Assembly (NCBI RefSeq): GCF_039724765.1
Contig: NZ_CP155729.1
Coordinates: 1,364,001-1,428,000, forward strand
Reading direction: 5' to 3'
Source: Sagittula stellata E-37
GTDB lineage: Bacteria; Pseudomonadota; Alphaproteobacteria; Rhodobacterales; Rhodobacteraceae
Length of the DNA stretch: 64,000 nt
Positions within the stretch are counted from its first letter, which is position 1; each line of letters starts with the position of its first letter. Under the pieces are notes generated by a model. The model ran no database searches and had not been told where the DNA came from. It was given only the letters and a program-made list of their open reading frames with translations. The position numbers and the translations under genes are program-made. Shown here in pieces: positions 1 to 64,000 of this stretch.

Positions 1-173
1 TAGTCATGGCGCGCACGCGCATCGGACAGCAACTTCGCCACGTCTATATGTGGCGCGGTCGACCAGCCGCCGGTGTTCACCTCCACACCGGCTAGGCCGA
101 GGCCTGCGGCGGCATCCAGCATCTGATCGAACGGCAAATGTTGCAGGCTGTCGGAAAGCGTCCCGAGTTTCAT
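1..173 (-). CDS. Sugar phosphate isomerase/epimerase-like protein (N-terminal part, cut by window edge)
   Basis: Reading leftward from an ATG at 171-173 gives 57 codons beginning MKLGTLSDSLQHLPFDQML and continuing with a GLAGVEVNTGGWS stretch. This is the usual opening of xylose-isomerase-like TIM-barrel proteins (IolE/IolI or sugar phosphate isomerase/epimerase type), where the first beta-strand carries a short KLG..SD motif and the second reads G-x-x-G-V-E. The gene runs off the left end, so metal ligands and length cannot be judged. It is divergent from the sugar ABC importer operon starting at 390, which also encodes three Gfo/Idh/MocA proteins. Such epimerases and oxidoreductases are commonly co-encoded in inositol or rare-sugar catabolism. 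The substrate is unknown. Confidence 0.6.
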   Translation of the reverse strand, partial: MKLGTLSDSLQHLPFDQMLDAAAGLGLAGVEVNTGGWSTAPHIDVAKLLSDARARHD

Positions 174-389
174 GCGTCAGGTCCTTCGGTGTCCACCTCC
201 GTGGCATAACGCGCCCAAGGTAAAGGAGTGATTTCAACGTCCGAGATTTCCACGACGGACGGGTGCACCGCTGGAGCATAGCAATCGTGCATCAATTTGG
301 TCCGTGGCAGGTTGACCCGGGCCGCGCGCAATCGCAGTATCCCGGCAGATCCCTGTGCCAAAGCGGGGACGACATGGGAGGAATTCGTA

Positions 390-1676
390 ATGCTGACAAG
401 ACGCGGAGCGCTGCGCGCCGTCGTGGCCGGATCCGTTTCGGCCCTTGCCCTGACCGCCGGTGCGGCACAGGCCGTGGAGCTCGACCTGATGATCTCGGAC
501 GTGGATGGCAAGGCCGCCATCATCCAGGAATTCGCGGAGCGCTATCAGGAACAGAACCCGGACGTGCAGATCACGCTCAATGCCGTGGGCTACAACGTCA
601 TCCGTGAACAGCTGCCGATCCAGCTGGAGGCGGGCACCGGGCCTGACCTGTCGTTTGTCACCAACCTCGGCGGCATGCATCCCTATTACGTGGACCTGTC
701 GCCCTACGTCGATGCCGAAGCGTGGGAAGCCGCATACGGCGCGGTCCTGCCCTGGTATCGCGCGGGCAACGAGGGCGGCATCTACGGCTTCCACACCGAA
801 ATGACGGTGACAGGCCCGTACGTGAACCTCACCATGTTCGAAGAGGCCGGCGTCGATCTGCCGGAGCCGGGGTCTACGTGGGAGGACTGGGCAGAGGCCA
901 CGCAGGCCGTGATGGACGAGACGGGTTCCTACGCCGGGATGGTGATGGACCGCTCCGGCCACCGCTTTGCAGGTCCGGCCATGTCCTATGGCGCCAAGTA
1001 CTTCGACGACGAGGGCCACCTGATTGTCGACGAGGGCTTCAAGGCTTTCGCGCAGATGATGCTCGACTGGCATGAAAGCGGCCTGATGCCCGCCGACATC
1101 TGGCCCGCCGCGTCGGGCGCAAAGTACACCAACGGAAACGAACTGTTCTTCAATCAGGAAGTGCCGTTCTACATGTCCGGATCGTGGAACACCTCGAATG
1201 TGCAGAGCAACGTGGGCGATGCCTTCGACTGGCAGGTGGTCCCCGTACCCTGCGGCCCGGATGGCTGCGGCGTGATGCCGGGTGGCGCGGGCCTTGTCGC
1301 CTTCAAGTCCGGCGATGCCGAGAAGGAAGCCGCCGCCGCCGCTTTCGTCGGGTGGATGGGCGAAGAGGAGCAGGCGCGCGAATGGTACGCCCGGACCTTC
1401 GCGATCCCGGCCCACGCCGGTTTGCAAAAGGAAGGGCTGGACTACGAGGCCGCCGGAGCGACCGAGGCCGTCGCCAACGCGCTTCAGGCCTTCACCGGCA
1501 TGGCCTCTGCCGCCGCCGAGCAGACCCCGCAGGCCTACGACCTCCAAGGCTCGCAGTTCGGGTTCGTGATGTACAACGCGACCGTGCAGTATCTCTCGGC
1601 GGCGATGAACGGAGAGCTGTCTCTGGACGAGGCGATGGCGAAGATTTCCGAGGAACTGGAAACCAACGCCCGCTGA
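390..1676 (+). CDS. Carbohydrate ABC transporter substrate-binding protein (family 1)
   Basis: 428 residues. The N-terminus MLTRRGALRAVVAG plus a hydrophobic run ending in AQA is an export signal, and the double Arg suggests Tat. The mature part resembles family-1 extracellular solute-binding proteins: an early VELDLMISD strand, EFAERYQEQNPDVQI near the N-terminus, and a FYMSGSWNTSN segment typical of the second lobe. It should capture a sugar or glycoside in the periplasm for the permeases that follow. ATG 390 is chosen because GGGAGG precedes it and the signal peptide begins there; the frame stays open upstream to 297 without such features. It is the first gene of an operon of eight. The substrate is not evident from sequence. 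Confidence 0.88.
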   Translation: MLTRRGALRAVVAGSVSALALTAGAAQAVELDLMISDVDGKAAIIQEFAERYQEQNPDVQITLNAVGYNVIREQLPIQLEAGTGPDLSFVTNLGGMHPYYVDLSPYVDAEAWEAAYGAVLPWYRAGNEGGIYGFHTEMTVTGPYVNLTMFEEAGVDLPEPGSTWEDWAEATQAVMDETGSYAGMVMDRSGHRFAGPAMSYGAKYFDDEGHLIVDEGFKAFAQMMLDWHESGLMPADIWPAASGAKYTNGNELFFNQEVPFYMSGSWNTSNVQSNVGDAFDWQVVPVPCGPDGCGVMPGGAGLVAFKSGDAEKEAAAAAFVGWMGEEEQAREWYARTFAIPAHAGLQKEGLDYEAAGATEAVANALQAFTGMASAAAEQTPQAYDLQGSQFGFVMYNATVQYLSAAMNGELSLDEAMAKISEELETNAR

Positions 1677-1742
1677 CGGATGTGCGCAGGGCGGACCGCG
1701 GTCCGCCCTGCCACGCCAAGGCCCCATGCGACGGGAGAGACC

Positions 1743-3167
1743 ATGACACCGGCCGGACTGGCGCTGACCATTCTCGGGCTTGCCTGGGTCGTGGGTGGAA
1801 GCGCGTGGCTGCTGAGCCACCGCAGCTACACCCTGAGACACGTGCCCCGCTTTTTCGCCGACCTGCTGGGGTTCCCCGTGGAGTTGTCACAAAGCCTGTT
1901 CGGACGGATCGGCGTGCCCTATGCGCTGCTTTTGCCGAACATGCTGATCTTCGGCTTCTTCACCTTCCTGCCAATGATCCTGAACGTCTACGTCTCGATG
2001 ACCGGGGGATCGTCCATCGCGCTCTTCGACCGGCCATTCGTCGGGCTGGAAAAATACCGCGACATCTTCGAATGCGCGAACATCCTTATCCCGAAGACCT
2101 GCAGCAACGCCGGCTACAACTTCTGGACCGGCATGTTCAACACGCTCTGGTTCGTGGTGATTCAGGTGCCGGTGATGGTCGTCGTGGCGCTGCTGACCGC
2201 GCTGGTGGTGAACCGCAACATCCGGGGCAGGGGATTCTGGCGGGCGATGTTCTTCTATCCGGTGATGCTGTCTCCGGTGGTCATCGCCAACATCTGGAAC
2301 TGGGTCCTGCACCGCAAGGGCGCGCTGAACGCCGCGATCGGCGGCACGCAGGACACCCTGACCGGCCTCGCCGGTCTGTCGGGCTTCGACATCGCGGCCA
2401 CCGTGCTCTTCGGCATCGTCCTGATGGTCGTTTCCGAGCGTACCCTGCGTGGCGAGCGCGGTCTCTCCACGCCCTGGGCCAGTGTCTTCTGCGGGATATT
2501 CGCACTCCTGACAGCCTGGGCGCAGCCCCTGTCTCTGGCAGGCCTGCCCGGCAGCGGCTGGCTGGGGTTGGCGCTCGCGGCGGCGCTCCTGTGGCTGGTG
2601 GCCAGCGAACGCGCAATCGCCCGCGCGGCGGTGATCGCCTTCGGCATCGCCGCCGTGCTGATGCTGCTGTCGATCCAGTTCGACGCGGTCTTCGACTTCG
2701 GGCGCCACCGTCCGGTGAACTGGCTGGTAACTCCGAACACCGGCTGGCCTTTCTTCTGGCTGGTCTTCGTCTTCTGCTGGTCGCACATGGGGTTCTACAT
2801 GCTGATCCTGCTGGCCGGCCTGCAGGCCATTCCCGCGGACCTCTACGAAGCCGCCAAGATGGATGCCACCAAACCGTTCCGCGCCTTCCGCCGCATCACC
2901 CTGCCGCTGGTCATGCCGACCCTGACCGTCGTCCTCGTGCTCTCGCTTATCCGTTCCTTCCAGATCTTCGACGAGGTCTACCTCCTGACCGGCGGCGGTC
3001 CCGGGCGCGAAACCTTCATGGTCGTGCAGAACATCTACGAGGTCGCCTTTTCCTCGAACCACCCCGACTACGGACAGGCGGCGGCCGGCTCGATCCTCAT
3101 GGCTGTCGTCATCGCCGTCTTCACCTTCTTCCAGCTCTGGATGACACGGAGGCAATCGGACCTGTGA
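1743..3167 (+). CDS. Sugar ABC transporter permease (MalF-like position) with extra membrane segments
   Basis: 474 residues, against about 300 for ordinary sugar permeases of this type. The C-terminal half carries the ATPase-contacting EAA loop (DLYEAAKMDATKPFRAF), followed by a FDEVYLLTGGGPG segment typical of the MalF-type subunit. Between the third core membrane helix and the EAA half there is an insertion of about 130 residues, roughly nucleotides 2330-2700. It contains several hydrophobic stretches (for example AATVLFGIVLMVV and LGLALAAALLWLVAS), which look like added transmembrane helices. The start at 1743 follows GGGAGAG. The gene is co-directional with its partner permease at 3274, separated by a short intergenic repeat. 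Function as an importer subunit is secure; the role of the insertion is unknown. Confidence 0.87.
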   Translation: MTPAGLALTILGLAWVVGGSAWLLSHRSYTLRHVPRFFADLLGFPVELSQSLFGRIGVPYALLLPNMLIFGFFTFLPMILNVYVSMTGGSSIALFDRPFVGLEKYRDIFECANILIPKTCSNAGYNFWTGMFNTLWFVVIQVPVMVVVALLTALVVNRNIRGRGFWRAMFFYPVMLSPVVIANIWNWVLHRKGALNAAIGGTQDTLTGLAGLSGFDIAATVLFGIVLMVVSERTLRGERGLSTPWASVFCGIFALLTAWAQPLSLAGLPGSGWLGLALAAALLWLVASERAIARAAVIAFGIAAVLMLLSIQFDAVFDFGRHRPVNWLVTPNTGWPFFWLVFVFCWSHMGFYMLILLAGLQAIPADLYEAAKMDATKPFRAFRRITLPLVMPTLTVVLVLSLIRSFQIFDEVYLLTGGGPGRETFMVVQNIYEVAFSSNHPDYGQAAAGSILMAVVIAVFTFFQLWMTRRQSDL

Positions 3168-3200
3168 TACATACGCCGCCCGCCCGCCGAAAGGCGCCCG

Positions 3201-3234
3201 CCCTTCATCTTGGCCAAAATACCTCCGCCGGAGG
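3201..3234. repeat. Short roseobacter-type intergenic repeat, copy 1
   Basis: The stretch begins CCCTTCATCTTGGCCAAAAT and continues into a CCTCCGCCGGAGG hairpin. The core CTTCATCTTGG plus an A/C-rich link and TACCTC recurs at 57217 in the same orientation and at 13946 inverted. It sits between the two sugar permease genes. Such elements scattered between genes act as small hairpin repeats; the function here is unknown. Confidence 0.6.
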
Positions 3235-3273
3235 CATCCGTCCTCGCCGCCCACACCGGGGCCGGTCTTCCGC

Positions 3274-4353
3274 ATGAGCGTCGCAACCTTCCTCTCCCGC
3301 ACCTCGGGCAACCGCGAGACCGCCGACCGGATCGGCATCCAGGACGTGCTGGCGTACGGCTACCTCGTGGTCGGCGTGCTGGTCATTCTCGTGCCGGTGC
3401 TCTGGACTCTGTTTTCCTCCATCAAGCCGGAAACCGCCGTCGACAGTTTCGACACGCGGATTCTGCCCATGAGCCAGGTGATCCGGGAAATCGAAGGCGT
3501 CGGCGAGAAACCCGTCTGGATCTGGACGGCAGAGGACGGCACGGAAACGCTGGTCTTCAAGGCAGGCCCGACACGCCGGATCACAGAAGTCGCGCGGCTC
3601 GACGCGCCTGAAGACGTCTTCGAGGTGCCCCGCGAACAACTGCGCGAGCAGGAGGAAATGCGGGTCGCGGTAGAGAACTACCTCGATCCGATCCTGAAGC
3701 GGAACGGGCAGGAGACCTTCAACTTCTTCACCTATCTCGCCAACTCCGTCTTCGTCACCGTCGCGGCCACGCTCATCACGCTGCTGATCAACGCCATGGC
3801 CGCGTTTGCCCTGTCGAAATACCGGTTTCCCGGGCGGCTGACCTTCACCATCCTGATCGTCGCGACCCTGCTGATCCCGGCCTCGATCATCCTCGTGTCG
3901 CTGTTCTTCGTGGTCTGGTCCTTCGGCATCTTCGGGTCGCTCTGGGGGGTCATCATCCCCGCCGCCGCCACGCCCACCGGGGTTTTCCTGCTCAGGCAAT
4001 ACATGCTGACCATTCCCGACGAACTGCTCGAGGCCGCGCGCATGGATGCGGCATCGGAATGGCGGATCTTCTGGCGGATCGTGTTGCCGCTTTCGTTGCC
4101 CGCGCTCAGCGTGCTGGCGATCCTCAGCGTGATCTGGCGCTGGAACGACTTCCTCTGGCCGCTGATCGTGCTGATCTCCGACCCGACGAAACACACGCTG
4201 CAACTGGGCCTCACCCAGTTCGCCGGCGAGTTCAATTCCGATTTCCACTACATCCTCGCCATGACCGTGGTGACGCTCATCCCGATAACGCTGGTCTTTG
4301 TCTGGTTGCAGCGGTTCATCACCACCGGCATCGCCACGACCGGGCTGAAATGA
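3274..4353 (+). CDS. Carbohydrate ABC transporter permease (MalG-like position) with long first periplasmic loop
   Basis: 359 residues. A membrane helix near residues 28-48 is followed by a hydrophilic insert of about 90 residues (SIKPETAVDSFDTR to NGQETFNFF). The remaining helices come next, with the EAA motif ELLEAARMDAASEWRIFWRI, and the protein ends in a helix before a TTGIATTGLK tail typical of MalG-type subunits. Ordinary members are about 280 residues, so the periplasmic loop accounts for the excess length. It pairs with the permease at 1743, which is also enlarged, suggesting the two inserts evolved together in this importer family. The stop is followed 10 bases later by the ATPase gene. 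Confidence 0.88.
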   Translation: MSVATFLSRTSGNRETADRIGIQDVLAYGYLVVGVLVILVPVLWTLFSSIKPETAVDSFDTRILPMSQVIREIEGVGEKPVWIWTAEDGTETLVFKAGPTRRITEVARLDAPEDVFEVPREQLREQEEMRVAVENYLDPILKRNGQETFNFFTYLANSVFVTVAATLITLLINAMAAFALSKYRFPGRLTFTILIVATLLIPASIILVSLFFVVWSFGIFGSLWGVIIPAAATPTGVFLLRQYMLTIPDELLEAARMDAASEWRIFWRIVLPLSLPALSVLAILSVIWRWNDFLWPLIVLISDPTKHTLQLGLTQFAGEFNSDFHYILAMTVVTLIPITLVFVWLQRFITTGIATTGLK

Positions 4354-4363
4354 CAGGTTTGAC

Positions 4364-5437
4364 ATGACGGACACGACCCACGCGCTGGAGCTGAACCAGA
4401 TCCGCAAGAGCTTTGGCCCCGTCGATGTGATCCATGGCATCGACCTCGCCATCGAGGACGGGGAGTTCGTGGTCTTCGTCGGCCCCTCCGGCTGCGGGAA
4501 GTCGACGCTCCTGCGGCTGATCGCGGGCCTCGACGATCCGACCTCCGGCGACATCGTGCTGAAAGGCAAGCGGGTGAACGGCATCCCGGCGTCCGAACGT
4601 GGCCTCAGCATGGTGTTTCAGAGCTACGCGCTCTATCCACACATGTCGGTCCGTCAAAACCTGTCCTTCGGTCTGGAGAACATGCGGATGCCCCGCGAGG
4701 AAATCGCGCAGCGCGTGGATGCCGCCGCGAAGATGCTCCAGATCGACCACCTGCTGTCGCGCCGCCCCGGGCAGCTCTCGGGCGGGCAAAGGCAGCGCGT
4801 GGCCATCGGGCGGGCCATCGTGCGAGAGCCGGTGATCTTCCTCTTCGACGAGCCGCTGTCGAACCTCGATGCCGAACTCCGTCTGCAAATGCGGGTGGAG
4901 ATCAGCGACCTGCACGCCAAGTTGGGCAACACGATGATCTACGTCACCCATGACCAGATCGAGGCGATGACCATGGCCGACCGGATCGTCGTCCTGCGCG
5001 GCGGCCGGATCGAGCAGGTGGGACGTCCGCTGGACCTCTACAACAACCCCGCGAACCGCTTCGTGGCGGGGTTCATCGGCGCGCCGCAGATGAACTTCCT
5101 GAATGCAACGCTGAACGGCGGCGTGCTGACGCTCGACTGCGGGATGGTCCGTGACGTGCCCTCGACCCACACGGGCAAAGTGACGCTGGGCATCCGTCCG
5201 GAACGCATCGGCGTCTCGCTCGACGGGCATGGGGACGAAGTCATCACCGTCGAAAACTACGAACAACTCGGCGCCGTGACATACATCTACGGCGTGTTTG
5301 CGAACGGCGAACGGCTGACGGTGCAGCACGCCCACCAGATCCCCCTGAAGCGCGGACAAAAGATCGGCGTGACATTTCCCACCGAAGCATTCCACCTGTT
5401 CGGAGAAGACGAAAAGACACTGGAGATGAACCTTTGA
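4364..5437 (+). CDS. Sugar ABC transporter ATP-binding protein (UgpC/MalK family)
   Basis: 357 residues. Walker A is GPSGCGKST (residues 40-48), the Q-loop lies in VFQSYALYPHMSV, the signature is LSGGQRQR (138-145), Walker B is IFLFDEP (158-164), and the switch His is in YVTHDQIEAM. The C-terminal 120 residues form the TOBE/MOP-like domain characteristic of the MalK/UgpC group (LGIRPERIG). It energises the two permeases just upstream. Its TGA overlaps the TTG start of the next gene, a sign of translational coupling. Confidence 0.92.
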   Translation: MTDTTHALELNQIRKSFGPVDVIHGIDLAIEDGEFVVFVGPSGCGKSTLLRLIAGLDDPTSGDIVLKGKRVNGIPASERGLSMVFQSYALYPHMSVRQNLSFGLENMRMPREEIAQRVDAAAKMLQIDHLLSRRPGQLSGGQRQRVAIGRAIVREPVIFLFDEPLSNLDAELRLQMRVEISDLHAKLGNTMIYVTHDQIEAMTMADRIVVLRGGRIEQVGRPLDLYNNPANRFVAGFIGAPQMNFLNATLNGGVLTLDCGMVRDVPSTHTGKVTLGIRPERIGVSLDGHGDEVITVENYEQLGAVTYIYGVFANGERLTVQHAHQIPLKRGQKIGVTFPTEAFHLFGEDEKTLEMNL

Positions 5438-6450
5438 AATGCGCTCTGATCGGTCTTGGCATGGTGTCGAAGACCTATGGCGACGCGATTGCCAACTGCG
5501 ATACGGTAGACCTTTCGCTGGTCTACGCGCGCAACCCTGACTCGCGCAGCAAATTCCTTGCCGACTGGCCGCAGCTTGATGCACGCGCAGCAGCGAGTGT
5601 GGAGGAAATCGCCGCCTCCGACGTGGACTTCGTGATCCTGACGACGCCCCCCAACGCGCGTGCAGAGATCGTCGCAACACTGGCCGCGGCGGGCAAGCCG
5701 ATCCTGATGGAGAAACCGGTGGAGCGCACCCTGTCCGCGGCCACGGCGCTGGTCGAACGATGCGAGACGGCGGATGTACCGCTGGGGATCATGCTCCAGC
5801 ACCGGGCCCGTCCAGTGGTCGCCGAATTGCGCGCGGTGATCGGCGACCTCGGGTCGCTGCGCATGGCCGAGGTCAACGTGCCCTGGTGGCGACCGCAGGC
5901 CTACTACGACGAGCCGGGCCGCGGCACCTACGCACGCGACGGGGGCGGGGTCATGATTTCGCAGGCGATCCACACCATGGACCTGATGCTGTCCTTGACC
6001 GGCCCGGTGGCCGCGGTGTCGGCCATGTCCGCCACGACCGGTTTTCACGATATGGAGTCCGAGGACTTCGTTTGCGCCGGGCTACGCTTTGCCAACGGGG
6101 CGGTCGGGCAATTGTTCGCGACGACCGCCAGCTTCCCGGGTAGGGGAGAAACCGTCACCCTGCATTTCGCCGAAGGCTCTGCGCATCTCGAAGCCGGGCA
6201 GTTGCGGATCGACCGCCGCGACGGCACGTCCGAGGTGCTGGGGCAGGCGGCCACGTCGGGCGCCGGGGCCGACCCGATGGCCTTTACCTCAGACTGGCAC
6301 CGCTTCGTGATCGAGGATTTCGCGCAGGCTCTGACCGACCAGCGTGCACCGCTCGTGCCGGGCCGCGCCGCGCTGGAGGTACACAGGCTGATCGCGGCAC
6401 TGGAAGACGCCGGGCGCACCGGCACGACCGTTTCCCTGAAGGATGTATAA
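5434..6450 (+). CDS. Gfo/Idh/MocA family oxidoreductase (first of three)
   Basis: 338 residues. It has an N-terminal Rossmann fold starting KCALIGLGMVSK, a TTPPNARAEI loop and the family hallmark EKP (MEKPVERT), whose Lys contacts the nicotinamide side. The C-terminal alpha/beta domain includes GGGVMISQAIHTMDLML, where the His is in the usual catalytic position. It presumably oxidises or reduces a sugar or cyclitol with NAD(P). The start is TTG at 5434, overlapping the preceding TGA by four bases and preceded by GGAGATG, so no ATG is needed. The neighbouring genes are two more members of the same family, implying successive redox steps on the imported substrate. Confidence 0.88.
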   Translation: MKCALIGLGMVSKTYGDAIANCDTVDLSLVYARNPDSRSKFLADWPQLDARAAASVEEIAASDVDFVILTTPPNARAEIVATLAAAGKPILMEKPVERTLSAATALVERCETADVPLGIMLQHRARPVVAELRAVIGDLGSLRMAEVNVPWWRPQAYYDEPGRGTYARDGGGVMISQAIHTMDLMLSLTGPVAAVSAMSATTGFHDMESEDFVCAGLRFANGAVGQLFATTASFPGRGETVTLHFAEGSAHLEAGQLRIDRRDGTSEVLGQAATSGAGADPMAFTSDWHRFVIEDFAQALTDQRAPLVPGRAALEVHRLIAALEDAGRTGTTVSLKDV

Positions 6451-6451
6451 A

Positions 6452-7453
6452 ATGAGCCTGAAACTGGGCGTATTGGGCATCGACCACGGGCATATCTTCG
6501 GAATGCTCGGCGGGATGAAGGCGCTGGGGTGTACCTGCGCAAATTACTGGACCGACGGCCCCGCCGTGACCGAGGACAAGTTCAACGAGGTCTTTCCCGA
6601 CGTCGATAGGGTCAGCGATCGGCGCGCGATCCTCGACGCCGATCTGGACATGATCCTGATATCCGCCGTCCCCGCCGATCGCGCCGCACTGGCGATCGAG
6701 GCGATGGAAGCGGGCAAGGACGTCATGGTCGACAAGCCGGGCTGCACCACGCTGGACCAGCTCGACGCGATCCGCGACTGCGTGGCCCGGACCGGGCGCA
6801 TCTGGTCGGTGAATTTCTCCGAGCGGTTCGAGGTGCGGGCTGCGGCCAAGGCCTCCGAACTGGTGGCAGCGGGCGCCATCGGACGTGTCGTGCAGGTGGT
6901 CACGCTGGCGCCCCACAAGCAGAACCTGAAGACCCGCCCCGATTGGTATTTCCTGAAGCAGCGCTACGGTGGCATCCTCTGCGACATCGGTTCCCACCAG
7001 GTGGATCAGTTCCTGCACTTCACCGGCTCTACCGAGGTGACCATCGGGCACGCTCTGGCCGAGAACACGACCCGCCCCGAGTATCCCGGCTTTCAGGACT
7101 TTGGCGAGATGACCCTCGTCGGCGACAAGGGCCACGGCTACCTGCGGCTCGACTGGTTCACGCCGGACGGCCTGCCCACATGGGGCGACGGGCGGCTTTT
7201 CCTGCTGGGCACCGAGGGCACCATCGAGTGCCGTAAATACACCGACATCGGGCAGCCGCATCGCACCGATAACCTCTACCTCGTGAACGCGGAGGAGAAC
7301 GTGCACATAGATTGCCGCGAAGTGGAACTGCCCTACTTCGGACGCCTGATCTCGGACGTGCAGGACAGGACGGAAACCGCCGCGACACAGGCCCACACCT
7401 TCCGCACGATGGAGATCGCGATCCGGGCGCAGATGAAGGCGGACGGCCTATGA
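6452..7453 (+). CDS. Gfo/Idh/MocA family oxidoreductase (second of three)
   Basis: 333 residues from ATG 6452. An alternative ATG at 6443 adds three residues but lacks room for the GAAGG Shine-Dalgarno sequence at 6437-6442, so 6452 is preferred. The Rossmann start is KLGVLGIDHGHIFGML, a slightly divergent glycine pattern. The EKP hallmark is replaced by DKP (MVDKPGCTT). The C-terminal domain includes YGGILCDIGSHQVDQFLHF with the expected His. Substitution of E by D next to the catalytic Lys is seen in part of the family. The stop overlaps the next ATG in an ATGA. Confidence 0.87.
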   Translation: MSLKLGVLGIDHGHIFGMLGGMKALGCTCANYWTDGPAVTEDKFNEVFPDVDRVSDRRAILDADLDMILISAVPADRAALAIEAMEAGKDVMVDKPGCTTLDQLDAIRDCVARTGRIWSVNFSERFEVRAAAKASELVAAGAIGRVVQVVTLAPHKQNLKTRPDWYFLKQRYGGILCDIGSHQVDQFLHFTGSTEVTIGHALAENTTRPEYPGFQDFGEMTLVGDKGHGYLRLDWFTPDGLPTWGDGRLFLLGTEGTIECRKYTDIGQPHRTDNLYLVNAEENVHIDCREVELPYFGRLISDVQDRTETAATQAHTFRTMEIAIRAQMKADGL

Positions 7454-8502
7454 CACGGGTCGCCATCGTCGGGGCGGGCATCGGGGCGGAACACCTTGCC
7501 GCCTATTCTGAGCTCCCCGACCTGTTCGAAGTAGCGACGGTCTGCGATCTGAACCTCGCCCGCGCGGAGGCTGTGGCCGCGCCCTACGGTATCCCGGTGA
7601 CAGCGGATTTCGCGGCGGTGCTGGCGTCGGACGTCGATCTGATCGACGTGTGCCTGCCGCCGCACCTGCACCTGTCTGCCTGCCTGAAGGCACTGGAGGC
7701 GGGCAAGGACGTGGTCTGTGAAAAGCCGCTCGTCGCCTCGCTGGCGGAGGCGGACCGGTTGATCGCCAAGGCCGCGGAGACGGGTGGCAGGGTCTTCCCG
7801 GTGTTCCAGTACCGCTTTGGCCTCGGCACCGCGCAACTGCGCGCCATCGTCGAGGCCGGGCTGGCTGGCAAGCTTTATGCCGGCACGATCGAGACGCACT
7901 GGAACCGCGACGCGGCCTATTACGCCGTGGATTGGCGCGGGACATGGGCCGGAGAGCGCGGCGGCGCGATCCTCGGCCACGCGATCCATATCCACGACTT
8001 CCTTCCAGCCTTCCTCGGCCCTGTCGCGCGCGTCTACGCGGAACTGGCGACCCGGGTGAACGAGATCGAGGTAGAGGACTGCGCCGCCCTCTCGTTGCGC
8101 ATGGAGAACGGCGCGGTTCTGACCTCCTCGGTGACTCTGGGCGCGGCGACGGACACCACCCGGATGCGTCTGGTTTTCGAGGGCGTGACTGTCGAGACGG
8201 GCCTGTCGCCCTACAAACCGGCGCAATCCGCATGGCAGTTCACGCCGCGCGCGCCGGTCACGGCCGAGCAGATCGCGGAGGTGCTGTCCGCTGTCGGCCC
8301 GCAGGATGTCGGGTTCACCGGCTTTTTCCGCGCGGTTGCGGAGGCTTTGGAAGGCAACGGCGGGCGCGAGGTTACACTGGCCGATGGACGTCGGTCGCTG
8401 GAGTTCGTCAGCGCGATCTACCAGTCGTCCCGCACCGGTTTGCCGGTGGACCTGCCGCTTGGGGCCGACTTCCCGCTCTACGATGGCTGGCTGCCCGCTT
8501 GA
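7450..8502 (+). CDS. Gfo/Idh/MocA family oxidoreductase (third of three)
   Basis: 350 residues. The ATG at 7450 lies in an ATGA overlap with the preceding stop, and the frame is open far upstream, but the Rossmann strand TRVAIVGAGIGAEHL fixes this start. The motif CEKPLVAS is the standard EKP. The C-terminal domain contains GERGGAILGHAIHIHDFL with the catalytic His region. It acts with the two preceding paralogues. The three proteins are clearly different from one another rather than recent duplicates, so they probably catalyse distinct steps, such as oxidation, isomerisation via a keto intermediate, and re-reduction. Confidence 0.87.
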   Translation: MTRVAIVGAGIGAEHLAAYSELPDLFEVATVCDLNLARAEAVAAPYGIPVTADFAAVLASDVDLIDVCLPPHLHLSACLKALEAGKDVVCEKPLVASLAEADRLIAKAAETGGRVFPVFQYRFGLGTAQLRAIVEAGLAGKLYAGTIETHWNRDAAYYAVDWRGTWAGERGGAILGHAIHIHDFLPAFLGPVARVYAELATRVNEIEVEDCAALSLRMENGAVLTSSVTLGAATDTTRMRLVFEGVTVETGLSPYKPAQSAWQFTPRAPVTAEQIAEVLSAVGPQDVGFTGFFRAVAEALEGNGGREVTLADGRRSLEFVSAIYQSSRTGLPVDLPLGADFPLYDGWLPA

Positions 8503-9559
8503 GGCCTGGACCGGGTTGACCACCCTGCCGGCTGAGGCCTGCGGGGTGGCCGGCTTCGACGCGCTGTACGGCGCAGTGCCCGCCCCGCCGGACGCTGTGT
8601 CGTTCGAACGGATTGCAACGCCCGAACCGGGACTGGAGCGGATCGTCATCGAGGTGACGGTCGGCGGGCGCCACTTGCGCGTCGATGCTGGGTTGTGGGT
8701 GCCGGATGGGCCCGGGCCGTTTCCGCTTGTCGCCGGGTTGGACTTTGTCGGGCCCTTGGGCATCGCGGCGACGCACGCATTCCCCCGCGATCCCGGGGCG
8801 GTGGTGCAGGCGCCGGAAGTCCTGGGTGGGCATGGTCGACTGGAGGAGTTTCACCGTGGCGCCACCGCCTACCGCTGGCCGGTGACGATGCTCTGCAACC
8901 GGGGCCACGCGGTGCTGGTCAGTTGCTACGGATCGTGGGTGCCGGATTCCGCGACGCAGTGGCACAAATCCGGTGCAAGACCGCTGACGGGTGCGACTGA
9001 CGCCGGTGCGATTTCCCTCTGGGCCTGGGCGATCATGCGGCTGCTCGATGTGGCAGAACGACTGCCCGGGATCGACCCGGGACGCCTTGCCGTGGCCGGG
9101 CATTCAAGGTTGGGAAAGGCGGCCCTTTGGGCTGCGGCGCAGGACTCGCGGATCGCGGCCGTCTGGGCCAATGCGTCCGGTTGTTGTGGGGCCGCGCCGG
9201 AAGCGCATGGTATCGGCGAGACACGCGCTCAACTGGTTCGGAGGTTCCCGCATTGGTTGCGTCAAGGCACGCAGAAGACGGGCGATTTTCCGGATCAGCA
9301 GGCATTGCTCGCCCTCTGCGCACAGCGTCGCCTGTATCTGTCCGGTGCGGTCGGCGACCTCTGGGCCGATCCGGTGGGCAGCTACCTTGCACTTGCCATG
9401 GCCAGTGGAAAGGACTGGCCGGATGTGCCGACGATGTGGGAACAGGGCGGCCAGATCGTTCGGGGATTGTCCGGGTGGCATCTGCGTCCGGGCGGACACG
9501 AGATGCTGCCCCATGACTGGAGGTGCTTTCTGCACTTCCTCGATGTTTCCGGCTACTGA
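8483..9559 (+). CDS. Alpha/beta-hydrolase, glucuronoyl/acetyl-xylan esterase-like
   Basis: 358 residues, starting within the end of the previous gene (20-base overlap). The nucleophile elbow is GHSRLGKAALWAAAQD. A Ser followed by R-x-G-K and an ALWA helix is characteristic of carbohydrate-esterase family 15 (4-O-methyl-glucuronoyl methylesterase) and related acetyl esterases. A C-terminal WHLRPGGHEMLPHDW segment supplies a likely catalytic His, and LYLSGAVGDLWADP resembles the family's acidic-residue loop. There is no signal peptide, so it acts in the cytoplasm on an imported ester or glycoside. It is the last gene of the importer operon, 10 bases from the convergent chemoreceptor gene. The fold is secure; the exact substrate is not. 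Confidence 0.7.
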   Translation: MAGCPLEAWTGLTTLPAEACGVAGFDALYGAVPAPPDAVSFERIATPEPGLERIVIEVTVGGRHLRVDAGLWVPDGPGPFPLVAGLDFVGPLGIAATHAFPRDPGAVVQAPEVLGGHGRLEEFHRGATAYRWPVTMLCNRGHAVLVSCYGSWVPDSATQWHKSGARPLTGATDAGAISLWAWAIMRLLDVAERLPGIDPGRLAVAGHSRLGKAALWAAAQDSRIAAVWANASGCCGAAPEAHGIGETRAQLVRRFPHWLRQGTQKTGDFPDQQALLALCAQRRLYLSGAVGDLWADPVGSYLALAMASGKDWPDVPTMWEQGGQIVRGLSGWHLRPGGHEMLPHDWRCFLHFLDVSGY

Positions 9560-9569
9560 AGGGCCAGGT

Positions 9570-11024
9570 TCAGGCCGCCCGAGATGTCGCGCTGACAGTG
9601 GCCGGAGCGTCGAGTTCCGGAACCTTCAGCCTGACCAGCATGGTCTGCAGCCCCGAGGCTTCCTGCCGCATCCGTTCCGTCGCGGTTGTGGTTTCGTCGA
9701 CCATTGCCGCATTCTGCTGAGTGACCATGTCCATCTGCGCAATGGCCGCGTTGACCTCGCTCAAGGCGGTCGATTGTTCGCGTGAGGCGGAGGCGATGTC
9801 CGTGGACAGTCGAGCCACGTGGTCGAAGTTCTGGACGATGGTCTGCAGCGTCCCGGCGGCGCGCTGGATGAGGTCCACGCCAGAGCCCACCTCGCTCGAA
9901 CTGGCCGAAACGAGGTCCTTGATCTGCTTGGCCGCGTCGGAGGCGTTGCCCGCCAGAACACGGACTTCCTCAGCAACGACGGCAAATCCGCGTCCGGCAG
10001 AGCCCGCGCGCGCTGCCTCTACCCCTGCGTTCAACGCTAGGAGGTTGGTCTGGAACGCGATGTCGTCGATCATGCCGATGATCTGCGTGATCCTGTCGGA
10101 GGATGTCTGGATACGCCCCATCGCCTCCGACGCCTCGGCGACCGTCGCGGCGCCTGCCTCTGCCGTGCGGGCCGCGTCGTCGGCCACAGATTTTGCCCGG
10201 TTGGTGTTGTCGGACGATTGCTGGACGTTTTCCGTCAGTTCGTGAATCGCGGCCGCGGTCTCTTCCAAAGACGCGGCCTGGCTGGCGGTGCGGTTCGACA
10301 GGTCCGACGTGCCGGAGTTCACGTCGGAGATCATGCCGAGCAGGTTGTCCATCGTGGCGGACACCTGGGCCAGCGTCTGTCCCAGTTTCAACGTCGCTTC
10401 GTTCAGCTTGCGCCGCACCGGGTCGAAGGTGGCGGGGAAGTCGCTCGTCTCCGGCGAAGGGATCACATGCGTCAGGTCGCCCTCGGCCATCTTGTCGATG
10501 GCCGTGTTGATGTGTCGGAAGGCGCAGGTCTGCTCTTCAGCGAGAACCATGAAAGTCGTCTCGACCACGCGCTCGATGTCGAGCGAGAAAGCGCGGACCA
10601 ACACGCCGATCTGGGAGCGGATAACGTCGACGGAACGCCCGCGAAAGCCCATGCGGCTTTTTTTCAGGAAGATCGACACGAGGTCCGACGTCGCTTGTGA
10701 ATAGGAGGACATGTAGAATTCGAGCGGCAACTTGATCCGTGCATGTGTCCGGCCGATACGCTCGATCGAAGCGAAATACTCCGCATCGAACTGCGCTGTC
10801 AGGATACGCTCCCAGTGTTTTTTCTGGGCGGAGCGTGCAAACGCCATGCGGTCGGCACCGTCGAAGAAAGCCGCCGTTGCAGGATTGCTCGTCGCTCGCG
10901 CATAGAAATTCTCGAGCACGGTGTCGAGTTCCGGTAGCAGCAGCTCGCCAGCCTTGATTAACATCTCGCGGTGTTCGCCATCAAGCTGGTAGGTTTTCAG
11001 TTTGGCTTCGAAATCTTTGGTCAT
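9570..11024 (-). CDS. Globin-coupled methyl-accepting chemotaxis protein (HemAT-like)
   Basis: 484 residues with no transmembrane segment. The first 170 or so residues form a protoglobin sensor domain, with the likely proximal haem His at position 94 in IGRTHARIKLP. A linker leads to an MCP signalling domain with the conserved hairpin tip (DDIAFQTNLLALNAGVEAA, then GRGFAVVAEEVR). Such proteins sense O2 and signal to CheA/CheW from the cytoplasm. The start at 11024 follows GGAGAGGGACGAGTG and begins at the globin helix; upstream in-frame sequence is not domain-like. There is no C-terminal receptor-tethering pentapeptide. It lies alone, convergent with the sugar operon. Confidence 0.9.
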   Translation of the reverse strand: MTKDFEAKLKTYQLDGEHREMLIKAGELLLPELDTVLENFYARATSNPATAAFFDGADRMAFARSAQKKHWERILTAQFDAEYFASIERIGRTHARIKLPLEFYMSSYSQATSDLVSIFLKKSRMGFRGRSVDVIRSQIGVLVRAFSLDIERVVETTFMVLAEEQTCAFRHINTAIDKMAEGDLTHVIPSPETSDFPATFDPVRRKLNEATLKLGQTLAQVSATMDNLLGMISDVNSGTSDLSNRTASQAASLEETAAAIHELTENVQQSSDNTNRAKSVADDAARTAEAGAATVAEASEAMGRIQTSSDRITQIIGMIDDIAFQTNLLALNAGVEAARAGSAGRGFAVVAEEVRVLAGNASDAAKQIKDLVSASSSEVGSGVDLIQRAAGTLQTIVQNFDHVARLSTDIASASREQSTALSEVNAAIAQMDMVTQQNAAMVDETTTATERMRQEASGLQTMLVRLKVPELDAPATVSATSRAA

Positions 11025-11148
11025 CACTCGTCCCTCTCCTTCGCTGGAGGTGACCAAAGGTGAACCCAATTGCCTTAACAAAGAGTCGCCCGATGGCGCC
11101 CTGCAGTGGCCAATGTCGCTTGCATTTAAAGCGAAAGCATACGCGTGA

Positions 11149-11847
11149 TCAGACCGACACCTTGGCGAGAAGATCCTCGCGGTCCGTGTCCGCGCGGGTG
11201 GCGTTGTGGATCACTCGCCCCCGTTCCAGCGCGACGAAGTGGTCCCCCAGCTCGTAGGCGAAGTCGAAGAACTGCTCGACCAGCACAATGGCCATGTCGC
11301 CTTTTGACCGCAGGTATTTGATAACCTCGCCAATCTGTTTGATGATGTTGGGCTGGATCCCTTCGGTCGGCTCGTCCAGCAACAACAGCTTCGGCTGTGC
11401 GATCATTGCGCGCGCGATGGCAAGCTGTTGCTGCTGCCCCCCGGAAAGGTCGCCGCCGCGCCGGTTCAGGAAGCTCTTGAGGATCGGGAAAAGCTCGAAC
11501 ACTTCGTCTGGAATTGTCCATTGATCCTTGGGGATGCAGGCATAGCCGGTCTCAAGGTTCTCGCGAACGGTCATCAGGGGGAAGATGTCGCGACCTTGCG
11601 GCACGTATCCGATTCCCGCGCGGGCCCGAGCCTGGGGCGGCGTGGAGGCGGGCACGTCCTGCCCATTCAAGGTCATCGTGCCGCCCGATCTGGGATGCGC
11701 GCCGGAAATCGCCTTCAGCAGCGAGGTCTTGCCCACCCCGTTGGTGCCCATAAGGCAGGTGACCGCGCCGGGTTTTGCCTCCATCGAGATGTCGTAGAGG
11801 ATCTGGCTGTGACCGTAATGCAGGGTCAGGTCGGAAAGCGTGAGCAT
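11149..11847 (-). CDS. urtE: Urea ABC transporter ATP-binding protein UrtE
   Basis: 232 residues. Walker A is GTNGVGKTS, the signature is LSGGQQQQ, and Walker B is LLLLDEPTEGIQP. The TEGIQPNII wording after Walker B is typical of LivF/UrtE-type ATPases of the branched-chain amino acid/urea importer family. It is the last gene of urtABCDE and pairs with UrtD as the two ATPase subunits on the UrtBC membrane core. The start at 11847 leaves 64 bases to urtD. The assignment rests on the complete five-gene order and the adjacent urease operon. Confidence 0.92.
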   Translation of the reverse strand: MLTLSDLTLHYGHSQILYDISMEAKPGAVTCLMGTNGVGKTSLLKAISGAHPRSGGTMTLNGQDVPASTPPQARARAGIGYVPQGRDIFPLMTVRENLETGYACIPKDQWTIPDEVFELFPILKSFLNRRGGDLSGGQQQQLAIARAMIAQPKLLLLDEPTEGIQPNIIKQIGEVIKYLRSKGDMAIVLVEQFFDFAYELGDHFVALERGRVIHNATRADTDREDLLAKVSV

Positions 11848-11911
11848 GGGCTGTCCTGTCAGTGCGGGCCGTTGAGGGCTTGGCGGTATGGTGCGGGGCA
11901 GGGCATCGGCG

Positions 11912-12652
11912 TCAGCGCCCGAGGTAGACTTCGATGACTTGCGGGTCGGAGGTCACGTGGTCGATGGATCCCTCGGCCAGCACCGACCCTTCGCACAGCA
12001 CAGTGACCTTGCAACCCAGGCGGCGGATGAACTCCATGTCGTGTTCGACGACGACGACGGCGCGGGTCTTGGCGGCCTCGACGAGCATCTCGGTCGTCTT
12101 CTCGCGTTCCGCCGGGGTCATGCCTGCGGCTGGTTCGTCGACGAGCAGGAGGCGCGGCTCCTGCGCCAGAAGCATACCGATCTCCAACCATTGCTTCTGC
12201 CCGTGCGAAAGCTCGCCCGCGATGCGGTTCAGGCTGTCCGACAGGCCGGTGCGTTCGGCGATCTCCTCGATCCGCTCGGCACCCTGCCTGGTCTTCTTGT
12301 AGAACAGCACGTCGAAGGGACCGCGCGGGTTCTTCAGCGCCATGGCGAGGTTCTCGCGCACGGTCTGGGCTTCGAAGACGGTGGGTTTCTGGAACTTGCG
12401 GCCCACGCCTTCGCGGGCGATCTGGCTTTCGGACATGCCGAGCAGGGAGATGTTCTTGTCGCCCCAGACGACTCGGCCCTCGTCCGGCTTCGTCTTGCCG
12501 GTGATGATGTCCATGAAAGTGGTCTTGCCCGCCCCATTCGGGCCGATGATGGCGCGCATCTCGGGTTCGCCGATCTGGAAGGACAGGTTGTTGATCGCCT
12601 TGAACCCATCGAAGGAGACAGAGACGCCGGACATTTCGAGAAGGGTGCTCAT
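11912..12652 (-). CDS. urtD: Urea ABC transporter ATP-binding protein UrtD
   Basis: 246 residues. It has MSTLLEMSGVSVSFDGFKAINNL, Walker A GPNGAGKTT, the IAREGVGRKFQKPTVF loop characteristic of UrtD/LivG proteins, the signature LSHGQKQWLE and Walker B LLLVDEPAAGMTP. The LSHGQ variant replacing LSGGQ is normal for UrtD. The start codon overlaps the urtC stop by four bases, so the two are probably translationally coupled. It energises urea uptake together with UrtE. Confidence 0.93.
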   Translation of the reverse strand: MSTLLEMSGVSVSFDGFKAINNLSFQIGEPEMRAIIGPNGAGKTTFMDIITGKTKPDEGRVVWGDKNISLLGMSESQIAREGVGRKFQKPTVFEAQTVRENLAMALKNPRGPFDVLFYKKTRQGAERIEEIAERTGLSDSLNRIAGELSHGQKQWLEIGMLLAQEPRLLLVDEPAAGMTPAEREKTTEMLVEAAKTRAVVVVEHDMEFIRRLGCKVTVLCEGSVLAEGSIDHVTSDPQVIEVYLGR

Positions 12653-13830
12653 GATTTCCTCACGATCTTGTCGACCAGTCCGCCAAGGCCCTGCGGGGCG
12701 AAGAGGGTGACGGCCACGAAGGAGAAGCCGAGCAGCACCAGCCACCAGTCGGTCCACTTGACAGTGTAGAACCCGAGGTTGATGTCAGGCGCGCCGCCGC
12801 CTGTGAACCAGCTCGACAGGAGCGTGACGAAGACGGTGCCCAGAACGGCGCCATAGAGACGACCGCGCCCGCCGATGGCCACCCAGACGGCCAGGTAGAT
12901 GGACGCAATGGGAGCGATCTCGGCGGGGTTCACGATGCCCGCCTGCGGATAGTAGAGCGCGCCCGCGATGCCCGATACCACGGCGGTCAGGGTGAAGACG
13001 AAGAGTTTGTAGCTTTCCACGTGGTAGCCGAGGAACCGCACCCGCCGCTCGTCGTCGCGAATGGCGCGGATGACGGAGCCCATCTTGCCCGATGTCACGA
13101 AGGCAAAGAGCACGTAGCCCAGACCCAGCGCAAGCGCGGAGGCCCAGAGGAAATAGATGGAGATGACGCTTTGCGGCACGTCCGTCGCTCCGGGGATGTT
13201 CTGCAGGCCCGAGAGGCCGTTGTTGCCGCGCAGCCCGCTGTCGTTCTGGAAGAGGTAGAGCGACAGCGCCAGTGTCATCGCCTGGGTCAGGATCGAGAGG
13301 TAGACGCCGGTGACGCGCGACCGGAAGGCAAGCCAGCCGAAGACCAGCGCCAGGAGGCCGGGGACGACAATGACCATTAGCAGTTGCAGGGGCAGCGAGT
13401 GCGCGAAGGCCCAGATCGGTGGGAACTCCGACGCGCCCACGACGCCGAAGATCTGCGAGGCGATTGCGTCCGATATCTCCTGCCCGGTGGGCGGGATGAT
13501 CTGGTTCGACATGGAGCGGGCGACGATGGTTTCCGTTCGTGCGTACATCAGCCACATACCGATGGCATAACCACCGATCCCGAAGAAGGCGAAGTGGCCG
13601 AGCGAGAGGATGCCGCAGTAACCCCAGACCACGTCCATGGCGATTGCGATCAGGCAGAGGCAGAGCGTCTTGCCCAGCGTCTTCACGAAGGAGGTGGAGA
13701 CAAGGCCGGTTCCGAAGGCCTCGGAGGTCACGGTCACGACCAAGGTGAACAGCCCGAGGAGGGCGATGAACCACAGGATCGAGGGGTTTTGCGCGAAGAA
13801 GCCGCGGGGTTTCGCCTGGACGCCGGTCAT
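12649..13830 (-). CDS. urtC: Urea ABC transporter permease UrtC
   Basis: 393 residues, with about ten hydrophobic segments. The stretch DVVWGYCGILSLGHFAFFGIGG is the LivM/UrtC signature, and IRAIRDDERRVRFLGYHVE is the cytoplasmic coupling loop that contacts the ATPase. The C-terminus ends GLGGLVDKIVRKS. The start at 13830 (MTGVQAKPRG) gives a short cytoplasmic N-terminus before the first helix; the frame is open further upstream only through a repeat-containing intergenic region. It forms the membrane channel with UrtB. Confidence 0.93.
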   Translation of the reverse strand: MTGVQAKPRGFFAQNPSILWFIALLGLFTLVVTVTSEAFGTGLVSTSFVKTLGKTLCLCLIAIAMDVVWGYCGILSLGHFAFFGIGGYAIGMWLMYARTETIVARSMSNQIIPPTGQEISDAIASQIFGVVGASEFPPIWAFAHSLPLQLLMVIVVPGLLALVFGWLAFRSRVTGVYLSILTQAMTLALSLYLFQNDSGLRGNNGLSGLQNIPGATDVPQSVISIYFLWASALALGLGYVLFAFVTSGKMGSVIRAIRDDERRVRFLGYHVESYKLFVFTLTAVVSGIAGALYYPQAGIVNPAEIAPIASIYLAVWVAIGGRGRLYGAVLGTVFVTLLSSWFTGGGAPDINLGFYTVKWTDWWLVLLGFSFVAVTLFAPQGLGGLVDKIVRKS

Positions 13831-13945
13831 GTGTCGACCCCGCCCTTGGCGCCGGAGATTTTGAGTCCCTGCAAGCCGGAGTGCCCGTGAGCAGCCGCGC
13901 GCTGCGCGGCCGGGAGGGGCTCTGCCCCTCTGCCTGCGGCATTCA

Positions 13946-13974
13946 CCCCGAGGTATTTCAACCAAGATGAAGGG
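13946..13974. repeat. Short roseobacter-type intergenic repeat, copy 2 (inverted)
   Basis: CCCCGAGGTATTTCAACCAA followed by GATGAAGGG, the reverse complement pattern of the elements at 3201 and 57217. Just upstream, 13910-13937 holds a GGGAGGGGC...GCCCCTCTG hairpin. The 241-base gap between urtC and urtB is unusual for an otherwise tight operon and contains nothing else recognisable. Confidence 0.6.
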
Positions 13975-14071
13975 GCGGGACCGCGGCGCGGCACGTCTTC
14001 GGAGGCATCGCCGAAGGCGGCCGTGACGGCGTAGCCAGGCGGGACGGAGGTAAAGAGGGAACGCATCGTGA

Positions 14072-16003
14072 TCAGTCTCCTGCCGCGCGGCCCTTGAGGG
14101 CGACGATGCCCTTGGGACGGAACTGGATGAAGAGGATGATGAAGAGGATCATGTAGGTCTGTGCCGCCAGTGTGTTGGACGGGTTGAACCACTCGATTCC
14201 CTTCTGGAGGATGCCGATGAGGCCGGCGCCCGCGAGCGTGCCCCAGACGTTGCCGACGCCGCCCACGACCACCGTCATGAAGGACTGGACGATGTAGTCG
14301 GACCCCATCTCCGAGGTCACCTTGGCATAGAGGCCGATGGCCACGCCGGCGATGCCCGCGATGCCGGAACCGAGGCCGAAGGTCATCATCTTGATGCGGT
14401 CGGGGTTGATGCCCATCGAGGCCGCCATGCCCGGGTTCTGGGTGACGGCGCGGACTTCGAGCCCGAGGCGCGTCTTCTTCAGGATGAACAGCAGCAGGCC
14501 GAGGAAGAGGAGCGCCAGAACGAAGATCGCGATACGGATGTAGGAGATGGAGATCACCTCGTTGAAGGCGAGATTGCCGTCCAGCCAAGCGGGCGAGGTC
14601 AGCGGACGGGCCTGTGTGCCGAAGATGTTCTTGGCGAGCTGCTGGAGCGCGATGGAGATGCCGAAGGTTGCGAGCAGGGTTTCAAGCGGGCGGTGGTAGA
14701 GCCAGCGGATCACGAGCCGTTCCATCGCGACGCCCGCCGCGAAGGTGATCGCGAAGGCGAGCGGCAGGGCCACGACCAGCGATACGGTATAGTTCGGGAC
14801 GAACTGTTGCACCACGTAGCCGGTATAGGCGCCCATCATGATGAATTCGCCGTGGGCCATGTTGATGACGCCCATGACGCCGAAGGTGATGGCGAGGCCG
14901 ATGGCGGCGAGGAAGTAGATCGAGGCGAGCGACAAGGCGTCGAGTGCGAGGTCGGCGGTCTGGCTGGCGGCGACACGGGTCTGCACCCCGGCCTGGGCAT
15001 CGTTCGCGGCGTCAGTGATCGCCTTGTTCTGCTCGCGGTATGTTTCGTAGATGGTCCAGTCGGTCAGCGTCGCGTCGATGCTGTCCGGCGTGGCGCGCGG
15101 GGGAAGGGCGCCCGCTGTCGCGAGCCGGTCGTAAGCCTCCTCGCGGGCGGCCTGCGTGTTCAGCGTGTTGATCGAGACACCGGCGATCTTGTTGTCCTCG
15201 ACCTGGGTTTCCAGCGCGGACCTCAGTTCGGAGGGCCCAAGGATCGGTGGCAGCTCCGTTTCCTCGCCGATCATGGCGTAAGCTTCTTCTCGGCCCAGAT
15301 CGGTGCCGATCCGGAGGATTCGGGCGACATTTGCGCCGTCTGGCACGTCCTGCGCGATCTCGGTTTCGGTTGCGAGGATCTGGGACAGAACGGCACGCCC
15401 GTCGACCGACAGATCGTCGGAGAGCGAGGAGATCGCCTCGATACGGGCCTCGTCGTTGTCGCCGTAGCGGGCGGCGAGGTAGTTCATCAGCCGCTCCTTG
15501 CGGCGTTTGAGTCCGGCGTCCGGCTCGTTCGCGATCGATTGCGCCAGGGGCTCCATCTGCGAGGGATCGAGGTTGCGCGATATGGCGTCGAGCGCATCGC
15601 GGCGGCGGGTGATGTCGGGATCGGAGAGCTGGAACTGCACCAGGGCCTCGGAGATCACCTTGCGCACGCCGCCGTTCGGTTTGATCTGATCGAGGGAGGC
15701 CAGCTCAACTCCGGAAACGGGCTCGGTGGTGGCCACGTCCAGCACGGTCTTTTTGCGGACGATGTAGAAGATGCCGTCTTGGGCGACCCAGACCTGCTTG
15801 TCGCGCAGGCTTTCGAGGAACACCGGCACGGAGGGTAGACCGGAGGAGGTCAGCGCTTCGAGCGCCGGACCGACCTTGGTGCGGGACGGCTTGGCCAGCT
15901 CTGCCTGGTGCTCCTGCAGGATCGACTGGAGGTCCTGGTCCTGGGCATGGGTCGTTTCGGGCAGTCCGAGCAGCACGAGAACCGCGAGTAGGGCACGAAG
16001 CAT
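14072..16003 (-). CDS. urtB: Urea ABC transporter permease UrtB with long N-terminal periplasmic domain
   Basis: 643 residues. A signal-like segment MLRALLAVLVLLGLPETTHA is followed by about 330 mostly helical, charged residues. The LivH/UrtB permease core then begins near ALSLASIYFLAAIGLAITFG and includes GVINMAHGEFIMMGAYTGYV and LGSGIAGIAGVAIGLY. Extended UrtB proteins with a periplasmic helical domain are known in Proteobacteria; plain LivH-type permeases are only about 300 residues. The start at 16003 is set by the signal peptide; an ATG at 16039 is possible, and neither has a clear Shine-Dalgarno sequence. It forms the membrane core with UrtC. Confidence 0.9.
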   Translation of the reverse strand: MLRALLAVLVLLGLPETTHAQDQDLQSILQEHQAELAKPSRTKVGPALEALTSSGLPSVPVFLESLRDKQVWVAQDGIFYIVRKKTVLDVATTEPVSGVELASLDQIKPNGGVRKVISEALVQFQLSDPDITRRRDALDAISRNLDPSQMEPLAQSIANEPDAGLKRRKERLMNYLAARYGDNDEARIEAISSLSDDLSVDGRAVLSQILATETEIAQDVPDGANVARILRIGTDLGREEAYAMIGEETELPPILGPSELRSALETQVEDNKIAGVSINTLNTQAAREEAYDRLATAGALPPRATPDSIDATLTDWTIYETYREQNKAITDAANDAQAGVQTRVAASQTADLALDALSLASIYFLAAIGLAITFGVMGVINMAHGEFIMMGAYTGYVVQQFVPNYTVSLVVALPLAFAITFAAGVAMERLVIRWLYHRPLETLLATFGISIALQQLAKNIFGTQARPLTSPAWLDGNLAFNEVISISYIRIAIFVLALLFLGLLLFILKKTRLGLEVRAVTQNPGMAASMGINPDRIKMMTFGLGSGIAGIAGVAIGLYAKVTSEMGSDYIVQSFMTVVVGGVGNVWGTLAGAGLIGILQKGIEWFNPSNTLAAQTYMILFIILFIQFRPKGIVALKGRAAGD

Positions 16004-16037
16004 GGCGGGCGCCTGTATATGGGGACGATCGGAAGTC

Positions 16038-16061
16038 ATGGCGGGGGCTGTGCCCCGCCAT
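16038..16061 (-). other. Perfect 9-bp-stem hairpin between urtA and urtB
   Basis: ATGGCGGGG and CCCCGCCAT are complementary around a six-base loop, within the 106-base urtA-urtB gap. No T-tract follows, so it is not a standard intrinsic terminator. A hairpin at this place would favour excess mRNA for the binding protein UrtA, by stabilising its 3' end or partially attenuating transcription. That role is inferred. Confidence 0.5.
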
Positions 16062-16109
16062 GCGAAAGCGCGCTTTGCAGACGGCGCGCGAGGCGCCGCC
16101 GTCAGGCGA

Positions 16110-17399
16110 TCAGTAGTTGGACTTGATCTGCACGCAGGTGGAGGTCTCGGTGTTGTACATGCCGCACTGGAGATCTTTCCAGTCGGACTCGAGCACCGCG
16201 GACTCCGGCAGGTAGTCGGTCCAGGCATCGCCCGGGACCGGCTCGGTCGAGGAGATGATGTCGAACTGGCCGTCTGCGCGGATCTCGCCGATCAGGACCG
16301 GCTTGGACAGGTGGTGGTTCACGCCCATCACGGCGGTGCCGCCGGTCAGGTTCGGGAACTCCTGGCCCCACATCGCCTCGCGCACGGCGTCCACGTCGGT
16401 GGTGCCGGCCTGCTCGACCGCGTTCACCCACATGTTGAAACCGATGTAGTGGGCTTCCATCGGGTCGTTGGTCACGCGCTTGTCGTCACCGATGAAGGCG
16501 CGCCACTGCTCGATGAACTCGGCGTTTTCCGGCGTGTCGGCGGACATGAAGTAGTTCCACGCGGCGAGGTGGCCGACCAGGTTCGACGTGTCGAGACCGG
16601 ACAGTTCCTCTTCACCCACCGAGAAGGCCACGACGGGAATGTCGTCGGCAGAGACGCCTGCCGCGGCCAGTTCCTTGTAGAAGCCGATGTTGGCGTCGCC
16701 GTTGATCGTGGAGATCACGCCGACCTGCTTGCCGTCCTCACCCAGAGCCACGACGTCGGAGACGATGGTCGCCCAGTCGGAGTGACCGAAGGGCGTGTAG
16801 TTCACGAAGATGTCCTCTTCGGCGATGCCCTTAGACTTCAGGTAGCTTTCCAGAATGTTGTTGGTGGTGCGGGGGTAGACGTAGTCGGTGCCGAGCAGCG
16901 CGAATTTCTCGACGCCCAGTTCCTCAAGGAAATAGTCGACGGCCGGGATGGCCTGCTGGTTCGGCGCAGCGCCGGTGTAGAACACGTTCTTCGACGATTC
17001 TTCGCCTTCGTACTGGACGGGGTAGAACAGCAGGCCGTTCAGTTCCTCGATGACAGGCAGCACGGATTTGCGCGACACGGAGGTCCAGTTGCCGAAGATC
17101 ACATCGACGTCATGTACCGTCAGCAGCTCGCGGGCCTTTTCGGCAAACAGCGGCCAGTCGGAGGCGGGGTCGACGACGACGGCCTCGAGTTCGCAACCCA
17201 GCACGCCGCCTTTTTCGTTCTGCGCGGCCACCAGCATTTCCATGGTGTCCTTCAGGGTCGTCTCGGAAATGGCCATGGTGCCGGACAGCGAGTGGAGCAC
17301 ACCGACCTTGATCGGGTCCGTGCAGTCCTGAGCGGAAGCCGTACCGGCGATGATCGCGGTGGTGGCAGCACCGGCGAGAAGTTTGGTGAATCTGTTCAT
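16110..17399 (-). CDS. urtA: Urea ABC transporter substrate-binding protein UrtA
   Basis: 429 residues. It has the signal peptide MNRFTKLLAGAATTAIIAG ending at ASA-Q. The mature protein begins with DPIKVGVLHSLSGTMAISET, the urea-type variant of the LivJ fold, and has FYPVQYEGEESSKNVFYTGAAPNQQ and DYVYPRTTNNI, typical of UrtA/FmdD-type urea or short-chain amide receptors. It is exported to the periplasm to deliver urea to UrtBC. It is the first gene of the minus-strand operon, directly divergent from the urease operon, so urea uptake and hydrolysis are probably co-regulated. Confidence 0.94.
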   Translation of the reverse strand: MNRFTKLLAGAATTAIIAGTASAQDCTDPIKVGVLHSLSGTMAISETTLKDTMEMLVAAQNEKGGVLGCELEAVVVDPASDWPLFAEKARELLTVHDVDVIFGNWTSVSRKSVLPVIEELNGLLFYPVQYEGEESSKNVFYTGAAPNQQAIPAVDYFLEELGVEKFALLGTDYVYPRTTNNILESYLKSKGIAEEDIFVNYTPFGHSDWATIVSDVVALGEDGKQVGVISTINGDANIGFYKELAAAGVSADDIPVVAFSVGEEELSGLDTSNLVGHLAAWNYFMSADTPENAEFIEQWRAFIGDDKRVTNDPMEAHYIGFNMWVNAVEQAGTTDVDAVREAMWGQEFPNLTGGTAVMGVNHHLSKPVLIGEIRADGQFDIISSTEPVPGDAWTDYLPESAVLESDWKDLQCGMYNTETSTCVQIKSNY

Positions 17400-17770
17400 T
17401 CTTGTCTCCCTGCGAAGGTGTCCCTCGGCGCGGCAATGCGCGGCCCTGTCCTTCGCGTTCCTGTTGCATCCCGTGCGGCAGCAGGATCTAGGCGATGATC
17501 CGGGGCTTTCGCACGCCCGCTGACGTCCGACGAAAGCCGTCTCTTAGCCATGGGCAGCGTCACTTGGGGGCGTGAGGGGATGTTGGGTCAATCACGGCGC
17601 GGGTGACGTCTGGGAAATCCACGGATGTGCCTGCGAATTAATCTGATAGTTGGGCGCCTGTCTAAATTATGGGCGGAATTTCGGGGTGGTGCGTCAAATT
17701 CGGGGGGAATCGTTGTCCTGTTGGCCTGATCGCGTCTACGAATTGAGCAAGTGGAAGACGGGGGACCCGC
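17400..17770. other. Intergenic control region between urtA and ureD
   Basis: 371 bases with no convincing ORF. It must hold the promoters for both divergent operons. On the minus strand a TAGACA / 17 bases / TTAATT pair lies at about 17637-17665. On the plus strand no box was convincing. I found no good sigma-54 (TGGCAC-N5-TTGC) match and no clear NtrC dyad. Confidence 0.35.
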
Positions 17771-18613
17771 GTGACATTTTATCAGCGCGAGGATTTGGAT
17801 GCGCCCGCAAGCGCCCCGAACGCCCAGCCCAGGGCGGTGGGCGATCTCGTGCTGTCGGCCAAGGCGAGGGGTGGCGTCTCGGCCATCGACCGGCTGCGGA
17901 CGTCCGGCTGTCTGAAGACCCTCTTTCCCCGCAATGCTCAGGCCGTCGAGGCCATTCTCATCAACACCTCCGGCGGGCTGACCGGCGGCGACCGGCTGGC
18001 GCAAGTCGCGGAGGCGGGCGCGAATGCCCGGCTGACGCTGACGACGCAGGCGGCGGAGCGGGCCTACCGTTCGGCCTCTGGCTGGGCGCGGGTGGATACC
18101 CGGCTGACGGTGCAGGCGGGCGGCCGCATCGACTGGCTGCCGCAGGAGCTGATCCTCTTCGAAGGCGCCCGGCTGCAGCGCAGCCTGCGGGCCGACCTCC
18201 ATGGCGATGCGCGCCTGTTGCTGGTGGAGCCGGTGATCTTCGGACGCGCGGCCATGGGCGAACGCCTGCATGACGCCGCATTGCGCGACCGGATCGAAAT
18301 CCGCCGTGACGGGGTGGCGCTCTATTCCGATGCGGTGCGGCTGGAAGGCGACCTCGATGCGCAGATGGCGCGGCCTGCCGTGGGCGGCGGTGCCGGTGCC
18401 ATGGCCTGCATCCTTTACGTCGGAGCGGACGCGGAGGGCCGGCTGGCGCCACTGCGTTCGCATCTGACCGCGACCGGCGGCGCGTCCTTGCTGCGCCCGG
18501 ACGTGCTTGTGGCGCGCGTTCTGGCGGAGGACGGCTTTACGCTGCGCAAGACCCTTCTGCCCGCGCTGGACCTGCTGTCCGGCGACGGGCTGCCCGTATC
18601 ATGGAGACTTTGA
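17771..18613 (+). CDS. ureD: Urease accessory protein UreD
   Basis: 280 residues from a GTG at 17771. The family motifs are visible: [40 protein letters not shown] and a C-terminal [13 protein letters not shown]. UreD (UreH) binds apo-urease and forms the UreD-F-G complex that delivers nickel and carbamylates the active-site Lys. Length matches the usual 270-290. It is the first gene of the urease operon and lies 4 bases from ureA. Confidence 0.93.
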
Positions 18614-18617
18614 CGGC

Positions 18618-18920
18618 ATGCAACTGACCCCCCGCGAAAAGGACAAGCTTCTGGTTTCGATGGCCGCCGAGGTGGCCCGCAAGCGTCTGGCGCGTGGCGT
18701 GAGGCTGAACCACCCCGAAGCCATAGCACTGATCACCGACGCGGTCGTGGAAGGCGCCCGCGACGGACGGTCCGTCGCCGACCTGATGCAGGCCGGGGCC
18801 GAGGTCGTCAGCCGCGACCAGTGCATGGAAGGCATCGCCGAGATGATCCACGAGGTACAGGTCGAAGCGACTTTTCCGGACGGGACCAAGCTGGTGACGG
18901 TGCATAACCCGATCCGCTGA
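18618..18920 (+). CDS. ureA: Urease gamma subunit UreA
   Basis: 100 residues, the standard length. [41 protein letters not shown] and [18 protein letters not shown] are all family hallmarks. It assembles with UreB and UreC into the cytoplasmic nickel urease that hydrolyses urea to ammonia and carbamate. The ATG lies 4 bases after the ureD stop; the longer open frame upstream is out of register with the family start. Confidence 0.96.
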
Positions 18921-18976
18921 GCGGGCGGCGGGCCCTGATTGAGTATTTGAAAAGCAGAGAAACGAGGGACATCGAG

Positions 18977-19147
18977 ATGACAAAGGCAATGGCTCTGGCG
19001 GCAACGGTCGCAGGTGCGGCGGCGCCGGCGATGGCACACGAGGCGGGGACGCACATGCACCCGCACGGGTCGGAGGGCTGGCTGGCCATGACGGCGGCGG
19101 CGGTTCTGGTGGTCGTGGCGATCGTTGTCGCGCGGTGGACCAGATGA
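18977..19147 (+). CDS. Small His-rich membrane protein within the urease operon
   Basis: 56 residues. [20 protein letters not shown] looks like a signal peptide. A short His-rich segment [15 protein letters not shown] follows, then one transmembrane helix ([17 protein letters not shown]). GAGGGAC lies about 8 bases before the ATG, and the TGA overlaps the ureB ATG in an ATGA, so it is very probably translated and coupled to ureB. Four His in a periplasmic loop, inside a nickel-enzyme operon, suggest metal binding, but this is inference. I do not recognise a named family. Confidence 0.75.
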
Positions 19148-19449
19148 TTCCCGGCGAGTTGTTCCCGGCAGAAGGCGACATCGTGTTGAACGCGGATCGC
19201 GAGGCGATCACGATCATGATTGCCAATACCGGCGACCGGCCGGTGCAGGTGGGGTCGCACTACCATTTCGCGGAAACCAACCCGGCGCTCGACTTCGACC
19301 GGGAGGCGGCGCGAGGCATGCGTCTCGACATCGCGGCGGGAACCGCGGTGCGTTTCGAGCCGGGCCAGCGGCGGGAGGTCAACCTGATCCCCATCGGCGG
19401 GTCACGCCACGTCTACGGCTTCAACCAGAAGGTCATGGGCGCCCTCTGA
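19144..19449 (+). CDS. ureB: Urease beta subunit UreB
   Basis: 101 residues. [16 protein letters not shown] is the canonical UreB start, followed by [19 protein letters not shown], the [15 protein letters not shown] motif and [10 protein letters not shown]. An in-frame GTG at 19135 would add three residues, but the canonical MIPGE start at 19144 overlaps the upstream stop in ATGA and is preferred. It is a structural subunit of the (UreABC)3 urease. Confidence 0.96.
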
Positions 19450-19488
19450 GGGTGCAACCGGCCTCGTTTCAACCGGGAGTACAAAGTC

Positions 19489-20304
19489 ATGTGCAATGCC
19501 TGCCTGATCGAGAACGTGCGGAAGTCCGCCTTTTCGCGGCGCGATTTCTTTCGCCGCAGCGCCGCGGCGGGGGTGGCTGCTGTCGCCGCAGGTGCCATCA
19601 CCGCGCGACCCGCGCTGGCGCAGTCTTCGGGGCAGGTCGTCGACCTCACCTGGACATTGACGCCCGAGTTCCCGACCTTCGACGGCAATCCCGGCATCAT
19701 GTTCGAGTCCGACAAGGACTATGCTGCGGACGGCTACAAGATCTGGAAGGTCACCTTTTACGAGCATTCGGGCACCCACATCGACGCGCCCGCGCATTTC
19801 GCCGAAGGCGCGGACTCTGTCGATGAACTGGCGCCGGAAAGCCTGATGTGCCCGTTGTGCGTGCTGGACATCACCGCCAAGGCCGCCGAGGAGCCGAACG
19901 CCATGGTCGAGGCGGAGGACATCGAGGCCTGGATCTCGACCAACGGCGATATCCCCGAGGGGGCCTGTGTGGCGATGAACTCCGGCTGGGAAGAGAAGAT
20001 GGGCAGCGCCGCCTATCGCAACGACGCGGACGGGAACTTCGCCTTTCCGGGCTTCGCCAAGTCCGCCACCGACATGCTGCTGGAGATGGGCGTGGCCTCC
20101 ATCGGGGTGGACACGCTGTCGCTCGACCCCGGCAACTCCGCCGACTTCGCGGTGCATTATTCCTGGTTGCCCGCCGGGCGCTACGGGATCGAAAACCTCA
20201 AGGGGCTGGGGCAATTGCCGGCAACCGGGGCGACGCTCTTTGTGGGTGCGCCCAAGCACGAAGCCGGTACGGGCGGACCGGCGCGCGTACTGGCTGTCGT
20301 CTGA
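19489..20304 (+). CDS. Tat-exported cyclase-family metal-dependent hydrolase (kynurenine formamidase-like)
   Basis: 271 residues. A twin-arginine signal (SRRDFFRRSAAAGVAAVAAG, cleavage near ALA-Q) precedes a cyclase/arylformamidase domain. Its metal-binding hallmark is HSGTHIDAPAHF, matching H-x-G-T-H-x-D-x-P-x-H. The C-terminal half has ASIGVDTLSLDPG, typical of this superfamily, which hydrolyses formamides, isatin and other small amides. It probably acts in the periplasm. Position between ureB and ureC is unusual, and the stop overlaps the next ATG (TGATG), so it belongs to the operon. The substrate is unknown; an amide that yields ammonia or urea would fit the context. Confidence 0.78.
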   Translation: MCNACLIENVRKSAFSRRDFFRRSAAAGVAAVAAGAITARPALAQSSGQVVDLTWTLTPEFPTFDGNPGIMFESDKDYAADGYKIWKVTFYEHSGTHIDAPAHFAEGADSVDELAPESLMCPLCVLDITAKAAEEPNAMVEAEDIEAWISTNGDIPEGACVAMNSGWEEKMGSAAYRNDADGNFAFPGFAKSATDMLLEMGVASIGVDTLSLDPGNSADFAVHYSWLPAGRYGIENLKGLGQLPATGATLFVGAPKHEAGTGGPARVLAVV

Positions 20305-20699
20305 TGGCGGTTGTTCCCCTTCTGTCGGACGAGGAACTTTCGGAGACGGCCCGCGCCGTCTTCGACGACATCCGTCGCGTGCGTGGGACCGACTTCGTCA
20401 ACAACTTCTGGCGTGCGCTGGCCAACGATCCACCATTGCTGCAGGCGACGTGGGAGCGGCTGAAAGTGGTGATGGCACCCGGGGCGCTCGATCCGCTGAC
20501 GAAGGAAATGATCTACGTCGCGGTATCTGCGGCCAACGGATGTGAATACTGCTGCCATTCGCACAGCGCCTCGGCGCGGTCGAAGGGCATGACCGCAGAC
20601 ATGCATGGCGAACTTCTGGCAGTGATCGGAATGGCCATGCAGACGAACGGGATCGTCAACGCGTTGCAGGTCCCGGTGGATGAGGCGTTCAAGGCATGA
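20304..20699 (+). CDS. AhpD-like / carboxymuconolactone decarboxylase-family protein
   Basis: 131 residues. The motif CEYCCHSHSASARSKGM contains the C-x-x-C-x(3)-H arrangement of AhpD-type CMD proteins. In that group the two Cys act in peroxide or disulfide redox chemistry. Flanking helices (LTKEMIYVAVSAANG) are typical. It starts one base inside the stop of the cyclase gene, so the two are coupled. The role in a urease operon is unclear; proteins of this type often accompany oxidative or alkylhydroperoxide metabolism. Confidence 0.8.
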   Translation: MAVVPLLSDEELSETARAVFDDIRRVRGTDFVNNFWRALANDPPLLQATWERLKVVMAPGALDPLTKEMIYVAVSAANGCEYCCHSHSASARSKGMTADMHGELLAVIGMAMQTNGIVNALQVPVDEAFKA

Positions 20700-20782
20700 C
20701 CCTGGGCGTGAGTGGGAGTCATTTCAATCGGGCAGGGTGCGCTTTTTCGCGTGTCCCGGCCCTTAAAGACAGGAGCATCTTC

Positions 20783-21106
20783 GTGCAGTCCTCTTCCCCA
20801 CTCACCTGCTATCTCCGCGTCGCGGAACGTCAGGCCATGCTGGCCCTCATGGCGGCCGAGGCCTCGGCAGTCATCACCATGCGCACGCTCGGCTTCATGG
20901 GTATCTGGTCGGTCCCGAAATCCGAGAACACGCTCATGGTGTCCGAGAAACAGGCCGCGATCGCCGAAGCCGGGCACGGTCTGATCCGCGCCGCCTGGCG
21001 GGGGGAAACGCCTGAAGCCGTCTACGACGCGGTGGTGCTGCCGTTCGACAGGGCCGCCCGGGCGAACCGGCGCAGGCTGTCGCAACGAGGATTCCGGCGA
21101 CCCTGA
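20783..21106 (+). CDS. Small phasin-like helical protein of unknown function
   Basis: 107 residues from GTG 20783, chosen because AGGAG lies 7 bases upstream. A longer reading from ATG 20696 overlaps the previous stop but adds a non-domain-like N-terminus. The protein is almost all helix (RVAERQAMLALMAAEASAVI, TLMVSEKQAAIAEAGHGL) and ends basic (RANRRRLSQRGFRRP), reminiscent of small phasin-like proteins in Rhodobacteraceae. The phasin resemblance is only general. It sits between the AhpD-like gene and ureC on the same strand. Confidence 0.6.
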   Translation: MQSSSPLTCYLRVAERQAMLALMAAEASAVITMRTLGFMGIWSVPKSENTLMVSEKQAAIAEAGHGLIRAAWRGETPEAVYDAVVLPFDRAARANRRRLSQRGFRRP

Positions 21107-21196
21107 GAGGGGTGCCATACGGCCCGCAGGGGCTCTGAAAGACAATGCCGCCGGCGTCCTTTGCGTGGTGACCGGCGAACGAGGGAGAATACAGGA

Positions 21197-22957
21197 ATGC
21201 CGACGTCCATCAAACGCGCCGACTATGCCGCCATGTTCGGTCCCACGACGGGGGACCGCCTGCGCCTTGCCGACACCGACCTGATCGTCGAGGTCGAACG
21301 CGACCTGACCGCGGAGGCCGTCGGTGCCGCGGTCAACGGCGGCAGCGGGCCGAACGCTTCGATCTATGGCGAGGAAGTCAAGTTCGGAGGCGGCAAGGTG
21401 ATCCGCGACGGCATGGGGCAAAGCCAGGTCACCCGCGCCGAGGGTGCCGTCGATACCGTCATCACCAATGCGCTGATTGTCGACTGGACCGGCGTCTACA
21501 AGGCAGACGTGGGGCTGAAGGACGGACGCATCGCGGCCATCGGCAAGGCGGGTAACCCGGACACGCAGTCGGGCGTCAACATCATCGTCGGTCCCGGAAC
21601 GGAGGCCATCGCCGGTGAGGGCCGCATCCTGACAGCCGGAGGCTTCGACAGCCACATCCACTTCATCTGTCCGCAGCAGATCGAGGACGCGCTTCACTCG
21701 GGGCTGACCACCATGCTGGGCGGCGGCACCGGACCCGCGCATGGCACGCTCGCCACGACATGTACGCCGGGGCCGTGGCATCTTGGCCGGATGTTGCAGG
21801 CGGCGGATGCCTTTCCGATGAACCTTGCGTTTGCGGGGAAGGGGAATGCCTCGCTTCCCGCTGCGCTGATCGAGCAGATCAAGGGCGGAGCCTGCGCGCT
21901 GAAGCTGCACGAGGACTGGGGCACAACCCCCGGGACCATCGACTGCTGTCTCTCGGTCGCCGATGACTGGGACGTGCAGGTGATGATCCACACCGACACG
22001 CTGAACGAGAGCGGCTTTGTCGAGAACACCGTAAAGGCCATGAAGGGCCGCACCATCCACGCCTTCCACACCGAGGGCGCAGGCGGGGGGCACGCGCCCG
22101 ACATCATCAAGATCTGCGGCGAAAGCTTTGTCCTGCCGTCTTCGACCAACCCGACCCGGCCCTTCACGGTGAACACCATCGAGGAACACCTCGACATGCT
22201 GATGGTCTGCCATCACCTCGACAAGTCGATCCCCGAGGACGTGGCCTTTGCGGAAAGCCGCATCCGGCGCGAGACCATTGCCGCCGAGGACATCCTGCAC
22301 GACATGGGCGCGTTTTCGATCATCGCGTCCGACAGCCAGGCCATGGGGCGTGTGGGCGAGGTGCTGATCCGCACGTGGCAGACCGCCGACAAGATGAAGA
22401 AACAAAGGGGCAGGCTGTCCGAAGAGAAGGGCGACAACGACAACCTGCGTGTCCGCCGCTACATCGCCAAGTACACGATCAACCCGGCCATCGCGCATGG
22501 CATCGGGCATGAGATCGGCTCCATCGAGGCGGGCAAGCGCGCGGACCTCGTGCTCTGGAACCCGGCATTTTTCGGTGTGAAGCCCGAGATGGTGCTGATC
22601 GGGGGGACCATCGTCTGCGCGCAGATGGGCGATCCGAACGCCTCAATTCCGACGCCGCAGCCGGTCTATTCGCGCCCGATGTTCGGTGCCTATGGCCGCA
22701 GCGTCGAGAACTCTGCCGTGACCTTCGTGTCTGAAGCCGCGCAGTCCGAAGGGATCGGGGCGTCGCTGGGGCTCGCGAAGACGACCGTGGCGGTGCGCAA
22801 CACCCGGGGCATCGGCAAGGCGGACCTGAAGCTGAACGACGCGACCCCTAAGATCGAGGTCAACCCGGAGACTTACGAAGTGCGCGCCGACGGCGAATTG
22901 CTGACATGCCAGCCGGCGGCCGAATTGCCGATGGCACAAAGGTATTTTCTGTTCTGA
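21197..22957 (+). CDS. ureC: Urease alpha (catalytic) subunit UreC
   Basis: 586 residues, slightly longer than the usual 570. Active-site elements are complete. Nickel ligands are H153 and H155 in [11 protein letters not shown]. The Lys that becomes carbamylated is K236 in [12 protein letters not shown]. The flap His pair lies in MVCHHLDKS (339-340). The nickel ligand Asp is D379 in [14 protein letters not shown]. The start [17 protein letters not shown] is standard and follows a GGGAGAATACAGGA leader. It catalyses urea hydrolysis in the cytoplasm with UreA and UreB and is activated by UreDEFG from the same operon. Confidence 0.97.
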
Positions 22958-23285
22958 CCTGCCTGACGGGCGATCAGATCCGCCGGTTGGCACCAGTCAT
23001 TGCAGGATGCGGTGCCGTGTTCGCCTGATCCGGCATGTCTGGTTCAGATCGCGATCCGGAGCCATGTGGGCCGTAGATTGGCCCTTGCCCGGACAACTCG
23101 ACGTGGAGTTCCTTGATCAACTGCATGCGATCACGGATGGAGTCCAGTGACGTGGATATGCGGGATATGATTTGCCTGTTGCCCATGCAAACTGGTTAAG
23201 TCGATGGGGTAAAAACTTGGTTATCAAATCGAACAGCACGCGCGATTTTCCATCGGCCAATGGCGCGCGCGGCGGGAGAAAGTCT
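22958..23285. other. Intergenic region ureC to next gene
   Basis: 328 bases. The minus strand has a possible 70-codon frame (22974-23186), but it lacks a ribosome-binding site and has no recognisable domain. The last 100 bases before 23286 are richer in A/T, compatible with a secondary promoter for the downstream ureEFG part. No clear -35/-10 pair could be fixed. Confidence 0.3.
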
Positions 23286-23876
23286 ATGAAGATCTTGGCA
23301 ATGGTGGCCGCGATGACGGTCGCGGTGCCCGTCTTGGCAGAAGAGTGTCCGGTGGCCACGGACCTTGAGGCGGGCATCCGTTTCGGCGTGGACAAAGGCG
23401 ACGAGGAAGTCTTTCGCAGTCTGCGTCCCGGGGTGGTCGAAGCGATCTTTACGCATGCGGACGGGGGAGCGACGCGCTCGCTTCTGGGGCAGGGGATCTA
23501 CCTTCTGGAGTTGATGGACATGGACGGCGCGGAACCCGATCCGTCGACCCGCATGACCTATGCCTTCCCGCAGAACGCCGAGGATCTGCCGCTGCCCGTG
23601 CCGGGGTCGACCGCACAGTTTTCACTGCTGCGCAATGAGCGCGGCAACTTTGACAGTGAAGTGCAGTCCTACGACTTTGGGCCGAAAGGCCGCGCCAGCT
23701 TCGGCGCATGCACCTACGACATGATCCCGATCGAGATCCGGTATTCCGAGGACGACTCCAACACCGTGGATCTGTTGCATTATCTGCCAGAACTGGGCAT
23801 CGCCTACTACGCGGGAAGTACCTATGACGGGACCAATGACCGCTACATCTACCATCGTATCGAGGCCGTGAAATGA
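23286..23876 (+). CDS. Secreted protein of unknown function in urease operon
   Basis: 196 residues. The signal peptide MKILAMVAAMTVAVPVLA is cleaved before EECPVAT. The mature part is a beta-rich acidic domain (GVVEAIFTHADGGATRSLLG, STAQFSLLRNERGNF, FGACTYDMIPIEIRYSEDD) with Cys near each half, and it ends NDRYIYHRIEAVK. No family recognised. GGGAGAA precedes the ATG, and the stop overlaps the ureE start by four bases, so it is part of the operon. The periplasmic location contrasts with cytoplasmic urease maturation. Confidence 0.75.
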   Translation: MKILAMVAAMTVAVPVLAEECPVATDLEAGIRFGVDKGDEEVFRSLRPGVVEAIFTHADGGATRSLLGQGIYLLELMDMDGAEPDPSTRMTYAFPQNAEDLPLPVPGSTAQFSLLRNERGNFDSEVQSYDFGPKGRASFGACTYDMIPIEIRYSEDDSNTVDLLHYLPELGIAYYAGSTYDGTNDRYIYHRIEAVK

Positions 23877-24340
23877 GTGATATTCCCGTAGCGCAGGTCC
23901 TGAAACGCGGCCAGGGGGCGGGTGCCTCCGAGACCGTGGTGCTGGACTATGACGGCCGCTTCCTGCGGCGCAAACGGCTGGTGGCCGAAAGCGGCCTGGC
24001 CTTCGTGGTCGATCTGGAAAAGACCACCTCGCTCGACGATGGCGACGCGCTGGAACTGGGCGACGGACGTCTGGTGGCAGTGCGGGCCGCCGCCGAAGAC
24101 GTGCTGGAAATCCGCGGTTCGCTGGCGCGTCTGGCCTGGCACATCGGCAATCGGCACACGCCGTGTCAGATATGCGATGACCACCTTGTGATCCAGCGTG
24201 ATCCGGTGATCCGGCACATGCTGGAGCACCTCGGCGCCGACGTCCGTGAAACCGTGCGGCCCTTCACGCCCGAAGGCGGCGCCTATGGTCATGGCCGGAC
24301 CCACAGCCACGAACATGGCCACACCGCCCATGCCCATTGA
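23873..24340 (+). CDS. ureE: Urease accessory protein UreE (nickel chaperone)
   Basis: 155 residues. The N-terminal domain has LDYDGRFLRRKRLVAESGL. The central peptide-binding-like domain contains RLAWHIGNRHTPCQI, and RDPVIRHMLEHLGADV carries the conserved metal-binding His. The C-terminal tail [16 protein letters not shown] is His-rich, as in nickel-storing UreE proteins. It supplies Ni to UreG for urease activation. The ATG overlaps the previous stop and its own end overlaps ureF. Confidence 0.94.
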   Translation: MSDIPVAQVLKRGQGAGASETVVLDYDGRFLRRKRLVAESGLAFVVDLEKTTSLDDGDALELGDGRLVAVRAAAEDVLEIRGSLARLAWHIGNRHTPCQICDDHLVIQRDPVIRHMLEHLGADVRETVRPFTPEGGAYGHGRTHSHEHGHTAHAH

Positions 24341-24968
24341 CCCCCGTCTTCTGACGGTCGCGCAATGGCTGTCACCGTCCTACCCCCTGGGAACGTTTGC
24401 TTTTTCCCAAGGGGTGGAGAGGGCCTGCGCGGACGGCATTGTGCACGACGCGGCGTCGCTTGAGGCCTGGCTGCGCGACGTGATCGAGGTGGGCAGCGGC
24501 CGGTCGGACGCGGTGTGGATTGCGCGGGCGTGGCACGAGGACCTGCCGCCTGTCGAGCTTGATGCGCTGGCGCGGTCCTACATGCCCTCTTCCGACCGCC
24601 TGAGAGAGGCCGAGCGGCAGGGCGCGGCCTTTGCCCGGATCACGTCCGACGTCTGGCACATCGAGGTGCCGCCGGTGGTTTTGCCGGTCGCCCTCGGCCA
24701 TGCGGCGCGCCGCGTGGGGCTGGACCTTGGGCCGCTTTTGATCCTTTATCTTCAGGGGGTTGTGAGCAACATGGTCGCCTGCGGACAACGGCTGATGCCA
24801 TTGGGCCAGACCGATGCGCAGAGGATCGTCGCGGCACTTTCGGCGCCTTGCGTCGCGGTGGCAGAGACCGTCGTCGCCGAGGGCGGCGAGATCTGGTCGA
24901 ACAGCTTCATGGCGGACATCGCCTCCATGACACATGAGACTATGGACGTAAGGATTTTCCAATCGTGA
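24330..24968 (+). CDS. ureF: Urease accessory protein UreF
   Basis: 212 residues from ATG 24330, which overlaps ureE by 11 bases. The family signature is [20 protein letters not shown], with later [16 protein letters not shown] and [17 protein letters not shown]. UreF is an all-helical protein that bridges UreD and UreG in the activation complex. An in-frame ATG at 24315 would add five residues. The stop overlaps the GTG of ureG. Confidence 0.93.
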
Positions 24969-25576
24969 CAACCATGAACGGGCCGTTGCGCATCGGGATC
25001 GGGGGACCGGTCGGTGCGGGCAAGACGACGCTGACCGCACGCCTCGCGGAGCGTCTGAAGAACGACTACTCCATCGGGGTCATCACCAACGACATCTACA
25101 CACAGGAGGATGCGGAGGCGCTGATGCGCATGCAGATCCTGCCGATGGACCGGATTATCGGTGTGGAAACAGGGGGTTGCCCGCACACGGCGATCCGCGA
25201 GGATGCGTCGATCAACCTTGCCGCGGTGGCGGAAATGGTGGAACGGCACCCGGAGGTGGAGGTCGTCCTGATCGAATCCGGGGGCGATAACCTGAGCGCC
25301 ACCTTCTCTCCGGAACTTGCCGACTTTACCGTCTATGTCATTGATGTTGCTGCCGGAGAAGAGATCCCGCGCAAGGGCGGACCGGCCATCCGGCGCTCGG
25401 ACCTGCTGGTCATCAACAAGACCGATCTTGCGCCTTACGTGGGCGCGTCGCTCGACGTGATGCGAGACGATGCGACGCGGGTCAGGGACGGTCGGCCCTT
25501 CGTCTTCACCAGCCTCAGGCAGGGCACCGGGGCTGATGACGTTGTTCAGCAGATCCAGGCACTTACCGGGATCTAG
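24965..25576 (+). CDS. ureG: Urease accessory GTPase UreG
   Basis: 203 residues from GTG 24965 (GTGA overlap with the ureF stop). The P-loop is GPVGAGKTT. The metal-binding Cys-Pro-His lies in [17 protein letters not shown], and the G-domain specificity motif is [10 protein letters not shown]. UreG hydrolyses GTP to drive nickel insertion into UreC. It is the last canonical gene of the operon. Confidence 0.95.
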
Positions 25577-25585
25577 ACCCAGGCC

Positions 25586-25675
25586 TTACAGCGAAGCCCA
25601 GTCGGTGAAACGCCACGACTTGGGCTTCGGGGCCACCGGCAGTTCGGGTTGCGGTTTGCGTGTCTTGCGAGCCAT
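25586..25675 (-). CDS. Putative 29-residue protein with near-perfect ribosome-binding site
   Basis: Reading MARKTRKPQPELPVAPKPKS then WRFTDWASL and TAA. AAAGGAGGT lies 7 bases before the ATG, nearly the full anti-Shine-Dalgarno complement, which is rare by chance. The peptide is basic and Pro-rich with two Trp. It is convergent with ureG, 9 bases beyond its stop. An internal inverted repeat (CGAAGCCCA / TGGGCTTCG, roughly 25591-25631) lies within the coding part and may also terminate ureG transcription. Function unknown. Confidence 0.6.
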   Translation of the reverse strand: MARKTRKPQPELPVAPKPKSWRFTDWASL

Positions 25676-25759
25676 TTCGGCACCTCCTTTGACAAGATTA
25701 ACCTGTGCATTAGCAGGAGGTTTCGCCAGTACGGAATACGTGACCGGCGTGTTGCCCGA

Positions 25760-26194
25760 TTACCCCGGCGGAATAATGCCCTTTGTCAGCAGGATATTGC
25801 CGTAAAGCCTTGTTTCCCCGGTCTGAATCACGGCGAAACTACTTTTGGCCCGGTCGTAGAAGGCGAATCTTTCGGCTGTGATAATCTTGGTTGGGTTATC
25901 GGAAACGCGGTCGATAATGTCTTGGAAACGCGCGACAATCTCGGGCACGGCGTTCGGATCGTCGACGACCTGCATGGTATAGGCCGGATCGGGGATGAAA
26001 CTGTCGAGCGGCATGAGCGTCAGAACCGCGTCAAGAACGTCGGTCGCCGGAATGCCGTCGAGACGATGCACCTTGCATCCCATTGAATAGGCCGGGAAAT
26101 TCGCGTCGGTGATGGCGAGTATATCGCCGTGGCCCATGGCACGCAGCGTGTGGAGGATGTCGGGGGACAGGATAGCCGGGATATTGCGCAACAT
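25760..26194 (-). CDS. RbsD/FucU family sugar mutarotase-like protein
   Basis: 144 residues from MLRNIPAILSPDILHTLRAM. The RbsD/FucU signature is MGHGDILAITDANFPAYS, where the His and Asp line the sugar site, followed by LDGIPATDVLDAVLTLMPLD and a C-terminal ETRLYGNILLTKGIIPPG. FucU proteins interconvert fucose or related sugar anomers. The frame remains open to a GTG at 26257, but the family start corresponds to 26194 and no ribosome-binding site favours the longer form. It stands alone between the urease and cold-shock genes. Confidence 0.85.
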   Translation of the reverse strand: MLRNIPAILSPDILHTLRAMGHGDILAITDANFPAYSMGCKVHRLDGIPATDVLDAVLTLMPLDSFIPDPAYTMQVVDDPNAVPEIVARFQDIIDRVSDNPTKIITAERFAFYDRAKSSFAVIQTGETRLYGNILLTKGIIPPG

Positions 26195-26289
26195 GCCGCC
26201 ATGAAGCGCAAAATTGGCGAAACTGGCAAGTGTTAAAGACGCGTCCGCCCCGTTCACCTTGCCGCGTTAACGATTTTGAAAGGTGAGTC

Positions 26290-26319
26290 CCGGCCGGTTT
26301 GACCCCCCGAACCGGCCGG
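26290..26319. other. 10-bp perfect inverted repeat upstream of the FucU-like gene
   Basis: CCGGCCGGTT and AACCGGCCGG flank a 10-base loop, followed on the plus strand by TTGTTAACCTTTT. GTTAAC hexamers flank the structure at 26270-26275 and about 26322. It could be a bidirectional terminator or an operator for the FucU-like gene at 25760; there is no plus-strand gene just upstream to terminate. Confidence 0.4.
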
Positions 26320-26490
26320 TTGTTAACCTTTTCGGGACGGGCGTGCGGACACACCGGTCGATCGCCCTCAAGCGTGCCGAATCGTCCATATCTGGGAAAG
26401 ACCGGCATGACCGAGCCTGCGGCTCGACAGTGCTGTTGCCGGTAGAGGAGGGGCCCCGTCACGCGCGTGGCGCGGAGCCCCAAAGCGTGC

Positions 26491-26697
26491 TCAGAGCAGC
26501 TCGAGGTTGCCGGCGGACTGCTTGCCGTCGCGGCCGGTCTGAAGCTCGTAGCTGACTTTCTGGTTGTCGGCGAGGCCGGTCAGGCCGGAACGCTCGACTG
26601 CGGAAATGTGGACGAAAACGTCCTTGCCGCCTTCATCCGGCTGGATGAAGCCATAACCTTTGGTGGTGTTGAACCATTTCACGGTGCCTTTGGCCAT
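26491..26697 (-). CDS. Cold-shock protein (CspA family), copy 1
   Basis: 68 residues forming a single cold-shock domain. RNP1 is KGYGFI (residues 13-18) and RNP2 is VFVHI (27-31), with aromatic residues for single-strand nucleic acid stacking. It acts as an RNA chaperone in the cytoplasm. ATG 26697 follows AGGAGACACACG. It differs at four positions (3, 21, 22 and 60) from the second copy at 27034, so the two form a recent tandem duplication. Both share a structured leader and a TTGC-type promoter. Confidence 0.95.
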   Translation of the reverse strand: MAKGTVKWFNTTKGYGFIQPDEGGKDVFVHISAVERSGLTGLADNQKVSYELQTGRDGKQSAGNLELL

Positions 26698-26810
26698 CGT
26701 GTGTCTCCTGTCTTGTTCCGCACGCGGGAGTGCTGCGGGTCGGCGTAGGTCAGAGCAAAATCGGTGCTCTGTCGCCGTATGAGGGAGACAGGTAGGCGAT
26801 CTGGTAACGT
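26698..26810 (-). promoter_or_regulatory. Structured 5' leader of cold-shock gene copy 1
   Basis: About 110 bases upstream of the start are almost identical to the leader of copy 2, with a 49-base block fully identical. A CAGAGCA/TGCTCTG hairpin (26751-26771) is enclosed by GGCG...CGCC pairing. Conservation of non-coding sequence at least as strong as the coding sequence suggests a cis-acting RNA element, perhaps temperature-responsive as in known csp leaders. Confidence 0.6.
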
Positions 26811-26821
26811 AGCAAGGCCAT

Positions 26822-26850
26822 CTTATCGCAGATCGGGTGATTCTGAGCAA
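26822..26850 (-). promoter_or_regulatory. Candidate promoter of cold-shock gene copy 1
   Basis: On the minus strand TTGCTC (26845-26850), a 17-base spacer and GATAAG (26822-26827) make a good alphaproteobacterial -35/-10 pair. The -35 context AACTCTCTTGC and a GTTAAC just upstream recur before copy 2 (TTGCCC near 27384), supporting function. Confidence 0.5.
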
Positions 26851-27014
26851 GAGAGTTTGCGTTAACGTCAGGTTGAACGCGCTGCGCGACAGGCGCATTC
26901 CGGCCTGTGCGTCGGTTCGATATCGCCTGGTGCCGTTCTGGTCGGCAGCGTTGACGTCTGGTGTGGCGGAGTACGCCTCAGTCGCAGGGAGAGGGCACTC
27001 CCCCTGCGTCCGGT

Positions 27015-27030
27015 TCTGCCCGAAGGCAGA
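27015..27030 (-). terminator. Stem with UUCG loop after cold-shock gene copy 2
   Basis: On the minus strand TCTGCC-TTCG-GGCAGA follows the stop at 27034 by 3 bases. The UUCG tetraloop is extra stable. No U-tract follows, so it may protect the 3' end or aid termination rather than act as a classical intrinsic terminator. Confidence 0.45.
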
Positions 27031-27033
27031 TCG

Positions 27034-27240
27034 TCAGAGCAGCTCGAGGTTGCCTGCGGACTCTTTGCCGTCACGGCCGGTCTGCAGCTCGTAGCTGACC
27101 TTCTGGTTGTCGGCGAGGCCGGTCAGGCCCGAACGCTCGACTGCAGAGATGTGCACGAACACATCCTTGCCGCCGGATTCCGGTTGAATGAAGCCATAAC
27201 CTTTGGTGGTGTTGAACCATTTCACGGTGCCAGTGGCCAT
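27034..27240 (-). CDS. Cold-shock protein (CspA family), copy 2
   Basis: 68 residues, 64 identical to copy 1 (differences K3T, D21E, E22S and Q60E). RNP1 KGYGFI and RNP2 VFVHI are intact. AAGGAGAGACACG precedes the ATG. Both copies end in the same SAGNLELL. The stop codons lie 543 bases apart, and each gene keeps its own leader and promoter, so the duplicated unit is the whole transcription unit. Confidence 0.95.
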   Translation of the reverse strand: MATGTVKWFNTTKGYGFIQPESGGKDVFVHISAVERSGLTGLADNQKVSYELQTGRDGKESAGNLELL

Positions 27241-27352
27241 CGTGTCTCTCCTTAAGTGTCCGCACGCGGAAGTGCTGCGGGTCGGCGTAGGTCAGAGCAA
27301 AATCGGTGCTCTGTCGCCGGGTGAGGGAGACAGGTAGGCGATCTGGGTAACG
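27241..27352 (-). promoter_or_regulatory. Structured 5' leader of cold-shock gene copy 2
   Basis: Same element as at 26698. The CAGAGCA/TGCTCTG hairpin lies at 27293-27313 inside GGCG...CGCC. The few differences between copies fall outside the stem. Confidence 0.6.
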
Positions 27353-27420
27353 GTAGCTTGGCCCGTTTGACAGGTTTGGTGAGTCGGGGCAAGAGGGTTC
27401 GTGTTAACGGGGTGGTGAGG

Positions 27421-27680
27421 TCACGAACTCAAGCTGTCGTTGGAGGGAAAAGGTAGCTTACGCAGGTCTTCTTTGTCATCAGCTACTTGCTTCAATCGTG
27501 CAAAACGATTTTCGCGCTTAGCTCTCTCGATGTACCATTCATCCAACAGTGTCTCGATCAACTCGATCAACAGGTGTGCTTCGTCTGGATCAACAGACAC
27601 TATTCGGTCGATATCTTTCTCCATATGCGCGCCAATATTGCCCAAGCTCCGCAGATGATGAAGTGCATCAATGCTATCTA
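27421..27680 (-). pseudogene. DUF4145-type gene, C-terminal fragment
   Basis: The frame entering from the IS boundary reads LDSIDALHHLRSLGNIGAHM and continues EKDIDRIVSVDPDEAHLLIE to the stop at 27421-27423. The LGNIGAHMEKD and ELIETLLDEWY wording is typical of the DUF4145 C-terminus. A TTG/ATG inside could start a 74-codon frame, but this is the tail of the broken gene whose other pieces are at 28522-28732 and 29574-29862. Confidence 0.85.
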
Positions 27681-28521
27681 GGTTCAGGACCCATTGATTT
27701 GGTTGAGCGAGCGTGATTCACCGTTCGAAAACGAGCGGTGAACATGTCTGATCTCTACTGGTTGAGCGATGCGCAGATGGCGCGTCTGGAGCCTTACTTC
27801 CCCAAGTCGCACGGCAAGCCCCGGGTTGATGACCGGCGCGTTCTGAGCGGTATTATCTTTATCAATCGCAATGGATTGCGGTGGCGAGATGCGCCAAGGG
27901 AATACGGCCCGCACAAGACACTCTACAACCGCTGGAAGCGGTGGAGCGATAGAGGCGTCTTCGCCCGGATCATGGCCGGGCTGGCGGGCGAGCATGGTGA
28001 GGAGACGACCGTGATGATCGACGCAACTCATCTGAAGGCCCATCGCACGGCGTCCAGCCTGGGCGTGAAAAAGGGGGGCGTGGACGGCTGATTGGCCGGA
28101 CGAAGGGAGGCATGAACACGAAGTTGCACGCCGTCTGCGACAGCCATGGCCGGCCCATCGACCTGTTCCTGACTGCCGGCCCCGTCAGCGACTACATCGG
28201 GGCGCGTGCGCTGGTCGGCGGGCTGCCAGACGTGAAATGGCTGCTCGGAGATCGCGGCTACGATGCCGACTGGTTCAGAGAAGCCTTGCAAGACAAGAAG
28301 ATACGCCCTTGCATCCCGGGCCGGACGAAACGGAAGACGCCCGTCCCGTACGACAAGCGCAGGTACAAGCGTCGCAACCGGATCGAGATCATGTTCGGCA
28401 GGCTCAAGGATTGGAGACGGGTGGCGACCCGTTATGACCGATGCCCAAAGACCTTCTTCTCAGCGATCGCACTCGCTGCGACCGTGATCTTCTGGCTTTG
28501 AGAGAGAACGAGTCCTGACCC
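27681..28521 (+). mobile_element. IS5-family (IS427-like) insertion sequence, copy 1
   Basis: 841 bases. The left end GGTTCAGGAC and right end GTCCTGACCC are inverted repeats with one mismatch. Both sides are flanked by TA (27679-27680 and 28522-28523), the target duplication. It carries one transposase in two overlapping frames. It is inserted in a DUF4145-type gene, and removing the element plus one TA restores the reading frame exactly. Copy 2 at 28733 is in the same orientation and differs at one base that I found. Confidence 0.93.
27744..28501 (+). CDS. IS5-family transposase (two frames, probable -1 frameshift), copy 1
   Basis: The first frame (27744-28091, or from GTG 27738) begins MSDLYWLSDAQMARLEPYFP and carries the first catalytic Asp in TVMIDATHLKAH. 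The second frame lies at -1, contains the ORF 28112-28501, and has the second Asp in LLGDRGYDADWFRE and the Glu in IEIMFGRLKDW. A slippery heptamer G GGG GGC (28073-28079) lies just before the first-frame stop. Slipping there reads GGRGRLIGRTKGGMNTKLHA, the continuous family sequence. The DDE triad is therefore complete in the fusion product, so the element is probably active. Confidence 0.9.
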
Positions 28522-28732
28522 TAACGAGACGCCCCTTGGGGCGGAGCCATTCTTAGCCATTTCCTTTAGTTTTTCGATCTCGTTGAATAGATTTTTCTCT
28601 TTAATGCCACAAAAGTCGCGGATCATACCCTGAAGGCACCGGCGGGATAATGTGGCCGATGCTTTCGGCGACAAGAGGCTTATTCGACATGCCTCTGTGT
28701 AGTCTTCGATGATCGGTGTAGGGATGAAGCTA
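28522..28732 (-). pseudogene. DUF4145-type gene, central fragment between the two IS copies
   Basis: The 209 unique bases plus TA repeats encode SFIPTPIIEDYTEACRISLL, then SPKASATLSRRCLQGMIRDF and a segment ending APRGVSL. The LSPKASATLSRRCLQ motif is typical of DUF4145 proteins. It joins in frame to the fragments on each side when both IS copies are removed. Confidence 0.85.
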
Positions 28733-29573
28733 GGTTCAGGACCCATTGATTTGGTTGAGCGAGCGTGATTCACCGTTCGAAAACGAGCGGTGAACATGTC
28801 TGATCTCTACTGGTTGAGCGATGCGCAGATGGCGCGTCTGGAGCCTTACTTCCCCAAGTCGCACGGCAAGCCCCGGGTTGATGACCGGCGCGTTCTGAGC
28901 GGTATTATCTTTATCAATCGCAATGGATTGCGGTGGCGAGATGCGCCAAGGGAATACGGCCCGCACAAGACACTCTACAACCGCTGGAAGCGGTGGAGCG
29001 ATAGAGGCGTCTTCGCCCGGATCATGGCTGGGCTGGCGGGCGAGCATGGTGAGGAGACGACCGTGATGATCGACGCAACTCATCTGAAGGCCCATCGCAC
29101 GGCGTCCAGCCTGGGCGTGAAAAAGGGGGGCGTGGACGGCTGATTGGCCGGACGAAGGGAGGCATGAACACGAAGTTGCACGCCGTCTGCGACAGCCATG
29201 GCCGGCCCATCGACCTGTTCCTGACTGCCGGCCCCGTCAGCGACTACATCGGGGCGCGTGCGCTGGTCGGCGGGCTGCCAGACGTGAAATGGCTGCTCGG
29301 AGATCGCGGCTACGATGCCGACTGGTTCAGAGAAGCCTTGCAAGACAAGAAGATACGCCCTTGCATCCCGGGCCGGACGAAACGGAAGACGCCCGTCCCG
29401 TACGACAAGCGCAGGTACAAGCGTCGCAACCGGATCGAGATCATGTTCGGCAGGCTCAAGGATTGGAGACGGGTGGCGACCCGTTATGACCGATGCCCAA
29501 AGACCTTCTTCTCAGCGATCGCACTCGCTGCGACCGTGATCTTCTGGCTTTGAGAGAGAACGAGTCCTGACCC
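28733..29573 (+). mobile_element. IS5-family (IS427-like) insertion sequence, copy 2
   Basis: 841 bases, with the same ends as copy 1. It is flanked by TA at 28731-28732 and 29574-29575. The only difference I found from copy 1 is a synonymous C/T in the first transposase frame (GCC against GCT in an Ala codon). Two independent insertions into one gene, each with its own TA duplication, indicate recent activity of this IS in the genome. Confidence 0.93.
28796..29553 (+). CDS. IS5-family transposase (two frames, probable -1 frameshift), copy 2
   Basis: Same two-frame organisation as copy 1: first frame 28796-29143, second frame with ORF 29164-29553, slippery G GGG GGC at 29125-29131. The predicted protein is identical to copy 1. 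Confidence 0.9.
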
Positions 29574-29862
29574 TAGGCATCGGCTTGGCGGCGCTTTCCG
29601 GCATCAAGCGCATTTTTGCAATAGGTTCAGCGTTCTCAAGGAAATAGCGGTGTCCGTTCTGATACGTTCCAGTATTAACAATGGCGACCGACACGGTCGG
29701 CATCAAACAGTCGGGATTCGAGCAAGCAATGGCGCGAGAGATTAAGCCAATGTTTCCAGTGGCGATGTCACCGATATAATAGTGAACTTCGACATTGGAA
29801 ACTGAGGGATTTGTTACGGCTTGATCCAGGTTGCAATGTGGGCAGCGCCAACGAAATGCCAT
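29574..29862 (-). pseudogene. DUF4145-type gene, N-terminal fragment (gene broken by two IS copies)
   Basis: ATG 29862 follows GAGGACAAACT. The protein starts MAFRWRCPHCNLDQAVTNPS, with a Cys-x-x-Cys zinc-knuckle-like pair and a second pair in ACSNPDC, as expected at the N-terminus of DUF4145 proteins. Joining this piece to 28522-28732 and 27421-27680, with both IS copies and one TA from each duplication removed, yields an uninterrupted 251-residue protein. Both junctions are in frame (KPMP|SFIP and GVS|LDSI). DUF4145 proteins are often found near restriction-modification or other defence genes; none is seen here. Base composition is lower in G+C than the neighbours, suggesting acquisition by transfer before inactivation. 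Confidence 0.88.
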
Positions 29863-29921
29863 AGTTTGTCCTCGAACTAGGGGATGGAACTCACATACTT
29901 TCAATCGCAGTCATAAAGGTA

Positions 29922-29942
29922 GGGTGGGTTTGCAACCCACCC
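29922..29942 (-). terminator. Hairpin downstream of ettA
   Basis: GGGTGGGTT and AACCCACCC form a 9-bp stem with a TGC/GCA loop, 7 bases beyond the ettA stop. On the minus strand it is followed by TACCTTTATG, a weak T-tract. The same GTGGG...CCCAC-plus-TAC style recurs near 52794 as an intergenic hairpin. Confidence 0.55.
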
Positions 29943-29948
29943 GATTGT

Positions 29949-31604
<1,656 letters not shown>

Positions 31605-31890
31605 AACATCGCTCCGCTGAGGCTGTCGGTTTCGTGCGCAGTATCGCATGGGCCGTGAAGGTGCAATCCTGAGCGGCGGGACAGCCGGTGCGTGTCACGC
31701 CGCCTGCGCCCGATGCCACAAGATTTAACGATTTCTTTCAGATGCTTGATGGCTCCCCACGGTTTCTGCTGCCACGCGTGCCGCGCCAGTTTTCGATTAA
31801 TTCGATATAAAGACTTCAGGATCATGAATGGCATCGTCCGACGGGCCGTGCGGTCGCGCATGTCCCGATCAAATTGCGCCGGAGATACCG

Positions 31891-34413
31891 ATGAATTCCG
31901 ACACTCTTCCTCCCAAGTCCGCACTGGCGATGAACATCAAGTGGAAGTTCCCGCTGCAGATCGCCGTGCCCACGCTGGTCATCGTCTTCGCGGTGTCGGC
32001 CTTTGCCTACTGGCAGGCGGTCCGGGCGCTTGAATCGCGGCGCAATGTCGTCATGGAAGCCGTCATGGAGGAGCGCCAGTTCGCGCTCAAGGAATGGCTG
32101 CACACGATCGAGACGGATATCGTGCTGCTGGCCGAGGCCGACAGCACGAGGGATGCGCTGAACAGGTTTACCCGGTCCCGGCGGCTGATTGGAGAGGCCC
32201 CGGACGAAACGCTTCGGCGGCTCTACATCGACGACAATCCCAATCCCGTCGGGGAGAAGGACAATCTGCTGACGGCGCGGGACGGTTCGATCTGGTCGGA
32301 GGAGCATGAAGTGTACCATCCCGACCTGCGCCGCTTTCAGCAGATGCGGAACTACTACGACCTCTTCCTGTTCGATGCCGACGGCAACCTTGTCTACACC
32401 GTGTTCAAGGAGCGCGACTTTGCCACGAATTTCCTGACCGGCCCTTATGCCGACAGCGGGCTGGGCGATGCGTTCCGCCGGGCGCTGGACATGAACGAAG
32501 GCGAGATCGCCTTTTCCGACTTCGCGGCCTATGCGCCCAGCAACGGCCAGCCGGCCAAGTTCGTCGCCGCGCCGGTGTTCGATGCGGACGGTGTGCTGCT
32601 GGGCGTCGCGGGACTTCAGATCGACATCGATCGGGTGGGCACGATTCTGGGGCAGACGCCGTTCCTTGGCCGGACGGGCGAGATCTACGCGGTCAACGAG
32701 GCCGGCCTGGCCCTGACCGCGTCTGTTCAGGAGGGCGGTCACGGCATCTTCGATCCGCTGCCGGACCTGCCGCAGATCCGGGCGGCGCGGAACGGCGAGG
32801 AGTTTTCCTCGACCGACGTCACCGGGCTGTCGGGCAATCCGGCGGTGGCGCTGTCGAACAGTATCGATTTCGATGGCACGCAATGGCACATCGTGATCGA
32901 GCAGGACCGCGTCGAGGCGATGGCGACCGAGAACGAGCTTTTCGCCACGACCGTCGCGCAGGTGCTGATCGTGCTGGTCATGGTGATGGGGGTGGCGTTC
33001 CTTGTCGCCCGGATGCTGACCGGGCGCATCGGCGACCTGTTGCAGGGCGTGCGCCGCATCGCCGAGGGCGACTACAAGACAAAGGTCGCGCAGGCCGACA
33101 AGGCGGACGAGATCGGCGACATCGCCCGCGCGCTGAACGGTTTCCGCAAGGACCTGTCCGAGGTGGAGGCGGCCCATGCCCGCGAAAAGCAGAAGGCGCT
33201 CCAGCAGGCCAAGGCGGTGGAGGCGCTGCGCGAGGCGTTGTTCAAGCTGGCGGACGGAGATCTCGACTGCGCGATCCGGCAAACGCTCGATGGCGATTAC
33301 GCCCCGCTGAAGGAGCATTTCAACGCGACGGCGGAATCGCTGTCCGCGATCATCGAACAGTTGCGCTCAAGCGCGGTGTCGATGGAGGCGGACGTCGACC
33401 GGCTGAGCGATGGCGCTGAATCGCTGTCCTCCCGTACGGAGAACCAGGCCGCGACGCTTGAAGAGACCGCCGCCGCCATGGACCAGATTTCGGCCAGTGT
33501 GAAATCGACCGCCGATGGCGCCAAACAGATCGTGGGTGCCATCGGCGTGGCGCGCGACCAGGCGGAGCAGGGCGAAGAGGTGCGGGGCCGTGCCGTGCAG
33601 GCCATGAGCGCCATCGAGAGCTCGTCGAAGCAGATCGCCCAGATCATCGGCGTGATGGAGGACATCGCATTCCAGACCAACCTCCTGTCGCTGAATGCCG
33701 GGGTGGAGGCCGCCCGGGCCGGCGAGGTCGGGCGCGGCTTCGCGGTTGTCGCGTCGGAAGTGCGGGCGCTGGCGCAACGGTCCTCGGACAGTGCGACCGA
33801 GATCCGCAACCTCATCACCAACTCGAACGACAATGTGTCGAACGGGGTAAGACTCGTGTCGGAACTGGGCGGCGCGATGGAGGGCATCCTGCGCGAGGTC
33901 GTCTCGGTCTCCGACCGGGTGGAGCACATCGCGGCGAGCGCGGCAGAGCAGGCGCAGGGCATCAGCGAGATCAACAACGGTATTTCGATGCTGGACCAGG
34001 TGACGCAGCAGAATGCCGCGATGGTGCAGGACAGCGTGGCGGCGAGCCGCGGGCTGAAGGACAAGTCCGCCGATCTACGCACCCTCGTGGCGCGGTTCCG
34101 TTCGCAGGGGAGTGGCGGATCGCAGGTCCGTCCCGTGGGAGCTGCCCGGCCCGTGGCGAAGGCCTCGGCACCCGCCGCGCCCAAGACGGGGAAGGCGGCC
34201 TCCGTGGCCCGGCTCGAAAAGGATGCGCCCGGTCGCCGCAGGCCCCACGCGCCGAAGAAGACCGCCCGCCCGGCGGCCGGGTCAGGCGCCACACATGCCA
34301 GTACGGCGGATCTCGGATGGGACAGCGCAGACGCCAAGCCGATCCCTGCGGACACCGCGCCCAAGGCCCGCGCCGCGTCAGGCGGTTCATCGCCGCTGTG
34401 GCAGGATTTCTGA
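31891..34413 (+). CDS. Methyl-accepting chemotaxis protein with periplasmic Cache-type sensor
   Basis: 840 residues. Helix 1 spans about residues 24-44. A periplasmic sensor of about 300 residues follows, with two Cache-like modules (DLFLFDADGNLVYTVFKERD and GRTGEIYAVNEAGLALT). Helix 2 lies at about 355-376. A HAMP domain follows, then the signalling domain with the hairpin tip EDIAFQTNLLSLNAGVEAA and GRGFAVVASEVRALAQRS (about 586-631). The C-terminus is a long Ala/Pro/Lys-rich linker ending in GGSSPLWQDF, which resembles the W-x-x-F-type receptor tails that recruit CheR/CheB. The start at 31891 follows GGAGATACCG; ATG 31933 is a weaker alternative. The ligand is unknown, probably a small organic acid or amine. 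Confidence 0.9.
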   Translation: MNSDTLPPKSALAMNIKWKFPLQIAVPTLVIVFAVSAFAYWQAVRALESRRNVVMEAVMEERQFALKEWLHTIETDIVLLAEADSTRDALNRFTRSRRLIGEAPDETLRRLYIDDNPNPVGEKDNLLTARDGSIWSEEHEVYHPDLRRFQQMRNYYDLFLFDADGNLVYTVFKERDFATNFLTGPYADSGLGDAFRRALDMNEGEIAFSDFAAYAPSNGQPAKFVAAPVFDADGVLLGVAGLQIDIDRVGTILGQTPFLGRTGEIYAVNEAGLALTASVQEGGHGIFDPLPDLPQIRAARNGEEFSSTDVTGLSGNPAVALSNSIDFDGTQWHIVIEQDRVEAMATENELFATTVAQVLIVLVMVMGVAFLVARMLTGRIGDLLQGVRRIAEGDYKTKVAQADKADEIGDIARALNGFRKDLSEVEAAHAREKQKALQQAKAVEALREALFKLADGDLDCAIRQTLDGDYAPLKEHFNATAESLSAIIEQLRSSAVSMEADVDRLSDGAESLSSRTENQAATLEETAAAMDQISASVKSTADGAKQIVGAIGVARDQAEQGEEVRGRAVQAMSAIESSSKQIAQIIGVMEDIAFQTNLLSLNAGVEAARAGEVGRGFAVVASEVRALAQRSSDSATEIRNLITNSNDNVSNGVRLVSELGGAMEGILREVVSVSDRVEHIAASAAEQAQGISEINNGISMLDQVTQQNAAMVQDSVAASRGLKDKSADLRTLVARFRSQGSGGSQVRPVGAARPVAKASAPAAPKTGKAASVARLEKDAPGRRRPHAPKKTARPAAGSGATHASTADLGWDSADAKPIPADTAPKARAASGGSSPLWQDF

Positions 34414-34506
34414 GAACCGGCAGCGGCTTGGCGGTCAGCCGCTTGATCCGGTCCGCGGGAATGCGTAGGCCTGAGGGCAGGAGCCACGCAGGAACAGGAC
34501 CCGCGA

Positions 34507-35124
34507 TTGAGACCGTTGGACATGCCATCCGCGTTCCGGCCCGGCGCCCGCGTGGGGTTGCTGGGCGGATCGTTCGACCCCCCGCACGTGGGCCACGTCC
34601 AGCTGTCGCGGGAGGCGCTGAAACGCTTCGGCCTCGACCGGGTGGTGTGGCTGGTCAGCCCGGGCAACCCGCTGAAGCCCCATCCACCCGCCCCCCTGGC
34701 CGAGCGGATGGCGGCGGCAGAGGCCATCCTCGGCGGCCATCCCGCCATCGCCGTCAGCGACATCGAGGACCGTCTGGGCACGCGCTACACCGCCGAGACA
34801 CTGGCCCGGCTGACCGCACTTTGCCCGCGCGTGCGGTTCACCTGGCTGATGGGGGCCGACAACCTCGTGCAGTTTCACCGCTGGGACAACTGGCACGAAA
34901 TCATGGACCGCGTGTCGGTGGGCGTTCTGGCCCGTCCGGGCCACAGGCTGGCGGCGCAGAGGTCGGTCGCGGCGCGGGCCTATGCAGATGCCCGCATACC
35001 GGCGCGGGCCTCGCGCACGCTGGGGGGGGCTGTGGCGCCGGCGTGGTGTTTCGTGAACATGCCGATGCGTCCGGAGAGCTCCAGCGCGCTGCGCGCGGCG
35101 GGCCGCCGGGGGGCGGAAACGTGA
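34507..35124 (+). CDS. nadD: Nicotinate-nucleotide adenylyltransferase NadD
   Basis: 205 residues. The nucleotidyltransferase motif is [11 protein letters not shown], with the adenylate-binding H-x-G-H, and [12 protein letters not shown] and a C-terminal [10 protein letters not shown] (the family I-S-S-T-x-I-R equivalent) are present. It catalyses NaMN plus ATP to NaAD in NAD synthesis. A TTG at 34507 has AGGAC six bases upstream and is used here; ATG 34522 is possible. The distance to dacB is 58 bases. Confidence 0.92.
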
Positions 35125-35182
35125 CCGTGAGAGGGCAATTGCCCGGTTGCGGCGGCGCGCGAGATTGGCTTAGATCGCCGCC

Positions 35183-36685
35183 ATGACCACCGGGGTTTCG
35201 AGACGTTCCTTTCTATTCGGCGCAGGCGCACTGGCGCTTTCTGCAGGCGGTGCCCTGGCGGGTCCGCCGGAGGTGTCGCTCAGGCCGGTGGCCCGGGGCG
35301 AAGACCTTCGGCTGCGCAACCTGCCCTCCATCGACGAGCTCATCGCCCGGGCGCGGCTTGACGGCACCGTGGGATTCTGCGTCTCGGACGCGGCCACCGG
35401 AGAGGTGCTTGAAAGCCACGACCCCGATCAGGGCCTGCCGCCCGCCAGCGTCGCCAAGGCGCTGACGTCGGGCTACGCGCTGGCGCAACTGGGGCCCGAT
35501 CATCGTTTCGAGACCCGCGTCATGGTGACTGGCGCTGTCAGGGATGGCGTGGTGCAAGGCGACGTGATCCTCGCCGGTGGCGGCGATCCCTCGCTTGAGA
35601 CCGACGACCTCGCGACGCTGGCGCAGCGGCTGAAGGCGTCGGGCGTGACCGGCGCGACCGGCGGCTTTCGCGTCTGGGGCGGCGCGCTGCCCTACCAGCA
35701 CGACATCGACACCGCGCAGCCCGATCACGTCGGTTACAACCCTTCGGTGTCCGGCCTGTGCCTGAACTTCAACCGCGTGCATTTCGAGTGGCGCCGGGCC
35801 GGGGGGGATTACGAGGTCACGATGGACGCGCGGTCGGGCGCGCACCGGCCCGAGGTGCGCATGGCGCGCATGGCCGTCGAGGCGCGCAGCGTGCCGGTCT
35901 ACACCTACAGCGACGCCAACGGGCAGGACGCCTGGACCGTGGCGAAGGGGGCGCTGGGCTCGGGCGGGGCGCGGTGGCTGCCGGTCCGCAAGCCGGAGCT
36001 TTATGCCGGAGAGGTGTTCCAGAGTTTCGCCCGTGCCCAGGGTATCAAGCTGGGTGCGCCGCAGGTGATCGAGACCCTGCCCGAAGGGGCGGAACCGGTG
36101 GCCCGGATCGAAAGCGGTCTGCTGACCGACATCCTGCACGACATGATGAAATATTCGACCAACCTGACCGCCGAGGTCGTGGGCCTTTCGGCGAGCCGGG
36201 TGCGCCTTGGGCGGATGCCGCGCGATCTGCGCGAATCCGCCGGTGCGCTGAACGACTGGGCGGAAGAAAGCCTTGGCGTGCCGGGGATCGGGCTTGTCGA
36301 CCATTCGGGGCTGGGCGACCTGAGCCGCGTGCCCGCCGCCCGGATGATGGAGGCGCTTGTCGCGCTGCACCGGGAAAAGCAGCTGAAGCCGCTGATGAAG
36401 CCGTTCCTGATGCGCGATGCGCAGCGCCGGGTGATGGATAACCACCCGATCTCGGTGCATGCCAAGACCGGGACGCTGAACTTCGTGAGCGGGCTGGCGG
36501 GGTTCGCCGACCTGCCGAAGGGCCGGGAGCTGGCCTTTGCGATCTTCACCGCCGACCTCGACCGGCGCGCGGCGCTGACTGTCGAGGAGCGGGAACGCCC
36601 CGAGGGCGCGTCCTCGTGGAACGTGCGGGCGAAGATGCTGCAGCAGGCGCTGATCGAACGCTGGGGCGTGCTCTACGAGGCGTGA
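35183..36685 (+). CDS. dacB: D-alanyl-D-alanine carboxypeptidase/endopeptidase (PBP4, DacB)
   Basis: 500 residues. SRRSFLFGAGALALSAGGAL is a twin-arginine-like export signal. The penicillin-binding motifs are in order: S89-V-A-K92, S325-T-N327 in YSTNLTAE and K428-T-G in HAKTGTLN. The long insert between SxxK and SxN is characteristic of peptidase family S13. It trims or cleaves peptidoglycan peptides in the periplasm. An intrinsic terminator follows at 36707. Downstream, on the other strand, is an L,D-transpeptidase, giving a small peptidoglycan neighbourhood. Confidence 0.92.
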   Translation: MTTGVSRRSFLFGAGALALSAGGALAGPPEVSLRPVARGEDLRLRNLPSIDELIARARLDGTVGFCVSDAATGEVLESHDPDQGLPPASVAKALTSGYALAQLGPDHRFETRVMVTGAVRDGVVQGDVILAGGGDPSLETDDLATLAQRLKASGVTGATGGFRVWGGALPYQHDIDTAQPDHVGYNPSVSGLCLNFNRVHFEWRRAGGDYEVTMDARSGAHRPEVRMARMAVEARSVPVYTYSDANGQDAWTVAKGALGSGGARWLPVRKPELYAGEVFQSFARAQGIKLGAPQVIETLPEGAEPVARIESGLLTDILHDMMKYSTNLTAEVVGLSASRVRLGRMPRDLRESAGALNDWAEESLGVPGIGLVDHSGLGDLSRVPAARMMEALVALHREKQLKPLMKPFLMRDAQRRVMDNHPISVHAKTGTLNFVSGLAGFADLPKGRELAFAIFTADLDRRAALTVEERERPEGASSWNVRAKMLQQALIERWGVLYEA

Positions 36686-36706
36686 GCCCGGCCACACCGG
36701 TCCGGC

Positions 36707-36728
36707 GGGGCAAAATGGCCCCCTTTTT
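36707..36728 (+). terminator. Intrinsic terminator after dacB
   Basis: GGGGC-AAAATG-GCCCC followed by CTTTTTC: a GC stem with a six-base A-rich loop and a T5 tract, 21 bases after the dacB stop. Confidence 0.75.
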
Positions 36729-36846
36729 CATGACGGTGTATTCACGGCGGTGACGCAGTCGCGGGTCGGCGCTTGCCCTGTCCAACCCGCGGAACGGCCC
36801 GTAGGGCGGGGCTGTGCGCCGCCCCGTTTGCCGTCTTGCGATCCGA

Positions 36847-37275
36847 TCAGTTGGTGATGACCACGCGCATGTTCTGCTTGCCGACCTGCTGGGTCAGGCC
36901 GAACAGCACGGCGGCGTGTTCGGGGTGCAGCCGCACGCAGCCCGCCGAGGCCGGACGCCCCAGGCGCGAGATCTGGTCGGTGCCGTGGATCGCGTAATTG
37001 CCGTTGAAGAAGATCGCATAGGGCATGGGCGCGTTGTTGTAGAGGCTGGACTTGTGGTTGCGCGACAGCCACTTGGCCGACCACGCCCCGCGCGGCGTGT
37101 ACTTGCCGTTGCGCGCGGTGGAGACCGGCCACTGGTAGGCGACCTGCCCGTTGTAGATCACGGTCATGGTCTGCGACGAGATGTCGACCTGCGCCACAAG
37201 CGGCGCGGCCAGGGCGCCCAGCGGCAGCAGGCAGGTCAGCACCGCACCGAAGGCGGCAGCAAGAAAACGGTTCAT
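36847..37275 (-). CDS. L,D-transpeptidase (YkuD domain)
   Basis: 142 residues. The signal peptide MNRFLAAAFGAVLTCLLPLG ends near ALA-A. The catalytic motif is H97-G-T...S-A-G-C113-V-R115 (YAIHGTDQISRLGRPASAGC), complete for the Cys nucleophile. It is a minimal periplasmic YkuD enzyme without a LysM anchor, which cross-links peptidoglycan 3-3 or attaches lipoproteins. The stretch 36786-36836 downstream contains a GGCGGGGC/GCCGCCCC hairpin that may terminate it. Confidence 0.92.
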   Translation of the reverse strand: MNRFLAAAFGAVLTCLLPLGALAAPLVAQVDISSQTMTVIYNGQVAYQWPVSTARNGKYTPRGAWSAKWLSRNHKSSLYNNAPMPYAIFFNGNYAIHGTDQISRLGRPASAGCVRLHPEHAAVLFGLTQQVGKQNMRVVITN

Positions 37276-37451
37276 AATGGTCCCTCCAGGAATACGCGGG
37301 CAGCGCGATTGGCGAAAATATGCCGATCCTGAGGATACAATGCCGTTAATGCCCGGTCAGTCCGGGAATCCTGACCCGTCGCGGCTTTGCCGCGACATTC
37401 GCGCCGACCGATGCGAAAATGCCGCGGTCTGATGCGTTTTCTGCGGCGAAA

Positions 37452-37874
37452 TCAGAGGGAAAGGTGACGCGCGCGGGCGCCGCGCTCGATCGCGGCGGCG
37501 TGCAGGCGGTCTATATTCAATTCGTAGCGAATCTCTTCGAGCAGGCGCAGCTCGGTCTCGCGCAGGGTGCCGTCGGCGGCGGCGACGTCGCAGGCTAGCG
37601 CATAGGCGGTTTCGAACAGGCGTTCGGGGAGGTTGTCCCGCATCAGGCCGAAAAGCGCGTCCAGCCCGTCCTCCTGGTCGAAAAGCTCGAACACCAGCCG
37701 CGACATGGCGCCGATCCGGTCGTTGTCGTAGTCGGCGAAGACCGGCAGCAGGTTGACCGCCGAGTCGATCTTGACCAGCTCGGAGGTGCGCACGTTCTCG
37801 TCCGAGGCGGAGACCGCGATCATCAGGGCCACGAGGCAGTCCTGCGGGCTGAGCGGGTGTGTCACGTCGGTCAT
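37452..37874 (-). CDS. TerB-like (tellurite resistance B family) protein
   Basis: 140 residues. An all-helical protein with [20 protein letters not shown] early and [20 protein letters not shown] late. Two acidic D/E-rich helix turns (SASDENV and [11 protein letters not shown]) are the TerB/DjlA-N-type metal-binding repeats. AAGGGTT precedes ATG 37874. The name implies tellurite resistance, but stand-alone family members have no established role. It is divergent from lysK. Confidence 0.82.
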
Positions 37875-37993
37875 GGTCGAACCCTTCGTCTGATCGGCAA
37901 CTCTCGTACACCCGCTGTTTATTGACCCCGGCGCGCCGGGGCAATAGGAAGCGCGCGGTATCCACCCCCTTACGATCCCGAGGAGTTCCGGAC

Positions 37994-39574
37994 ATGTCCG
38001 ATCTGCGTGACGCCGCCATGACGGCAAAGGCCTGGCCCTTTGAAGAGGCGCGCCGGATCCTCAAACGCTACGAGAAGGCGCCGCCCGAGAAGGGCTACGT
38101 CCTGTTCGAGACGGGCTACGGCCCCTCGGGTCTGCCGCATATCGGCACCTTCGGCGAAGTTGCGCGGACCTCGATGATCCGCCGGGCCTTCCAGGAGATC
38201 TCGGACATCCCGACGCGGCTGATCTGCTTTTCGGACGACATGGACGGAATGCGCAAGGTGCCGGGCAACGTGCCGAACCAGGACCGCCTGCGCGAGGACT
38301 TGCAAAAGCCGCTGACCTCGGTCTACGACCCGTTCGAGACGCACGAGTCCTTCGGCCATCACAACAATGCCATGCTGCGGCGGTTCCTCGACACCTTCGG
38401 GTTCGAGTACGAGTTCATCTCGGCGACGGAGTTCTACAAGTCGGGCCAGTTCGACGAGACGCTGCTGCGCGCGGCGGAACGCTACGACGACCTGATGAAG
38501 ATCATGCTGAAGTCGCTGCGCGAGGAGCGCCAGCAGACCTATTCGATCTTCCTGCCGATCCACCCGGAGACGGGCCGCGTGCTGTACGTGCCGATGAAGC
38601 ACGTCGATGCGGCGAAGGGCGAGATCACCTTCGACGACGAAACAGGGCGCGAATGGACGCTGCCGGTGACCGGCGGGCAGGTAAAGCTGCAGTGGAAGCC
38701 GGACTTCGGCGCCCGCTGGGCGGCGCTGGGCGTCGACTTCGAGATGTACGGCAAGGACCATTCGACCAACACGCCGATCTACGACGGCATCTGTCGGGCG
38801 CTGGGCGCGAAGGCGCCGGAGCATTTCACCTATGAACTGTTCCTCGACGAAAATGGGCAGAAGATCTCCAAGTCGTCGGGCAACGGCATCTCCATCGACG
38901 AGTGGCTGACCTATGCCTCGACCGAGTCGCTGTCCTACTTCATGTTCCAGAAGCCCAAGACGGCGAAGCGGATGCACTTCGACGTGATCCCGAAGGCGGT
39001 GGACGAGTATCACCAGCAGCTTCGGGCCTACCGCGGGCAGGACGCGGCGGCGCGGTTCAACAACCCGGTGTGGCACATTCACGGCGGCGAGGTGCCGGAA
39101 AGCACGCTGGTGGTGCCGTTCTCCATGCTGCTGAACCTGGCGTCGGCGGCCGGGGCCGAGGACAAGGCGGCGATGTGGGCCTTCATCAACCGCTACGCGC
39201 CCGATGCCTCGCCCGAGACGCATCCGGATCTCGACGCGGCGGCGGGGTTCGCGGTGAAGTACTACAAGGACTTCGTGAAGCCGTCGAAGGTCTTCCGCGC
39301 ACCCAACCCGCAGGAGCGCGCGGCGATGGAGGACCTCGCGGCCCGGCTGCGCGGCTGGGACGGCGGTGCCGACGACGAGGCGCTGCAGTCGCTGGTCTTC
39401 GCGGTCGGCAAGGAGCACGGGTTCGAGAACCTGCGCGACTGGTTCAAGGCGCTTTACGAGGTGCTGCTGGGCCAGAGCCAGGGCCCGCGCTTCGGCGGCT
39501 TCATCGCGCTTTACGGCGTGTCCGAGACCGCATCGCTGATCGAGACGGCACTGGCGGGCGAGCTGACCGCCTGA
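37994..39574 (+). CDS. lysK: Lysyl-tRNA synthetase, class I
   Basis: 526 residues. The class I HIGH motif appears as H49-I-G-T in [14 protein letters not shown], and KMSKS appears as K290-I-S-K-S in [11 protein letters not shown]. The C-terminal helical bundle begins near [11 protein letters not shown]. Most bacteria use the unrelated class II LysS; the class I form is typical of Alphaproteobacteria and archaea. ATG 37994 follows GAGGAGTTCCGG, and the first helix [20 protein letters not shown] matches the family start. Confidence 0.95.
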
Positions 39575-39681
39575 CCGCCTGAGCGGCGGTTTGGCGTTCC
39601 GAGGCGTGACCGCGGACGGTTGAAACTTTTGACCGCCCGTCCGCGTGCCTTACCTTGCGACACATGCAGGGGAGGCACGTC

Positions 39682-40113
39682 ATGCGCGGATTTCTGAAAC
39701 TGGTCATGCTGATGGGACTGGCAGGCATGCTGCTGGTCGGTGCCGTGAGCGCTGAAGAAGAGGTCAGGCCCCGCGATCCGGCAATCGAGGGGGTCATCCG
39801 CCAGCAGATGGACGCCTTCCTGGCCGAGGACGTGGAAAGCGCGTTCGAATTCGCCGCCCCCAACATCCAGAGCATGTTCCGCACGCCGAAGATCTTCGGC
39901 GACATGGTGCGCAACGGGTATCCGATGGTCTGGAAGCCGTCGGGTGTTCAGTTCGGCGACCTGCGGATGATCGACGGCGCGCTGTGGCAGGAGGTCTATG
40001 TCATGGACGGACGCGGCCGCAGCTTCGCGCTGGATTACCGGATGCTGGAGGTGGATGGCGCCTGGCGGATTTCCGGCGTGCAGTTCCTTCAGACGCCGGA
40101 CGTGTCGGCCTGA
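39682..40113 (+). CDS. DUF4864-like exported protein
   Basis: 143 residues. MRGFLKLVMLMGLAGMLLVG and AVSA form the signal peptide. The mature domain begins RPRDPAIEGVIRQQMDAFLA, followed by ESAFEFAAPNIQSMFRTPKI and a C-terminal DYRMLEVDGAWRISGVQFLQ, matching the NTF2-like fold of DUF4864 proteins in Rhodobacteraceae. ATG 39682 follows GGGGAGGCACGT; upstream ATG 39655 has no export signal at its start. Function unknown; periplasmic. Confidence 0.82.
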   Translation: MRGFLKLVMLMGLAGMLLVGAVSAEEEVRPRDPAIEGVIRQQMDAFLAEDVESAFEFAAPNIQSMFRTPKIFGDMVRNGYPMVWKPSGVQFGDLRMIDGALWQEVYVMDGRGRSFALDYRMLEVDGAWRISGVQFLQTPDVSA

Positions 40114-40268
40114 GCTTTGGCCGATCCGGATCCGAACCGGGCCGGCTCAGGGGCCGGACCGTGCGCCCTCGGCCCAGCGTACGCTCAGGTCCGAAGGCGT
40201 TAACCGGCTGTTGATACTTCCCTCTCCCGACCGGGGCGCCCGTGCCCCTCGCGTGGAAAGGGATCTCG

Positions 40269-42560
40269 ATGAACAAGGCGATTACCGACGGACTGGTCTT
40301 CATGCCGCCCGCGTTTGCGGCGGGCAACCTCGGTCTGTTTTCCCGGGGCGACGGGGTGCCGGGGTCGGATACCTACGCGAGTTTCGCATCGGCGGCCTTC
40401 GTTCCGGCGGATCAGGACTTCGGCGGTTGCCTTGAAATCCAGAAGACCAGTGCCACGCAGAAGCTGCGCTACATGGGCCAGACGCCGCTGCCGCCGGGCT
40501 GCTACCTGCGGGTGACGGCGCGGGTGAAGGCCGTGGCGGGCGCGTTGCCCTCGGTCCGGATCGCGGGATATCCTGCGACGGCGGGTGGGGCGGCGGTGGG
40601 CGGTGTCGTCACCGTCGGCGCGTCGGTTGCGCTGACGGACTACGGCGAGGTGGTCGAGGTCTCGGCCATCGTCGGCGCGGGCAATCGCGAAGGCGTCGAT
40701 CTGGTCTGGGGGACGGGCGCGGCCTACGGGCATTTCGGCATCGACCTGACCGGGGCGAACGGCGGCGTGGTGCGGGTCGACGACCTGACGATCGAGGACG
40801 TCACCGGTGCCTTCCTGCGCGACATGATGAACTGGGTGGATGTGCGCGATTTCGGCGCGCAGGGCGACGGCGTGACCGACGACACCGCCGCCTTTGCCGC
40901 CGCCGATGCCGCCGCGAACGGGCGGCGGGTGCTGGTGTCGGCGGGAACCTACCGGCTGGCGTCTTCGGTGACGCTGGAGAGCCGTGTGACCTTCGAGGGG
41001 ACGCTCGACATGCCGGTCGACGCGATCCTGTCGCTGACCAAGGATTTCGCGCTGCCCGACTACATCGACGCCTTCGGTGGCGACGAGGAACTGGCCTTCC
41101 GCAAGGCGGTGCAGTCGCTGATGAACGGCGCCGATCACGAAAGCCTGGACCTGTGCGGGCGGCGGGTGTCGGTGTTCGCGCCCATCGACGTGCAGGCGGC
41201 GGTGCCGAACCGCACCAGCTATGCGCAGCGCCGGGTGATCCGCAACGGCCAGCTTCGGGCCGAGGACAGCGGCAACTGGACGCCGGAGACGGTCACCAGC
41301 CAAGCCACCTATTCGGCGGCGAACGAATGGAAGCTGACGGCGGTGGCCAACGTCGCCAACATCCAGGTCGGCAGCCATGTCACCGCGCCCGGCGTCGGAC
41401 GCGAGGTCTATGTGCGCGAGGTGAACGTGCCCGCGCAGGAAGTGACCCTGTCGCAGCCACTGTCGGACGCGGTGGGCGTGCAGGTCTACACCTTCACACG
41501 CTACAAGTTCCTGCTGGATTTCACCGGCTTCGAGCGGCTGAACGTGTTCGAGCTGGAGGGCGTCGAGTTCCAGTGCAACGAATTGGCCAGCGGCATGGCT
41601 TTGCCGGCGCTGGGGACGGTGAACGTGGTGCGCAACTGCGTCTTCAACCGGCCCGGCCACCGCGGGCTGGTCTCCATCGGCGACGGTTGCCAGGGGTTGC
41701 TGGTCGATCATTGCCAGTTCATCAGCCACGAGGGCGGGACCCTGTCGCAGAACCGCCAGTCGGTGGGCGTCGTGGTGAACGCCAACGACGTGAAGATCCG
41801 CAACTGCCGCGCGTCGCAGTTCCGCCATTTTGCGGTGGTCAGCGGCGCGCAGAGCGTCATCACCGGCAACCACTTCTTTCAGGGCGACGCTGCGACGAAT
41901 GGCATACGGACGGCGGGGATCGTCATCGCCCTGCGCGCCTGCAACACGCAGATCACGGGCAATTACATCGACAACTGTTTCATCGAGTGGACGAACGAGC
42001 GCGAGCCGGAGCCGGATTTTTCCGGCGGGTTCGGCTTTGCGGGCCTGTCCGTCACCAACAACGTGATGCTGGTGTCGGACGTGGCGACGAGCTTTGCCTT
42101 CATCGTGGTGAAGCCCTACGGCTCGGGGCATTTCGTCAACGGGATGAACGTGTCGGGCAACACCTTCCGGGGCGTGCGGGTGGCCATCGACCGGGCGGAG
42201 AAGGTCGACACCTCCTTTGCGGCGCTGGAGATGGGCAGCATGCGGGCGCTCAGCTTTCACGGCAACACCTACCACAACGTGGTGCGCGGCGCCGAGAACC
42301 CGCTAACCGTGAAGCACAGCCAAAACACCCATGCGCAGGTCTGGGAGATCGACAGCGACCAGCGCCTGCCGTTCAACGGGTGGGCAGAGCAGGTCGACGG
42401 TGTGACCACCACCTCGCGTCCGCGCAACGAGGCGAACGTCAGCAATTACGCGATGCCCTACACGCAGGCCGCCACCGGCAGCAACAAGGACAGGGTGCAG
42501 CTGGTCTGGCCCGTGCCGATGCTGGGCGACGTGGCGGTGACGATGCGCTGCGACGTGTAA
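40269..42560 (+). CDS. Right-handed beta-helix protein, GH28/pectate-lyase-like
   Basis: 763 residues with no signal peptide. The N-terminal 185 residues form a beta-rich module (DGLVFMPPAFAAGNLGLFSR, then a carbohydrate-binding-like stretch). WVDVRDFGAQGDGVTDDTAA at about residue 195 is the classical pectate-lyase-superfamily-3 opening. Repeated beta-helix turns follow, rich in Asn ladders (VRNCVFNRPG, IRNCRASQFRH, ITGNYIDNCF). This architecture resembles tailspike or exopolysaccharide-modifying proteins. AAAGGGATCTCG precedes ATG 40269. It is convergent with a lipase gene; a terminator lies between them. Confidence 0.78.
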   Translation: MNKAITDGLVFMPPAFAAGNLGLFSRGDGVPGSDTYASFASAAFVPADQDFGGCLEIQKTSATQKLRYMGQTPLPPGCYLRVTARVKAVAGALPSVRIAGYPATAGGAAVGGVVTVGASVALTDYGEVVEVSAIVGAGNREGVDLVWGTGAAYGHFGIDLTGANGGVVRVDDLTIEDVTGAFLRDMMNWVDVRDFGAQGDGVTDDTAAFAAADAAANGRRVLVSAGTYRLASSVTLESRVTFEGTLDMPVDAILSLTKDFALPDYIDAFGGDEELAFRKAVQSLMNGADHESLDLCGRRVSVFAPIDVQAAVPNRTSYAQRRVIRNGQLRAEDSGNWTPETVTSQATYSAANEWKLTAVANVANIQVGSHVTAPGVGREVYVREVNVPAQEVTLSQPLSDAVGVQVYTFTRYKFLLDFTGFERLNVFELEGVEFQCNELASGMALPALGTVNVVRNCVFNRPGHRGLVSIGDGCQGLLVDHCQFISHEGGTLSQNRQSVGVVVNANDVKIRNCRASQFRHFAVVSGAQSVITGNHFFQGDAATNGIRTAGIVIALRACNTQITGNYIDNCFIEWTNEREPEPDFSGGFGFAGLSVTNNVMLVSDVATSFAFIVVKPYGSGHFVNGMNVSGNTFRGVRVAIDRAEKVDTSFAALEMGSMRALSFHGNTYHNVVRGAENPLTVKHSQNTHAQVWEIDSDQRLPFNGWAEQVDGVTTTSRPRNEANVSNYAMPYTQAATGSNKDRVQLVWPVPMLGDVAVTMRCDV

Positions 42561-42581
42561 GCCGTGTTCCGCGTGTGAACA

Positions 42582-42610
42582 GGCCGCGCCGCTTGCCGGG
42601 CGCGGCCTTT
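42582..42610 (+). terminator. Intrinsic terminator after the beta-helix gene
   Basis: GGCCGCGCC and GGCGCGGCC form a 9-bp stem with an 8-base loop, followed by TTT. It sits between convergent genes and may serve both. Confidence 0.6.
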
Positions 42611-42621
42611 GAGGGTGCGCT

Positions 42622-43782
42622 TTAGGCCGCGTTCAGCGCCAGCAGGGCCGAGCGGCGCACCGGCGCCAGCATCATGTCGAAGACGGTCTGCAGGAACTCC
42701 ACCGTCAGGTCGGCGGCGGTGACGGCGGCGCGCAGGGCCAGCCGTCCGCACATCCTCAGCGCCGCCTTGACGAAGCGCAGCGTAGTCTCCGCGATTTTCT
42801 TCGACAGGAGCGCGCCCTGGTGGATCGCCTCGACCATGCGGTCGAGCACGGTGATCCCGGCAGACAGCGCCAGCCCGGCCATGTTGACCATCCGCATGAT
42901 CCCCCGCAGCGCCATCGACAGCGCGTGGTATCCCAGCGCCGAAAAGCCCTGCGCCTTTTCCGCCAGCCCCAGCCAGTAATCCGGGTCGCTTTTCTGGGCG
43001 AGCGGCGTGGCGGCGGGCCAGCCGGAGGAGGGCATCCGGTTGCGGTACTGGATGCGGTCGTGGGCGCGGGGCGTGATGTAGGTGAACCCGAAATCCAGCC
43101 CTGTCGCCCCGGCGGCGAAGTGCTGGAAGGGCAGGACGGGCAGCATCGGCACGGGGTCGGACACGGAATAGACCCGCCTGACGGTGCCCGGCGTCAGCAC
43201 CCGTCGCAGCTGCGACGACAAGCCGAAACCGCCAATCCGGGGCGTTCCGAAGGTGTAGAGCCGGCAGGCCGCGCCGCCCCGCAGGCCGTAGTCCGCCATG
43301 GCGAGCGTCGCCATCGCACCGCCCAGCGAGTGCCCGACGAAATGGAGCGTCTCGGGCCGCGCGGCGTCGATGATGTGGTGCAGGTCGTCCTGGAAGGTCG
43401 TGTAGATCCGGTTGAAGCCCGCATGAACGATGCAGTCGCCCGGGCCGCGGTCCATCCCGAAGTTGAAGTTGGACACCCAGTCGCTGGCGGACACGCTGCC
43501 CCTGAAGGCCACCACGAGATCGCGCCCACCGCCGCCGTTCTTCCGTTCGAACACCGCACCGAAGCCCGAGGTGTCGCGCAGCGAAAACGCGCCCGACTGG
43601 CCGGTGAAGCCGGTGAGGGTCGAGAACTCCGTCAGGTCCGCCGAACAGCCGCCCTTCTTCTTCTGCGCCGCCGCCAGAGAGCCCTTCGCGCGCCACGTCG
43701 CCGCCGAATTGTCGGTCGCGGCCGCGGTGTCGTAGGCGAGATCGGCGAAGGTGGCGGCCTGGCTGCCTGTCAGGAGGGTCAT
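42622..43782 (-). CDS. Lipase class 3 family protein
   Basis: 386 residues. The nucleophile elbow is VGHSLGGAMATLA (S152), with the acid in VYSVSDPVPMLP (D209) and a His candidate near YITPRAHDRIQYRNR. LVVAFRGSVSASDWVSNFNF is the conserved oxyanion-side strand of class-3 lipases. The C-terminal 110 residues are amphipathic helices (LRGIMRMVNMAGLALSAGIT, LRFVKAALRMCGRLALRAAV) that may bind membranes. There is no export signal. It may act with the convergent beta-helix protein, but only their proximity suggests it. Confidence 0.87.
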   Translation of the reverse strand: MTLLTGSQAATFADLAYDTAAATDNSAATWRAKGSLAAAQKKKGGCSADLTEFSTLTGFTGQSGAFSLRDTSGFGAVFERKNGGGGRDLVVAFRGSVSASDWVSNFNFGMDRGPGDCIVHAGFNRIYTTFQDDLHHIIDAARPETLHFVGHSLGGAMATLAMADYGLRGGAACRLYTFGTPRIGGFGLSSQLRRVLTPGTVRRVYSVSDPVPMLPVLPFQHFAAGATGLDFGFTYITPRAHDRIQYRNRMPSSGWPAATPLAQKSDPDYWLGLAEKAQGFSALGYHALSMALRGIMRMVNMAGLALSAGITVLDRMVEAIHQGALLSKKIAETTLRFVKAALRMCGRLALRAAVTAADLTVEFLQTVFDMMLAPVRRSALLALNAA

Positions 43783-43792
43783 GCGGTGTCCT

Positions 43793-44254
43793 TCACTCGA
43801 TCAGAGTACAGGTGCCGAAGTGTATGTCGTCGGCGTGGGGTTCCACGCCGATGGCACAGCGGACGTTGAAGGGGCGGCCATCGGTTTCGGCATTCAGCGT
43901 CAGGCCACGGGTGGACAGGTAAAGGAACTGGAAGGCTCCGTCGGGCAGGTCGGCATAGAAATCCTGTGTCACCGCCTCGCGCGCAGGGATCATCTCGAAC
44001 AGTCCGCGCTTCGGCGGCACGGCGCCAAACGAGAAATGGCCGCTGTCATCGGTCACGGTGCTGTCCTCGCCGCGCTTGCCGCGCCAGTACCACGCACGCC
44101 GAACGGGTGTGTCGGGGACGGGCGCACCGTCCGCGTCGACAAGCTGACCGCTCATCGGGGAGCAGAGGTATTCGTCAGCGCGGGCCATCGCCGTCTCCGC
44201 ATCAATAAGGATAAGGGCCGCAAGCGCGACCCGGGCCAGTAACCGAAAGGGCAT
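43793..44254 (-). CDS. Secreted protein with transthyretin/carboxypeptidase-regulatory-like fold
   Basis: 153 residues. The signal peptide MPFRLLARVALAALILI ends near AMARA. The mature part starts CSPMSGQLVDADGAPVPDTP, then VTDDSGHFSFGAVPPKRG, the pattern of a carboxypeptidase regulatory-like (CarboxypepD_reg/DUF6795-type) beta-sandwich. Cys residues near the start, at RCAIG and at GTCTLIE may form disulfides. Function unknown. It is 10 bases upstream of the lipase gene on the same strand and probably co-transcribed. Confidence 0.72.
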   Translation of the reverse strand: MPFRLLARVALAALILIDAETAMARADEYLCSPMSGQLVDADGAPVPDTPVRRAWYWRGKRGEDSTVTDDSGHFSFGAVPPKRGLFEMIPAREAVTQDFYADLPDGAFQFLYLSTRGLTLNAETDGRPFNVRCAIGVEPHADDIHFGTCTLIE

Positions 44255-44309
44255 ATCGCATGAACTTTGTTCTGCCCCCCTGTCTACCGCTTTGAGCGCA
44301 AGGCGAAAG

Positions 44310-44555
44310 TCAGGAAAACCGGAGGTGCACCCGACGGAGGAAGAAACGCGGTCCGGGCGGGTGGCCCGCGTTTGCCGGACGTGCCGGCGCGGCGGTATGC
44401 GACCTATCGGCGGCGGGCAGGCCCCGGGCCCGCTTGAGGGCCTTGGCGGCGTCGATGTCGGGCGCGCGGGCCCCTTCGGCCTCGGCCTTTCCCGTCAGGG
44501 CGATGCGGCCCTCGGTGAGAAAATCGGCGCGGATCTGGCTGGGGGAGAGGGGCAC
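44310..44555 (-). CDS. Small hypothetical protein after the amine-oxidase gene
   Basis: 81 residues from GTG 44555, with AAAGGA 7-8 bases upstream and 19 bases after the oxidase stop. The sequence MPLSPSQIRADFLTEGRIAL continues hydrophilic and ends in a Pro/Arg-rich tail that looks non-conserved. No domain recognised. The ribosome-binding site and position support translation, but the weak C-terminus leaves it uncertain. Confidence 0.4.
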   Translation of the reverse strand: MPLSPSQIRADFLTEGRIALTGKAEAEGARAPDIDAAKALKRARGLPAADRSHTAAPARPANAGHPPGPRFFLRRVHLRFS

Positions 44556-44574
44556 CGGTCTGGTCCTTTGGCGC

Positions 44575-45840
44575 CTATATGCGCCCGTTCGCGAGATGGG
44601 TCAGGGTCGCGCCGGTCTCGTAGTAAAGGCTTTTGGCGCCGGCGTAGGCTTCGGGCTGCGGGTCCTGGACCGGCAGCGGCAGATCGCCGGTGCCAAGCGC
44701 CCAATCTGCGGCGGCACGGCCAAAGAGCGTGCCGGGGGAAATGCCGCGCCCGCTGTAGCCGAAGATGGAAATGCCGGTGCGCCCGCGCCGTTCGATGCGG
44801 GGCAGGTGGGTGCCGGTCATCGCGATGCGCCCGGTCCAATGCTGCTCGAACGGGATGCCCGCCAGTTGCGGGAAGACCTTCGCCATCTTGCGCGTGGCCC
44901 AGCCGCGATGCAGCGCGCCGCCGAAACCGTCGAGATTGCCGAGCGCGCCAAAGATCATCCGACCCGCCCGATCGAGGCGGAAGGACGACATGATCATCGC
45001 CGTGTCCCAGCAGCCTTCGCCGCCGGACAGGATGCTTTGCCGCAGATCGTCGGGCAGGGGGGCGGTGGCCAGTTGGAAGAAATGCGCCGGAATGATCGCG
45101 TTGTCATCCGCCGCGCCCGTGCCATAGGCATTGGTGGCCTGGATCAGCCGCGCCGCGCGCACCTCGCCCTGTGCCGTTCGGATCGTCCAGCCGTCAGAGG
45201 TTTCCGCCATGCTCAGGGCGCCCGTTTCCTCGAAGATCCGCGCGCCCTGAGCCGCTGCCGCACTGGCCAGCCCCTGAACATAGGCCAGCGGCTGTATGGT
45301 GCCGGCCCGCCCGTCCCAGAGCGCGCCGTAGTACGCCGTACTGCCCGTGCGCCGCGCGGTTTCTTCCGCGTCCAGCAGCTTGACCGGCGCGCCACGCGCC
45401 TCTTGCTGGGCAAAGCGGTTTTCCAGATCGCGCAGGCCAGCCATCGAGTGGGCACAGTGCAGCGTCCCATTCCGTGTCGCCTCGCAGCGGATCTGGTGCT
45501 TCTCGATCAGCTCGAAGACCGTTGCGGGGCCGGTGGCGAGCAGGTCGTTCAGCCCGCCTCCGGTTGTCTGGCCAAGCGTCTTTTCCACGTCGTCCGGCGG
45601 CGTCCAGAGCCCCGCGTTGACAAGGCCGACGTTGCGGCCCGACCCGCCATAGCCAATGGTCCGCGCCTCCAGCAGCGCGACCGAGGCGCCACCGGCGGCC
45701 AGATGATAAGCCGCCGAGACGCCGGTGAAGCCGCCGCCGATGACGGCGACATCGACGGCGATCTTGTCACGCAGAGGTGCATAGGGGGTCCGGTCGGGCG
45801 CGGTGTCGGACCAGAGGCTGTCGAGGCGCGGATCGGTCAT
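44575..45840 (-). CDS. FAD-dependent amine oxidoreductase (DAO family; L-pipecolate oxidase-like)
   Basis: 421 residues. The dinucleotide-binding start is VDVAVIGGGFTGVSAAYHLA, followed by GYGGSGRNVGLVNAG, which matches the GRNGG-type FAD motif of the PuuB/OrdL/AmaA group. The C-terminal FAD contact is SIFGYSGRGISPGTLFG. It oxidises a secondary or primary amine with O2 or a quinone. The start overlaps the stop of the ALDH7-type dehydrogenase by four bases. That pairing matches AmaA/AmaB of L-lysine degradation through pipecolate, so pipecolate or a related cyclic amine is the best guess. Gamma-glutamylputrescine is an alternative. Confidence 0.8.
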   Translation of the reverse strand: MTDPRLDSLWSDTAPDRTPYAPLRDKIAVDVAVIGGGFTGVSAAYHLAAGGASVALLEARTIGYGGSGRNVGLVNAGLWTPPDDVEKTLGQTTGGGLNDLLATGPATVFELIEKHQIRCEATRNGTLHCAHSMAGLRDLENRFAQQEARGAPVKLLDAEETARRTGSTAYYGALWDGRAGTIQPLAYVQGLASAAAAQGARIFEETGALSMAETSDGWTIRTAQGEVRAARLIQATNAYGTGAADDNAIIPAHFFQLATAPLPDDLRQSILSGGEGCWDTAMIMSSFRLDRAGRMIFGALGNLDGFGGALHRGWATRKMAKVFPQLAGIPFEQHWTGRIAMTGTHLPRIERRGRTGISIFGYSGRGISPGTLFGRAAADWALGTGDLPLPVQDPQPEAYAGAKSLYYETGATLTHLANGRI

Positions 45841-47339
45841 ATCTCGAACGAAATGCCTTGGGCGAGCGGCAGCTCGCGCGAGTAGTTCACCGTGCTGGTC
45901 TGACGGCGCATGTAGGCGCGCCATGCGTCCGATCCGCTTTCGCGCCCGCCGCCGGTTTCCTTTTCGCCGCCGAAGGCTCCGCCGATTTCCGCGCCCGAAG
46001 GCCCGATGTTGACGTTGGCGATGCCGCAGTCAGAGCCTTGCGCCGAGAGGAAATGCTCGGTCTCGCGTAGATCGGTAGAGAAGATGCACGACGACAGGCC
46101 CTGCGGCACCGCGTTCTGCATCGCGATGGCCGCGTCGAGGTCGGTGTATTTCATCGCGTAGAGGATCGGCGCGAAGGTTTCGGTGTGCACGATGGCGCTT
46201 TGCGCGGGCATTTCGACGATGGCGGGGGCGACATAGGCCGCATCGGGGTATTGATCCGTCAACGCCCGGCCACCGCCATGGACGGTGCCGCCTTCGGCGC
46301 AGGCCTGTTCCAGCGCCTTCTCCATCGCCGTCATGGCACCTGCGTCGATCAACGGGCCGACAAGGGTGCCGGCCTCAAGCGGGCTGCCGATGGAAAGCCC
46401 TTCGTAAACCTTGGTCAGGCGCGGGATCAGCTGGTCGTAGATGTCTTCGTGCACGATCAGGCGGCGCAGCGAGGTGCAGCGCTGGCCCGCCGTGCCGACG
46501 GCGGAAAAGACAATCGCCCGCACGGCCATTTCCAGATCCGCCGAAGGGGCGACGATCATCGCGTTGTTGCCGCCGAGTTCAAGGATCGTCTTGCCCAGCC
46601 GTTTGGACATGTCCGCCGCGACCGCCTTGCCCATGGGCACGGAGCCGGTTGCCGAGATCAGCGCCACATCGCGCGAGGCGGTCAGGACCTCGCCCAGGTC
46701 GCGTTCGCCGATCAGGGTCTGGATCAGGCCCTCGGGCGCGTCCCCGCCGAAGGCCGCCATGGCGCGGTCGCAGATCTTCTGGATCGCCAGCTGGGTCAGC
46801 GGGGTCTTCTCGGACGGCTTGGCGATGACCGGATCGCCGCAGACCAGCGCCAGCGCGGCGTTCCAGCACCACGGCGCTGCGGGGAAGTTGAAGGCGGTGA
46901 TGATGCCGCAAACCCCAAGCGGGTGCCATGTTTCGCGCATCGAGTGGCCGGGCCGTTCCGACGCGATGGTCAGACCATAAAGCTGACGCGACAGGCCGAC
47001 CGCGAAGTCGCAGATGTCGATCATCTCCTGCACCTCGCCCAGCCCCTCCTGATAGATCTTGCCGCATTCCAGCGACACGAGGCGGCCGAGGTTCTCCTTT
47101 TCGCGGCGCAGCTCTTCGCCGAGAAGGCGCACGAGTTCGCCCCGCCGTGGCGCGGGGACCTTGCGCCATGCCTCGAAGGCCTCAACCCCCTTGGCAATCG
47201 CGGCCTCGGCGTCGGCGACCGAGTGCATTGGAACCCGGGCGATTTCGCTGCCGTCCACAGGGGTGGTGACGGAAAGCGTGCCGCCGGTGGTTTCCGCCGC
47301 GGTCAGGCCGCAGGCGTCGAGAATGTGCTGGTAGGTCAT
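45837..47339 (-). CDS. ALDH7-type aldehyde dehydrogenase (L-aminoadipate-semialdehyde dehydrogenase-like)
   Basis: 500 residues. The catalytic Cys lies in GTAGQRCTSLRRL and the general-base Glu in LELGGNNAM. The C-terminal signature GIANVNIGPSGAEIGGAFGG then EKETGGGRESGSDAWRAYMR is diagnostic of family 7 (antiquitin/AmaB). It oxidises alpha-aminoadipate semialdehyde to alpha-aminoadipate with NAD in lysine catabolism. The start codon overlaps the stop of an aminotransferase remnant (ATGA), and the stop overlaps the oxidase start, so it is the core of a compact operon. Confidence 0.9.
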   Translation of the reverse strand: MTYQHILDACGLTAAETTGGTLSVTTPVDGSEIARVPMHSVADAEAAIAKGVEAFEAWRKVPAPRRGELVRLLGEELRREKENLGRLVSLECGKIYQEGLGEVQEMIDICDFAVGLSRQLYGLTIASERPGHSMRETWHPLGVCGIITAFNFPAAPWCWNAALALVCGDPVIAKPSEKTPLTQLAIQKICDRAMAAFGGDAPEGLIQTLIGERDLGEVLTASRDVALISATGSVPMGKAVAADMSKRLGKTILELGGNNAMIVAPSADLEMAVRAIVFSAVGTAGQRCTSLRRLIVHEDIYDQLIPRLTKVYEGLSIGSPLEAGTLVGPLIDAGAMTAMEKALEQACAEGGTVHGGGRALTDQYPDAAYVAPAIVEMPAQSAIVHTETFAPILYAMKYTDLDAAIAMQNAVPQGLSSCIFSTDLRETEHFLSAQGSDCGIANVNIGPSGAEIGGAFGGEKETGGGRESGSDAWRAYMRRQTSTVNYSRELPLAQGISFEI

Positions 47340-47686
47340 GAGGCTGTCCTTTGGTTCGAGATCAGGCCCTGGACGGCCCGGTTCAGGCGCGCGCAGCCGT
47401 CTTCCAGATCGGCGCGTGCATATGCGTAGGATGGGCGGAAATGTTCCGGCAACCCGAAGGCTGGGCAGGTCGCGAGGCCGGGGCCGCTCGCGGCCAGAAT
47501 GTAGGCACAGACGTCGGCGTTCGTCGCAATCGGGGTTGGCAACGCCGCGCCGGACGGGAAGACGTGGGCGGCCCCGTCGGGCACCTTGCAGGCGATGCCG
47601 GGAGTGACGTTCAGCGCCGCGTCTTCCGAGATCGCGACGATCCCGGACAGCGTCATTCCGTCTGTTCTGTCGGCTTTCCGCAGCAC
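47336..47686 (-). pseudogene. C-terminal remnant of a class I/II aminotransferase
   Basis: The frame encodes LNVTPGIACKVPDGAAHVFP, then a segment with DVCAYILAASGPGLATCPAF and FGLPEHFRPSYAYA ending in an LEDGCARLNRAVQGL helix. This follows the last 90 residues of aspartate-aminotransferase-type enzymes (TPG...P-x-GA-x-y-VFPS; AFGL-x-x-FRISYA), including the carboxylate-binding Arg. The PLP-binding two-thirds of the protein is absent, since only about 90 bases remain before the divergent LysR gene. It keeps a four-base overlap with the ALDH start, so it was once the first gene of this operon. A short frame from 47686 could still be translated as a leader. Confidence 0.65.
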
Positions 47687-47722
47687 GGCGCGCTCCTGTT
47701 ACATGGGCTGTTTGACATGCTG

Positions 47723-47736
47723 TTCTCTCATATGAG
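47723..47736. promoter_or_regulatory. 14-bp perfect palindrome, candidate LysR operator
   Basis: TTCTCATATGAGAA lies in the divergent region between the aminotransferase remnant/ALDH operon and the LysR gene. It fits the LysR-type T-N11-A dyad. A regulator bound here could control both directions. Confidence 0.55.
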
Positions 47737-47777
47737 AAACGCGATTATCGCATTTATCATGCAAAAGGATCATACCC

Positions 47778-48713
47778 ATGCCGCATCCGAAGCGCTTCCT
47801 GCCTCCGATGACGGCGCTCCGCGCGCTCGAGTCGTTCGAGCGGACGGGGAATGTGACGCAAACCGGTCTTGAGCTGGGCGTGTCGCAAAGCGCGGTGAGC
47901 CGTCAGCTCAAGGTTCTGGAGGACTACCTGGATACGCCGCTGTTCACGCGGGACAGGAAGGCCATCGCGCTTACCCCGGCGGCGCGCGACTACTGCACGC
48001 AGATCAGGGCCGCGCTCGAACAGATCGGAACGGCAAGCCTGCGCCTGAAGGCCAACCCCCGCGGCGGGCAGTTGAACATCGCGATGCTCCCGGCTTTCGG
48101 TGTCCGCTGGCTGGCCCCGAGGCTGCCCGACTTCGTGGCGCGGCATCCGGAAGTGACCGTGAACCTCAGCACCCGTTTGAAACCCTTCGATTTTGCGTCC
48201 GAGCCATTTCACGGGGCCATCCACTTTGGCGGGCGCGACTGGTCCGATGTCGCTTATCAGGAGCTGATGCGCGAATACGTGGTGCCGGTGGCGTCGCCGA
48301 AGGTGGCGGGCACCTTGCGGGGCAACACCCTGACCGATCTGTTTTCCCTGCCGCTTCTTCATCTGGAGACGCGCCCGGATGCGTGGGAAAAATGGGCTCA
48401 GGCGCTTGGAGAAGAGGTCGAGTGCCCCGTCGGCATGCTTTTCGATCAGTTCGCGTCGATGGTACAGGCGGCCATCCACGGTATGGGCGCCGCGCTGTTG
48501 CCGACCTATCTTGTAGAAAACGAATTGCAGGACGGCCGGCTGGTTGCGCTGTGGTCTGAAAGCAAGACCAGCGTCGGCACTTACTATTTCGTCTGGCCCA
48601 AGGATGAGCCGAACTATCAGCCGCGCGCCCTGTTCGTGGACTGGTTGAGGAAGGCTACGGACGGGAAAGCCAAGGACGGCACGGGCCGCCGGCATCTTGA
48701 TCCCGCGTCTTGA
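47778..48713 (+). CDS. LysR-family transcriptional regulator (GcvA-like) of the amine-catabolic operon
   Basis: 311 residues. The N-terminal winged helix is PPMTALRALESFERTGNVTQ with the recognition helix GVSQSAVSRQLKVLED. The effector domain begins RGGQLNIAMLPAFGVRWLAP, with the RWLxPRLxxF pattern of the GcvA/AmpR group. AAGGATCATACC precedes the ATG. It is divergent from the ALDH/oxidase operon, and a perfect palindrome lies between them, so it likely regulates that operon in response to lysine or a pipecolate-pathway intermediate. Confidence 0.88.
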   Translation: MPHPKRFLPPMTALRALESFERTGNVTQTGLELGVSQSAVSRQLKVLEDYLDTPLFTRDRKAIALTPAARDYCTQIRAALEQIGTASLRLKANPRGGQLNIAMLPAFGVRWLAPRLPDFVARHPEVTVNLSTRLKPFDFASEPFHGAIHFGGRDWSDVAYQELMREYVVPVASPKVAGTLRGNTLTDLFSLPLLHLETRPDAWEKWAQALGEEVECPVGMLFDQFASMVQAAIHGMGAALLPTYLVENELQDGRLVALWSESKTSVGTYYFVWPKDEPNYQPRALFVDWLRKATDGKAKDGTGRRHLDPAS

Positions 48714-48921
48714 GGGGATCGATCCGTCCGTTGGACTGGGCAGGGTCGCGATGGGGCGGATGATCTCGTCCCCGCTGACTCCGAGCGGCACGTCGAAACA
48801 GGAGGGCGCGCTGTCGCGGATCGGCATCTGGGGGCGAGCTACAGCGGGGGACACCTGATGGTGGTGGGCGCGCCCCGGCCGGGTTGCCTTGGCTGTCTGG
48901 GCAAGAACCCGGTCTTCGCCC

Positions 48922-50316
48922 TCATGTTGCGTATCGTGTCGCGCCCCGTCGCGCCGTGTCGACCGGGGTCGAGAGCACCAAGGCCTGGTGGGCGCGCTGG
49001 TCGCAGTTGGCGCGGGGGCAGATGCGGCAGTTGATGCCGATCTCGGTGGGGCGGGCCTCGGTCAGGTTGAGGTCCTCGGCGTAGCCCAGGGCGTCGGCGT
49101 GATCGCGGGCGCAGCCCATGGCCACGGCAAGGCGGATGTCCTGCGCGTGGCGGGTGAAGGTGGGCCGGTCGACGGTGCGCGCGAAGACGAAGAACTGCGA
49201 CCGGTCCGGCATCTCGACCACCTGCGGCACGATGCGGCCGGGCGTGCGGAACACGGAGTGGACCTCAAGCCTCGGGCAGGCGCCGCCGTACTCGGCCAAG
49301 TGGAAGTCCGTGGCGTTGAAGCGCTTGGTGACGTTTCCCGCCTTGTCGATCCGGAGGAAGAAGAAGGGGATGCCGCGGTGCCCCGTGCGCTGGAGCGTGG
49401 TGGCGCGGTGGCAGGCCTGTTCGAACGAGACGCCGAAGCGGGTGGCGAGGTGGTCGAAGTCGTACTTGGAGGCCCGCGCTTCGGCCAGGAAGCGGTCGTA
49501 GGGCATGAGCACGGCGGCGGCGAAGTAGTTCGCCAGTTCGACCCGGCAGCGGGCGCGGCCGTGGGCGTCTTCCAGCCCGGCCTCGGTCAGGATGGCGTCG
49601 AGCAGGTCGGCCTGTTCGAGAAGGCCCGCGACATGCACGAGCTGGAACAGGCGGTTGGGGTGGTCGAGGGCTTCGGAGAGGCGGACCTCGCCCTGGGACT
49701 GGTCGTATTCGCGCAAGGAGGCGGGCATCTCGGCCACGGGGGCGATGCGGACACGCAGGCCAAGCTGCTGGCGCAGGCGGGATTTCAGGGCGAAGTACAT
49801 GTCGTCGGCGGCGACGGGCGCGTCCCAGAAGGCTTCGGCTGCGGCTTCGAGGCGGGGGAAGTGGTTGTCGTGGCGGCGGAAGACGTTGTGGACGACGGCC
49901 TCGGGCGCGGTCGGCAGGACCGATTCCTCGCCTGCGGCGGCCACGGACATGAGCTGATCGGTGGCGGCGAGATAGGCGCGGTGCAGCATGACGAAGGCCT
50001 GCGCGAGGTCCGGGCTGTGCGCGAGGCTGGCGCGCAGTTGCGGCAGATCGGGTCGGTGACCTTCGAAAAGCGGGTCCTGGAGGGCGGCGCGGATGTCGGC
50101 GAGGGCGGCGGTGTCGTCGTCTTCCGCGATGTCGCGCCAATCGACGCCGTAGGCTTCGAACAGCTTCAGGAGGACCGGGACAGAGACCGATCTTTCGTTC
50201 TTTTCCAAAAGGTTGACGTAAGAGGTGGAGATGCCGAGTTCCTTCGCCATCTGGACCTGTGTCTGACCGTGTTCGATGCGCAGGCGCCTGAGGCGCGGGC
50301 CGATGAAGGTTTTCAT
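48922..50316 (-). CDS. ScfR/PccR/RamB-type short-chain acyl-CoA regulator (XRE + IrrE-like domain)
   Basis: 464 residues. The N-terminal XRE helix-turn-helix is IGPRLRRLRIEHGQTQVQMA then LGISTSYVNLLEKNER. The central region is ImmA/IrrE-like, but its zinc-protease H-E-x-x-H is replaced by VHVAGLLE, so it is probably non-catalytic. The C-terminal domain ends with Cys-rich INCRICPRANCDQRA, as in the family. Relatives control propionyl-CoA carboxylase, the glyoxylate shunt or central carbon choice by sensing acyl-CoA. It is divergent from the glyoxylate/mesaconyl-CoA operon, with repeated TTTTACA motifs at 50321-50371. Confidence 0.88.
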   Translation of the reverse strand: MKTFIGPRLRRLRIEHGQTQVQMAKELGISTSYVNLLEKNERSVSVPVLLKLFEAYGVDWRDIAEDDDTAALADIRAALQDPLFEGHRPDLPQLRASLAHSPDLAQAFVMLHRAYLAATDQLMSVAAAGEESVLPTAPEAVVHNVFRRHDNHFPRLEAAAEAFWDAPVAADDMYFALKSRLRQQLGLRVRIAPVAEMPASLREYDQSQGEVRLSEALDHPNRLFQLVHVAGLLEQADLLDAILTEAGLEDAHGRARCRVELANYFAAAVLMPYDRFLAEARASKYDFDHLATRFGVSFEQACHRATTLQRTGHRGIPFFFLRIDKAGNVTKRFNATDFHLAEYGGACPRLEVHSVFRTPGRIVPQVVEMPDRSQFFVFARTVDRPTFTRHAQDIRLAVAMGCARDHADALGYAEDLNLTEARPTEIGINCRICPRANCDQRAHQALVLSTPVDTARRGATRYAT

Positions 50317-50320
50317 AGTA

Positions 50321-50371
50321 TTTTACAGTATACAGAATTTGACACTTTTACAATTGTGAGGGTTTGTAAAA
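50321..50371. promoter_or_regulatory. Operator/promoter region between scfR-like gene and sgaA operon
   Basis: TTTTACA occurs at 50321-50327 and 50346-50352, and its complement TGTAAAA at 50365-50371, so the last two form an inverted repeat with a 12-base spacer. A consensus -35 TTGACA (plus strand, 50339-50344) lies between them. The -10 must fall within the TTTGTAAAAT around 50363-50372, overlapping the dyad. The arrangement suits repression or activation of the operon and autoregulation by the ScfR-type protein. Confidence 0.6.
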
Positions 50372-50456
50372 TTTCGCGTTCACAGCAGGACCCGGTTTGG
50401 TTTCCGCTTTGTGGGCAGACCGCGCATGTTGGCGTCAGCGAAGAGGAGGCGCCATT

Positions 50457-51653
50457 ATGCAAAGCGGTTACACCCATCTGTTCATTCCCGGTCCCACGAA
50501 CGTCCCGGAGGTGGTGCGACAGGCGATGAACGTGCCGCAGCAGGACATGCGCGCCCCTGACTTCGCCGAGTTCACGCTGCCGCTGTTCGAGGGCCTGAAG
50601 CGGGTCTTCAAGACGACGAACGGCGAGGTGATGATGTTCCCCGGCTCCGGCACCGGCGCGTGGGAGGCGGCGATCACCAACACGCTGAACCCCGGCGACA
50701 AGGTGCTGATGTCGCGCTACGGGCAGTTCTCGCACCTCTGGGTGAAGATGGCGGAGATGCTGGGGCTGGACGTGATCTGTGTCGATGTGCCCTGGGGCGC
50801 GGGTGTGCCGTGGAAGGAATACGGGCGTATCCTCGGCGCCGACAAGGACGACGAGATCAAGGCGGTCTTCGTCACCCACAACGAGACGGCGGCGGGCGTG
50901 GTCAGCGACGTGGCCGCGGTGCGCCGGGTGATGGACGAATGCTTCCATGATGCGCTGCTGTTCGTGGACGGGGTGTCCTCGGTCGCCTCGGTCGATTTCC
51001 GGATGGACGAATGGGGCGTCGACCTTGCCGTGACGGGTTCCCAGAAGGGGCTGATGATGCCTGCGGGCCTCGGCATCCTCGGTGTCAGCCAGAAGGCCAT
51101 GGCGGTGTCTAAGACCGCGCGGATGCGCCGGGCCTACTTCGACTTCGAGGACATGGTGAACATCAACCGCAGCGGCTATTTCCCGTACACTCCCCCGACC
51201 CCGCTCCTGCATGGCCTGCGCGCTTCGCTCGACCTTTTGGAGCGGGAAGGGCTGGAGAACGTCTTTGCCCGCCACGCGCGGCTTGCCGAGGGCGTGCGCC
51301 GGGGTGTGAAGGCCATGGGGCTGGACCTGGTGGCGGAGCATCCGTCGCTGATGTCCGACACGGTCAGCGCGATCCGTGTGCCGCCGGAGGTGGACGCACG
51401 CGAGGTGCTGCGCATCGCCTACGAGGAACTGAACGCCTCTTTCGGGTCTGGCCTGGCGCGGCTGGCGGGCAAGGTGTTCCGCATCGGCCACCTCGGCAGC
51501 TTCAACGAGGGTATGGCGCTGACGGCGCTTGGCCTGGCGGAGCTGGCGCTGGTCAAGGCGGGCGCGAAGGTGCCGCTGGGCGCCGGGGTGGCCGCCGCCT
51601 CGTCTTATTTCGCCGAAGGCGCGCAGAGCGGCCTCAGGCTGGCGGCGGAATAA
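50457..51653 (+). CDS. sgaA: Serine-glyoxylate aminotransferase-like enzyme (class V)
   Basis: 398 residues. The class V aminotransferase fold starts with HLFIPGPTNVPEVVRQAM. The PLP Lys is K197 in VTGSQKGLMMPAG, and the C-terminal RIGHLGSFNE holds the substrate-binding Arg. The family converts serine plus glyoxylate to hydroxypyruvate plus glycine; the close relative BhcA uses aspartate as donor. GAGGAGGC precedes ATG 50457; the in-frame upstream extension lies in the regulatory region. It opens the mcl-mtkAB-meh-mct operon and links it to glyoxylate. Confidence 0.88.
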   Translation: MQSGYTHLFIPGPTNVPEVVRQAMNVPQQDMRAPDFAEFTLPLFEGLKRVFKTTNGEVMMFPGSGTGAWEAAITNTLNPGDKVLMSRYGQFSHLWVKMAEMLGLDVICVDVPWGAGVPWKEYGRILGADKDDEIKAVFVTHNETAAGVVSDVAAVRRVMDECFHDALLFVDGVSSVASVDFRMDEWGVDLAVTGSQKGLMMPAGLGILGVSQKAMAVSKTARMRRAYFDFEDMVNINRSGYFPYTPPTPLLHGLRASLDLLEREGLENVFARHARLAEGVRRGVKAMGLDLVAEHPSLMSDTVSAIRVPPEVDAREVLRIAYEELNASFGSGLARLAGKVFRIGHLGSFNEGMALTALGLAELALVKAGAKVPLGAGVAAASSYFAEGAQSGLRLAAE

Positions 51654-51745
51654 CCCCGCCTTTTCGAACGCATTCAACGACCGGACGCCTGTCGGCCGCT
51701 CCCATCAGGGGCGCGGTCCGGGAGGCTCTGACCAAGGAGGACATC

Positions 51746-52705
51746 ATGTCTCATACGCTTCACCCCCTGCGAAAGCAGCGCCTGCACCGCTCTGAGCTGG
51801 CTGTGCCCGCGTCCAACCCCGCCATGGTCGAGAAGGCCGCCGACAGTGCCGCCGACTATGTGTTCCTCGATCTTGAGGACGCCGTTGCGCCGCCCGAGAA
51901 GGACCAGGCGCGCAAGAACGCGGTGGAACTGCTGAACGACATCGACTGGGCGGGGAAGGGCAAGACCGTGTCGGTGCGGATCAACGGGCTCGACACGCAT
52001 TACATGTACCGCGACGTGGTGGACATCATGGAAAAGGCGGGCGACCGGGTGGACACGCTGCTGGTGCCCAAGGTCGGTGTGGCCGCCGACCTCTACATGG
52101 TGGAGGCCATGGTCAACCAGATTGAGCAGGCCTGCGGGCTTGAGAACCGCGTGGGCCTTGAGGCGCTGATCGAGACGGCGCTGGGCATGGCCAACGTCGA
52201 AGCCATCGCGCAGTTCGGCGGACGGCTGGAGGCGCTGCACTTCGGGGTGGCGGATTACGCGGCCTCGATGCGGGCGCGGACGGTGAACATCGGCGGCCTG
52301 AACCCGGACTACCCGGGCGACCAGTGGCACGCCTCGATCAGCCGGATGGTGGTGGCCTGCCGCGCCTACGGGCTGCGGGCGGTGGACGGGCCGTTCGGCG
52401 ATTTCAGCGATCCGGAGGGCTATGTCGCCGGGGCAAAGCGCGCCGCCGCATTGGGCTGCGAGGGCAAGTGGGCGATCCACCCCAGCCAGATCGCCATGGC
52501 CAACGACGTGTTCAGCCCGCCGGAGGCGGAGGTCACGAAGGCGCAACGCATCATCGAGGAGCTGAAGGCGGCAGAGGCTGCAGGCAAGGGCGCGGCGAGC
52601 CTCGACGGCAAGATGATCGACGCGGCCAGCGAAAAGATGGCGCGCAATGTGATCGACATGGCGAACGCCATCGCCGCGAAGTCGCAGCCGATCGCGGCGG
52701 AATAA
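51746..52705 (+). CDS. mcl1: L-malyl-CoA/beta-methylmalyl-CoA lyase
   Basis: 319 residues. A CitE-like TIM barrel with LAVPASNPAMVEKAADSAAD, VFLDLEDAVAPPEKDQARKN, ALIETALGMANVEAIA and GKWAIHPSQIAMANDVFSPP, matching the Rhodobacter Mcl1 type. It reversibly cleaves malyl-CoA to glyoxylate and acetyl-CoA, and methylmalyl-CoA to glyoxylate and propionyl-CoA. AAGGAGGACATC precedes the ATG. The adjacent malate-CoA ligase and mesaconyl-CoA genes fit both reactions. Confidence 0.92.
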   Translation: MSHTLHPLRKQRLHRSELAVPASNPAMVEKAADSAADYVFLDLEDAVAPPEKDQARKNAVELLNDIDWAGKGKTVSVRINGLDTHYMYRDVVDIMEKAGDRVDTLLVPKVGVAADLYMVEAMVNQIEQACGLENRVGLEALIETALGMANVEAIAQFGGRLEALHFGVADYAASMRARTVNIGGLNPDYPGDQWHASISRMVVACRAYGLRAVDGPFGDFSDPEGYVAGAKRAAALGCEGKWAIHPSQIAMANDVFSPPEAEVTKAQRIIEELKAAEAAGKGAASLDGKMIDAASEKMARNVIDMANAIAAKSQPIAAE

Positions 52706-52838
52706 AGCTCTTTTGGCGAAGAGGGCGGCGGCGCGAAGCCCCGCCCTACGAGAGCACCCGCAGGCGGCGGGGTGGTTCGGCGTGCCCGGCGGGGCGGTGG
52801 GGTGAACCCCCACCCTACGGAATGGAGGAGAGACGAAC

Positions 52839-54020
52839 ATGGACATTCATGAGCATCAGGCCAAGGACATCCTGAAAGGCTTTGGCGTGCCGGTGCCGAA
52901 GGGCTTCGTGGCCTATTCGCCGGAGCAGGCGGCCTATTGCGCCCGCGCGCTGGGCGGCGCGGGCCCTTGGGTCGTGAAGGCGCAGGTACATTCCGGCGGC
53001 CGAGGCGAGGCGGGCGGCGTCAAGCTGTGCAAGACCGATGCGGAGGTCATGGACTACGCCGCCTCGCTTCTGGGCACGCGGCTGGTGACGAAGCAGACCG
53101 ATGCGCAGGGCAAGGGGGTTTACCGGCTGTATGTCGAGGAGGCGTCCGACATCGCGCAGGAGTTGTACCTGGGTTTCGTGCTGGACCGGAAGTCGGAGCG
53201 CATCATGATCGTCGCCTCCGGCCATGGCGGGATGGAGATCGAGGACCTCGCGCATGAGGACCCCGACAGCCTGGTCCGGTCGGTGATCGACCCGGCGGTG
53301 GGCCTGCGGGAATACCAGGCGCGCGATTTAGGCTTTCGGCTGGGGCTGACCGGGCCGCAGGTGACGCAGTTCGTGACCTTCCTGCAGGCCTGCTACCGGG
53401 CGTACCGCGATCTCGACGCGATGATGGTGGAGATCAATCCGCTGGTCATCACCGGGAAAGGCGATCTGGTGGCGCTGGATGCGAAGATGTCCTTCGACAC
53501 CAACGCGCTTTATCGCCGCCCGCAGGTGGCAGCGCTGCGCGATCCCGGACAGGAGGACCCGCGCGAGGCGATGGCCGCCGACAACGGGCTGGCCTACGTG
53601 GGGCTGGACGGCGACATCGGGTGCATCATCAACGGTGCGGGCCTCGCCATGGCGTCGATGGACATGATCCAGCTTGCCGGGGGGCAGCCCGCGAATTTCC
53701 TCGACATCGGCGGCGGCGCCTCGCCCGAACGGGTCTGCCAGGCGTTCCGCACCGTTTTGTCGGACCGAAACGTCAGCGTGATCCTCGTGAACATCTTCGC
53801 GGGCATCAACCGCTGCGACTGGATCGCGAAGGGGGTGATCCGGGCCTACACGGACGTGGGTATCGAGATCCCCGTGGTGGTCCGACTGTCGGGCACCAAC
53901 GTCGAGGAGGGCCGGAAGATCATCCGCGAGAGCGGCCTGCCGATCATCTCCGCCGACACGCTGGCCGAGGCCGCCGACAGGGCCGTGGCGGCCGCTTCGC
54001 AGAAAATCGCAGCAGAATAA
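52839..54020 (+). CDS. mtkA: Malate-CoA ligase beta subunit (SucC-like)
   Basis: 393 residues. The ATP-grasp start is [20 protein letters not shown], then [20 protein letters not shown] and [20 protein letters not shown]. The CoA-ligase core has [20 protein letters not shown] and [16 protein letters not shown]. Sequence alone cannot fully separate succinate from malate specificity, but the operon with malyl-CoA lyase and serine-glyoxylate aminotransferase points to malate thiokinase. The 133 bases before it hold G+C-rich hairpins (for example GGTGGGGTGAACCCCCACC near 52794). Confidence 0.87.
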
Positions 54021-54067
54021 CCGCCCCACGCGCCGCACGGGCGGCAGGGCAGAAAGGACATTCCCAG

Positions 54068-54964
54068 ATGGCAATTCTGATCAAGGACACCACGCGGGTC
54101 GTCGTGCAGGGTCTTTCGGGGCGCATCGGCCAGTTCCACGCGCAGGAGATGATCGAATACGGCACGAAGGTCGTCGCCGGGGTCACGCCGGGCAAGGGCG
54201 GCACCACGGTGCTGAACCGACCCGTCTTCAACACCGTCCGCGAGGCGGTGGAGCAGACCGGCGCGACCGCCTCGCTGCTGTTCGTGCCGCCGGCCTTTGC
54301 CGCCGACGCCATGATGGAGGCGGCGGAGGCGGGCATCGAGACGGCGGTCTGCGTGACCGACGGCATCCCGGCGCAGGACATGATGCGGGTGAAGCGCTTC
54401 CTTCGCCGCTTCCCGCGCGACCGCAAGATGCGGCTGATCGGGCCGAACTGCGCGGGCATCATCAGCCCGGGGCAGGGCTTCATGGGCATCATGCCGCCGC
54501 ACATCTACACGGCGGGCCGCGTGGGCATCATCGGCCGCTCGGGCACACTGGGCTACGAGGCGGCCAGCCAGATGCAGGCGCTTGGGATCGGGATTTCCTC
54601 GTCCATCGGGATCGGCGGCGATCCGATCAACGGTTCGAGTTTCCGCGATATCCTCGAACTCTTCGAGAACGACCCCGACACCGACGCCGTGATGATGATC
54701 GGCGAGATCGGCGGCCCGCAGGAAGCGGAGGCGTCGGAATACGTCCGCGATCACATGACGAAACCCGTCGCGGCCTACATCGCGGGTCTCGCCGCACCCA
54801 AGGGCCGCAAGATGGGCCATGCCGGCGCGATCATCTCGGCCTTCGGGGAGAGCGCGCAGGAGAAGGTGGACATGCTGTCCGCTGTCGGCATCACCGTCGC
54901 CCCCAACCCCTCGGCCATGGGCGAGACCGTCGCCCGGATGCTGGGCATGAAGGAAGCGGCATGA
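54068..54964 (+). CDS. mtkB: Malate-CoA ligase alpha subunit (SucD-like)
   Basis: 298 residues. The Rossmann start is TRVVVQGLSGRIGQFHAQEM, and the CoA-binding region is VTPGKGGTTVLNRPVFNTV. The phospho-carrying His is H251 in KMGHAGAIISAFGE. LIGPNCAGIISPGQGFMGIM is typical. It pairs with the beta subunit 47 bases upstream. The frame is open far upstream, but the family start and AAGGACATTCCCAG fix ATG 54068. The stop overlaps the next gene (ATGA). Confidence 0.88.
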   Translation: MAILIKDTTRVVVQGLSGRIGQFHAQEMIEYGTKVVAGVTPGKGGTTVLNRPVFNTVREAVEQTGATASLLFVPPAFAADAMMEAAEAGIETAVCVTDGIPAQDMMRVKRFLRRFPRDRKMRLIGPNCAGIISPGQGFMGIMPPHIYTAGRVGIIGRSGTLGYEAASQMQALGIGISSSIGIGGDPINGSSFRDILELFENDPDTDAVMMIGEIGGPQEAEASEYVRDHMTKPVAAYIAGLAAPKGRKMGHAGAIISAFGESAQEKVDMLSAVGITVAPNPSAMGETVARMLGMKEAA

Positions 54965-55830
54965 GCGCGTCGTCCCTGATGGAACCGGACCACGCCGCCT
55001 GGATCGGGCGCACGCAGACCGTCGAAGGGGGTGTGACGCCCAACCTCGCCGGGATGCTCGGCGCGGCGGTCGGCCACGATCTCTCCCCGGACCGCGACCT
55101 GCGGGCCGGACAGCCGCTGCCCAGTCTCTGGCACTGGGTGGCGTTCCCCGAGTTCGTCCAGATGTTCGATCTGGGCGAAGACGGGCATCCGGCGCTGGGT
55201 GGCTTCCTCCCTCCCTTGCCGTTCCGGCGCCGAATGTGGGCGGGGGGCTGCGTCGCCTTCAAGGGGCGCTTCCACGTGGGCGAGCGTCTGGCCAAAGTCT
55301 CGACCATCCGCGCCGTGACGATGAAGGAGGGGGCGACGGGCCGCATGGCCTTTGTCACCGTCGATCACGTCACCACGGGCACCGAGGGCGGCACGGTCGA
55401 GGAGGAACAGAACATCGTCTACCTCGACATCCCCAAAACCTTCCGCCCACCGAAACAGACCCCGGTGCCCGACCGGCTGGCCTATGACGAACGGGTGCCG
55501 ATGAACGAGGTCCGGCTCTTCCGTTACTCGGCGGCGACGTACAATGCGCACCGCATCCACTACGATCTGCCTTACGCGCAGCAGGTGGAGAAGTATCCAG
55601 GCTTGGTCGTGCATGGCCCGATGCAGGCCACCATGGCGATCGAGGCGGCGGAACGGCACACCGGCCGCACGCCCGCGCGGTTCAGCTACCGCGTGGTGCA
55701 CCCGATGTTCCACGACAGCGACCTGCGGCTGGTGGGCGCGCTGGACCCGGCGGGCGGCGCGATCGAGATCGGAACGGCGACCTTCGAGGACTACCTCGGG
55801 CTGAAGGCAAGGATGGAGTGGGCGGCATGA
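54961..55830 (+). CDS. meh: MaoC-family hydratase, mesaconyl-C4-CoA (3-methylfumaryl-CoA) hydratase-like
   Basis: 289 residues, the double-hot-dog length of HTD2-like hydratases. LPSLWHWVAFPEFVQM, DGHPALGGFLPPLPFRRRMW and AGGCVAFKGRFHVGERL form the first half. The second half has LFRYSAATYNAHRIHYDLPY then VEKYPGLVVHGPMQATMAIE, where the catalytic Asp-His pair of the family lies in NAHRIHYD. The pattern resembles Chloroflexus Meh, which hydrates mesaconyl-C4-CoA to citramalyl-CoA; itaconyl-CoA hydratase is a close alternative. ATGA overlaps join it to mtkB and to the following transferase. Confidence 0.8.
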   Translation: MSASSLMEPDHAAWIGRTQTVEGGVTPNLAGMLGAAVGHDLSPDRDLRAGQPLPSLWHWVAFPEFVQMFDLGEDGHPALGGFLPPLPFRRRMWAGGCVAFKGRFHVGERLAKVSTIRAVTMKEGATGRMAFVTVDHVTTGTEGGTVEEEQNIVYLDIPKTFRPPKQTPVPDRLAYDERVPMNEVRLFRYSAATYNAHRIHYDLPYAQQVEKYPGLVVHGPMQATMAIEAAERHTGRTPARFSYRVVHPMFHDSDLRLVGALDPAGGAIEIGTATFEDYLGLKARMEWAA

Positions 55831-57062
55831 GTATCCTGACAGGCATGCGCGTGGTCGAAAGCTCCGCCTTCGTGGCGGTGCCGCTGGCCGGTATGACATT
55901 GGCGCAGATGGGCGCGGACGTGATCCGCTTCGACCTGCCGACGGGCGGCATGGACGCGAAACGCTGGCCGGTGACGCGGGACGGGCAAAGCCTTTTCTGG
56001 GCCGGGATGAACAAGGGCAAACGCTCGGTCGCACTGGATGTGAAATCGCCGCGCGGACGGGAAATCGCGCAGGAAATCATCTGCGCCCCCGGGCCGGATG
56101 CGGGCCTGTTCATCACCAACCTCGCGGTCAAGGGCTGGACCGATTACGACACCCTGTCGCAGCGGCGCGGCGACCTCTGCATGGTGCAGCTGCGCGGCGA
56201 CCGGCACGGCCGCCCGGCGGTGGACTACACGGTGAACCCGCAGTTGGGTTTCCCGATGGCCACGGGGGGGAAGGGCTCGGCCGACCCGGTCTGCCACGTC
56301 CTGCCGGCCTGGGACTGCATCGCCGGCAACATGGTGGTCAGCGGGCTTCTGGCCGCGGAACGCCACCGGCTGCGCACTCGTCAGGGGCAGTTAGCCGATC
56401 TGACCCTGAAGGACGCGGCCAGCGCGATGCTCGGCAACCTCGGGATCATCGGCGAGGTGCAGGTCAACGGCGAGACCCGCGAGAAACACGGCAATGCGCT
56501 CTACGGGGCCTACGGTCAGGATTTTCTCTGCGCCGACGGACGGCGGGTGATGGTCATCGCCCTGACGCTGCGCCAGTGGAAGACCCTCTGCCGGGTGACC
56601 GGAACGGAGACCGACATGAACTACCTGTCGGGGGCACTGAACGCCGATCTGGACACCGAAGCCGCCCGCTGGGAACACCGCGCCGCCATCACCAAGGTGC
56701 TGACGCCCTGGTTCGCGGCACGCGGCCTCGCCGATTTCGCCGATCTCTTCGACAAGGCTGGCGTCACATGGTCGGTCTTCCGCAGCTTCGCCGAGGCCGT
56801 GGCGGAGGACCCCGACATCTCCACCGCCAACCCGATGTTCGCCGAGATCGACCAGCCCGGCGTCGGGCGGATGCTGACCCCCGGCTCGCCGTTCAGCTTC
56901 GCGGGCTACGGGCGCGACAAACCCCGTCCCGCCCCGATCCTCGGCCAGCACACCGAGGAGGTGCTCGCCGACGTGGCCCGCCTCACGGACGGAGAGATCG
57001 GTCGCCTCATCGACGATGGCGTGGCCATGCAGCCGGGCGACCGCCTGCGCATGGCCTCCTGA
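55827..57062 (+). CDS. mct: Family III CoA-transferase, mesaconyl-CoA C1-C4 CoA transferase (2-methylfumaryl-CoA isomerase)-like
   Basis: 411 residues. GMRVVESSAFVAVPLAGMTL then MGADVIRFDLPTGGMDAKRW, and LFWAGMNKGKRSVALDVKSP, followed by DYTVNPQLGFPMATGG. The catalytic Asp is D163 in VCHVLPAWDCIAGNMV, the position used by CaiB/BaiF enzymes. VESSAFVA, DxKRWPVTxDG and VNPQLG are shared with Chloroflexus Mct, which moves CoA within mesaconate intramolecularly. The alternative is an itaconate or citramalate CoA-transferase. It is the last gene of the operon. Confidence 0.82.
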   Translation: MSILTGMRVVESSAFVAVPLAGMTLAQMGADVIRFDLPTGGMDAKRWPVTRDGQSLFWAGMNKGKRSVALDVKSPRGREIAQEIICAPGPDAGLFITNLAVKGWTDYDTLSQRRGDLCMVQLRGDRHGRPAVDYTVNPQLGFPMATGGKGSADPVCHVLPAWDCIAGNMVVSGLLAAERHRLRTRQGQLADLTLKDAASAMLGNLGIIGEVQVNGETREKHGNALYGAYGQDFLCADGRRVMVIALTLRQWKTLCRVTGTETDMNYLSGALNADLDTEAARWEHRAAITKVLTPWFAARGLADFADLFDKAGVTWSVFRSFAEAVAEDPDISTANPMFAEIDQPGVGRMLTPGSPFSFAGYGRDKPRPAPILGQHTEEVLADVARLTDGEIGRLIDDGVAMQPGDRLRMAS

Positions 57063-57216
57063 CGCGCAGCGCTTCGCCGCTGAGCCCGGTGACCGGACGC
57101 GCAACCCGGACACCGGAATGGGTCCGCGCCGCCCCCCGGCGCGGACCCGGAGCGCCCTGACAACCGTTCTCTCCGAACCCACGCCCCCCTGCAATCCACC
57201 CTTTCTTCCCGGCCCG

Positions 57217-57270
57217 TCCCTTCATCTTGGCCCAAGTACCTCGGGGGTCCGGGGGCAGCGCCCCCGGCGG
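57217..57270. repeat. Short roseobacter-type intergenic repeat, copy 3, with adjoining hairpin
   Basis: CCCTTCATCTTGGCCCAAGT then ACCTCGGGGGTCC, same orientation as copy 1. It runs into a CCGGGGGCAGCGCCCCCGG hairpin. It lies in the 291-base gap between the mct and oxyR stops, which otherwise shows only G+C-rich sequence and no gene. Confidence 0.6.
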
Positions 57271-57353
57271 GTCGGAGCGCGCCAGCGGTCCGACCCCGAC
57301 CTTGCCGCCAGACCGGACAGGCCCGCAAAAGCAACCCGGCGCTTCGGATCGCG

Positions 57354-58251
57354 TCAGCGGTCCGAAGCCGCGCCGACCCGGCGGACGACCTCGGCGATGC
57401 GCGCGAACTGCCCCGCCATGGGCGAGGACTTCCGCCAGACCATGCCGATGGTGCGCGACGGCTGGGGCTCGGCGAAATGCGCGACAGAGACCTGCGCCGC
57501 GCCGGTTTCCACCGGGACGGCCATCTCTGGGATCAGCGTGACGCCGATTCCCGCGCCGACCATCTGCACCAGCGTCGTCAGCGACGAGCCGTCCAGCCCG
57601 TCGCGCGGCATGGCCGATCCCAGCTTGCAGAACGACAGCGCCTGGTCCCGGAAACAGTGGCCTTCCTCCAGCAGCAACAGGCGCATTTTCTGAAGCGCTT
57701 CGCCGTCGGGCACCGGTTTTTCCGCGTCGTGGTCGGGCCGCACGAGCACGAATGTCTCATCGAAAAGGGCCACCTCGGTCAACGCCGGTTCGGAGATCGG
57801 CAGCGCGAGGATGGCGGCGTCGATGCGGCCATCGTGCAGCTCGGCGATCAGGCGCGGGGTCAGGGTTTCGCGGACGCGCAGGTCCAGGCCGTCGAACTCG
57901 GCCGACAGGTGACCCACCAGCCGGGGCAGCAGGTAAGGCGCGATGGTCGGGATGATGCCCAGCCGCAACCGCCCGATGTGGCCGCCTTGTGCGCTGCGGG
58001 CGAGGTCGCCCAGCTCGTCCACGGAACGCAGGATCTCCGTCACCCGTTGCCGGAACGTCTCGCCGAAGCCGGTCAGACGCACGGAGCGCGGCCCGCGTTC
58101 GAACAGCGGCATGGCAAGCTCGGCCTCCAGTTCCTTGATCTGCACCGACAGGGCCGGCTGCGATATCGCGCAGCTAACGGCGGCATGGCCAAAATGCCCC
58201 TTCTGGGCGAGCGCCTCGAAATAGCGCAACTGTTTCAGGGTGATGTTCTTC

Positions 58252-58253
<2 letters not shown>
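57354..58253 (-). CDS. oxyR: Hydrogen peroxide-responsive regulator OxyR (LysR family)
   Basis: 299 residues. The winged helix is MKNITLKQLRYFEALAQKGH with SQPALSVQIKELEAEL. The redox pair is C200 and C209 in EEGHCFRDQALSFC, matching the peroxide-sensing Cys of E. coli OxyR (199/208) in position and spacing. It is divergent from katG, the classical target. An ATAA-N7-TTAT dyad overlaps its own start codon, suggesting autoregulation. Confidence 0.94.
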
Positions 58254-60670
<2,417 letters not shown>

Positions 60671-60697
60671 CGGCCTTGCACATGTGACGATGCAGGC

Positions 60698-60720
60698 GGC
60701 GCCCCCGGGGGCGCCGTTTT
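60698..60720 (+). terminator. Intrinsic terminator after katG
   Basis: GGCGCCCCCGGGGGCGCC, a perfect self-complementary stem, is followed by GTTTT, 27 bases beyond the katG stop. Confidence 0.7.
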
Positions 60721-60857
60721 GCGTTCAGGGGCTTTTTTCCGCAAGGTTGGGTTTCGCATACTTCCCCGCGCGACGGCTGCGGTGCTAGGCTGCGGCCATT
60801 GACGCGGAACGTGTGGCCTAGGGGCGCGTTCCTGACAGGATTTCGAAAGGGGCCGCC

Positions 60858-61940
60858 ATGTCCATCCGACCCTACACCATCCGGGACGGGGATACGCTTT
60901 GGGGCATCGCCGGGCGCAAGCTGGGCGACACAAGGCTTTGGGGCGACATATGGCGCATGAACATCGACGCCGAGCGCCTGCCGAACAATGCCACGCTGAT
61001 CGTCGATCCCGACGTGCTGTTCACCGGCGACACGATCTACATCCCGAAGGACGGATCGAAGCTGCCGCGCCGGGCGCCGCTGCCGATGGCGCGTAGTCTG
61101 CGCCGGTCCCTGGGTGAGCGTGGCGCCCAGCGGGAAGTGACGCCGCCGCGGTTCGAGTTCGACATGGTCAAGGTGACGGGCACTGCCTTCCACCCCGACT
61201 TCCGCATCACGCTGAGCCTCGTTGGCGCGATGGGGATGCAGGCGAAGGACCCGGTCCAATTCCTCGACATGAAGCCGGCCACTTACGAGATCGCTCAGGC
61301 GACCGCGAAGCGCATGATCCTGTCGCGTCTCTTCAACGCCATCATGGCCGATTATCGGTCCGAGGAGGCGATGGTTACCTTGAGCTTCGGAAACACGTTC
61401 CGCACGGCAGGTGGCCTGACGGCGCGGCTGAAGGTCAACCCGGTGACCCGTGTCCGCACCGGCCAGGTCGACTTGCCGACGCACGAAATCCGCATGTACG
61501 GGCACAGGTTCGATCCGTTGCTGTCGATGAAGATCGAGATCCAGCACCGTGGGCAATCGGAAGAGGACGCCTCTGAGGGTATACAGCTGATACAGGTGGC
61601 CATGCCGATCACCGATTCCGGCGTCGATGTGTTCATCACGTCCGACCCGGCGATGGGAGAAAAGCTGCCGAGCTACGCGCTGGCGAGCCGGATGCTGACA
61701 CGCGGCGCACAGGGCGCCAAGATCCTCATGTCGGGGAGCCGCGACGTCGTCACCGGCGGCGTGCGGACCGGCGGGCACTCGGGCAAGAAGGGCGGCGCGG
61801 GACGCGCGGCGGTCAGCGGCGCCGAGGCGGTGGTCGCCGAATCGGGGGGCAACAAGCGTATCCTGCTGCCACGCCGCGCGCCGAAGACGGGCCATGGCGC
61901 AGCCACGGATCTCGTCCGGGCGGCGGGCGCCCGGAACTGA
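60858..61940 (+). CDS. LysM-domain protein with an uncharacterised second domain
   Basis: 360 residues with no signal peptide. The N-terminal LysM-like module is PYTIRDGDTLWGIAGRKLGD, followed by WRMN and VLFTGDTIYIP (residues about 5-65). Residues about 95-235 form a beta-rich domain (FDMVKVTGTAFHPDF, RITLSLVGAMGMQAKDPVQF, MVTLSFGNTFRTAGG) that I do not recognise. The tail is Gly/Lys/Arg-rich. LysM without an export signal occurs in phage-tail-like assembly proteins as well as in cell-wall proteins, so the location is unclear. It stands alone between katG and hupT. Confidence 0.72.
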   Translation: MSIRPYTIRDGDTLWGIAGRKLGDTRLWGDIWRMNIDAERLPNNATLIVDPDVLFTGDTIYIPKDGSKLPRRAPLPMARSLRRSLGERGAQREVTPPRFEFDMVKVTGTAFHPDFRITLSLVGAMGMQAKDPVQFLDMKPATYEIAQATAKRMILSRLFNAIMADYRSEEAMVTLSFGNTFRTAGGLTARLKVNPVTRVRTGQVDLPTHEIRMYGHRFDPLLSMKIEIQHRGQSEEDASEGIQLIQVAMPITDSGVDVFITSDPAMGEKLPSYALASRMLTRGAQGAKILMSGSRDVVTGGVRTGGHSGKKGGAGRAAVSGAEAVVAESGGNKRILLPRRAPKTGHGAATDLVRAAGARN

Positions 61941-62014
61941 CCCGGAGGCCCGGGCGACCCTTGTCAATTGGACGTGCATTGTGCTTTGCGGTTCGGGGCG
62001 GCTAGGGTCGGGGA

Positions 62015-63385
62015 ATGGAGAACAGCGTCTCAGGCCATGGACACAGCGACCCGCCCGGAGCCGCCCCCGGCGAGATGGGGGAGGCCGCCTGGGCGGACGT
62101 GCTGCGCGCGGTCGACCGGACCTATGCCGAACTCGTCGATTACCAGGAAAAGCTTGAGAGCCGGAACGCCGAACTGAGGGCGTTGCGCGGTGTGCTCGCC
62201 TCGATCCGCGAGTCGATTGGCGACTACCTTGTCGTGACCGACCGCGACGGGCTGATCGTCGAGGTGAGCGCTTCGTTCTGCGCGATGGTGGGCGTGGCGG
62301 AGGCACAGGCCGTAGGCCGCCCCTTCCTAGACTTCCTCGAACCCGGCGCGCGCGAGGCGCTTCGCCGGGCCATCGAACAGGCGGTTCTGGATCGCAGCGT
62401 CGCGGCGGTCGAAGCGCCTCTGACCAGCAGCGACGGCCCGGAGCCGGTGGAATGGCGCGTGGCGCCCCGGCAGGAGCAACGCCGCCGGCTGGGCGCCGTT
62501 CTGACGGGGCGGCCGCTGGGCGAATTGCGCCGCGCCTATTCCGAGCTGGCGGAAGGGCACGAACGCCTGAAGCAGGCGCAGACCCTTTTGGTGCGCAACG
62601 AAAAGCTCGCCTCGCTCGGGCGGTTGCTGGCCGGGGTGGCGCACGAATTGAACAACCCGATCAGCTTCGTCTACGCGAATTCCCACGCGCTGGGGAAATA
62701 CGTCGACCGGTTCGAACAGTATTTCGAGCGGGTGCAGGCCGGGGCCCCGCGTGAGGAACTGGTGGACCTGCGCGCCAAGCTGCGGCTTGACCGCGACCTG
62801 AAAAACCTGCGTTCGGCCCTGAACGGCGCGCAGGAAGGGGCAGAGCGGGTGCGCGACATCGTGGCCGACCTGCGCCGCCTCTCGGCGGACGGGACGGGTG
62901 ACATGGTGCCCTTCGATCTTGGCGACTGCGCGCGCGTCGCGGCAAGCTGGGTGGAGCGCGGCAGCCGGTCGGACCTGAAGATCGCTTTCGAGGGCGCCTG
63001 CGACGGGCCCGCAATGGGCCGTCCCGGGCACATTCAGCAGGTGTTGATGAACCTCGTTCAGAACGCGGCGGATGCCATCGCCGGGCAGGCGGATGCAGAG
63101 ATCACCCTGCGGCTGCACAGCGACGCGCGACGCGAGATGATCGACATCCGCGACAACGGCCCCGGCGTGCCGGAGGATCTTGCGGCGGCGATCTTCGATC
63201 CGTTCTTTACGACGAAGGACGTGGGCGCGGGGACGGGTCTGGGGCTGGCGATCTCGGCCAAGATCGTCGAGGAACACGGCGGCACGCTGGAACTGCTGCC
63301 GCAGGAGGGGGGCGCTTGTTTTCGCGTTGCGCTCAGGCGCGCGGAGTCTGCAAAGGACGCCGGGAAAGGGACGGAGCGGGAATGA
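62015..63385 (+). CDS. hupT: Hydrogenase-regulating sensor histidine kinase HupT
   Basis: 456 residues, no membrane helix. A coiled-coil N-terminus leads to a PAS domain (about 60-165, IRESIGDYLVVTDRDGLIVE). The dimerisation helix carries phospho-His H210 in LLAGVAHELNNPISFVYANS, and the ATPase domain has NLVQNAADAI, DIRDNGPGVP and GTGLGLAISAKIVEEHGG. The VAHELNNPISFVYANSHAL wording matches HupT of Rhodobacter, which partners the H2 sensor HupUV and the response regulator HupR to control uptake hydrogenase. Its stop overlaps the hupU ATG (ATGA), the known hupTUV order. Confidence 0.88.
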   Translation: MENSVSGHGHSDPPGAAPGEMGEAAWADVLRAVDRTYAELVDYQEKLESRNAELRALRGVLASIRESIGDYLVVTDRDGLIVEVSASFCAMVGVAEAQAVGRPFLDFLEPGAREALRRAIEQAVLDRSVAAVEAPLTSSDGPEPVEWRVAPRQEQRRRLGAVLTGRPLGELRRAYSELAEGHERLKQAQTLLVRNEKLASLGRLLAGVAHELNNPISFVYANSHALGKYVDRFEQYFERVQAGAPREELVDLRAKLRLDRDLKNLRSALNGAQEGAERVRDIVADLRRLSADGTGDMVPFDLGDCARVAASWVERGSRSDLKIAFEGACDGPAMGRPGHIQQVLMNLVQNAADAIAGQADAEITLRLHSDARREMIDIRDNGPGVPEDLAAAIFDPFFTTKDVGAGTGLGLAISAKIVEEHGGTLELLPQEGGACFRVALRRAESAKDAGKGTERE

Positions 63386-64000
63386 ACGTACTCTGGTTGC
63401 AGACTGCCGGTTGCGGCGGATGCTCCATGTCGCTCCTGTGCGCCGAGGCGCCGGGGGTCTTCGACCTACTGGACGGGGCAGGGATCGAGATGCTGTGGCA
63501 CCCCTCGTTCTCGGAGGCGACGGGCGGAGAGGTGCGCGCCCTGCTGTCCGCTATCGAGGCGGGCGAGCAAAAGCTGGACGTGCTCTGTGTCGAAGGCTCT
63601 GTTCTGATGGGGCCGGGCGGGACCGGACGCTACCAGATGATGGCCGGCACAGGGCGGTCGATGCTGGACTGGGTGCGGGCGCTGTCGGCGATGGCCACCC
63701 ATGTTGTGGCGGTGGGCACCTGTGCGACCTACGGCGGTGTGACCTCGGCGGGCGAAAACCTGACCGACGCCGTGGGGCTGCAATACGACGGGGCGCACCG
63801 GGGTGGCGCGCTGGGGGCCGGGTTCGTCGCGAAAGGTGGCCTGCCTGTGGTCAACGTCGCGGGCTGCCCGACGCATCCCGACTGGGTGACGGAGACGCTG
63901 ATGATGCTGGCGGAGGGTGTGCTGGACACGGCCGCGCTCGATACGCTGGGGCGGCCGAAGTTCTACGCCGAAAACCTCGTCCACCACGCCTGCCCGAAGA
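63382..64000 (+). CDS. hupU: Regulatory [NiFe]-hydrogenase small subunit HupU (5' part, cut by window edge)
   Basis: The first 206 codons of a hydrogenase small subunit. They begin MNVLWLQTAGCGGCSMSLLC, with the C-x-G-C proximal cluster ligands, and later have VVAVGTCATYGGVTSAGEN and VNVAGCPTHPDWVTETLM, the other proximal-cluster Cys regions. There is no Tat signal before the first Cys motif, which distinguishes the cytoplasmic H2-sensing HupU/HoxB from the membrane uptake enzyme HupS. It follows hupT with a four-base overlap. The distal cluster ligands and the partner hupV would lie beyond the window. Confidence 0.88.
   Translation, partial: MNVLWLQTAGCGGCSMSLLCAEAPGVFDLLDGAGIEMLWHPSFSEATGGEVRALLSAIEAGEQKLDVLCVEGSVLMGPGGTGRYQMMAGTGRSMLDWVRALSAMATHVVAVGTCATYGGVTSAGENLTDAVGLQYDGAHRGGALGAGFVAKGGLPVVNVAGCPTHPDWVTETLMMLAEGVLDTAALDTLGRPKFYAENLVHHACPK

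What the first reader, a model, noticed from the sequence alone, without database searches (positions are those of the whole stretch)
50457..57062. Operon joining serine-cycle-type glyoxylate chemistry to the mesaconyl-C4-CoA route of the 3-hydroxypropionate bicycle
Six co-directional genes encode SgaA-like aminotransferase, malyl/methylmalyl-CoA lyase, malate-CoA ligase (two subunits), a Meh-like hydratase and an Mct-like intramolecular CoA transferase, with ATGA overlaps at mtkB/meh and meh/mct. In Chloroflexus, Mcl, Mch, Mct and Meh convert glyoxylate plus propionyl-CoA to citramalyl-CoA, then acetyl-CoA plus pyruvate. Here only mesaconyl-C1-CoA hydratase (Mch) is missing, and many Rhodobacteraceae encode Mch elsewhere for the ethylmalonyl-CoA pathway. 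This would make a heterotrophic, non-autotrophic co-assimilation module. A mesaconate or itaconate degradation role is the main alternative.
Basis: partly seen in the sequence, partly recalled or inferred. Interest (0 to 1): 0.82.

Follow-up and report, generated by a model that had tools for sequence, protein, structure and literature searches.

The report
Mesaconyl-CoA-to-pyruvate operon in marine bacteria
A conserved, dedicatedly regulated set of genes in marine and salt-lake bacteria seems to turn an intermediate of acetate use directly into pyruvate, by a route that the papers I found describe only as an artificial design.

Summary
The operon is real: AT, mcl, mtkA, mtkB, meh and mct lie co-directionally at 50457-57062, with ATGA overlaps at mtkB/meh and meh/mct. 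Its multi-box operator is in 37 of 38 scfR-operon gaps compared (window included) and its core occurs once in the whole genome. The full cassette is in 26 of 58 testable relatives; meh precedes mct in 76 of 79. Mct keeps the catalytic Asp and Arg and is 54% identical to Chloroflexus Mct. Meh does not group with the Pseudomonas itaconyl-CoA hydratases tested. What feeds Mct is open: neither mch nor mcd lies near mct in any of the 80 relatives, but more distant lineages place mcd (5 of 40 loci) or mch (1 of 40) beside it. I favour mesaconyl-C1-CoA from the ethylmalonyl-CoA pathway going through Mct, Meh and Mcl to pyruvate plus acetyl-CoA, with MtkAB and Mcl splitting malate. The favoured route is in print as an artificial design (PMC10521678); seven open-library searches listed no natural case. 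No activity is shown.

The parts
48922..50316 (-). scfR: ScfR/RamB-like regulator (HTH, IrrE-like and ScfR C-terminal domains), divergent from the operon
   Evidence: PF09856 195 bits, cut-off 24; RamB model 354 bits, below its cut-off of 700; one of 3 in the genome; three of 227 plasmid hits were viewed: beside serine-cycle-type genes, icl, and ms-icl
50339..50386 (.). predicted ScfR operator: TTGACA and TTTACA boxes 40 and 32 bases before TTCACA, with a TGTAAA half-site between
   Evidence: footprint over 38 intergenic regions, window included; 22-bp core found once in the 5.29-Mb genome at up to 3 mismatches, reversed-pattern control 0; binding not shown
50457..51653 (+). AT: class V glyoxylate aminotransferase, BhcA/SgaA-like
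   Evidence: BhcA model 563.7 bits, cut-off 650; best PDB match serine-glyoxylate aminotransferase 6pk1, 398 bits; a copy over the BhcA cut-off lies elsewhere
51746..52705 (+). mcl: malyl-CoA/beta-methylmalyl-CoA lyase; citramalyl-CoA cleavage inferred
   Evidence: best PDB 5ugr malyl-CoA lyase 399 bits, then 4l9y 308 bits; a second Mcl-type protein 47% identical at C1:1019680
52839..54020 (+). mtkA: malate-CoA ligase beta subunit
   Evidence: PRK14046 674.9 bits, over cut-off 604; a separate succinate-CoA-ligase-like pair, 49-50% identical, in L113
54068..54964 (+). mtkB: malate-CoA ligase alpha subunit
   Evidence: succinate-CoA ligase alpha model 423.6 bits, over cut-off 336; start chosen from homologues
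54961..55830 (+). meh: FAS1-DH/MaoC-type hydratase, mesaconyl-C4-CoA hydratase-like
   Evidence: PF13452 34.7 bits, cut-off 22; only PDB matches are itaconyl-CoA hydratase 8khg and the MaoC-domain protein 8huc, about 171 bits; tree apart from Ich
55827..57062 (+). [quoted passage not shown]
   Evidence: TIGR04253 509 bits, below cut-off 725; PDB 8apq and 7xkg about 481 bits; 54% identity; Asp165 and Arg47 kept

Best explanation
The operon cleaves two dicarboxyl-CoA thioesters with one lyase. (1) Mct moves CoA within mesaconyl-C1-CoA to give mesaconyl-C4-CoA, Meh hydrates it to (S)-citramalyl-CoA, and Mcl splits that into acetyl-CoA and pyruvate. [quoted passage not shown] I think the main source of mesaconyl-C1-CoA is the ethylmalonyl-CoA pathway (Ccr, Ecm, Mcd), so the net reaction is acetyl-CoA + CO2 + reductant to pyruvate, bypassing Mch, propionyl-CoA and the methylmalonyl-CoA branch. 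The divergent ScfR protein switches the operon on through the conserved operator, probably when a CoA ester of that pathway builds up. Shown from sequence: gene identities at family level, conservation, the conserved operator-like block, presence of Mch, Ccr and bhcABCD genes. Inferred: every catalytic step, direction, feed, inducer, ScfR binding, and citramalyl-CoA cleavage by this Mcl.
For: Mct keeps Asp165 and Arg47 in 115 of 115 other aligned sequences, 76 from the 80 close loci and 39 from the 40 class loci (roles from passages of PMC9196870). meh precedes mct in 76 of 79 relatives. An Mcd-like gene adjoins mct or meh in 5 of 40 class loci (L122, L133, L136, L137, L155) and lies two genes from mct in Azospirillum ramasamyi (L169); two of these proteins match 6es9 at 681 and 736 bits (that 6es9 is Paracoccus Mcd is recalled, the table says only acyl-CoA dehydrogenase). 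Ccr, a mutase and Mch are in the genome. The ethylmalonyl-CoA pathway's Mcd makes the C1 ester (PMC12290011 passages). The operator core (17 to 22 of 22 positions) stands in 37 of 38 scfR gaps, among them all 6 where meh is the first cassette gene (L061 has a 77-aa ORF between). RamB of Paracoccus is divergent to ms-icl and responds to ethylmalonyl-CoA-pathway CoA esters (PMC10370305 passages); its two boxes with an 18-bp spacer imply a 32-base period by my arithmetic, and a TTTACA-like repeat (5 of 6 or better) stands at 32 in 25 of 38 rows. The net route is costed as feasible (-39 +/- 9 kJ/mol) in PMC10521678, section 3.4 read whole.
Against: No Mcd-like gene lies near mct in any of the 80 close loci, so the mcd neighbours come only from distant lineages. 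Mcd was not found in the window's own genome: no genome search was left, and it is not in the stretches fetched. Across 318 alphaproteobacteria mct is not associated with ccr: 19 of 48 mct genomes against 87 of 270 others, p = 0.32. The subset at 54% identity or more gives 7 of 10 (p = 0.04 against the other mct genomes, 0.03 against genomes without mct), a cut chosen after seeing the data. The five mcd-mct genomes have no ccr match, so they support the Mcd-to-Mct step and not the Ccr feed. In the family 20 of 21 mct genomes have ccr, but so do 115 of 128 others (p = 0.69). In the footprint the 40-base repeat (33 of 38) is commoner than the RamB-like 32 (25 of 38). Mct misses its curated cut-off, and Arg314 of the Roseiflexus enzyme is Gly here. 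MtkAB beside Meh-Mct also fits the rival, which needs glyoxylate. AT is replaced by a short ORF in 5 loci, and meh is missing in L029, L044 and L074.
Confidence: 0.47

Rival explanations
1. [quoted passage not shown]
For: Mch present. MtkAB and Mcl in the same operon would make glyoxylate. meh-mct lies between a malic-enzyme-like gene and a propionate-CoA-ligase-family gene in 5 loci (L064, L076, L079, L080, L091; ligase 710 bits, below its cut-off of 955). One distant locus is mct-meh-mch (L148). 29 of 48 mct genomes of the class have no ccr match.
Against: No mch in any of the 80 close loci (the same is true of mcd, so this does not separate the two). In 40 class loci mch adjoins in 1 and an Mcd-like gene in 5. 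Propionyl-CoA already has a carboxylase-like pair beside its own ScfR gene. Mch must run against its ethylmalonyl-CoA-pathway direction in the same cell.
Confidence: 0.27
2. The module degrades free C5 acids (itaconate, mesaconate, methylsuccinate) after activation by MtkAB or a CoA-transferase.
For: Meh's only PDB relatives are itaconyl-CoA hydratase-type. The mct-mcd loci without ccr may handle methylsuccinate.
Against: No C5-acid CoA-transferase gene in the cassette; MtkA passes the malate-CoA ligase cut-off; Meh lies outside the Ich rows with full support; itaconate breakdown needs no C1-C4 transfer.
Confidence: 0.07
3. The enzymes run backwards as a CoA-ester form of the 'citramalate cycle': pyruvate + acetyl-CoA to citramalyl-CoA, mesaconyl-C4- and C1-CoA, then glyoxylate + propionyl-CoA.
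For: The enzymes of this proposed cycle in purple bacteria are unsettled (PMC8307300 passages); Rhodobacter Mcl can form citramalyl-CoA with a large excess of pyruvate (PMC3832036 passages).
Against: Citramalyl-CoA formation was reported only at high excess of pyruvate; the genome already has Ccr for acetate.
Confidence: 0.07
4. Mct and Meh have shifted to another acyl-CoA in this lineage, and the operon serves an unrelated route.
For: Curated Mct cut-off missed; Arg314, Ser132 and Glu133 contact positions replaced in all or nearly all of the 76 close sequences (Ser132 kept in 1); in 31 of 40 class loci no Meh match lies near mct, although some have other MaoC-like genes.
Against: Asp165, Arg47 and Asn100 invariant in 115 of 115; steady pairing with a Meh-type hydratase in the close loci and, in 31 of 58, with a malyl-CoA lyase and MtkAB upstream as well.
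Confidence: 0.1

Closest known systems
Second half of the 3-hydroxypropionate bicycle (Chloroflexus, Roseiflexus)
   Same: Mcl, Mct, Meh chemistry, with Mch elsewhere in the genome
   Different: Malate activated by a ligase, not a CoA-transferase; Mcl nearest to 5ugr (Methylobacterium, by recall); operon with an ScfR regulator; Ccr present; [quoted passage not shown]
Ethylmalonyl-CoA pathway (Cereibacter/Rhodobacter sphaeroides)
   Same: Ccr, a mutase, Mch, a second Mcl-type gene and a CitE-like gene beside mch are in the genome
   [quoted passage not shown] Mcd not located
Reductive citramalyl/ethylmalonyl-CoA pathway of PMC10521678
   Same: Same reaction list from acetyl-CoA to pyruvate
   Different: Presented there as a designed module; here inferred from natural genes
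RamB-ms-icl locus of Paracoccus denitrificans (PMC10370305)
   Same: Divergent ScfR gene, adjoining acetyl-CoA/glyoxylate operon, paired boxes
   Different: Target operon is AT-mcl-mtkAB-meh-mct; a 40-base repeat is commoner than the 32-base one; the Paracoccus protein itself was not compared, and the window's ScfR is 42% identical to a Limimaricola ScfR beside ms-icl
Itaconate degradation cluster (CoA-transferase, Ich, citramalyl-CoA lyase)
   Same: Meh and Ich are homologous hydratases; both end at citramalyl-CoA
   Different: No itaconate CoA-transferase gene; has Mct and MtkAB

Membership tests
2-methylfumaryl-CoA isomerase (Mct, TIGR04253) | curated cut-off 725 bits | tested here: not met
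   509.2 bits; so Mct-like only
2-methylfumaryl-CoA isomerase (Mct, TIGR04253) | catalytic Asp165 and Arg47 | tested here: met
   present in the window protein and in 115 of 115 other aligned sequences
2-methylfumaryl-CoA isomerase (Mct, TIGR04253) | intramolecular C1-C4 transfer | not testable with these tools
   needs an enzyme assay
Mesaconyl-C4-CoA hydratase (Meh) | groups with the characterised Chloroflexus Meh | not tested
   no identified Chloroflexus Meh sequence was obtained
Itaconyl-CoA hydratase | groups with Pseudomonas Ich | tested here: not met
   13 Ich rows form one side, 100/100, without the window's Meh; all Ich rows came from one search
Malate-CoA ligase | MtkA curated cut-off 604 | tested here: met
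   674.9 bits
BhcA aspartate-glyoxylate aminotransferase | curated cut-off 650 | tested here: not met
   563.7 bits; another copy at C1:3301536 scores 699.8
ScfR family | PF09856 domain | tested here: met
   195.4 bits, cut-off 24
RamB equivalog (NF038139) | cut-off 700 | tested here: not met
   353.6 bits
RamB-type regulation | divergent to target, paired boxes with 18-bp spacer (32-base period by my arithmetic) | tested here: inconclusive
   divergent in the window; repeat at 32 in 25 of 38 rows but at 40 in 33 of 38; binding not shown
Ethylmalonyl-CoA pathway in this genome | Ccr, Ecm, Mcd, Mch, Mcl | tested here: inconclusive
   Ccr, a mutase, Mch and Mcl-type genes found; Ecm assigned from its place beside ccr (methylmalonyl-CoA mutase model 521 bits, below cut-off 876); Mcd not located
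[quoted passage not shown]

The most novel reading that the evidence does not exclude
Rhodobacterales naturally run the 'reductive citramalyl/ethylmalonyl-CoA pathway', described in the paper I read as an artificial design: an oxygen-tolerant, ferredoxin-free conversion of acetyl-CoA + CO2 (or stored polyhydroxybutyrate) to pyruvate, switched by an ScfR protein that senses the pathway's own CoA esters; with bhcABCD the same operon also completes the malate-splitting cycle that the same paper models as a variant of a synthetic design.
Probability: 0.36. Interest if true: 0.86.

Novelty: new variant of a known kind. Interest (0 to 1): 0.62.

Why it matters
If right, bacteria in about one in seven sampled genera of this family (21 of 149 have mct; how many carry the whole operon was not counted there) have an aerobic way to add CO2 to acetyl-CoA and get pyruvate without pyruvate synthase. 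That would change how acetate and storage-polymer use by these bacteria is modelled, give Mct and Meh a role outside autotrophy, and supply natural, already regulated parts for a pathway that engineers have designed. The clear operator and the presence of the operon in named, culturable genera (Sagittula, Mameliella, Roseicyclus) make it directly testable.

Tried and rejected
A crude GC-based gene caller picked antisense frames; it was replaced by a codon model, and the cassette counts use tblastn. PF19315 is not a usable test for bacterial Mch: it gave 36.8 bits inside the own Mch gene and rang nowhere at E 1e-30; PMC5592240 passages say that haloarchaeal and bacterial Mch evolved convergently. 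ICL: 0 of 149 family genomes at E 1e-60 with the control ringing in 3; so complete an absence is surprising and I do not lean on it. mct-ccr co-occurrence as proof of the ethylmalonyl-CoA feed: rejected. Acyl-CoA dehydrogenases beside mct in Paraburkholderia and Variovorax plasmids are only about 36-41% identical to the Mcd-like proteins and were not counted as Mcd. In the footprint one of 38 rows (L046) was cut short by a mis-set gene start; it stays in n = 38 and is not counted as carrying the operator. Only loci with an scfR hit above 60% identity and an aligned N terminus entered. The 40 class loci come from 37 of the 48 mct genomes, were picked by me, and several are cut by contig ends. 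In one search one of the 40 (L125) gave no Mct row.

Prior-art searches, all in the open PubMed Central library. No listed title or shown abstract start describes this operon. In all I saw passages of ten papers, and of one (PMC10521678) also one section in full, so this does not show that it is unpublished.
Full report
OBSERVATION. Window 50457-57062 holds six co-directional genes as described. MtkA passes its curated cut-off (674.9 against 604). Mct has TIGR04253 as best model but below cut-off (509 against 725), AT has BhcA as best model but below cut-off (564 against 650), and Meh has only a weak FAS1-DH Pfam hit (34.7 bits, cut-off 22). Against solved structures Mct matches 8apq (2-methylfumaryl-CoA isomerase) and 7xkg at about 481 bits, Mcl matches 5ugr at 399 and 4l9y at 308 bits, Meh matches only 8huc and 8khg (the latter named itaconyl-CoA hydratase) at about 171 bits, and AT matches a serine-glyoxylate aminotransferase at 398 bits. 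The two ATGA overlaps are exact.

CONSERVATION. The one genome-contig scan with Mct confirmed 212 relatives and kept the best 80, mostly Rhodobacterales by title. In the 58 loci holding at least 7 kb upstream, 26 keep scfR-AT-mcl-mtkA-mtkB-meh-mct, 5 keep all but a full AT, 22 keep meh only, 2 keep scfR and meh, 1 (L029) keeps AT-mcl-mtkA-mtkB without meh, and 2 keep none. meh precedes mct in 76 of 79. So meh-mct is the core pair, and the malate-splitting half is a frequent partner. Elsewhere meh-mct is followed by a CitE-like gene 30-33% identical to the window's Mcl (L072, L083, L084, L085, L093, L094, L095), or stands between a malic-enzyme-like gene and a propionate-CoA-ligase-family gene (5 loci; the ligase scores 710 against a cut-off of 955; the malic enzyme was named by eye). 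Neither mch nor an Mcd-like gene is found in any of the 80 loci (median 21.2 kb held).

REGULATION. The gene at 48922-50316 is an ScfR protein (PF09856), one of three in the genome. Another of the three lies beside a carboxylase gene pair that I read as pccB/pccA (the models that hit are biotin carboxylase and methylmalonyl-CoA decarboxylase alpha). The window's ScfR is 40% identical to that paralogue, 48% to one beside a serine-cycle-type cluster on a Paracoccaceae plasmid, 45% to one beside isocitrate lyase and 42% to one beside malate synthase-isocitrate lyase (three of 227 plasmid records with a hit were viewed). The scfR-operon gap carries a strongly conserved block in 37 of 38 rows (the window and 37 relatives; the core matches at 17 to 22 of 22 positions; the miss, L046, was cut short by my gene-start choice). 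TTTACA-like boxes lie 40 bases (33 of 38) and 32 bases (25 of 38) before the last box; chance per site is about 0.004 by simple shuffling. All 6 loci in which meh is the first cassette gene after scfR carry it (L061 has a 77-aa ORF between). The 22-bp core occurs once in the 5.29-Mb genome with up to 3 mismatches, with 0 for the reversed control. Paracoccus RamB, an ScfR protein divergent to ms-icl, uses two boxes with an 18-bp spacer and responds to CoA esters of the ethylmalonyl-CoA pathway, most to beta-methylmalyl-CoA (PMC10370305, passages). From its 80-bp fragment I infer 14-bp boxes and thus a 32-base period; the 40-base repeat, commoner here, is not explained by that.

GENOME CONTEXT. 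Mch: L113:3900-4928, 342 aa, 419 bits to 8hgn (beta-methylmalyl-CoA dehydratase) and 4e3e. Ccr: C1:3612080, 624.9 bits, over cut-off. A mutase gene is divergent to it. A second Mcl-type protein is 47% identical. A full bhcABCD set passes all four cut-offs at C1:3.30 Mb, so the window's AT is a paralogue. [quoted passage not shown]

OTHER LINEAGES. Of 318 alphaproteobacterial genomes 48 have an mct match at E 1e-90 and 106 have ccr; overlap 19, p = 0.32. In 40 fetched class loci (37 of the 48 genomes) 5 have an Mcd-like gene adjoining mct or meh: L122 and L133 (mct-meh-mcd), L137 and L155 (mct-mcd), and L136 (mcd-mct). The first four are all four mct genomes of family f86 in that sample; these five genomes have no ccr match. 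Azospirillum ramasamyi has an Mcd-like gene with two genes between it and mct. Two of the Mcd-like proteins match 6es9 at 681 and 736 bits, and 8ciw, named (2S)-methylsuccinyl-CoA dehydrogenase, at 265 and 280 bits. L148 is mct-meh-mch, its Mch 56% identical to the own one; L154 has mct beside a 29% relative of Mch. L146 has mct near a CoA-transferase-like gene and an Mcl-like gene. In 31 of 40 no Meh match lies near mct. The mcd, mch and meh contexts speak for mesaconyl-C1-CoA as Mct's substrate. They do not settle its source.

ACTIVE SITE AND PHYLOGENY. Asp165 and Arg47 (roles from PMC9196870, passages) are kept in 76 of 76 sequences from the 80 close loci and 39 of 39 from the class loci; Arg314 is Gly in 71 of the 76 and Ser in 5. 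In a 56-row Meh tree the window's protein groups with other cassette Mehs (100/100 for the 5-row set), and 13 Pseudomonas Ich rows form one side with full support. Limits: Ich rows came from one search, no identified Chloroflexus Meh was obtained, two long rows met, and the rows were chosen by hand.

MECHANISM. The common core, mesaconyl-C1-CoA to acetyl-CoA + pyruvate, I hold at about 0.75. For the feed I prefer Mcd of the ethylmalonyl-CoA pathway, because the regulator type, the distant mcd neighbours and the Ccr-positive background agree; the last is weak, 20 of 21 against 115 of 128 in the family, and the close relatives' neighbourhoods favour neither feed. Both could run under different substrates.

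NOVELTY. The route acetyl-CoA to pyruvate through ethylmalonyl-CoA, mesaconyl-CoA and citramalyl-CoA is given in PMC10521678 (section 3.4 read whole) as a designed module with a standard free energy of -39 +/- 9 kJ/mol. Seven searches of the open library listed no paper whose title or shown abstract start reports it as a natural pathway; subscription papers are not covered. A heterotrophic partial bicycle is already described for Kentron symbionts (PMC6593406, passages), so Mct/Meh outside autotrophy is not new in itself. What I found no report of is the operon with MtkAB, the dedicated ScfR switch and operator, the ethylmalonyl-CoA-pathway setting, and the mcd-mct gene neighbourhoods.

Noticed in passing
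window 52706-52838: The mcl-mtkA spacer (133 bp) is longer than in the 31 relatives measured (4-114) and contains GC-rich hairpin-forming sequence; a 24-bp part has near-copies at L114:13799-13822 and L165:13798-13821. The fold is not clearly better than shuffles (z -1.7). It looks like a small genomic repeat inside the operon and might lower downstream expression.
   Followed up: partly
window 27738-28501 and 28790-29553: Two copies, with the same lengths and printed protein starts, of a two-ORF transposase-like element side by side.
   Followed up: no
L030:5460-5948, L033:3222-3704 and matching places in L031, L035, L046: In 5 loci of Roseicyclus and relatives the aminotransferase is replaced by a shorter ORF (162 and 160 aa where printed); tblastn shows 32-37% AT-like remnants in L033 and L046.
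   Followed up: partly
L143 (G276) and L145 (G425): Alphaproteobacterial Mct proteins 75% and 71% identical to the Chloroflexus enzyme, above the other class members (46-64%): a possible gene transfer between phyla.
   Followed up: no
L123:2446-3696; loci such as L030:11243-12409: A kynureninase-like gene (named by eye) lies next to mct in G239 and, convergent, in 7 loci of Roseicyclus and relatives.
   Followed up: no
L029: This locus has AT-mcl-mtkA-mtkB-mct with no meh between mtkB and mct; whether meh lies elsewhere is unknown.
   Followed up: partly
window 57354-60670: oxyR-like and katG genes follow mct in all 8 loci L020-L027 and in the window.
   Followed up: no
window 45837-47339: Aldehyde dehydrogenase passing the L-piperidine-6-carboxylate dehydrogenase cut-off (800.7 against 730), near an FAD-oxidoreductase-like gene (named by eye) and a GcvA-like LysR regulator.
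   Followed up: no
L155:12015-12827 and L122:5540-6340: An unnamed conserved protein of about 270 aa recurs near mct-mcd in two genomes of family f86, together with RraA-like genes (named by eye).
   Followed up: no
149 family genomes: No isocitrate lyase match at E 1e-60 in any sampled genome, although isocitrate lyase is annotated on a Limimaricola plasmid; possibly a limit of the search.
   Followed up: no
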